Positions 1 through 26,600 of a DNA stretch of 26,600 nucleotides are shown in pieces (positions within the stretch are counted from its first letter, which is position 1; each line of letters begins with the position of its first letter). The position numbers and the translations under genes were made by a program. Below the pieces are notes generated by a model. It worked only from the letters and a program-made list of their open reading frames with translations, was not told where the DNA came from and did no database searches. The stretch comes from an uncultured Marvinbryantia sp. (GTDB lineage Bacteria; Bacillota; Clostridia; Lachnospirales; Lachnospiraceae): the NCBI GenBank assembly GCA_934394985.1, contig CAKRRF010000031.1, forward strand, positions 1 through 26,600. The letters are read 5' to 3'.

Positions 1-150
1 GGTGCAGCTGTATGGCAGACACTGGAAAATGGTCTGAACATGATCGGTGCACAGGTAGGTATCCAGCGAGTAGTCATCGGTGTCATCGTAGTAGTAGCCG
101 TTCTTCTGGACGTAGTCGTACGTAACGGAAAATTCGGAAAAAGAAAATAG
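1..150 (+). CDS. Sugar ABC transporter permease, RbsC-like (C-terminal 49 residues)
   Basis: An open frame enters from the left edge and ends at TAG 148-150. The visible end has a short amphipathic stretch (AAVWQTLENGLNMIGAQ), then one hydrophobic helix rich in Val and Ile, then a basic tail ending GKFGKRK. The pattern of a short loop, a last membrane helix and a basic cytoplasmic tail is typical of RbsC/BPD_transp_2 permeases of ribose-type sugar importers. The next gene is an RbsB-like binding protein, which supports the call. The ATPase and the rest of the permease should lie upstream, outside the window. The substrate cannot be inferred. Confidence 0.75.
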   Translation, partial: GAAVWQTLENGLNMIGAQVGIQRVVIGVIVVVAVLLDVVVRNGKFGKRK

Positions 151-180
151 TAAATCATGAGGCAAAAAGATGCCATATGG

Positions 181-236
181 ATTGTTTCGTACAATTCAGA
201 CCAAATATGAACTAAGCCGCAAAATATGGGTTGCGG
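181..236 (+). other. Hairpins between permease and binding-protein genes
   Basis: Two small perfect inverted repeats lie in the 129-base gap: ATTGT/ACAAT (181-194) and CCGCAA (217-222) with TTGCGG (231-236). Neither is followed by a T-run, so they are not clear terminators. Hairpins just upstream of a binding-protein gene can stabilise that part of an ABC operon transcript, which is the likely role here (inference). Confidence 0.35.
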
Positions 237-279
237 ATAGTAAATAAAACAAATTATATTTTTTAGGAGGGTTTTAAAA

Positions 280-1206
280 ATGAAAAAGAAATTATTAGCA
301 GCTATCTGCGCAGCAACAATGGTATTCTCAATGGGAACAGTAGCATTTGCAGATGACGAAGTAAAGGCAACCGGAGACGAGAAGATCGCTCTGATCACTA
401 TGGACTCCATCGACCAGCACTGGATCACATTGAATGAAGGTGCACAGAAAGCAGCTGAAGAATTTGGTGTAACCGTAGACTTCATGTCCCCGAATACCAA
501 AGATGATGCACAGCAGATCGAATGTGTAAACAACGCAGTAGCAGGCGGCTACGGTGCCATCATGGTAGCGGCAAACGGACCGGATGCAATTTCATCTGCA
601 TTACAGGAAGCAGTAGACGGCGGAGTTAAGATCGTATACGTTGACTCCCCTGCAAACGTAGAAGCATCCGCTACATTCTCCACAGACAACAAGGCAGCAG
701 GCCAGACAGCCGGCGAAGAAATGATCAAAGCTCTGGAAGATGCAGGCGTTACATCCGGTAAGATCGGTATCATCAATGTAAACGCAGCAACAGACTCCTG
801 TGTAAACAGAGAAGAAGGCTTCCGTGCAGCATTTGACGGATCTGACTTCGAACTGATGGAAACACAGTACGGCGAAGGTGATGCAGCAAAATCTCAGAGT
901 ATCGCAGAAAACTATATTACACAGGGTGTTGTCGGTATCTTTGGTTGTAACGAAGGATCCACAACAGGTGCCGGCAATGCCATCAAAGCTTCCGGAAACG
1001 ATGCAATCGTCGGTGTTGGTTTTGACAAATCTGATGCAATCCTGAACCTGATCGATGACGGATATCTGTATGCAACTATGGCTCAGAACCCAGACGTTAT
1101 GGGATACGAAGGCGTAAAAGCAGCCATCCAGGCAATCAACGGCGAAGACCTTGGCGGCGAAGTAACAGATACCGGTGTATCCGTACTGACAAAAGAAAGC
1201 AAATAA
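280..1206 (+). CDS. Sugar ABC transporter substrate-binding protein, RbsB-like (periplasmic binding protein type 1)
   Basis: This 308-residue protein is a Peripla_BP_4/RbsB-type sugar receptor, consistent in length with the family. It has an N-terminal signal peptide (MKKK, hydrophobic stretch, AFA then DDE, probable cleavage after residue 24). The first lobe begins with the typical IALITMDSIDQHW strand and continues with a helix carrying NEGAQKAAEEFGV. Later family landmarks are the IMVAANGPDAISSAL segment and IGIINVNAATDS. It starts at an ATG 9 bases after a strong AGGAGGG site. It follows the RbsC-like permease, so it is the receptor of that importer. Oddly, no lipobox cysteine precedes the mature domain, although Gram-positive receptors are normally lipoproteins. 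The sugar is unknown. Confidence 0.9.
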   Translation: MKKKLLAAICAATMVFSMGTVAFADDEVKATGDEKIALITMDSIDQHWITLNEGAQKAAEEFGVTVDFMSPNTKDDAQQIECVNNAVAGGYGAIMVAANGPDAISSALQEAVDGGVKIVYVDSPANVEASATFSTDNKAAGQTAGEEMIKALEDAGVTSGKIGIINVNAATDSCVNREEGFRAAFDGSDFELMETQYGEGDAAKSQSIAENYITQGVVGIFGCNEGSTTGAGNAIKASGNDAIVGVGFDKSDAILNLIDDGYLYATMAQNPDVMGYEGVKAAIQAINGEDLGGEVTDTGVSVLTKESK

Positions 1207-1229
1207 ACCTCGCATAGAATCATTCTGAG

Positions 1230-1259
1230 AAAAACCGTCGCACCCCCGCGGCGGTTTTT
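1230..1259 (+). terminator. Rho-independent terminator after the binding-protein gene
   Basis: The left arm AAAAACCGTCGC (1230-1241) pairs with GCGGCGGTTTTT (1248-1259) over 12 positions with one G-U wobble. The loop is six bases and the right arm ends in five T. It separates the transporter genes from the downstream regulatory operon. Confidence 0.85.
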
Positions 1260-1273
1260 CCGGTTACAGAAAA

Positions 1274-1302
1274 TTGACCGAAAAGCGAAAGTATGAGACA
1301 AT
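1274..1302 (+). promoter_or_regulatory. Candidate sigma-A promoter for the two-component operon
   Basis: TTGACC (1274-1279), a 17-base spacer and GACAAT (1297-1302) lie just after the terminator and 31 bases before the response regulator start. The -10 hexamer matches 4 of 6, so this is plausible but not strong. Confidence 0.45.
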
Positions 1303-1332
1303 ATAAATATAAATGTTTTTGGGGAAGAGAAA

Positions 1333-2928
1333 ATGGGAAACTTGAAAGTTGTTATTGCAGACGATGAGGAACGGATCTGCCAGCTGATTCAGGCATTAAT
1401 TAACTGGGACAGTCTGGAAATGGAGATCGCAGGGATGGCACACAACGGGATCGAAGCATTTGATGCGGTACAGAAGGTGTGTCCGGATATCCTGATCACA
1501 GACATCCGGATGCCTGGATTGTCAGGTCTGGAATTAATTGAGAAAGTAAAGGCAGCATGCCCGGAGGTGGAGATTATAATTATCAGCGGGTATGCCCATT
1601 TTGAATATGCGCAGCAGGCTATCCGGTTTGGTGTAGGCCACTATCTGTTAAAGCCGATTAATAAGGCGGAACTGACAGAGACACTGGAGAAGCTGAAGAG
1701 TAAGATCGGTCAGCGGCAGGAATCCGAGCGGGACAAGCAGATCCTGATCCAGAAGGCACAGAAGAATGAAGATTATATGCGCAGCAAGCTGCTGACACAG
1801 CTTTTAAACGGGGAACCGGTATCCCTGACAGAAGAGATTCTGCAGAATCAGTACGGGATTACGCTGAAAGCCGGGCTGATTCAGCCATTTAGCCTGAAGA
1901 TGGACTGCGAGGAAGAGGCACTTGGTGTGTCCTCAGTATCGGTTTTAATGGAAAAAGCACTGGAGATTCTGGACCGGAACCTTCGGGAAAAAGGACTGGA
2001 TCCGATTATGGAATGCCAGGGATTTTACTGTATCGGTCTGTTGAATTATGAAAGCAGGCAGCAGGAGGATGTGCGCAGGATTCTGAAGAATGCGCTGGCG
2101 CAGATGGAACTGCAGAAGGCCATTTTCAAATCGGTAGAGTTTTCCATGGCACTGGGAAAAGCCGTGAGAAGAGCAGAAGAACTGGAAGATGCAGGACCGG
2201 AGTTGTCCAGGCTGATCTGCCAGAGGCTGGTAAAGGGCAGCGGTCGGATTCTGGAGCAGCAGGAGAACTATTCTTCCCTGCAGGGAGAACGGCTGCTGGA
2301 CAAATATATTCGTGAGATCACCCATGCAGTGGAAGTGATGAGTACAGATCTTGCGGATGAATCGGCTGTTTATCTGCAGAAAAAGGTCAGTGAGGCAAGG
2401 AATCCACGGGGGTGCGATATCCTGGATCTGGTATACAGCGCAGCAGATGTCTTTACAGCGTGCATACAGATCGCTAACCGCACCGAATGTCTGGAAGTTT
2501 TTCGCAGACAGTGTGAACAGTGTGCAAGTGGGGAAAAACTTTTTGCCACTTTGCGGGAATTCCAGAAGAAATACATTCGTGAGATAGAAGAAAAACGGGA
2601 AAATGACCGTGTGCGTCCGATCCGGAAGGCTAAGGAATATATTCAGAATCACTATGGAGAACCGATTACCCTGGAAGAGGTCAGTGGAGAAGTGGGATTG
2701 AGCCCTACTTATTTCAGTGTGTTATTTAAAAAGACAGAAGGGGAGGGATTTGCCAGATATCTGATTAATGTACGGATGGAGCAGGCGAAGATCCTTTTAC
2801 GCGAAACCAATCTTCCTGTGGTAGAGATCTGTAAGAAGGTAGGCTACAATGATCTGAAGCATTTTACACAGACATTTGAAAAAGCAACAGAAGTCAAACC
2901 ATCTACTTATCGTAAATTATACGGATAA
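1333..2928 (+). CDS. Two-component response regulator, REC plus AraC-type DNA-binding domain (YesN-like)
   Basis: This 531-residue protein has an N-terminal receiver domain (about residues 4-120). The acidic pair is D10/D11, the phospho-acceptor is D57 in ITDIRMPG, with S85 in IISGY and K107 in LLKPIN. A long middle region of unknown fold follows (about 125-425). The C-terminal AraC helix-turn-helix pair (about 430-530) has AKEYIQNHYGEPITLEEV and the second motif ending VGYNDLKHFTQTFEKATEVKPSTYRK. YesN-type regulators typically switch on a nearby transporter when phosphorylated by a YesM-type kinase. The kinase gene starts 18 bases downstream. The sugar transporter just upstream is the likely target (inference). 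The start is preceded by GGGGAAG. Confidence 0.92.
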   Translation: MGNLKVVIADDEERICQLIQALINWDSLEMEIAGMAHNGIEAFDAVQKVCPDILITDIRMPGLSGLELIEKVKAACPEVEIIIISGYAHFEYAQQAIRFGVGHYLLKPINKAELTETLEKLKSKIGQRQESERDKQILIQKAQKNEDYMRSKLLTQLLNGEPVSLTEEILQNQYGITLKAGLIQPFSLKMDCEEEALGVSSVSVLMEKALEILDRNLREKGLDPIMECQGFYCIGLLNYESRQQEDVRRILKNALAQMELQKAIFKSVEFSMALGKAVRRAEELEDAGPELSRLICQRLVKGSGRILEQQENYSSLQGERLLDKYIREITHAVEVMSTDLADESAVYLQKKVSEARNPRGCDILDLVYSAADVFTACIQIANRTECLEVFRRQCEQCASGEKLFATLREFQKKYIREIEEKRENDRVRPIRKAKEYIQNHYGEPITLEEVSGEVGLSPTYFSVLFKKTEGEGFARYLINVRMEQAKILLRETNLPVVEICKKVGYNDLKHFTQTFEKATEVKPSTYRKLYG

Positions 2929-2946
2929 TCAGGGAGTGAATATGCG

Positions 2947-3996
2947 ATGAAGAAAAAAAGAAGTATTCGTTATATTTCAGGAAGAGTCTGGTGGATGGGA
3001 ATGGCAGTGCTGACGCTTCTGTGTATACTGGCAGTGACTCAGGTGGTATTATTTTCTCGTGATCAGGCACCTTTGTGGAGTATGCTGATGACAGTCACAG
3101 CTCTGATTGCCTATCTGGTGACCGCAAATTTCTGGGTTCGCAGACCATATGATCAGGCTGAGAAGACCATGCAGCGTTTTCTGGAAGGATATATGATTAT
3201 GGAAGGGGATGGCGCCAGGGCCGCCTTACTGACACCGACTACTGCGGAAGAAATGAAGTTTATGGAAAGGTTTCTGCATTCTCCGCAGATGATGGATCTG
3301 AATAAACGGCAGGCACAGTATCTGGCACTTCAGAATCAGATCAATCCACATTTCCTGTATAATACGTTAGAAAGTATCCGGGGCGAGGCTTTGATTGCTG
3401 GGCTGGACGGAGTGGCAGACATGACAGAGGCGCTGGCGAAGTTTTTCCGGTACACCATCACGAAAGTAGAAAATCTGGTATCTGTAGAAGAGGAACTGGA
3501 CAACTGTGAGACCTATTTTGGGATCCAGAAGTATCGATTTGGGGATCGGTTAAATCTGCATATTGAATATGATCCGAAAGAATACGAGAAGATTATGAAC
3601 TGCCGGATTCCGAAGCTGACGCTGCAGCCAATCCTGGAGAATAGTATTATTCACGGAACAGAACTGAAGATCGGGGCAGGAAATCTGTATATTCGGTTTG
3701 CCTGCACCCAGGACCGGCTGATTATCTGTATTTCAGATGATGGAGTGGGAATGGACGAAGAGACTCTGGCAGCGCTGAATCGGAAGCTGGGACGGGGAAA
3801 TGATTCCTTTGGATCTTCTGATGAAAAGAAAGGCGGTATTGCCCTGGTGAATGTAAACAACCGTATCCACCTGATCTTTGGAGATGAATATGGTATGCAT
3901 ATTTATTCTGTTCCGCAAAGGGGAACCGATGTGGAGATTACCATTCCGATCACGGCAAATGACCGGGATGTGAAGAATCGGAGTGGGCTGGCATGA
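2947..3996 (+). CDS. Sensor histidine kinase of the LytS/YesM type, without extracellular sensor domain
   Basis: This 349-residue kinase has two membrane helices (about residues 15-36 and 43-63) joined by a loop of only about seven residues. It therefore has no ectodomain to bind a ligand. The cytoplasmic part carries the His_kinase motif QINPHFLYN with H135, the N-box LQPILENSIIHG (N232) and the ATP-binding DDGVGMD (264-270), followed by GGIALVNVNNRIHLIFG. All catalytic motifs look intact. Full YesM kinases are usually longer because they carry an extracellular domain. It sits between the response regulator and the RbsA-like gene and overlaps the latter by four bases (ATGA), so the three are probably co-translated. 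The signal may come from a protein partner rather than a direct ligand (inference). Confidence 0.92.
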   Translation: MKKKRSIRYISGRVWWMGMAVLTLLCILAVTQVVLFSRDQAPLWSMLMTVTALIAYLVTANFWVRRPYDQAEKTMQRFLEGYMIMEGDGARAALLTPTTAEEMKFMERFLHSPQMMDLNKRQAQYLALQNQINPHFLYNTLESIRGEALIAGLDGVADMTEALAKFFRYTITKVENLVSVEEELDNCETYFGIQKYRFGDRLNLHIEYDPKEYEKIMNCRIPKLTLQPILENSIIHGTELKIGAGNLYIRFACTQDRLIICISDDGVGMDEETLAALNRKLGRGNDSFGSSDEKKGGIALVNVNNRIHLIFGDEYGMHIYSVPQRGTDVEITIPITANDRDVKNRSGLA

Positions 3997-5468
3997 GAAA
4001 AGAAATCTTACGAATGGAGCGAGTTACTTATAAAGATGCAGATATGACTCGTCTGGAGGATTTTAATCTGCAGATTTATGAGGGGGAGATTATGGGAATG
4101 CTGCCCTTTAACGGACAGGGCATGATGGCTCTCTTAAAACTGCTGCAGGTAAATCTGCCATTGTATGACGGTTATATTTATTATAATGGAGAGCTGGTGA
4201 ATTCCTGGAAGGAATCCTCCGGAACGCATAATCGAATTGGAATCATTCAGGCGGAGAGCTCTCTGGTGGAGTCCATGACGATTGCGGATAATGTGTTTGT
4301 TATGCGGCATGGATTTAAGCAGGAGATTATTCATACGGAGTTGTTGAATCGTCAGCTTCAGCCATTTTTAAAGGAAATCGGAATGGAGATGACAGCGGAG
4401 ACGAAGGTAGAGAGACTGACGGTGTTTCAGCGAATTATTGTGGAACTTCTCCGTTCGGTGGTAGCTGGCAATCATCTGATTGTACTGGAAGAGATTGGCG
4501 CACTGATCAGTGACCGGGAACTGGAACAACTGCATCAGATCCTGCATCATTATGCAGAAAAAGGATTTTCCTTTCTGTACATCAGCCCTCACTTTGAAGA
4601 GGAGAAGAATTTCTGTGACAGGGTGTCATTTCTGACTAACGGACGGATCTGGAAAGTCATTCCCAAAGAGATGATGAAAAATCAGACCTGGGAGATCTAC
4701 GATTACAACCACTACAATATGGAATATAATCAGATGGTGCGTTTCCATCTGGAAAAAAGAGAACGGGAAGGTACGGAGCGAGAATTATACACTGTTTGGC
4801 GTTCTTTCAGTGAGGCGATCAACAGAAACATTGAGTTCCCTGTCTACAGGGGAGAATATCTGGCTGTTCAGATTCATGAGAATAAGATTCTCCAGGAAAT
4901 GATTGAAAAACTGCAGACCGATATCATAAAAGATGAGAAAGCGGCAATTATTCAGGAATCGCCCACGTCCAGTATGATTTTCCATGGACTAAGCTACATG
5001 GATAATCTGTGTATGTCGCTTTCCAGAAGAATGGGAAATATCTGGAAAAACAACAGTATACGGGGAAGTATCCGCAGAGAATACGAAGACATTCTGGGGG
5101 AAGATGCGTTTGACATGAAAGTGGAAGATCTTAGTGAGAGACAGAAATACCAGCTGATTTACAGCCGTGTGATGCTTCAGAATCCCCAGATTGTATATTG
5201 CATTAAACCATTTAAAGGAGCAGACCTGGCTCACCGAATTCATATCTGGAAACTCCTGAAGATGCTGCTGGATCGTGGAATCACAGTAGTGGATATTTCG
5301 CTGAATCTTTCAGATTCGCTGTCCCTGGCAGACCGACTATTGATGATTGAGCATGATGGCACTGTCCGGGAGATCCCAAAAGAAAACTTTGCATTTGTGC
5401 CACGGAATGTTCCGTGGGGAACCTTCTACAGAGGAGGTAAAACACAGGGAGCATATCACGAAAAATGA
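3993..5468 (+). CDS. RbsA-like double ABC ATPase homologue with degenerate catalytic motifs (pseudo-ATPase)
   Basis: This 491-residue protein has the length and two-domain layout of RbsA sugar ATPases, but the catalytic residues are gone. In domain 1 the Walker A site reads GMLPFNGQGMMA (35-46), with Met44 where the essential Lys should be and Met-Ala in place of Ser-Thr. The signature is LTVFQ (142-146) instead of LSxGQ, and Walker B reads VLEEIG, with Glu for Asp. In domain 2 the signature is LSERQ, and the Walker B region reads YCIKPFKG with no acidic pair. The reading frame is long and uninterrupted, so it appears selected for rather than decaying. It overlaps the kinase gene by four bases, which suggests a regulatory role in the signalling unit, perhaps docking on the permease. 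A defective transporter ATPase is the alternative. Confidence 0.75.
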   Translation: MRKEILRMERVTYKDADMTRLEDFNLQIYEGEIMGMLPFNGQGMMALLKLLQVNLPLYDGYIYYNGELVNSWKESSGTHNRIGIIQAESSLVESMTIADNVFVMRHGFKQEIIHTELLNRQLQPFLKEIGMEMTAETKVERLTVFQRIIVELLRSVVAGNHLIVLEEIGALISDRELEQLHQILHHYAEKGFSFLYISPHFEEEKNFCDRVSFLTNGRIWKVIPKEMMKNQTWEIYDYNHYNMEYNQMVRFHLEKREREGTERELYTVWRSFSEAINRNIEFPVYRGEYLAVQIHENKILQEMIEKLQTDIIKDEKAAIIQESPTSSMIFHGLSYMDNLCMSLSRRMGNIWKNNSIRGSIRREYEDILGEDAFDMKVEDLSERQKYQLIYSRVMLQNPQIVYCIKPFKGADLAHRIHIWKLLKMLLDRGITVVDISLNLSDSLSLADRLLMIEHDGTVREIPKENFAFVPRNVPWGTFYRGGKTQGAYHEK

Positions 5469-5479
5469 TATGCTCCCTG
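5445..5479. terminator. 14-bp perfect hairpin over the pseudo-ATPase stop codon
   Basis: CAGGGAGCATATCA (5445-5458) and TGATATGCTCCCTG (5466-5479) are perfect inverted copies around a seven-base loop. The TGA stop (5466-5468) lies inside the right arm. On the plus strand no T-run follows. On the minus strand the stem is followed by TGTTTT. It could therefore end transcription weakly in either direction or protect the mRNA 3' end. Confidence 0.5.
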
Positions 5480-5522
5480 AATCGTTGTCAGGAAATCAGC
5501 CAGTCGATAAGATTGATGGATT

Positions 5523-5618
5523 TTATACCGGCATAAGTAGAATCTGCTCTTCTGTGATGCCGCTTTCTTTCAGATGAAGAGTCATGAGTTTCAGCAGGCT
5601 GGATTTATGTATAATGTT
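5523..5618 (-). pseudogene. Possible 3' remnant of an unrecognised minus-strand gene
   Basis: On the minus strand a frame open for 32 codons ends at TAA (5523-5525). The translation reads like the tail of a real protein (LLKLMTLHLKESGITEEQ, then ILLMPV). An ATG at 5583-5585 would give only 20 residues, and there is no ribosome-binding site before it. The 14-bp hairpin downstream could be its old terminator. I do not recognise the family. This could be chance. Confidence 0.25.
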
Positions 5619-5643
5619 TTATGTGTTTGTTTTATAAAAAGTT

Positions 5644-5672
5644 TTGACACCTCTTATATGTTATGATACAAT
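5644..5672 (+). promoter_or_regulatory. Near-consensus promoter for the small protein/GNAT pair
   Basis: TTGACA (5644-5649), exactly 17 bases, then TACAAT (5667-5672). This is one mismatch from the sigma-A consensus, 38 bases before the start at 5710, with AAAGGAGG between. Confidence 0.75.
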
Positions 5673-5709
5673 TAAAAACAAAGAGATGTGTGAAGAAAGG
5701 AGGAATACC

Positions 5710-5874
5710 ATGGCTGTATTTGCAAAACCAGTTAGACAAATGATAAGGGTAAAGGCTGAAGATACAGAGGATTTTTTGAAAAGATTTAATGAACATGTGA
5801 TTACAAAGGAACAGATAGATTTATGCGAAGCAGCAGGACGGCTTTTTATGCATGAAGGAAAAAGACAGAAGTAA
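5710..5874 (+). CDS. Small protein upstream of a GNAT gene; possible antitoxin
   Basis: This 54-residue protein (MAVFAKPVRQMIRV at the start) begins at the ATG seven bases after AGGAGG, not at upstream in-frame codons that lack such a site. The short beta-like start KPVRQMIRVKAEDTEDFL followed by predicted helices (NEHVITKEQIDLCEAAGRLF) resembles a small dimeric DNA-binding or chaperone-like antitoxin in size and shape. I cannot assign it to a named family. It overlaps the next gene by 23 bases, as paired antitoxin-toxin genes often do. A near-consensus promoter drives the pair. The role as antitoxin rests on this arrangement only. Confidence 0.6.
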   Translation: MAVFAKPVRQMIRVKAEDTEDFLKRFNEHVITKEQIDLCEAAGRLFMHEGKRQK

Positions 5875-6508
5875 AGAGAGAAAATATTTGACAGATTTTC
5901 ATCCTGATGTTGTGCAGCTTACAGAACGATACCAGTATGAGGCTCAGAGATTTGATGCAGGCAATGGAAATAAGGCATTTAGTTTTTTCCTGAAAAATGA
6001 AGAATGGAAAGATTGTTTGTATGACAGAGAGGGCGTAACTTTTATTGTATTAGACAGTCTTTCAAATAATGAAAAAAAGATAGTAGCGTATTATACCATT
6101 TCTATGGGAGCAATTCCCTACACCGATCGGTGGCTAATTCCAGAAGAAGAAAGAGAAGATCTGATAAATCAATATGATGAAAAAGAGTGTGGCATTTCTG
6201 CAGTGGAAATCAAGATGTTTGCTGTGGCAAAGGAATATCAGGACATATTTTTTGTATTTGAGGGAAAAGAACAGCCTGTTTCAGCATGGATATTGCATGA
6301 GGTATTGAACCGTATACAACGAATTTCTGTGAAAGAGATATCGACAAAAGCTGTGTTTTTAAATGCTGTTCCGGAAGCAGAAAAATTTTATTTGAATAAT
6401 GGATTTGATTATGTGCAACCTGGTATGCACGCATTTTATACAAATGATTCAGAGTATAAAACAATGTATTTACCATTAACAGAGCTGAGAATCCATTATG
6501 ATAAATAA
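5852..6508 (+). CDS. GNAT-fold acetyltransferase-like protein, possible toxin partner
   Basis: This 218-residue protein shows the GNAT order of elements: a central strand with IVAYYTISMGAIP, then AVEIKMFAVAKEYQD, a helix SAWILHEVLNRIQRI, a strand TKAVFLNAVPEA, and the closing FYLNNGFDYV hairpin. The usual acetyl-CoA pyrophosphate loop (Q/RxxGxG/A) is not obvious, because the segment after AKEYQD is FFVFEGKEQPV. Acetyl-CoA binding may be altered or absent. The start overlaps the preceding small gene by 23 bases. GNAT toxins such as TacT and AtaT acetylate aminoacyl-tRNA and pair with small antitoxins, but those partners are ribbon-helix-helix DUF1778 proteins, which is not evident here. The pair is richer in A+T than its neighbours, which suggests acquisition by transfer. 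Confidence 0.7.
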   Translation: MKEKDRSKERKYLTDFHPDVVQLTERYQYEAQRFDAGNGNKAFSFFLKNEEWKDCLYDREGVTFIVLDSLSNNEKKIVAYYTISMGAIPYTDRWLIPEEEREDLINQYDEKECGISAVEIKMFAVAKEYQDIFFVFEGKEQPVSAWILHEVLNRIQRISVKEISTKAVFLNAVPEAEKFYLNNGFDYVQPGMHAFYTNDSEYKTMYLPLTELRIHYDK

Positions 6509-6566
6509 AAAAGCAGACATTTTTTCATGTAAACGATTCATCGATTGACGAAAATGCGCACAATAG

Positions 6567-6833
6567 TGTATACCAGAGTCAGAAAAAGATCTTGAAGATG
6601 ACTGGGTAGTGGGGTATAGTTATAACCAGATTGATCTGCAACCGGATGTCTATTGTGTAGCCTTTACTTATTATGCCAATGCAGAAGACGCAGAAACTGG
6701 TGAAGAAAGCTGCTACGGATATGATATTCAGGTGGATTCGGATTATAAAATAATCATAAAAGAGGAAAGCACTGCGATTGGTGAAGATATGTGGACGGAG
6801 ATGTCCGAGGAGAGTGAAAATGAAGTATCATGA
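6567..6833 (+). pseudogene. Remnant of an unrecognised gene, 5' end missing
   Basis: This frame runs from just after TAG (6564-6566) to TGA at 6831-6833. It encodes a protein-like acidic sequence (DDWVVGYSYNQIDLQPD, then VYCVAFTYYANAEDAETG). The only possible start nearby is a GTG at 6609 with no ribosome-binding site, and the protein-like sequence begins upstream of it. This looks like the 3' part of a larger gene cut at its 5' side. The rest of the 6509-6882 gap holds nothing else I can support. A real short gene of 74 residues from GTG is the alternative. Confidence 0.4.
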
Positions 6834-6882
6834 GATCAAACCAAGCAGCTAAGGCAGTGCGGAAAAAGGACGGTATAGATAT

Positions 6883-7530
6883 ATGAGATACAAATTAGTC
6901 ATATTTGATTTAGACGGAACCATTTTAGATACTTTAGAAGATCTGGCAGACAGCACGAATTATGCGTTGTCTGTTTATCATATGCCAGAGCATACGATAG
7001 ATGAGGTACGCTGGTTTGTGGGTAATGGCATACATAAGCTGATCGAGCGTGCAGTTCCGAAGGACAGTAGCGAAGATGTGATCGAACAGGTATTTACTAC
7101 ATTTAAAGAATATTATAAAGATCACTGTGCCGTGAAGACATGCCCTTATGATGGAATGATGGAATTATTGAAAACATTACGAGAACAGGGAATACTGACA
7201 GCGGTAGTTTCTAATAAAGGAGATTTTGCGGTACAGATTCTCTGCAAAGACTATTTCCCGGAAATGTTTGACTTTGCAGTAGGAGAAAGGGAAGATATTC
7301 GACGAAAACCGGCGCCGGACAGTGTACTGGCAGTATTAGAAAAATTCCAGATCAGCAAGGACGAAGCAGTTTATATCGGCGATTCCGAAGTAGACATTCA
7401 GACAGCTGACAACGCCGGTATGAAAGAAATTGCGGTTACATGGGGATTCCGCCCGGAAGCATTCTTAAAAGAAAATGGTGCAGACTGTATCGTCCACACC
7501 ACGGAAGAATTGTTGAAGGCACTTACTTAA
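6883..7530 (+). CDS. HAD-superfamily phosphatase, phosphoglycolate phosphatase-like
   Basis: This 215-residue protein has all four HAD motifs: FDLDGTILDT (nucleophile D9, acid D11), VVSNKG (motif II Ser), RRKPAPD (motif III Lys) and YIGDSEVD (motif IV acids). The helical cap between residues 15 and 85 places it in the Gph/beta-phosphoglucomutase-like subclass I, and the cap looks like that of Gph-type phosphatases. It would remove phosphate from a small cytosolic metabolite, possibly 2-phosphoglycolate. The exact substrate cannot be read from the sequence. It follows the remnant region and has a weak AAAAAGGA site about 12 bases before the ATG. No clear terminator follows, only AT-rich DNA. 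Confidence 0.9.
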   Translation: MRYKLVIFDLDGTILDTLEDLADSTNYALSVYHMPEHTIDEVRWFVGNGIHKLIERAVPKDSSEDVIEQVFTTFKEYYKDHCAVKTCPYDGMMELLKTLREQGILTAVVSNKGDFAVQILCKDYFPEMFDFAVGEREDIRRKPAPDSVLAVLEKFQISKDEAVYIGDSEVDIQTADNAGMKEIAVTWGFRPEAFLKENGADCIVHTTEELLKALT

Positions 7531-7608
7531 ATTTAAATATAGGAAAAAAGAAATTAAAATATACATAAATAAACTTATTATTTTATATTTTTTATTGACG
7601 TGAAAAGA

Positions 7609-7637
7609 ATTGACACAACCAGTTTTTTATTATACAG
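7609..7637 (+). promoter_or_regulatory. Candidate promoter of the BMP transporter operon
   Basis: TTGACA with a 17-base spacer to TACAGT (4 of 6 at -10), in an AT-rich 160-base gap. The BMP start lies about 55 bases downstream. The consensus -35 is clear, but the choice of -10 is uncertain because TATACA and TATAAT occur nearby at poorer spacing. Confidence 0.5.
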
Positions 7638-7690
7638 TTATAATTGTGAGCACTTATATCACTTTTACATTTTGGAGGAGGACGTAGAGG

Positions 7691-8866
7691 ATGAAACGTA
7701 CAAAATTACTTACAGTTTTAATGACAACTGCCATCGCAGCAATAGGTGCGGTATGTGCAGCAGATGCAGAAGGTATTCCGGCAGAGGATCTGAAGGTCGG
7801 AGCCATCTATATCGGTGATGAGAATGAAGGTTATACCGCTGCACATATGGCAGGTATTGATGCGATGATGGAACAGTTTGGTCTGGATGAATCTCAGGTG
7901 ATTGAGAAGACTCTGATCGGAGAAGATGAAACCTGCTACGATGCAGCAGCAGACCTGGCAGATCAGGGATGCCAGATTATCTTTGGTACCAGCTTTGGCC
8001 ATGAGACTTATCTGATTCAGGCAGCAGGAGAGTTCCCGGATGTACAGTTCTGTCATGCAACCGGTTATCAGGCTGCAAGCTGTGGACTGGACAATATGCA
8101 CAACTATTTTGATAACATTTATGAAGCAAGATATGTATCCGGTGTAGTTGCAGGTATGAAGCTGAATGAAATGATCGAGAACGGTGATATCACAGAAGAT
8201 CAGGCAAGAATCGGATATGTAGGTGCTTATCCATATGCGGAAGTAATTTCCGGATTTACATCCTTCTATCTTGGTGCTAAGAGCCAGTGTCCGTCTGTTA
8301 CTATGGAAGTAAAATATACGAACAGCTGGGCAAGTTTCGACCTGGAAAAAGAATGTGCTGAAGCTCTGATCGCAGACGGATGTGTTCTGATCGGACAGCA
8401 TGCAGATACAACAGGCGCTCCGACAGCCGCTCAGGCAGCAGGCGTTCCTTGTGTTGGATACAATGTAGACATGATCGAGACAGCTCCTGACTCTGCACTG
8501 ACCTCCTCATCAAATAACTGGGGTGTATACTACACCTACGCAGTACAGTGCATGGTAGACGGAACAGAAATCGACAAAGACTGGACATCAGGCCTGAAAG
8601 ATGGTGCAGTTTTGATTACTCCGCTGAATGAAAATATTGTTGCGGAAGGAACACAGGAAAAAGTAGACGAAGTAGAAGCAGCAATTGAAGATGGATCTCT
8701 TCATGTGTTTGATACAGCTACATGGACTGTGGATGGAGAAACACTGGATACTTACGAAAAGAATGGTGTAGAATATATCTCCGACGGATATTTCCATGAA
8801 TCTGAATATGGTTCAGCTCCGGCATTCGATATCATCATTGATGGCATTGATTCTATCGTAGAATAA
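7691..8866 (+). CDS. BMP-family ABC transporter substrate-binding protein (nucleoside type)
   Basis: This 391-residue protein belongs to the BMP/PnrA family (Bmp domain, PF02608). Landmarks are LKVGAIYIGDENEGYTAAH near the start, the CQIIFGTSFGHETY segment, FCHATGYQ, and GVVAGMKLNEM before the second-lobe strand IGYVGAYPYAEVI. Members bind purine nucleosides or related ligands. The N-terminus is a signal peptide, but the only nearby cysteine (C22) sits in GAVC rather than a good lipobox, so anchoring is uncertain. A GGAGGAGG site precedes the ATG. The downstream ATPase and two permeases complete a transporter like the lactococcal BmpA-NupABC or streptococcal Rns systems. A hairpin separates it from the ATPase gene, which would favour higher receptor expression. 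Confidence 0.92.
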   Translation: MKRTKLLTVLMTTAIAAIGAVCAADAEGIPAEDLKVGAIYIGDENEGYTAAHMAGIDAMMEQFGLDESQVIEKTLIGEDETCYDAAADLADQGCQIIFGTSFGHETYLIQAAGEFPDVQFCHATGYQAASCGLDNMHNYFDNIYEARYVSGVVAGMKLNEMIENGDITEDQARIGYVGAYPYAEVISGFTSFYLGAKSQCPSVTMEVKYTNSWASFDLEKECAEALIADGCVLIGQHADTTGAPTAAQAAGVPCVGYNVDMIETAPDSALTSSSNNWGVYYTYAVQCMVDGTEIDKDWTSGLKDGAVLITPLNENIVAEGTQEKVDEVEAAIEDGSLHVFDTATWTVDGETLDTYEKNGVEYISDGYFHESEYGSAPAFDIIIDGIDSIVE

Positions 8867-8887
8867 AAAGAGGCGAAGCTTTATACG

Positions 8888-8909
8888 GGGGTTGCAGAGA
8901 TGCAACCCC
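8888..8909 (+). other. 9-bp hairpin between receptor and ATPase genes
   Basis: GGGGTTGCA (8888-8896) and TGCAACCCC (8901-8909) form a perfect stem with a GAGA tetraloop of the GNRA class. Only a weak T-rich stretch (TATCTTTA) follows, so it probably attenuates or stabilises rather than fully terminates. Confidence 0.6.
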
Positions 8910-8934
8910 TATCTTTATCGTAGGAGGAACATAC

Positions 8935-10473
8935 GTGGAGCAGACATACGCAATAGAACTGCACAACATCACCAAACGTTTCGGAAGTGTTACAGCGAAT
9001 GAAAAGGTAGACCTGGAAGTAAGAAAGGGAGAGATTCTCTGTCTGCTTGGTGAAAACGGCAGTGGAAAGACCACATTAATGAATATGATATCCGGTATTT
9101 ATTATCCGGATGAAGGAAAGATAAAAGTAGACGGACGCGAGGTAAAAATACGATCTCCGAAAGATTCCTTTGATCTGGGGATTGGAATGGTGCACCAGCA
9201 CTTTAAGCTGGTGGACATCCTGACTGCAGCAGAAAATATCATTCTCGGACTGCCGGGAAAACAGATCCTGAATATGAAACAGGTGAACAGAGAAATTTTA
9301 GAGCTTGCTGCAAAATATGGATTTGAAATTGATCCCAAAAAGAAAATCTATCAGATGTCTGTATCAGAAAAACAGACAGTAGAGATTGTCAAATTGTTAT
9401 ATCGTGGCGCCCGGATACTGATTCTGGATGAACCGACAGCAGTGCTGACACCGCAGGAGTCAGACCGTCTTTTTGAAGTGTTGAGAAATATGAAAAAAGA
9501 CGGATGTTCGATTATACTGATTACGCACAAGTTACATGAAGTATTGTCGGTATCAGATCGGGTGTCCATTCTGAGAAAGGGACTATACATTGATACAGTC
9601 AAGACTTCAGAGGCTACAGTAGAATCTCTGACCGAGATGATGGTAGGGGCTAAAGTAGAGCTGAATATTGACCGGCCGGATCCGGTGAATCCGATCAAAC
9701 GTCTGGAGCTGAAAAATGTTACCTGCAAAGATAACAATGAGGTAGTGACACTGGATCATGCAGATCTTACCGTATATGGCGGAGAGATACTGGGTATCGC
9801 AGGTATTTCAGGAGGCGGCCAGAAAGAACTTCTGGAGGCAATTGCAGGACTTCAGCATGTATCAGAAGGAAGCATTACGTTTTATCCGGAAGAAAATCAG
9901 GCAAGAGAGATTACAAACCGTGATGTGGGAGATATTCGTGCATTAGGTGTGCGTCTGGCATTTGTACCGGAAGACCGTCTGGGAATGGGACTGGTAGCTT
10001 CTATGGATATGACAGATAACATTATGCTGAGAAGTTATCAGAAGGGAAAATCCTCTTTCCTGGATCGTAAGACTCCGGGAGAACTGGCTCAAAAAATCAA
10101 AGACCAGCTGGAGATTGTTACACCGAGTATATCCGCTCCGGTAGGACAGATGTCTGGCGGAAATGTGCAGAAGGTACTGGTTGGCCGTGAAATTGCACAG
10201 AAGCCAAAGGTATTGATGGTGGCCTATCCGACCAGAGGAATTGATATCAATTCTTCATATGCTATCTACAATCTGTTAAATGAGCAGAAGAAAAAAGGTG
10301 TAGCAGTGATCTGTGTCATTGAAGACCTGGATGTGCTTCTGGAATTGTGTGACCGTATTGCAGTACTTTGCGGCGGACAGATTACCGGTATTCTTGATGG
10401 AAGAACTGCGAAAAAAGACGAGGTTGGTGTATTGATGACAAAGCATGAGAAGGGAGGCGTTTCCCATGAATAA
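8935..10473 (+). CDS. BMP-type nucleoside ABC transporter ATP-binding protein (two NBDs)
   Basis: This 512-residue double ATPase starts at GTG, eight bases after AGGAGG. Domain 1 has Walker A GENGSGKTT (39-47), a signature region MSVSEKQ in place of the usual LSVGEQQ, and Walker B LILDEPTAVLT. Domain 2 has the family-typical Walker A without lysine (GISGGGQKEL), the good signature MSGGNVQK and MVAYPTRGID. Lack of the second Walker A lysine is normal for BMP/sugar-type double ATPases, so it should be active, unlike the RbsA-like protein at 3993-5468. It energises the two permeases encoded next. It overlaps the first permease gene by eight bases (ATGAATAA). Confidence 0.93.
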   Translation: MEQTYAIELHNITKRFGSVTANEKVDLEVRKGEILCLLGENGSGKTTLMNMISGIYYPDEGKIKVDGREVKIRSPKDSFDLGIGMVHQHFKLVDILTAAENIILGLPGKQILNMKQVNREILELAAKYGFEIDPKKKIYQMSVSEKQTVEIVKLLYRGARILILDEPTAVLTPQESDRLFEVLRNMKKDGCSIILITHKLHEVLSVSDRVSILRKGLYIDTVKTSEATVESLTEMMVGAKVELNIDRPDPVNPIKRLELKNVTCKDNNEVVTLDHADLTVYGGEILGIAGISGGGQKELLEAIAGLQHVSEGSITFYPEENQAREITNRDVGDIRALGVRLAFVPEDRLGMGLVASMDMTDNIMLRSYQKGKSSFLDRKTPGELAQKIKDQLEIVTPSISAPVGQMSGGNVQKVLVGREIAQKPKVLMVAYPTRGIDINSSYAIYNLLNEQKKKGVAVICVIEDLDVLLELCDRIAVLCGGQITGILDGRTAKKDEVGVLMTKHEKGGVSHE

Positions 10474-11542
10474 AGAACCGATGTTTCATATGTCCAAACG
10501 GGAATCCGTCAGTCTTGGAAAACGAATAGCCATTTATATTATGGCCATTATCCTTGCCCTGATTGTCTGTGCAGCAGTTATTGTAGGACTGGTACACATG
10601 AATCCGCTGGAAGTCTATAAAGCTATTTTTGATGGAGCGCTGGGAAGCAGCCGTCGTATCTGGATTACGATTCGTGATATGCTGGTACTTTTATGTATTG
10701 CAGTTGGTCTGGCTCCGGCATTTAAAATGCGTTTCTGGAATATTGGCGCAGAAGGACAGGTACTGATCGGAGGCGTAGTATCCGCAGCCTGCATGATCTA
10801 TCTGGGAGGAAAAATACCAAATGCAGTTCTGATTCTGCTTATGATAGCGCTCAGCGCCATAGGTGGACTGATCTGGGGTCTGATTCCTACTTTCTTTAAG
10901 GCACACTGGAATACCAATGAGACATTATTTACTTTGATGATGAACTATGTGGCAATGCAGGTAGTCACATTCTGCATTTGCTTCTGGGAGAATCCAAAAG
11001 GATCGAACAGTGTAGGTATCATCAATCAGGCCACACAGGCAGGATGGCTTCCACCGGTAGCAGGAAATGTTTATTTCTGGAATGTAGTGATTGTTACTAT
11101 ACTGACAGTTGCAATGTTCATTTATCTGAAATACAGTAAGCAGGGATATGAAGTGGCAGTTGTGGGAGAAAGTGACAATACTGCCCGTTATGCCGGTATT
11201 AATGTTGGCAAAGTAATGATGCGTACCATGGCGATTTCCGGAGCAATCTGCGGTATTGCAGGATTTATTCTGGTCAGCGGATCAGGCCATACCATTTCCA
11301 CATCGACAGCAAATGGCCGCGGTTTCACTGCTATTATCGTAGCCTGGATGGCGAAGTTTAATACATTTGTTATGATTCTGATTGCGTTTGGACTGGTATT
11401 TATGGAAAAGGGTGCCACGCAGATTGCATCACAGTATGGACTGAATGAGAATGCATCCAGTATCATGCTGGGTATTATTCTTTTCTTCCTGCTTGGCGCA
11501 GAATTCTTTATGAACTATAAAATAGAAAGAAATAAAAAATAG
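10466..11542 (+). CDS. BMP-type nucleoside ABC transporter permease 1
   Basis: This 358-residue integral membrane protein is of the BPD_transp_2 family. The start at 10466 is chosen because GGGAGG lies seven bases upstream. An upstream in-frame ATG at 10445 lacks such a site and lies deeper inside the ATPase gene. It shows about nine hydrophobic segments. The family's EAA-like cytoplasmic region is AGINVGKVMMRTMAISGAI, and FWNIGAEGQVLIGG is typical of nucleoside permeases (YufP/NupB-like). It would pair with the second permease to form the channel. The C-terminus ends in a basic KIERNKK tail. Thirteen bases separate it from the next gene. Confidence 0.92.
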   Translation: MNKEPMFHMSKRESVSLGKRIAIYIMAIILALIVCAAVIVGLVHMNPLEVYKAIFDGALGSSRRIWITIRDMLVLLCIAVGLAPAFKMRFWNIGAEGQVLIGGVVSAACMIYLGGKIPNAVLILLMIALSAIGGLIWGLIPTFFKAHWNTNETLFTLMMNYVAMQVVTFCICFWENPKGSNSVGIINQATQAGWLPPVAGNVYFWNVVIVTILTVAMFIYLKYSKQGYEVAVVGESDNTARYAGINVGKVMMRTMAISGAICGIAGFILVSGSGHTISTSTANGRGFTAIIVAWMAKFNTFVMILIAFGLVFMEKGATQIASQYGLNENASSIMLGIILFFLLGAEFFMNYKIERNKK

Positions 11543-11554
11543 GAGGAACTTGCA

Positions 11555-12535
11555 TTGAGCACACTTATTATTTTTATTCAAAAAGCAATCGTTCAGGGCA
11601 TGGGAATCCTGTTTGGAGCAGAAGGCGAGATCCTGACAGAAAAATCCGGTAACCTGAACCTGGGAATCCCGGGAATCATGTATATGGGGGGAATTGCCGG
11701 ACTGATGGGCGCTTTTTTCTATGAAAAAAGCACGGAAAATCCGAGTGCTGTGATGGGAATGCTGATTTCCCTGCTCTGTGCATTTGTATGTGCGATGCTG
11801 GGTGGTCTGATTTACAGTGTCCTGACGATTACCCTGCGCGCAAATCAGAATGTAACAGGTCTGGCGCTGACTACCTTTGGTACCGGCTTTGGTAACTTCT
11901 TTGGAGGATCTATTTCCAAGCTGGCAGGAGGTGTGGGACAAATCTCTGTCAGCACCACAGCCGGAGCTTATCAGGCGAAGATTCCGGGGCTGTCGAAGAT
12001 CCCGGTGATCGGAAATATATTCTTCTCCTACGGTTTCCTGACTTATACAGCCATTTTACTGGCGGTAGTATTATCATTCTTTCTGTTCCGTACCAGGAAT
12101 GGACTGAATCTTCGTGCAATAGGAGAAAATCCGGGTACTGCGGATGCAGCCGGAATCAATGTCAGCAAATACAAGTATCTGGCTACCTGCATTGGATCTG
12201 GTATTGCAGGACTTGGCGGATTGTATTTTGTTATGGAATACAGTGGTGGTACCTGGACGGATAATGGATTTGGTGACAGAGGATGGCTTGCAGTTGCACT
12301 GGTTATTTTTGCCATGTGGAAACCATTAAATGCCATTTGGGGTTCTATCCTTTTTGGTGCATTATATATTCTGTATCTGTATATTCCGGGACTTGGAAGA
12401 AGTACCCAGGAAATTTTTAAAGCACTGCCGTATGTGGTAACCATTATCGTATTGGTAGTCATCAGCTTCCGTAAAAAGAAAGAAGATCAGCCGCCGGAAG
12501 GATTGGGGCAGGCTTACTTCAGGGAGGAACGCTAA
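11555..12535 (+). CDS. BMP-type nucleoside ABC transporter permease 2
   Basis: This 326-residue membrane protein starts at a TTG codon nine bases after AGGAGG. GAEGEILTEKSGNLNLGIPG near the start is the typical YufQ/NupC-like motif of the shorter BMP-system permease, and AIGENPGTADAAGINV is the cytoplasmic coupling region. About eight to nine hydrophobic segments are visible. It completes the nucleoside-type transporter with the preceding permease and ATPase. The unusual TTG start may lower expression. The YfhO-family gene begins only 15 bases after its stop, with no terminator between them. Confidence 0.92.
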   Translation: MSTLIIFIQKAIVQGMGILFGAEGEILTEKSGNLNLGIPGIMYMGGIAGLMGAFFYEKSTENPSAVMGMLISLLCAFVCAMLGGLIYSVLTITLRANQNVTGLALTTFGTGFGNFFGGSISKLAGGVGQISVSTTAGAYQAKIPGLSKIPVIGNIFFSYGFLTYTAILLAVVLSFFLFRTRNGLNLRAIGENPGTADAAGINVSKYKYLATCIGSGIAGLGGLYFVMEYSGGTWTDNGFGDRGWLAVALVIFAMWKPLNAIWGSILFGALYILYLYIPGLGRSTQEIFKALPYVVTIIVLVVISFRKKKEDQPPEGLGQAYFREER

Positions 12536-12550
12536 CAGAAAGGAAACTGA

Positions 12551-15244
12551 ATGGGAAAAAAATTAGAAACGGGAAAAAGAGCATATCTCAGATACACCCT
12601 TTGTTTTCTGATTACCGGAGCCTTTGTGTTTGGCTGGTTTGCAGTCAGCGGAAAATCAATGGTATGGAAATTTGACGGAGTATACCAGCATTTCAACACG
12701 CTGGTATACTATGGCAAATATTTGCGTAAAATCCTGCGCAGCCTGCTGGTGGAACACCATTTCAGTGTTCCTATGTGGGATATGAGCATTGGATATGGAG
12801 CAGATATTTTGACTACGTTAAACTACTATGCCATTGGTGATCCGCTGACTTTGTTATGTGTATTGGTTCCGGGAGCATTGACGGAATATTTATATGCAGC
12901 ATTGATTATTCTGCGCTTTTATCTTGCGGGAGCGACATTTACGATCTATTGTCGTTATCATAAAAATGAGGGCACCGGAGTGCTGCTGGGATCTCTTGTG
13001 TATGCATTTTCAGGATTTGCTCTTTTTTGCGGAGTAAGACATCCGTATTTTGTAAATCCGATGATTTATTTGCCGCTGATTCTGATGGGAATCGATAAGA
13101 TTTTCAGAAAAGAAAAACCCTGGCTGTTTGTGTTTATGACAGCAGTCAGTGCAATCAGTAATTTTTATTTTTTCTATATGATTGTGTTGATGATGGTGCT
13201 TTATGCGGTGATCCGTTATCTGATGATCTATAAAAAGATCCGTATAGGAGAACTGATTCCCTGCTTTCTGGAATTTGTGGGATGGTCTTTACTGGGAGTT
13301 GGGATTTCGCTTCCGGTATTATTACCGTCTGCTATGTACGTGCTGGGAACCGGCAGAATGTCAGCAAAAAATTATGTGCCGGTATTCTATCCGATCGCAC
13401 ACTATGCCAGACTGTTAAATGATTTTTTTGGAGTGGATTATACTATGGCCAGCAGCAGGTATTATACGGTGATGGGATTTGCTCCGATTGTACTGACAGC
13501 CATGCTGGTCCTTCTGGTTCGCAGGAAAAAAAATATGGAACTGAAGGCTGGCTGGCTGATTCTGACTATGTTACTTTTGATCCCGTTTACAGGGCACGTC
13601 ATCAATGGTTTTTCCTATGTATCCAATCGATGGATCTGGGCATATGGGATGTTATTGTCCTATATTCTGGTAAAGATGTATCCGGAGTTTGGAAAATTGG
13701 AAAAGCGGGAAAAAATCGTACTGGCGGTGCTAGGGTGTATCGTACTTCCGGTAGGGCAGTATCTGATGAAAACATCTGCTACGATGCATGGATGGCTGGG
13801 AGTCGGACTGACAGCAATTCTGACTGTGATGGTTCTGGTATATGGACATATAGTACAGATGGCATCTGATACAGAGAACAGAATGCGGGTACAGCGCATA
13901 TTTGCGGCATTTCTGACCGGCATTACGGTACTGTCCCTTGCAGTGAACGCCTATTTCTTATATTCCCCTGACCGGACGAATTATATCGGAGATTTTCGAG
14001 AGCAGGGGGCACCGTATGCAATGTTAACCACGAAAGCACAGAACAGGATCGTGCAGGAGATTGGTGATACGGATACGTTTTATCGATATGATCAGTATGG
14101 AACTACTGCCAGAGAAAACACGGCCATGCAGAATCGTCTTTATGGAACAGATTTTTATTATAGCGTAACCAACAGCGCGGTAGCAGAGTTCCTGCGGGAA
14201 ATGTGTACCTCTAATTCTATGGAGCAGATGTACGACGGGCTGGATGGACGAACGATACTGGACAGACTGACCGGCGTAAAATATTATATTGTAAAAAAAG
14301 GAAAGGAACAGTATCTGCCGTATGGATATACGGAAAAAGCAGCAGAAAATGAAAAATATGCCGTATATCGTACCGATGCGGCACTTCCATTTGGGTATAC
14401 GTACGATACTGTGATTTCATCCGAAGAATGGGAAACATTTACCACAATGGAAAAACAGCAGGCAATGCTTCAGGGTGCCTATGTCATGGAAGAAGCTGCA
14501 GAAGTACAGGAACTTCCGGAGACAGAACCGAAGTTTATGGATGTAATACCGGAATGTGAGATTACCACGGATGGAAAAATCACGATATCCGGAAATCAGT
14601 ATCAGGTTCTGGAAAAAGGAGCAACCATTACATTTCATTATCAGGGAATAGAAAACTGTGAAACCAGTCTGGTAATGGAAGGCTTGAAGTATGAGGGAAC
14701 AGCGACAAAGTTTTCTTTGAAAATGAACAGGGATGATGTGGAAAAAACAGGCTCTGTATACACGTACCGCAACAGCTTTTACAGCGGAAAAGAAGATTTC
14801 CTCTATAACCTGGGATATCATAAGAAAGCATCGACTGAAATAACATTAACTTTTAAGCAAAAAGGGACATATACCATCGAGAAGATGTATATTTCAGAAC
14901 AACCGGTGGATCAGCTGGATGAACAGACGCAGGCACTGCAGGAAGATACGCTTGAAAATCTGGAGATCTGTGATAATCTTATAAAGGGAAGCATTTCTTT
15001 GAGTCAGAAAAAGCTGCTGGTATTATCTGTGGCATACAGCAACGGATGGACAGCATATGTGGACGGACAGAAAAAGCCGTTGTATCAGGTGAATGGGATG
15101 TTTACCGGTCTGATGCTGGAGGCGGGAGACCATACGGTTGAACTGCGATATCGGACGCCATATCTGATTCCGGGACTGATGATCAGTATTTGTTGTATAG
15201 TAGTATGTGCAGCGCTGGAGATCAGATGGAGAAAAAAGAAATAG
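12551..15244 (+). CDS. YfhO-family membrane glycosyltransferase-like protein
   Basis: This 897-residue protein has about a dozen membrane helices in the first ~480 residues, then a large extracytoplasmic domain with beta-rich segments and a last helix just before a basic RWRKKK tail. The early KFDGVYQHFNTLVYYGKYL region and the overall layout match YfhO (GT-C-like). In Bacillus and Listeria, YfhO-type proteins transfer a sugar from undecaprenyl phosphate to lipoteichoic acid, using CsbB-like and GtcA-like partners. Here it sits in a nucleoside-transport operon, 15 bases after a permease gene and 39 bases before a secreted PIG-L deacetylase gene. A CsbB-like glycosyltransferase lies 4.5 kb downstream. 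The acceptor is unknown. Confidence 0.85.
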   Translation: MGKKLETGKRAYLRYTLCFLITGAFVFGWFAVSGKSMVWKFDGVYQHFNTLVYYGKYLRKILRSLLVEHHFSVPMWDMSIGYGADILTTLNYYAIGDPLTLLCVLVPGALTEYLYAALIILRFYLAGATFTIYCRYHKNEGTGVLLGSLVYAFSGFALFCGVRHPYFVNPMIYLPLILMGIDKIFRKEKPWLFVFMTAVSAISNFYFFYMIVLMMVLYAVIRYLMIYKKIRIGELIPCFLEFVGWSLLGVGISLPVLLPSAMYVLGTGRMSAKNYVPVFYPIAHYARLLNDFFGVDYTMASSRYYTVMGFAPIVLTAMLVLLVRRKKNMELKAGWLILTMLLLIPFTGHVINGFSYVSNRWIWAYGMLLSYILVKMYPEFGKLEKREKIVLAVLGCIVLPVGQYLMKTSATMHGWLGVGLTAILTVMVLVYGHIVQMASDTENRMRVQRIFAAFLTGITVLSLAVNAYFLYSPDRTNYIGDFREQGAPYAMLTTKAQNRIVQEIGDTDTFYRYDQYGTTARENTAMQNRLYGTDFYYSVTNSAVAEFLREMCTSNSMEQMYDGLDGRTILDRLTGVKYYIVKKGKEQYLPYGYTEKAAENEKYAVYRTDAALPFGYTYDTVISSEEWETFTTMEKQQAMLQGAYVMEEAAEVQELPETEPKFMDVIPECEITTDGKITISGNQYQVLEKGATITFHYQGIENCETSLVMEGLKYEGTATKFSLKMNRDDVEKTGSVYTYRNSFYSGKEDFLYNLGYHKKASTEITLTFKQKGTYTIEKMYISEQPVDQLDEQTQALQEDTLENLEICDNLIKGSISLSQKKLLVLSVAYSNGWTAYVDGQKKPLYQVNGMFTGLMLEAGDHTVELRYRTPYLIPGLMISICCIVVCAALEIRWRKKK

Positions 15245-15283
15245 CTGTCTGGTAATGGAGAGAATTCTGAAAAGGGGAGATTT

Positions 15284-16042
15284 ATGCAAAAGAAAAAAGT
15301 AACAGAAAGAAACATAGCGGGAAATAAGAAAAAGTTCAGAAAACGTACAGGAATACTGCTGCTGATGATGCTTTTGCTTTTGAATGCGACAGTGCCGGTC
15401 AGTGCCAAAAGCAAAGCGAGATTTACCACCGCGACACGCATTACTGCAAAAGTGCTGGATGGACTGGATCTTCAAAAAGTCGATAAGGTAATGATTGTGG
15501 CTCATCCGGATGATGAGATGCTCTGGGGAGGGATGCATCTGATTCAGGATGACTATCTGGTAGTATGTCTGACAAATGCGAACACCAGGACTTATGGAAG
15601 AACCAGAATGCGGGAATTTAAAAAGGTGATGGAAAAGACCGGAGATATTGGCCTGATGCTGAATTATCCGGATTACAGTAATCGGGGAGGAATCGCTGAC
15701 TGGACATCCTGCTCTGATCAGATTCGGAAAGATATCGATACACTTCTGGCATATAAAAACTGGAAAGAAGTAGTGACACATAACAAAAAAGGGGAATATG
15801 GGCATAAGCATCATAAAAAAACCAATCGTATTGTGACAGGAGCTTTTGAAAAAGCGAAGCTTACGGATGCTACATTAAAATATTTTGGAAAATATCATGG
15901 AAGAAAGTATAATAAGCCATCAAAATACACCAGGGCACAATTGAGACAAAAGAGAAAGATTGTCCGGTTGTATCGAAGCCAGAGAAGTATTTATACATTT
16001 GCTCATATGAATGGATATGAGGACTGGATAACTGTAAAATAA
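15284..16042 (+). CDS. Secreted PIG-L/LmbE-family deacetylase
   Basis: This 252-residue protein starts after an AAAAGGGGAG site. A long basic N-terminus (to residue ~22) precedes a hydrophobic stretch ending PVSA-KSK, a probable secretion signal or anchor. The catalytic core has the family's zinc motif VAHPDDE (about residues 72-78), then MLWGGMHLI. A second His-rich site, GEYGHKHHKK (about 170-180), fits the third zinc ligand region. PIG-L/LmbE enzymes remove an N-acetyl group from GlcNAc-containing substrates. Because this one is exported and lies next to YfhO, its target may be a surface GlcNAc residue added by YfhO (inference). The C-terminus is strongly basic, which would suit binding to anionic polymers. 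Confidence 0.82.
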   Translation: MQKKKVTERNIAGNKKKFRKRTGILLLMMLLLLNATVPVSAKSKARFTTATRITAKVLDGLDLQKVDKVMIVAHPDDEMLWGGMHLIQDDYLVVCLTNANTRTYGRTRMREFKKVMEKTGDIGLMLNYPDYSNRGGIADWTSCSDQIRKDIDTLLAYKNWKEVVTHNKKGEYGHKHHKKTNRIVTGAFEKAKLTDATLKYFGKYHGRKYNKPSKYTRAQLRQKRKIVRLYRSQRSIYTFAHMNGYEDWITVK

Positions 16043-16047
16043 GACAA

Positions 16048-16086
16048 AAAAGACCGTTTCTCCAATATTGGATGAGACGGTCTTTT
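16048..16086. terminator. Bidirectional terminator between the PIG-L gene and ilvE
   Basis: AAAAGACCGTTTC (16048-16060) pairs with GAGACGGTCTTTT (16074-16086) with one wobble, and TCC/GGA extends it around AATATT. A-rich and T-rich flanks on both sides let it serve both converging transcripts. Confidence 0.9.
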
Positions 16087-16097
16087 CTTCTTAGTTT

Positions 16098-17123
16098 TTA
16101 TTTTACTACTTTGATCCATCCTTCCGGAGCTTCCAGATGACCCATCTGGATACCGGTCAGTGTTTCACGCAGCTTTTTGGTGATTGGTCCCATATCTTCC
16201 ATACCGCTTGGGAAGCAGATTTCTTTGCCATGATCGTTGATCTTTCCGACAGGAGAGATCACGGCAGCTGTACCACAGAGACCACATTCAGCAAAATCTT
16301 TTACCTCATCGAAGTATACTTCACGTTCTTCCACTTCCAGACCAAGATATTCTTTGGCCACATAAATCAGGGAACGACGTGTAATGGATGGCAGAATACT
16401 GTTGGACTTTGGAGTAACCACTTTATTGTCTTTGGTAACAAAGATGAAATTTGCTCCGCCGGTTTCTTCTACCTTGGTTCTGGTGGCAGCATCCAGATAC
16501 ATATTTTCGGCAAATCCCTGACGATGAGCATCCATAATAGGATAAAGGCTCATTGCGTAGTTCAGTCCGGCTTTGATGTGTCCGGTTCCATGAGGTGCAG
16601 CACGGTCAAAATCGCTGACACGAATCGTGATTGGTTTTGCACCGCCCTTGAAGTAAGGACCAACCGGCGTAGAGAATACACGGAACTGATATTCATTAGA
16701 AGGTTTTACACCGATGACAGGATCACTTCCGAACATATATGGACGAATGTAAAGAGTGGCACCGGATCCGTAAGGCGGAACGAATGATTCATTGGCTTCT
16801 ACTACTTTTACAACAGCTTCTACGAATTTATCCTCCGGGAAGACCGGCATCTCCAGTCTGCGGCAGGAATCCGCCATACGTGCTGCATTTAAGTCAGGGC
16901 GGAAAATCACGGTATGTCCGTCTTCAGTAGTATAAGCTTTCATACCTTCAAAGCAGGTCTGAGCATACTGAAGAACACCGGCACATTCTGAAATGGTAAC
17001 GGTGGCATCTGTAGTCAGACCGCCTTCCTCCCATGCACCGTCTTTATAGTTGGCTACAAAACGATAATCAGTAGGCATATAGCCAAATCCAAGATTTGAC
17101 CAGTCGATATTTTTCTTTTCCAT
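16098..17123 (-). CDS. ilvE: Branched-chain amino acid aminotransferase
   Basis: This 341-residue protein is a fold-type IV PLP aminotransferase of the eukaryotic/Bacillus YwaA-like class. The PLP lysine is K184 in GHIKAGLNYA. Other landmarks are FEGMKAY, RPDLNAARM, RPYMFG, EETGGANFIFV and CGTAAVISPVG. It interconverts leucine, isoleucine and valine with their 2-oxo acids, using glutamate/2-oxoglutarate, in the cytosol. It stands alone, with a promoter on its own strand and an AGGAGG site before the ATG. It converges on the upstream operon through the shared terminator. Length and motifs are normal for the family. Confidence 0.96.
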   Translation of the reverse strand: MEKKNIDWSNLGFGYMPTDYRFVANYKDGAWEEGGLTTDATVTISECAGVLQYAQTCFEGMKAYTTEDGHTVIFRPDLNAARMADSCRRLEMPVFPEDKFVEAVVKVVEANESFVPPYGSGATLYIRPYMFGSDPVIGVKPSNEYQFRVFSTPVGPYFKGGAKPITIRVSDFDRAAPHGTGHIKAGLNYAMSLYPIMDAHRQGFAENMYLDAATRTKVEETGGANFIFVTKDNKVVTPKSNSILPSITRRSLIYVAKEYLGLEVEEREVYFDEVKDFAECGLCGTAAVISPVGKINDHGKEICFPSGMEDMGPITKKLRETLTGIQMGHLEAPEGWIKVVK

Positions 17124-17191
17124 AATGATATCCTCCTAATATATGGATCACTTTAGCAATACTTTATCGCACTAAAGAATTTATTGTTCTA

Positions 17192-17220
17192 AGTTTACAC
17201 CCGAATAAAAGGAGCGTCAA
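17192..17220 (-). promoter_or_regulatory. Promoter of ilvE
   Basis: On the minus strand TTGACG is followed after exactly 17 bases by TAAACT (4 of 6). The predicted leader is about 60 bases. It contains a weak CTTTAG/CTAAAG repeat and the AGGAGG site, and is too short for a T-box. Confidence 0.6.
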
Positions 17221-17248
17221 GAACTTTCCTGAGGACTAAAATTAATCA

Positions 17249-17277
17249 TTGACGTAAAAATAAAAAAGTAATAACAT
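17249..17277 (+). promoter_or_regulatory. Promoter of the saccharopine-dehydrogenase-family gene
   Basis: TTGACG (17249-17254), 17 bases, TAACAT (17272-17277). Transcription would begin near 17284, just before the structured leader. It is divergent from the ilvE promoter. Confidence 0.55.
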
Positions 17278-17286
17278 TAATTGATT

Positions 17287-17374
17287 TGAATGCAGATCGC
17301 GAAGCGACTGCGTTCATGAGCAAGTAGCGAAGCGGATTGCGAATGTCCGCTTTACGTAAGGGGGAAACGGACAT
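17287..17374 (+). promoter_or_regulatory. Structured 5' leader with alternative hairpins over the start codon
   Basis: Hairpin 1 (17287-17316) pairs TGAATGCAG-A-TCGC with GCGACTGCGTTCA around a GAA loop: 13 pairs with one bulged A and one wobble. After it, AAGCGGA (17330-17336) pairs with TCCGCTT (17346-17352). Alternatively ATGTCCG (17343-17349) pairs with CGGACAT (17368-17374), which includes the first two bases of the start codon and puts the AAGGGGG ribosome-binding site in the loop. The last two stems share bases and cannot coexist. This is the layout of a translational switch. A dispersed palindromic repeat is the main alternative. Confidence 0.5.
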
Positions 17375-18629
17375 GAGAATGATGTTGGTTGGCGCCGGAG
17401 CAGTCGGCGAAAGTATTGTAAAAGTTATGCAGTGGAGAGATCCGAAGGGAGAGTGGCTGGAGTATGTGTTGGTCTGCGATTATGACAGGAACAGAGCGCA
17501 GGAAGTAGTGAATAAGCTGCATGGTGACAAACGTTTTGAGGCGGAGAAAGTAAATGCTACAGACAGAGAAGAAATGAAGGAACTGATCCGTGAGCATCAG
17601 ATCGATTTTGTTATGGATGCGGCACCGCCTTTTGCCAGTAATATGATTTTCGATGCAGCATATGCGTCCCATGTGAATTATGGAAGCATGGGTACCTGGT
17701 CAGTCCCAATGGATGAACCAAAGCTGGGACTGGGGATTGAAAACAGCTATACGGAACCAATGACGAAGTATAATTTTGATCGCCATGAGGACTGGAAGAA
17801 GCAGGGAAACATGGCAGTGATCTGTATGGGAATTGACCCGGGAGTTGTGAATGTATTTGCCAGATATGCAGCAACCCATTTATTTGATGAAATGACCGAG
17901 GCTCATGTAAAAGATGGAGGCAATCTGGCAGTTCCGGGAGCAGATCCGGACGATATTATGTTTGGATTTAATGTATGGACTGTACTGGATGAGGTGATGA
18001 ATCCAAATGTAGAATACGATGAAGAAAAAGGTGGATTTATTGTAGAGAAAGCCTTTGCAGGACAGGAAGTGTTTGATATGCCGGATGGTGTCGGACCGAA
18101 CACACTGGTTAAAGTGGAACATGAAGAAGTAGTGACAATGGCACGTTTTCTGAAGCAGTACGGACTGAAAAAAGCTACTTTCAAGATCAGTCTGGATGAA
18201 AATTTGATTACGGCATTGAAGGTGTTGGATAAGCTGGGACTTCGCAGCATTCATCCGGTTCAGGTGGGAAATGTATCCGTCGTTCCAAGAGACGTGGTAG
18301 CAGCCTGTGCGCCACAGCCGAAGGATATCGGTGATGAGATGGTTGGAAAAATGCTGGTCGGAGTTCATTGTATCGGAAAGAAAGATGGGCAGCACAAAGA
18401 ATATTTCCTGTATCAGCCATTTGATAATCAGGAATCCATGAAACGCTGGGGAAATCAGGCTGTGACAGCGCAGACAGGATTTGGTGCGGCGCTTGCACTG
18501 GAACTGATCGGTAAAGGGATCTGGAAGGAGGCTGGTGTGTATGCACCGGAATATTTTGATCCGGAACCATATATGCAGCTGATGGATGAAAGCGGGTATG
18601 AATATAAAATTCTGGAAATAAATGCATAA
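17373..18629 (+). CDS. Saccharopine dehydrogenase-family oxidoreductase (possibly carboxynorspermidine/carboxyspermidine dehydrogenase)
   Basis: This 418-residue protein starts at the ATG six bases after AAGGGGGAA. An in-frame ATG at 17337 lacks a ribosome-binding site. It has an N-terminal Rossmann fold with MLVGAGAVGES (GxGxxG at 7-12) and a ribose-binding acidic VCDYDR. MDAAPPFASNMIFDAA follows, then a catalytic domain with GIDPGVVNVFARYAA. This matches the Sacchrp_dh NADP/C-terminal family. Gut Firmicutes use relatives as carboxyspermidine dehydrogenases in polyamine synthesis, condensing an aminopropyl-aldehyde donor with a diamine. Lysine metabolism is the alternative. No nspC-like decarboxylase lies next to it here, so the pathway stays open. 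It ends at its own terminator and is monocistronic. Confidence 0.85.
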   Translation: MRMMLVGAGAVGESIVKVMQWRDPKGEWLEYVLVCDYDRNRAQEVVNKLHGDKRFEAEKVNATDREEMKELIREHQIDFVMDAAPPFASNMIFDAAYASHVNYGSMGTWSVPMDEPKLGLGIENSYTEPMTKYNFDRHEDWKKQGNMAVICMGIDPGVVNVFARYAATHLFDEMTEAHVKDGGNLAVPGADPDDIMFGFNVWTVLDEVMNPNVEYDEEKGGFIVEKAFAGQEVFDMPDGVGPNTLVKVEHEEVVTMARFLKQYGLKKATFKISLDENLITALKVLDKLGLRSIHPVQVGNVSVVPRDVVAACAPQPKDIGDEMVGKMLVGVHCIGKKDGQHKEYFLYQPFDNQESMKRWGNQAVTAQTGFGAALALELIGKGIWKEAGVYAPEYFDPEPYMQLMDESGYEYKILEINA

Positions 18630-18636
18630 GATTCTG

Positions 18637-18669
18637 AAATCCCTCTGCCATACGGTACAGAGGGATTTT
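18637..18669 (+). terminator. Terminator after the saccharopine-dehydrogenase-family gene
   Basis: AAATCCCTCTG (18637-18647) and CAGAGGGATTT (18658-18668) form a perfect 11-bp stem with a ten-base loop and a T-rich end. Confidence 0.9.
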
Positions 18670-18689
18670 ATACGAAATCAGGAATTCGG

Positions 18690-18718
18690 TTGAAATCCGT
18701 CTTTGTATAGTCTATAAT
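18690..18718 (+). promoter_or_regulatory. Strong promoter of the PLP/GT2/ATP-grasp operon
   Basis: TTGAAA (18690-18695), exactly 17 bases, then the consensus TATAAT (18713-18718), directly after the preceding terminator. Predicted leader of about 40 bases. Confidence 0.8.
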
Positions 18719-18763
18719 ATGACGCGTAACGTCAGACAACTACTTATTTATAAAGGAAATGAT

Positions 18764-19723
18764 ATGGATACACCAATTCAGAGACTGGACTTTCCTAATC
18801 ACAGAAACGTCCGGTTATATTGTAAGAGAGAGGATCTGCTGCCGTTTTCCCTTGGTGGAAATAAAGTGCGGATTGGCAGAGCATTTTATGCAGATATGCT
18901 GGAGAAAGGAAAAGACTGCATGATTGTCTATGGCAACAGCAGATCGAATCTGTGCCGTGTACTGGCAAATCTGTGCTGTGCCGGTAAAATTCCATGCTAT
19001 ATGATCTGTTCCAGTGAAGAACATGATGAGAAAGGAACAGAGACAAATAACAGCCGGCTGATGAAGTGGCTGGGAGCAGAAGTGATTCCCTGTGAGAAAA
19101 CGAATATCGCACAGACGGTGGAAGATACCCTGAATCGTCTGACTGCGGAGGGAAAGCACCCATACTATATTTTTGGAGATAAATACGGCACTGGGAATGA
19201 AGCAACACCGGTGCAGGCTTATGTGGATGGCTATCGGGAGATACGTCAGTGGGAAGAAGAGAAAGGTGTTCGATTTTCTCATATCTTTTTTGCGTCTGGT
19301 ACCGGTTCTACCCAATGCGGTCTGGTCAGTGGTAAGATTCTGGAACAGGGCAGGGAGAAGATCGTGGGAATCTCCATTTCATCCAGAGAATATGAGCGGG
19401 CCATGAAAGTGATGGAGACGGGGATTCAGGAGTATTTTGAAAAAAGACATCTGGAACTGCCAGCGGATTTTCAGAAGGAGCTTCATCTGGAAATGGGATA
19501 TCGTCAGGCCGGATATGGTCAGTATGATGACAGAATTATGCAGGTGATTCGAGAGGAGTTTTGCCAGAACGGTCTGCCACTGGATCCGACCTATACCGGT
19601 AAGGCTTTCTGGGGTATGAAAGAATATATAGAAGAACATCAGTTGGAAGACTGCGATGTACTGTTCCTGCACACCGGAGGAACGCCGCTTTTTTATGATT
19701 GTCTTCCGGGAGGAGAGTTATGA
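18764..19723 (+). CDS. PLP-dependent enzyme, ACC deaminase/D-cysteine desulfhydrase family
   Basis: This 319-residue protein is a fold-type II PLP enzyme. The start at 18764 is chosen because AAAGGA lies six bases upstream. An in-frame ATG at 18719 overlaps the promoter. K34 in SLGGNKVRIG is the expected PLP lysine. VYGNSRSNLCRVLA is the substrate-side loop, and FASGTGSTQCGL is the glycine-rich phosphate-binding loop. Family members deaminate ACC or break down D-cysteine, but some relatives make or convert unusual amino acids. It is translationally coupled (ATGA overlap) to a glycosyltransferase gene and leads an operon with an ATP-grasp ligase and flippase-like genes. A role in supplying an amino acid for a surface sugar is therefore possible (inference). 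Catabolic D-cysteine use is the plain alternative. Confidence 0.82.
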   Translation: MDTPIQRLDFPNHRNVRLYCKREDLLPFSLGGNKVRIGRAFYADMLEKGKDCMIVYGNSRSNLCRVLANLCCAGKIPCYMICSSEEHDEKGTETNNSRLMKWLGAEVIPCEKTNIAQTVEDTLNRLTAEGKHPYYIFGDKYGTGNEATPVQAYVDGYREIRQWEEEKGVRFSHIFFASGTGSTQCGLVSGKILEQGREKIVGISISSREYERAMKVMETGIQEYFEKRHLELPADFQKELHLEMGYRQAGYGQYDDRIMQVIREEFCQNGLPLDPTYTGKAFWGMKEYIEEHQLEDCDVLFLHTGGTPLFYDCLPGGEL

Positions 19724-20658
19724 AATTAATATCAATTGTCATTCCGTGTTATAATTCGCAGGCCACGATTCGAAAAGTGGTAGAGATGGTCATGGAAGAA
19801 TTTCAGAAAATGGATCAGTATGAGTGCGAATTTGTGCTGGTGAATGACGGTTCACCAAAGGATGATACCTATGGAGAGATTCGCCGTCTGGGTAAGGATT
19901 ATACAAATGTGAAAGGTGTAAATCTGCTGCGTAACTTTGGACAGCATAATGCACTGATGGCAGCGCTTCACTACACTTCAGGAGACTATATCCTGGGTAT
20001 GGATGATGATATGCAGACACATCCGTCCCAGATCAGTAAGCTGATTCATAAAATGGAAGAAGGCTTCGACCTGGTATATGGATGTTATCCGAAGAAGAAG
20101 AATTCTTTTCTTAAGAATCTGTCAAGCAAGCTGAATGAGGTATCCTCCCGTATTTTGCTGGGAAGACCAAAGGATATTGTGTCCAGTAACTTCTGGATGA
20201 TTACCAGACAGGTGCGGGATGAGGTAATCAAGTATGACAGTTTTAATCCATATATTGACGGTATTTTTTATCGTACCACTCACAAGATTGGAAATGTAGA
20301 AGTAGAGCATTTTAAAAGAGAAGTGGGTACGTCCAATTATACTTTGAAAAAACTGATGAAGCTGTGGCTGGCTTACTGGAATTATTCTGTGATTCCGCTG
20401 CGTATTTCCTCAGTACTTGGATGTATTTCGGCAGCAGGCGGATTTCTTGCAGCAATATGCATTATTATCTACAAGTTGATTGATCCGACCGTAATTGTGG
20501 GCTGGTCTTCGACTATGTGTATAGTCGTGGTATTCGCAGGACTCATCCTCATGGTACTGGGCATTATCGGAGAATATCTGGGAAAGATGATATTGATATT
20601 GAACCGCACACCGCAGTTTATAGTACGGGAAACGATTAACATAGCAGATAAGGATTGA
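19720..20658 (+). CDS. Family 2 glycosyltransferase, GtrB/CsbB/ArnC-like (polyprenyl-phosphate sugar synthase)
   Basis: This 312-residue protein starts at the ATG right after GGGAGGAG, overlapping the previous stop. The GT-A domain has ISIVIPCYNS at the N-terminus, VNDGSPKD, and the metal-binding DDDMQTHP near residue 95. The motif REVGTSNYTLKKLMKLW is typical of enzymes that load a sugar on undecaprenyl or dolichyl phosphate. Two C-terminal membrane helices (about 225-250 and 265-290) match GtrB, CsbB and ArnC. The lipid-linked sugar must be flipped outward, and two half-flippase genes lie downstream in the same operon. The sugar is unknown. Confidence 0.93.
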   Translation: MKLISIVIPCYNSQATIRKVVEMVMEEFQKMDQYECEFVLVNDGSPKDDTYGEIRRLGKDYTNVKGVNLLRNFGQHNALMAALHYTSGDYILGMDDDMQTHPSQISKLIHKMEEGFDLVYGCYPKKKNSFLKNLSSKLNEVSSRILLGRPKDIVSSNFWMITRQVRDEVIKYDSFNPYIDGIFYRTTHKIGNVEVEHFKREVGTSNYTLKKLMKLWLAYWNYSVIPLRISSVLGCISAAGGFLAAICIIIYKLIDPTVIVGWSSTMCIVVVFAGLILMVLGIIGEYLGKMILILNRTPQFIVRETINIADKD

Positions 20659-20664
20659 AAAACA

Positions 20665-21873
20665 GTGAAAAAAATCATGATTTTAGGAGCGGGAACCTAT
20701 CAGGTTCCCCTTATTCAAACCGCCCGGAAAATGGGGCTTTATACGATAGTAGTCAGTATCCCGGGAGATTATCAGGGCTTTGCGCTGGCAGATAAGATTT
20801 ATGAGCTGGATACCAGAGATAAAGAAGGAATATTAGAGGCGGCAAGGGAAGAACAGATCGATGGTATCTGTACATCCGGTACGGATGTGGCAGTAAGCAC
20901 GATCGGATATGTCTGCGAAAAGATGGGGCTATCTGGTATTCCACAGACAGCAGCAGCCATTCTGACAGATAAGGCATTGATGAAAGAAGCGTTTTTAAAG
21001 GGCAAAGTATCTGCGTCTTACGGAATGCGTGCATATAGTCTGGAAGAAGCAAAAGCAGCGGCTGAACGGGTAGGATATCCGGTTGTAGTAAAAAGGGTAG
21101 ACAGTTCGGGAAGTCGGGGAATCACGGTGGTGAAGCAGAAAGAAGAACTGGAAGAGGCATGGCATTATGCCAGCAGACGTTCCACCAGAGATTATGTGCT
21201 GGTAGAAGGCTTTATCCGGGGAACGGAAATTGGAGTGGATGGATTTGTGCAGAATGGTCAGCTGGTATTTCTGGCACCTCATGAGAAGTTTGTTTATCAC
21301 GGAAAAAATACAACCATTCCGGTAGGACATGCATTTCCATATCAGTGTAGTGAGAGGCTTTATCATGAGATCGGAAGACAGATGCAGGCGGCGGTTACCG
21401 CATCCGGAGCAGATCAGTGTTCGGTAAATGCAGATATTTTTGTAGACGGAGAAAAAGTATCCATCATTGAGATGGGCGGAAGAACAGGAGCAACCTGCAT
21501 TCCGGAACTGATTTCCATATATTATGGATTTGATTTTTATGAAAAAATGATCCGCAGTGCACTGGGCGAACAGGTGGAATTTAACTGTAAAGGCAGTCAG
21601 CCGTGTATGGCCAAGCTGCTTCTCAGTCCGGTGGAAGGAAAGATTACGGCAATCGACCAGGAAGGAATTCGCGCGCTGAAAGAAAAAGGCGTGACAATAT
21701 CTCTGGATTTTCCGGTGGGACATAAAGTATTTGCCATGGCGGATGGTACAGACCGAATAGGCCATATCATTGCGAAGACGCAGGAGGAGAGCCAGCTGGA
21801 TGCGTGGATGATGGAAGCATATCGCTGTATTTATGTGGATGGAGTATCGTTGGAGGATATATGGAAAAGATAA
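20665..21873 (+). CDS. ATP-grasp domain protein, carboxylate-amine ligase-like
   Basis: This 402-residue protein starts at GTG with AAGGA eleven bases upstream. A pre-ATP-grasp Rossmann-like part (IMILGAGTYQVPLIQTA) is followed by the ATP-grasp fold. The adenine/lysine strand is YPVVVKRVDSSGSRG, then DYVLVEGFIRGTEIGVDGF and the metal-binding NADIFVDGEKVSIIEMGGRTG. The order resembles the carbamoyl-phosphate-synthase-like ligases that join amino acids or amino acids and amines (BacD-like). It would activate a carboxylate with ATP and couple it to an amine. It lies six bases after the glycosyltransferase gene and overlaps the first half-flippase gene by 13 bases, so it probably acts on the sugar or its precursor (inference). 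Confidence 0.88.
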   Translation: MKKIMILGAGTYQVPLIQTARKMGLYTIVVSIPGDYQGFALADKIYELDTRDKEGILEAAREEQIDGICTSGTDVAVSTIGYVCEKMGLSGIPQTAAAILTDKALMKEAFLKGKVSASYGMRAYSLEEAKAAAERVGYPVVVKRVDSSGSRGITVVKQKEELEEAWHYASRRSTRDYVLVEGFIRGTEIGVDGFVQNGQLVFLAPHEKFVYHGKNTTIPVGHAFPYQCSERLYHEIGRQMQAAVTASGADQCSVNADIFVDGEKVSIIEMGGRTGATCIPELISIYYGFDFYEKMIRSALGEQVEFNCKGSQPCMAKLLLSPVEGKITAIDQEGIRALKEKGVTISLDFPVGHKVFAMADGTDRIGHIIAKTQEESQLDAWMMEAYRCIYVDGVSLEDIWKR

Positions 21874-22208
21874 AAAAATATATATTGCTGCATCTGACGG
21901 TGATGCTGTTCTCCTTTACCAGTGTCTACTCCAAGGCAGCATCCGGATTTTACAACAGAGAGGGACTGACCTCTCCGATGCTGTATTTATTTTTATTTCT
22001 GATGCTGTTGAACTGTGCTGTTTATGCAGTAGTCTGGCAGAAGGTCATTAAGAAGTTTGAACTGAATGTGGCTTATGCCAACCGTACCGTATATCTGATC
22101 TGGTCCCAGATCTGGGCGGTTGTCATTTTTCATGAAAATTTATCGGTGAACAACATCATTGGCATGGTGATTGTGTTCATCGGAGTACTGGTGGTTGCCC
22201 ATGAATAA
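21861..22208 (+). CDS. EamA/SMR-type four-helix membrane protein (half-flippase, ArnE-like)
   Basis: This 115-residue protein starts eight bases after TTGGAGG and inside the end of the ATP-grasp gene. It has four hydrophobic helices. The closing half, NVAYANRTVYLIWSQIW then FHENLSVNNIIGMVIVFIGVL, matches the EamA/ArnE half-module with its conserved helix-4 pattern. Proteins of this size work as pairs. The next gene encodes a second one, as with ArnE and ArnF, which flip undecaprenyl-phosphate-aminoarabinose. Such a pair beside a GT2 polyprenyl-sugar synthase points to flipping of its product. Confidence 0.82.
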   Translation: MEKIKKYILLHLTVMLFSFTSVYSKAASGFYNREGLTSPMLYLFLFLMLLNCAVYAVVWQKVIKKFELNVAYANRTVYLIWSQIWAVVIFHENLSVNNIIGMVIVFIGVLVVAHE

Positions 22209-22536
22209 ATATTTGATGATTATGTTTATTGCGACTTTTTTTTCAGCATCCTCTCAGATTCTGCTGAAACAAAGTGCAAATCAGACACATAAAAATGTTA
22301 TTTTTGAATATCTGAACTGGCGGGTAATTCTGTCTTACTTTATTTTCTTTGCGGTACTTTTGGTAAACACGTATGCTTATACCAGGGTAGATATGAAATA
22401 TGGTGCTGTGATTGACACCTGCACCTATGTGTTTGTTATGATTCTGTCTGGTGTGATTCTTCATGAAAGATTCACGAAATGGAAGCTTATCGGAAATCTG
22501 ATTATCATAGCAGGCGTGATTGTATACACATTATAA
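22201..22536 (+). CDS. EamA/SMR-type four-helix membrane protein (half-flippase, ArnF-like)
   Basis: This 111-residue protein has four hydrophobic helices. The start ATG lies in an eight-base ATGAATAA overlap with the preceding gene, which implies translational coupling. Helix 1 carries the SMR/ArnF-like SASSQILLKQSA. The end has ERFTKWKLIGNLIIIAGVIVYTL. It differs clearly from the preceding 115-residue protein, so the two probably form a heterodimer rather than being a recent duplication. It is the second half of the putative flippase. No terminator follows before rlmD. Confidence 0.83.
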   Translation: MNKYLMIMFIATFFSASSQILLKQSANQTHKNVIFEYLNWRVILSYFIFFAVLLVNTYAYTRVDMKYGAVIDTCTYVFVMILSGVILHERFTKWKLIGNLIIIAGVIVYTL

Positions 22537-22602
22537 GATATTTGGCTTCGTATCTGTGAAGGTACGGAATACTTACAATATTTTATGGAAAAGGAAAGAT
22601 AT

Positions 22603-23769
22603 ATGGAAGAGAAAAAAAGTAAGAATACGGATGGTATCTGCCCGTATCATAAAAAGTGTGGCGGCTGTCAGTATCAGGGAATGGAGTATGCACAGCAGCT
22701 GAAAAAGAAGCAGAAAGAGATGAATAAGCTGCTGAGAGAGTTTGGTCATCCGGAGCCTGTCATAGGTATGAAGGATCCTCTTCACTATCGAAATAAAGTA
22801 CATGCGGTATTTGGAAGGACGAAACGGGGCGAGATTGTGTCCGGAACTTATGAAGCCGGTACACACAAGATCGTGAATATTGACGATTGCATGATCGAGG
22901 ATGAAATTTCACAGTCCATCATCCACACGATTCGCAGGCTGCTGAAGTCTTTTAAGATCAAAACTTATGATGAAGATACCGGATACGGGCTGCTTCGTCA
23001 TGTGCTGGTACGCCGAGGCTTTTCCAGTGGGCAGGTGATGGTAGTGCTGGTACTGTCATCTCCGATTTTGCCATCAAAAAATAATTTTGTGAAGGCACTG
23101 CGGAAAGAACATCCGGAAATCACTACGGTAGTATTGAATGTGAATGATAAAAAAACAAGTATGGTACTTGGTGAACGTGACATTATTCTTTATGGAAAGG
23201 GATATATAGAAGATATGCTGTGCGGATGTCGGTTCCGTATTTCTCCACAGTCTTTTTATCAGATCAATCCGGTGCAGACAGAACGCCTGTACCAGACTGC
23301 TATGGATTATGCAGGTCTGTCCGGAAAAGAAAGAGTGATAGATGCTTACTGCGGAATAGGAACGATTGGTATGGTGGCCGCAAAGCGTGCAAAAGAAGTA
23401 ATCGGAGTGGAATTAAACCGTAACGCAGTGCGGGATGCCAGAATCAATGCGAAAATCAATCAGATCAGCAATATCCGATTTTATGAAGCGGATGCAGGAA
23501 AATTCATGGTAACTATGGCTGAAGCAGGAGAAAAAGCAGATGTGGTCTTTATGGATCCACCGAGAAGCGGCAGCGATGAAGCCTTTCTTTCTTCTGTAGT
23601 CCGTCTGCATCCACAGCGAATCGTATATGTATCCTGTGGCCCGGATACGCTGGCAAGAGATCTGAAGTATCTCACAGGGCATGGTTATGCTGTGAAAAAA
23701 ATGCAGCCGGTAGATATGTTTGGATACACGCAGCATTGTGAAGTCTGCGTAAAGCTGATGAGAAAATAA
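22603..23769 (+). CDS. rlmD: 23S rRNA (uracil-5-)-methyltransferase, RumA/RlmD family
   Basis: This 388-residue protein starts at ATG 22603, seven bases after AAGGA. An ATG at 22585 would add six residues but has no site. The N-terminus has the 4Fe-4S cysteines (CPYHKKCGGCQ), with the fourth in NIDDCMI. The SAM site is DAYCGIGTIGMVAA, MDPPRSG follows, and the nucleophilic cysteine is in YVSCGPDTLARDL, with the catalytic Glu in HCEVC. It methylates a uracil in 23S rRNA (U1939 or U747 in E. coli numbering). In many Gram-positive bacteria one enzyme, RlmCD, does both. It lacks the usual N-terminal TRAM domain, as some short family members do. It seems to be the last gene of the operon by read-through. 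Confidence 0.95.
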   Translation: MEEKKSKNTDGICPYHKKCGGCQYQGMEYAQQLKKKQKEMNKLLREFGHPEPVIGMKDPLHYRNKVHAVFGRTKRGEIVSGTYEAGTHKIVNIDDCMIEDEISQSIIHTIRRLLKSFKIKTYDEDTGYGLLRHVLVRRGFSSGQVMVVLVLSSPILPSKNNFVKALRKEHPEITTVVLNVNDKKTSMVLGERDIILYGKGYIEDMLCGCRFRISPQSFYQINPVQTERLYQTAMDYAGLSGKERVIDAYCGIGTIGMVAAKRAKEVIGVELNRNAVRDARINAKINQISNIRFYEADAGKFMVTMAEAGEKADVVFMDPPRSGSDEAFLSSVVRLHPQRIVYVSCGPDTLARDLKYLTGHGYAVKKMQPVDMFGYTQHCEVCVKLMRK

Positions 23770-23789
23770 AACAGATAAGAACAAAAAAT

Positions 23790-23820
23790 GACCGGTTCAG
23801 AATAGAAATCCTGACCGGTC
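23790..23820. terminator. Bidirectional terminator between rlmD and the small membrane protein
   Basis: GACCGGT-T-CAG (23790-23800) pairs with CTGACCGGTC (23811-23820) with one bulged T. A6 on the left and TTTT after GTC on the right let it act on both strands. Confidence 0.85.
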
Positions 23821-23831
23821 GTTTTGTACGT

Positions 23832-24332
23832 TTATTTTTTCTTTTTTGAATTTTTTGCAGCTGTATTAGCTGCTTCTTTATCAAGAGTATCCTGTGCCTT
23901 ATTACGTAACTTTGCAAAAAAGCCCTTTTTCTTCACAGGCTGCTCCAGCGGACCTCTTACTCCACGGACATCTGTAATGTAAATACCGCTTACCGTAGCT
24001 TTTACTTCCTTCTTTACCGGAATCACATCATACACCTTGGCATCAGCAACCAGTGTCATGATTCTTGGACCAACTTTTGCCTTTACAATAGGAAGCTTGG
24101 AACGTCTCATAAGCTTTGGAGTCTGGTCAATGACCATCTGAGGAAGTCCGGAATCTTTTAAACGTAACATCTTCTTATCAATCACCAGCATGGAAACGGT
24201 CTGTTTCACAGCTTCCATCTGCTCCATCTGTGCGGCCTGTTTTTTCTGGGCTTTTCGTCCAAAATAATACATTACGCCGAGAGCAATCACTAAAATGACA
24301 AGAATAATAATCAATACGTTAAGAAATGTCAT
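23832..24332 (-). CDS. Hypothetical membrane-anchored basic protein
   Basis: This 166-residue protein is not one I recognise. It has one N-terminal membrane helix (LIIILVILVIALGVMYYFG, about residues 6-25) followed by RKAQKKQAAQMEQ. A compact middle part with alternating hydrophobic residues (KAKVGPRIMTLVADAKVYDV and then KATVSGIYITDVRG) follows, and the C-terminus is rich in lysine (KNSKKKK). The topology recalls YajC, but the sequence does not match it. A strong GAGGAGGA site and its own promoter support a real gene. It is divergent from the deacetylase gene at 24469, so the two may or may not be functionally linked. Confidence 0.8.
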   Translation of the reverse strand: MTFLNVLIIILVILVIALGVMYYFGRKAQKKQAAQMEQMEAVKQTVSMLVIDKKMLRLKDSGLPQMVIDQTPKLMRRSKLPIVKAKVGPRIMTLVADAKVYDVIPVKKEVKATVSGIYITDVRGVRGPLEQPVKKKGFFAKLRNKAQDTLDKEAANTAAKNSKKKK

Positions 24333-24361
24333 TTTTCTCCTCCTCTGAATTCGCTTTTTTT

Positions 24362-24390
24362 ATTCTAACATTCTTTTTTCAAAAGTGCAA
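24362..24390 (-). promoter_or_regulatory. Promoter of the hypothetical membrane protein gene
   Basis: On the minus strand TTGCAC is followed after 17 bases by TAGAAT (5 of 6 at -10), about 30 bases before the ATG. Confidence 0.5.
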
Positions 24391-24402
24391 TAATCTTTCC
24401 GA

Positions 24403-24431
24403 TTGTTTTTTGGGTAAACTTATGATAAAGT
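24403..24431 (+). promoter_or_regulatory. Weak promoter candidate for the NodB-like gene
   Basis: TTGTTT (24403-24408), 17 bases, TAAAGT (24426-24431). Each hexamer has four matches, about 38 bases before the ATG. Confidence 0.35.
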
Positions 24432-24468
24432 AAAAAAGAATATCTTTTATATGAAGGGATGAAGGCTT

Positions 24469-26052
24469 ATGGGGTTTGAAGAAGATACACAAGCACGGGC
24501 GGCCAGAAGAAAAAAAAGAAAACGAAGACAGAGAACCATGGGATTTCTGATTTTGATTCTGATTATTTTGCTGATAGCCGGCGCAGCAGGCTTTGTGATA
24601 TTGGGAAATGGCGGAGACAATCTGGAACTGGTAAAAAACGGATTGGGCACCGCCGGAGAGACTGTTTCGGGGTGGATTCAGTCAGGAAAAAAAGCATTGC
24701 CGAATGGGATAAAAGAAAAGCTTCCGGCAGGATGGTTTGAGGCTGAGACAGAAAGTGAAACAGAGACAGAGACACAGCCGCAGACAGAAACGGAGACAGA
24801 AGACCATTCTGATGAAGAAGCAGCTCAGCTGATTGCACAGGCAGATCAGATGGCGGTATCGTATGATTATGACGGTGCAACGGCACTTTTGAAGGCATCT
24901 CCATTATATGGGACAAGAACAGACCTTCAGCAGAAAGCGGCAGATTATGAAGCTCAGAAGGCAGCCTGTGTGGCGATTACACCGGAAGAAGTGACGCATG
25001 TGTTCTATCATACACTGGTTGTAGAACCGGCTAAGGCATTTAATCCTGATCTGGATGGATATGCCGGATGGCAGCAGTGGATGACTACAGTTTCTGAATT
25101 CGATGAGATTACCCAGGAGATGTATGACAGGGGCTATGTACTGGTTGGCATTCATGATCTGATTAAGAAAAAGACGAATGAAGATGGTACGGTGACCCTT
25201 GAACCAAATACGATCTATCTTCCGGAAGGGAAGAAGGCATTTGTAATGTCACTGGATGATCTGTGCTATTATCACACCTATGATAATCATGGAGTGGCAT
25301 CTAAGATTGTACTGGATGAGAATGGAAAACCAACCTGTGAATATATACAGGATGACGGTACAGTGGTGACCGGTGCTTATGATGCAGTGCCGAGACTGGA
25401 TGCATTTCTGGAAGAGCATCCGGACGGATGCTACAAAGGTGCAAGAGGAATCATTGCGCTGACCGGTTATAACGGAATTCTCGGATATCGCACAGACGGA
25501 ACCTACAGTGAGGACCATAATACAAATTCAGAGGTTTACTATCGCGATGATCTGCAGTCTGAATGGCTGGCGAATCATCCGGATTTTAACTGGGAACAGG
25601 AATGTGCCGATGCCAAAGCTGTGGCAGAAGCCATGAAAGCAGACGGATGGGAGTTTGCAAGTCATACCTGGGGTCACAAGAATGTGGGTGAAACACCATA
25701 TGATGATCTGGTAAGAGACACGGAGAGATGGTTTGAGTATGTATCACCGCTGATTGGTGAGACAGATGCGATCATTTTTGCACATGGTGCGGATATTGCA
25801 TCCGGTGGATACACCAGTGATAATGAAAAATATACGTACCTTAAGAGCAAGGGATTTGATATTTACTGTCCGGTAGATTCAGAAGCTTATACGACAACCC
25901 TGACTTCGGAATATCTTCATCAGGGCAGACGGGATCTGGATGGTTACAGAATTTATAATGATGCCATTTCAGAGAACCCGATGACAGCAGATCTGTTTGA
26001 TGCAAATAAAGTGCTGGATCCGGACAGACCACTTCCGGTACCGGATCTGTAA
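24469..26052 (+). CDS. Membrane-anchored NodB-like polysaccharide deacetylase homologue
   Basis: This 527-residue protein has a very basic cytoplasmic N-terminus (ARRKKRKRRQR), one membrane helix (about 25-46) and a Glu/Thr linker (TESETETETQPQTETETED, about 97-116). A large extracellular domain follows. MSLDDLCYYH (near residue 259) fits the CE4 motif 1 Asp pair, and SHTWGHKN (near 397) fits the HxxxH zinc motif. The motif 3 Arg-Pro site of typical CE4 enzymes is not visible, and the region reads IIFAHGADIASGG. It would act on a cell-wall or surface glycan N-acetyl group if active. The GAAGG site precedes the ATG. Because motif 3 is missing, the substrate or activity may differ from known deacetylases. 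Confidence 0.7.
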   Translation: MGFEEDTQARAARRKKRKRRQRTMGFLILILIILLIAGAAGFVILGNGGDNLELVKNGLGTAGETVSGWIQSGKKALPNGIKEKLPAGWFEAETESETETETQPQTETETEDHSDEEAAQLIAQADQMAVSYDYDGATALLKASPLYGTRTDLQQKAADYEAQKAACVAITPEEVTHVFYHTLVVEPAKAFNPDLDGYAGWQQWMTTVSEFDEITQEMYDRGYVLVGIHDLIKKKTNEDGTVTLEPNTIYLPEGKKAFVMSLDDLCYYHTYDNHGVASKIVLDENGKPTCEYIQDDGTVVTGAYDAVPRLDAFLEEHPDGCYKGARGIIALTGYNGILGYRTDGTYSEDHNTNSEVYYRDDLQSEWLANHPDFNWEQECADAKAVAEAMKADGWEFASHTWGHKNVGETPYDDLVRDTERWFEYVSPLIGETDAIIFAHGADIASGGYTSDNEKYTYLKSKGFDIYCPVDSEAYTTTLTSEYLHQGRRDLDGYRIYNDAISENPMTADLFDANKVLDPDRPLPVPDL

Positions 26053-26090
26053 AAGAGTATAAAGACTGATCAGCAGTCTGAGCATGATGT

Positions 26091-26109
26091 GATGAGGCAG
26101 AGCCTTTTT
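26091..26109 (+). terminator. Short terminator-like stem after the NodB-like gene
   Basis: AGGC-AGA-GCCT followed by TTTTT. The stem has only four pairs, so it is weak. It lies 40-57 bases after the stop codon. Confidence 0.35.
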
Positions 26110-26157
26110 CATAAAGAGGGAATATCTTGATAGTGTGGAAGAAAAGAGGATAGAATC

Positions 26158-26600
26158 ATGAAAAGAAAATCAGTAGTAGCATTACTGGCCTGTGTGGCAC
26201 TGGCTGCAACAGGTTGCGGAAGCAGCGAAAAAGAAACAGAAAAGGTAACAGAAAAAGTTACGACCGAAGCAGCGACGGAAGCAGAGACGACGGAAGCTGC
26301 ATCTGAAACAGAGAGTGAGAGCGAAACAGCCACTACAGAAGCAGAATCAGAAAGTGAGACTGCAGCAGAGACAGAAAGCGAATCTGAAAGTGATAAAGCT
26401 GAATCTGAAACAGAAACGGAAACAGCATCGGAAGAAGCAGCAGAATTGAAGACAGGTAAAGCAGTAGCCGAAACAGAGACAGAAACAGAGAGCGAAAGCG
26501 AGACAACATCTGAGACAGAGACAGAAACAGAGAGCGAAAGCGAGACAGCATCTGAGACAGAGACAGAAACAGAGAGCGAAAGCGAGACAGCATCTGAGAC
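26158..26600 (+). CDS. Lipoprotein with acidic Glu/Thr/Ser repeat region (3' end outside window)
   Basis: The frame starts at ATG 26158 after AAAGAGGA and is still open at the right edge (147 codons visible). It begins with a classic lipoprotein signal (VALLACVALAATGCGSS) with lipobox cysteine C20, so the mature protein is anchored to the outer face of the membrane. Almost everything after that is Glu, Thr, Ser and Ala, and the last ~45 residues are three copies of a 14-residue unit. Such a region is probably an extended, negatively charged spacer that carries a functional domain beyond the window. The neighbouring NodB-like protein has a shorter linker of the same kind. Confidence 0.85.
   Translation, partial: MKRKSVVALLACVALAATGCGSSEKETEKVTEKVTTEAATEAETTEAASETESESETATTEAESESETAAETESESESDKAESETETETASEEAAELKTGKAVAETETETESESETTSETETETESESETASETETETESESETASE
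26470..26600 (+). repeat. 42-bp tandem repeat, three copies and a partial
   Basis: Units begin at 26470, 26512 and 26554, each 42 bases and coding 14 residues (ETETETESESETAS). The second and third copies look identical. The first differs at two places (GAAACA start and AACA for AGCA). The array runs off the right edge. In-frame repeats of this kind can vary in number by slippage. Confidence 0.9.

Follow-up and report, generated by a model that had tools for sequence, protein, structure and literature searches.

A kinase-linked RbsA pseudo-ATPase as a candidate signalling adaptor between RbsC-type permeases and sensorless YesM-type histidine kinases

We propose that an RbsA-like pseudo-ATPase encoded directly behind a two-component kinase gene is a signalling adaptor, derived from an importer ATPase, that acts between RbsC-type permeases and sensorless YesM-type histidine kinases. 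We give this reading a probability of about two in three. The protein probably reports the state of an importer, be it occupancy, flux or conformation, to its kinase, and its ATPase activity, judging from the motifs, appears to have been lost. Our account below of the adaptor's physical contacts, the way the signal runs, the genes it regulates and the ligand involved is inferred.

The pseudo-ATPase gene and its locus

The window, the whole stretch of 26,600 nucleotides analysed here, opens with the 3' end (1..150) of the RbsC-type permease gene of a neighbouring importer, the rest of which lies upstream of the window. This end matches the RbsC C-terminus in L006, L002, L003 and L048; the RbsC of L003 is a BPD_transp_2 protein. 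An RbsB-type sugar-binding protein (SBP) is encoded at 280..1206 (Peripla_BP_4, 178 bits) and is 62-88% identical to the SBPs labelled at homologous loci; by score it is RbsB-like, which assigns the importer's substrate only tentatively. Past the SBP gene, a probable intrinsic terminator with an 11-bp stem and a 3' arm ending in T was read from the sequence (1231..1258). It was not among the results of the terminator scan, perhaps because of the T run inside the stem. A promoter-like site precedes the response regulator gene (1274..1302, 9/12 consensus, 17-nt spacer), but it is weak evidence because the count of such sites in the region is at chance level. All genes and protein features given here, and the promoter-like site, lie on the forward strand.

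The response regulator (1333..2928) is of the YesN type with receiver and AraC domains (Response_reg, HTH_18/HTH_AraC). The following gene (2947..3996) encodes a sensorless YesM-type histidine kinase of 349 aa, which belongs to the YesM/LytS kinase family by its matches to PF06580 (90.6 bits) and HATPase_c (35.9 bits). Hydropathy and AlphaFold2 model A2 predict a helical hairpin with two membrane segments (2974..3183), in which residues 10-37 and 43-79 are joined by a loop of residues 38-42, and neither indicates a sensor domain.

The pseudo-ATPase gene runs from ATG to TGA at 3993..5468 and encodes 491 aa. Its first four bases (ATGA, 3993-3996) are shared with the end of the kinase gene, so that the earlier note on this DNA was right to call the gene full length and overlapping. 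The RbsA-like layout of two nucleotide-binding domains (NBDs) which that note described is likewise seen in the AlphaFold2 model, a two-NBD ABC ATPase with a pLDDT of 80.5 and a pTM of 0.63. No RbsA structure is among the structure matches listed for this model. ABC-F proteins do appear in the fold list, which we take as a shared double-NBD fold; an ABC-F-like function misfits the context and was rejected. The ABC_tran profile matches NBD1 with 44.4 bits (cut-off 25) and, together with the fold, places the protein in the ABC ATPase superfamily. Apart from a weak NTPase_1 match, Pfam reports nothing further and no PhoU-type adaptor. The RbsA/XylG-type NCBIfam models match far under their cut-offs, with 97.8 bits against 745 for the RbsA model and 148.9 against 699 for the xylose-type model. 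By curated family score and by intact motifs, the protein is thus not an RbsA-type importer ATPase.

Its residues were compared with the RbsA of L003. The NBD1 Walker A is degenerate (residues 38-46, PFNGQGMMA, 4104..4130), with Pro38 in place of the first Gly and Met44 in place of the Lys, the latter as claimed before. Ala87 replaces the Q-loop Gln, and Pro199 the H-loop His, with a His at the next residue, 200. Loss of the signatures was also read correctly: LTVFQR stands in place of that of NBD1 (4416..4433) and LSERQKYQ in place of that of NBD2 (5130..5153). The claim that the Walker B acids are gone holds for NBD2, where D/E is replaced by I404/K405 and a conserved IVYCIKPFKGAD (majority form IVFCIQPFKGAD in the window protein and 41 database homologues) takes the place of the Walker B/D-loop (5190..5225). 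It fails for NBD1, whose Walker B LIVLEEI (4476..4496) keeps two acids, with E166 for D and a Glu, E167, still at the catalytic-Glu position.

Conserved degeneration and a conserved candidate docking groove

The family alignment combines the best 80 of 137 loci with 42 further rows (the window protein and the 41 database homologues). These 122 sequences, one of which is contained in another, form 106 clusters at 90% identity. A full Walker A is present in 0/122, a second signature (SGG) in 0/122, and the H-loop His at its aligned column in 0/122, many sequences having a His one residue later. The neighbouring real RbsA proteins keep Walker A1, Walker B1 and signature 2 all intact in 60 of the 61 RbsA-bearing loci aligned. 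Recurrence of the same losses in so many clusters is more than chance would give. These counts also speak against the protein still being an ATPase, one with unusual chemistry that would power the importer with or instead of RbsA. We consider this very unlikely, even with the motifs kept in an early relative (L180), partly kept in another (L193), and no other RbsA in the fetched stretch at L138 and L174.

The degeneration is conserved, yet not total in every clade. The catalytic-Glu position of NBD1 is acidic in 75/80 loci and in 41 of the 42 further rows. Walker B1 D-E is kept in 10/80 loci and 7/42 rows, always together with the Walker A Lys. Among 55 wider kinase-linked relatives, Walker A survives in 13 and the full set of three motifs in one. 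Complete loss of the motifs in every family member was therefore rejected, and some members may still bind nucleotide. At the former catalytic sites new motifs (FERVVVE, CIQPF) are conserved, and many positions are invariant across the 42 rows.

Decay on the way to gene loss might also remove catalytic motifs, but we judge this explanation already refuted for the window's clade. The open reading frames have at least 445 aa in the 80 loci, the invariant residues are new and specific to the family, and among 14 close pairs the pseudo-ATPase gene shows a dN/dS of 0.05-0.23 in 13, similar to the kinase and regulator genes. The remaining pair (L057/L058, 0.33) is affected by an ORF error, a wrong-frame extension. 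No stop codons or relaxed selection were seen in the window's clade, and the conserved degeneration under purifying selection beside YesMN genes that the earlier note had named as support for its idea is what we find. A total of 572 homologues scored as matches and, among the matches listed, full-length ones reach down to 47% identity. Six genomes searched whole hold one pseudo-ATPase gene each, the next RbsA-like match being more than 100 orders of magnitude away in E-value; genome G044 has two such genes. With up to five candidates scored per genome, the window-type pseudo-ATPase occurs in at least 17 of 299 Lachnospiraceae genomes. The gene search missed a window-type pair in G143 (L133), so the genome counts are lower bounds. 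Source names among the matches listed are sugar ABC ATP-binding protein, hypothetical protein and, once, prevent-host-death protein. With such names, importers and regulators are likely miscounted.

We compared segment conservation between pseudo-ATPases and real RbsA. In real RbsA, conservation peaks at Walker A, the Q-loop and signature 2. The segment after the Q-loop (residues 91-104 of the window protein, 4263..4304) is a candidate permease-docking groove, as we assume that it forms the groove for the permease coupling helix, a position taken from MalK-type importers. In NBD1 this groove is the best or joint best conserved of the compared segments of the pseudo-ATPase family, with a z of 0.93 versus 0.59 in real RbsA, and of 0.86 and 0.90 in two separate subsets versus 0.34. 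The NBD1 Walker A is merely average (z -0.01 to 0.12, versus 1.03-1.48 in real RbsA), and the NBD2 Walker A is below average. The NBD2 groove showed no gain in the first comparison (z 0.46 versus 0.50 in real RbsA) and a modest one in the two subsets (0.50 and 0.32 versus 0.16). The pseudo-ATPase probably docks on the RbsC permease, a view for which the main support, an indirect one, is the NBD1 groove conservation combined with the assumed groove position.

The NBD1 signature and NBD2 Walker B segments are conserved as well, with new residues (z 0.55-0.86), which led us to reject relaxation of the entire ATP site and suggests that the old sites may serve a new use. The adaptor might accordingly sense a cytosolic ligand, a nucleotide or a sugar phosphate, in its remodelled NBD sites and set the kinase by that, with no report from a permease. 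Besides these two segments and the new motifs, the acidic catalytic-Glu position and the Walker A-like loops with Lys plus Walker B acids kept in some clades would fit such a sensor. Both Walker A segments are, however, among the least conserved while the NBD1 groove leads or shares the lead, and a membrane partner is suggested by the loci whose fetched stretch has RbsC but lacks RbsA. We regard a purely cytosolic sensor as unlikely, though worth keeping in mind.

Linkage to sensorless kinases and the proposed signalling route

Gene neighbours were taken from tables of tblastn and profile matches. With a limit of 400 nt, this assignment places a kinase gene upstream of the pseudo-ATPase in 78/80 loci, or 79/80 when L079 is counted; at the remaining locus, L022, the contig starts inside the pseudo-ATPase gene. 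The response regulator is found in 77/80 loci; at L022, L033 and L078 the contig breaks off. The gap between kinase and pseudo-ATPase is -4 in 40 of the 77 loci measured. A real RbsA lies within 10 kb in 62/80 loci, and in 50 of the 52 loci whose flanks reach 7.5 kb or more upstream and 4 kb or more downstream. It is absent at L054 and L057 despite good flanks, and at L027 the importer RbsA is absent within 10 kb upstream. All 16 further loci have the regulator, kinase, pseudo-ATPase and RbsABC together, with the importer upstream, downstream or divergent; L119 and L120 among them seem to be near-duplicates. The importer at L112 and L113 is a different, diverged one, and the kinase of L114 (G170) is in two pieces and looks frame-disrupted.

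The same linkage is seen when starting from the kinase. Its profile gave 77 matches in 47/299 Lachnospiraceae genomes at E 1e-70, a lower bound since up to seven candidates were scored per genome. Eighteen of these are window-type loci with adjacent pseudo-ATPase coordinates. An RbsA-like gene directly follows the kinase in 55 of the remaining 59, which makes 73/77 overall. At three of the 77 (L166, L168, L174) the RbsA-like gene is upstream of the kinase: L174 and L168 have the order pseudo-ATPase-SBP-RbsC-regulator-kinase, the pseudo-ATPase ORF of L168 has just 254 aa, and L166 has a 251-aa RbsA-like fragment. At L161 a single ORF joins a histidine kinase (27-370) to a pseudo-NBD1 (400-614, E 6e-28), a fusion that gives indirect support for control of the kinase by a transporter subunit. 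An apparent kinase fusion at L057/L058 (ORFs of 922-923 aa) was rejected, as the N-terminal portion does not match any kinase and results from extension in the wrong frame.

As a control, we took all 18 PF06580 matches of G091 and G041, long single-contig genomes with known matches. An RbsA-like gene follows 6/7 short kinases (304-368 aa) and 0/11 long ones (440-645 aa; hypergeometric 0.0004). The lone unpartnered short kinase, L205, has its own PocR sensor, so that all six sensorless ones are partnered. In a phylum-wide sample, the same 7/398 genomes carry both the kinase and the pseudo-ATPase, two of which (G003 and G006) were already known carriers.

These linkages bear on a further explanation, namely that the protein is an inactive RbsA which acts on RbsC as a competitor or brake of RbsA (inducer exclusion), its link to the kinase being co-regulation only. 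The real RbsA nearby in most of the 80 loci and the conserved NBD1 groove would suit such a brake. It would leave aside, however, the four-base overlap with the kinase in about half of the loci measured, the L161 fusion, the way the gene tracks sensorless kinases, and the loci whose fetched stretch offers no RbsA as a target. We think this explanation quite improbable.

A real RbsA is present in 48 of the 59 kinase-locus stretches and in none of the other 11. Five of these 11 (L138, L168, L174, L185, L189) have RbsC, their lack of RbsA being defined by a threshold of 400 bits within the fetched stretch. At L150 and L158 an SBP gene is present, but 15-16 kb of sequence contain no RbsC or RbsA. 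L139, L141, L186 and L194, all short contig pieces, have neither RbsC nor SBP nor RbsA. The kinases of L168, L185, L186, L189 and L192 have no membrane segment by hydropathy, and their frames close right after the regulator gene. No membrane segment is scored for the L174 kinase either, although where this kinase begins is uncertain; the L162 kinase ORF, at a contig edge, was left out of this evidence. L168 and L189 have an SBP match too, and a gene for an unrelated solute-binding protein (SBP_bac_5) follows L189. L168, L185 and L189 encode RbsC in the cluster but no RbsA above 400 bits in the stretch, and their pseudo-ATPase would be the only evident bridge between permease and kinase.

We suggest the following route for the adaptor. 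Its ancestor would be the RbsA ATPase of an RbsABC-type sugar importer. The dead NBD pair would dock through its NBD lobes onto the RbsC-type permease dimer and partner the sensorless YesM-type kinase from the adjacent gene. When a sugar-loaded SBP engages the permease, the coupling helices would shift the NBD pair which, with no ATP cycle to drive, might pass the movement on to the kinase. The response regulator of the kinase would then switch on the importer genes. Counting against this route are a few loci at which an importer is not seen nearby (among them L054, L057 and L027), ATP-site remnants in some clades, and the conservation of the remodelled sites. An adaptor sitting on RbsA or on the assembled importer would be expected to leave an identical pattern.

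Origin of the family and comparison with known systems

In the FastTree phylogeny, one branch with a support of 0.996 separates 64/64 real RbsA from 76/76 kinase-linked proteins. The latter are 55 wider relatives, the window protein and 20 of the 80 loci; the real RbsA were chosen by RbsA-profile score, which excludes very diverged importers. L180 and L193 are the kinase-linked members nearest real RbsA. Walker A, Walker B and LSGGNQQK are all intact in the L180 protein, and the L193 protein retains part of the ATPase motifs. In the L193 kinase, some 200 residues still separate the two membrane segments. Farther from real RbsA come proteins with Walker A alone and then those without any motif. 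The intact motifs in L180 and partial ones in L193 fit descent from an active ATPase. Orthologues with intact Walker motifs, in which the earlier note would have seen a sign of decay, are thus absent from the window's clade and limited to these early branches, intact in the one and partial in the other.

More tentatively, and with odds somewhat below even, an SBP, an RbsC-type permease and an ATP-dead RbsA may form a non-transporting receptor complex, which would drive a kinase lacking a sensor or even a membrane anchor. Such a complex would have arisen once from an active ATPase, through stepwise loss of ATP chemistry alongside loss of the kinase sensor, and would now serve many importers. 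If so, L168, L185 and L189, where the kinase is soluble and the cluster encodes RbsC while the stretch lacks RbsA, would be a receptor-only end state, and the series from intact to dead members a case of pseudoenzyme evolution.

The full-text literature searched, which left most subscription papers and all preprints outside its scope, gave no account of an RbsA-type pseudo-ATPase with a kinase. If our reading is true, this would be the first ABC importer ATPase described in that literature as a pseudoenzyme adaptor for a histidine kinase, and it would explain the signal input to the numerous sugar-linked, sensorless kinases of gut Clostridia.

An importer ATPase subunit acts as a regulator in the control of MalT by MalK. 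MalK, unlike the pseudo-ATPase with its kinase, is catalytically active and targets a transcription factor. The importer ATPases RbsA, MglA and XylG (NCBIfam) have the two-NBD layout and homology in common with the pseudo-ATPase, which differs from them in having no composite ATP-site motifs, in its own side of the tree and in its link to kinases. An importer part akin to a receptor part is also described in PMC11109136, where ECF importers and 5TMR kinases share the S-component fold; that case concerns a membrane component, whereas here it is the ATPase.

Sugar SBPs and two-component control of sugar uptake genes are likewise combined in Clostridia by CuaD-CuaS-CuaR (PMC10384115) and by XylFII-LytS. 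According to PMC10384115, CuaD binds CuaS and is modelled on the extracellular domains of CuaS, whereas the kinases here have no such domains. The window kinase has no SBP-binding extracellular domain.

PhoU of the Pst system is not an NBD, whereas the model of our adaptor is an NBD pair and not of the PhoU type. PstB is an active ATPase, unlike the pseudo-ATPase. PstSCAB-PhoU-PhoR nevertheless leads, as we propose here, from an importer through a separate adaptor to a kinase without a periplasmic sensor (PMC5775613, PMC6978683).

By definition, the kinase of a Bce-type module is sensorless and has two membrane helices with a short loop, and the hairpin of the window kinase agrees with this. 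Since that kinase has no sensor domain, the likeness to Bce-type systems drawn in the earlier note is apt in kind. Bce-type modules (BceAB-BceS-BceR) likewise join an ABC transporter to a two-component kinase (PMC10314905). BceS is a two-helix intramembrane-sensing kinase, in line with PMC3023708. BceAB is a working antimicrobial-peptide transporter, whereas the system here has an NBD protein with dead motifs, an RbsC-type permease and a PF06580 kinase. In place of a Bce-type transporter, the window has the Peripla_BP_4 SBP and the adjoining RbsC-type permease. The present system is therefore outside both the Bce and the Pst-PhoU-PhoR types, as its permease, kinase class and adaptor all differ from theirs.

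Fusion and membrane-free forms of the kinase

Among the loci found with the kinase profile in 299 Lachnospiraceae genomes, L161 carries a natural fusion in which the sensorless YesM-type kinase and a single pseudo-NBD1 are encoded by one ORF (6921-8768, minus strand). The fusion is adjoined by a shortened regulator of 253 aa, and the RbsABC set beside it closely resembles the window type. Hydropathy indicates that the kinases of L185 and L189, two further loci of this search, are membrane-free; both are accompanied by the pseudo-ATPase and RbsC, and in L189 the gene of an SBP_bac_5 protein comes next.

Importer content of the kinase-linked loci

L147, L167 and L191 possess an additional RbsC-type permease directly 3' of the pseudo-ATPase, separate from the RbsA-RbsC set. 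The kinase-linked RbsA-like proteins of L150 and L158 retain Walker A and are adjoined by a sugar-binding protein (SBP), and neither RbsC nor RbsA was found in the 15-16 kb covered at each locus. At L001 (6532-10004) of Blautia sp. MSJ-9, which holds a full-length pseudo gene, the ORFs of RbsA, regulator and kinase appear shortened and RbsC and the SBP were not detected, as if by an internal deletion or an assembly error. The window also encodes a second ABC importer (7691-12535), a Bmp/PnrA-type system that has a separate ATPase and a pair of permeases, and a 527-aa ORF (24469-26052) with no Pfam match at E 1e-5.

Domain number and signal peptide of the sugar-binding protein

In 34 of the 80 best pseudo-ATPase loci out of 137, L003, L005 and L008 among others, the SBP ORF (>560 aa) encodes two RbsB domains in tandem. 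Each tandem domain shares ~69-85% identity with the single-domain window SBP, and the tandem protein may possibly provide one RbsB domain per complex. As read from the sequences, the signal peptide of the window SBP (280-370) lacks the lipobox cysteine, and in L003 a cysteine is present at this position of the SBP. A signal peptide without the lipobox cysteine is atypical of the SBP of a Gram-positive importer.
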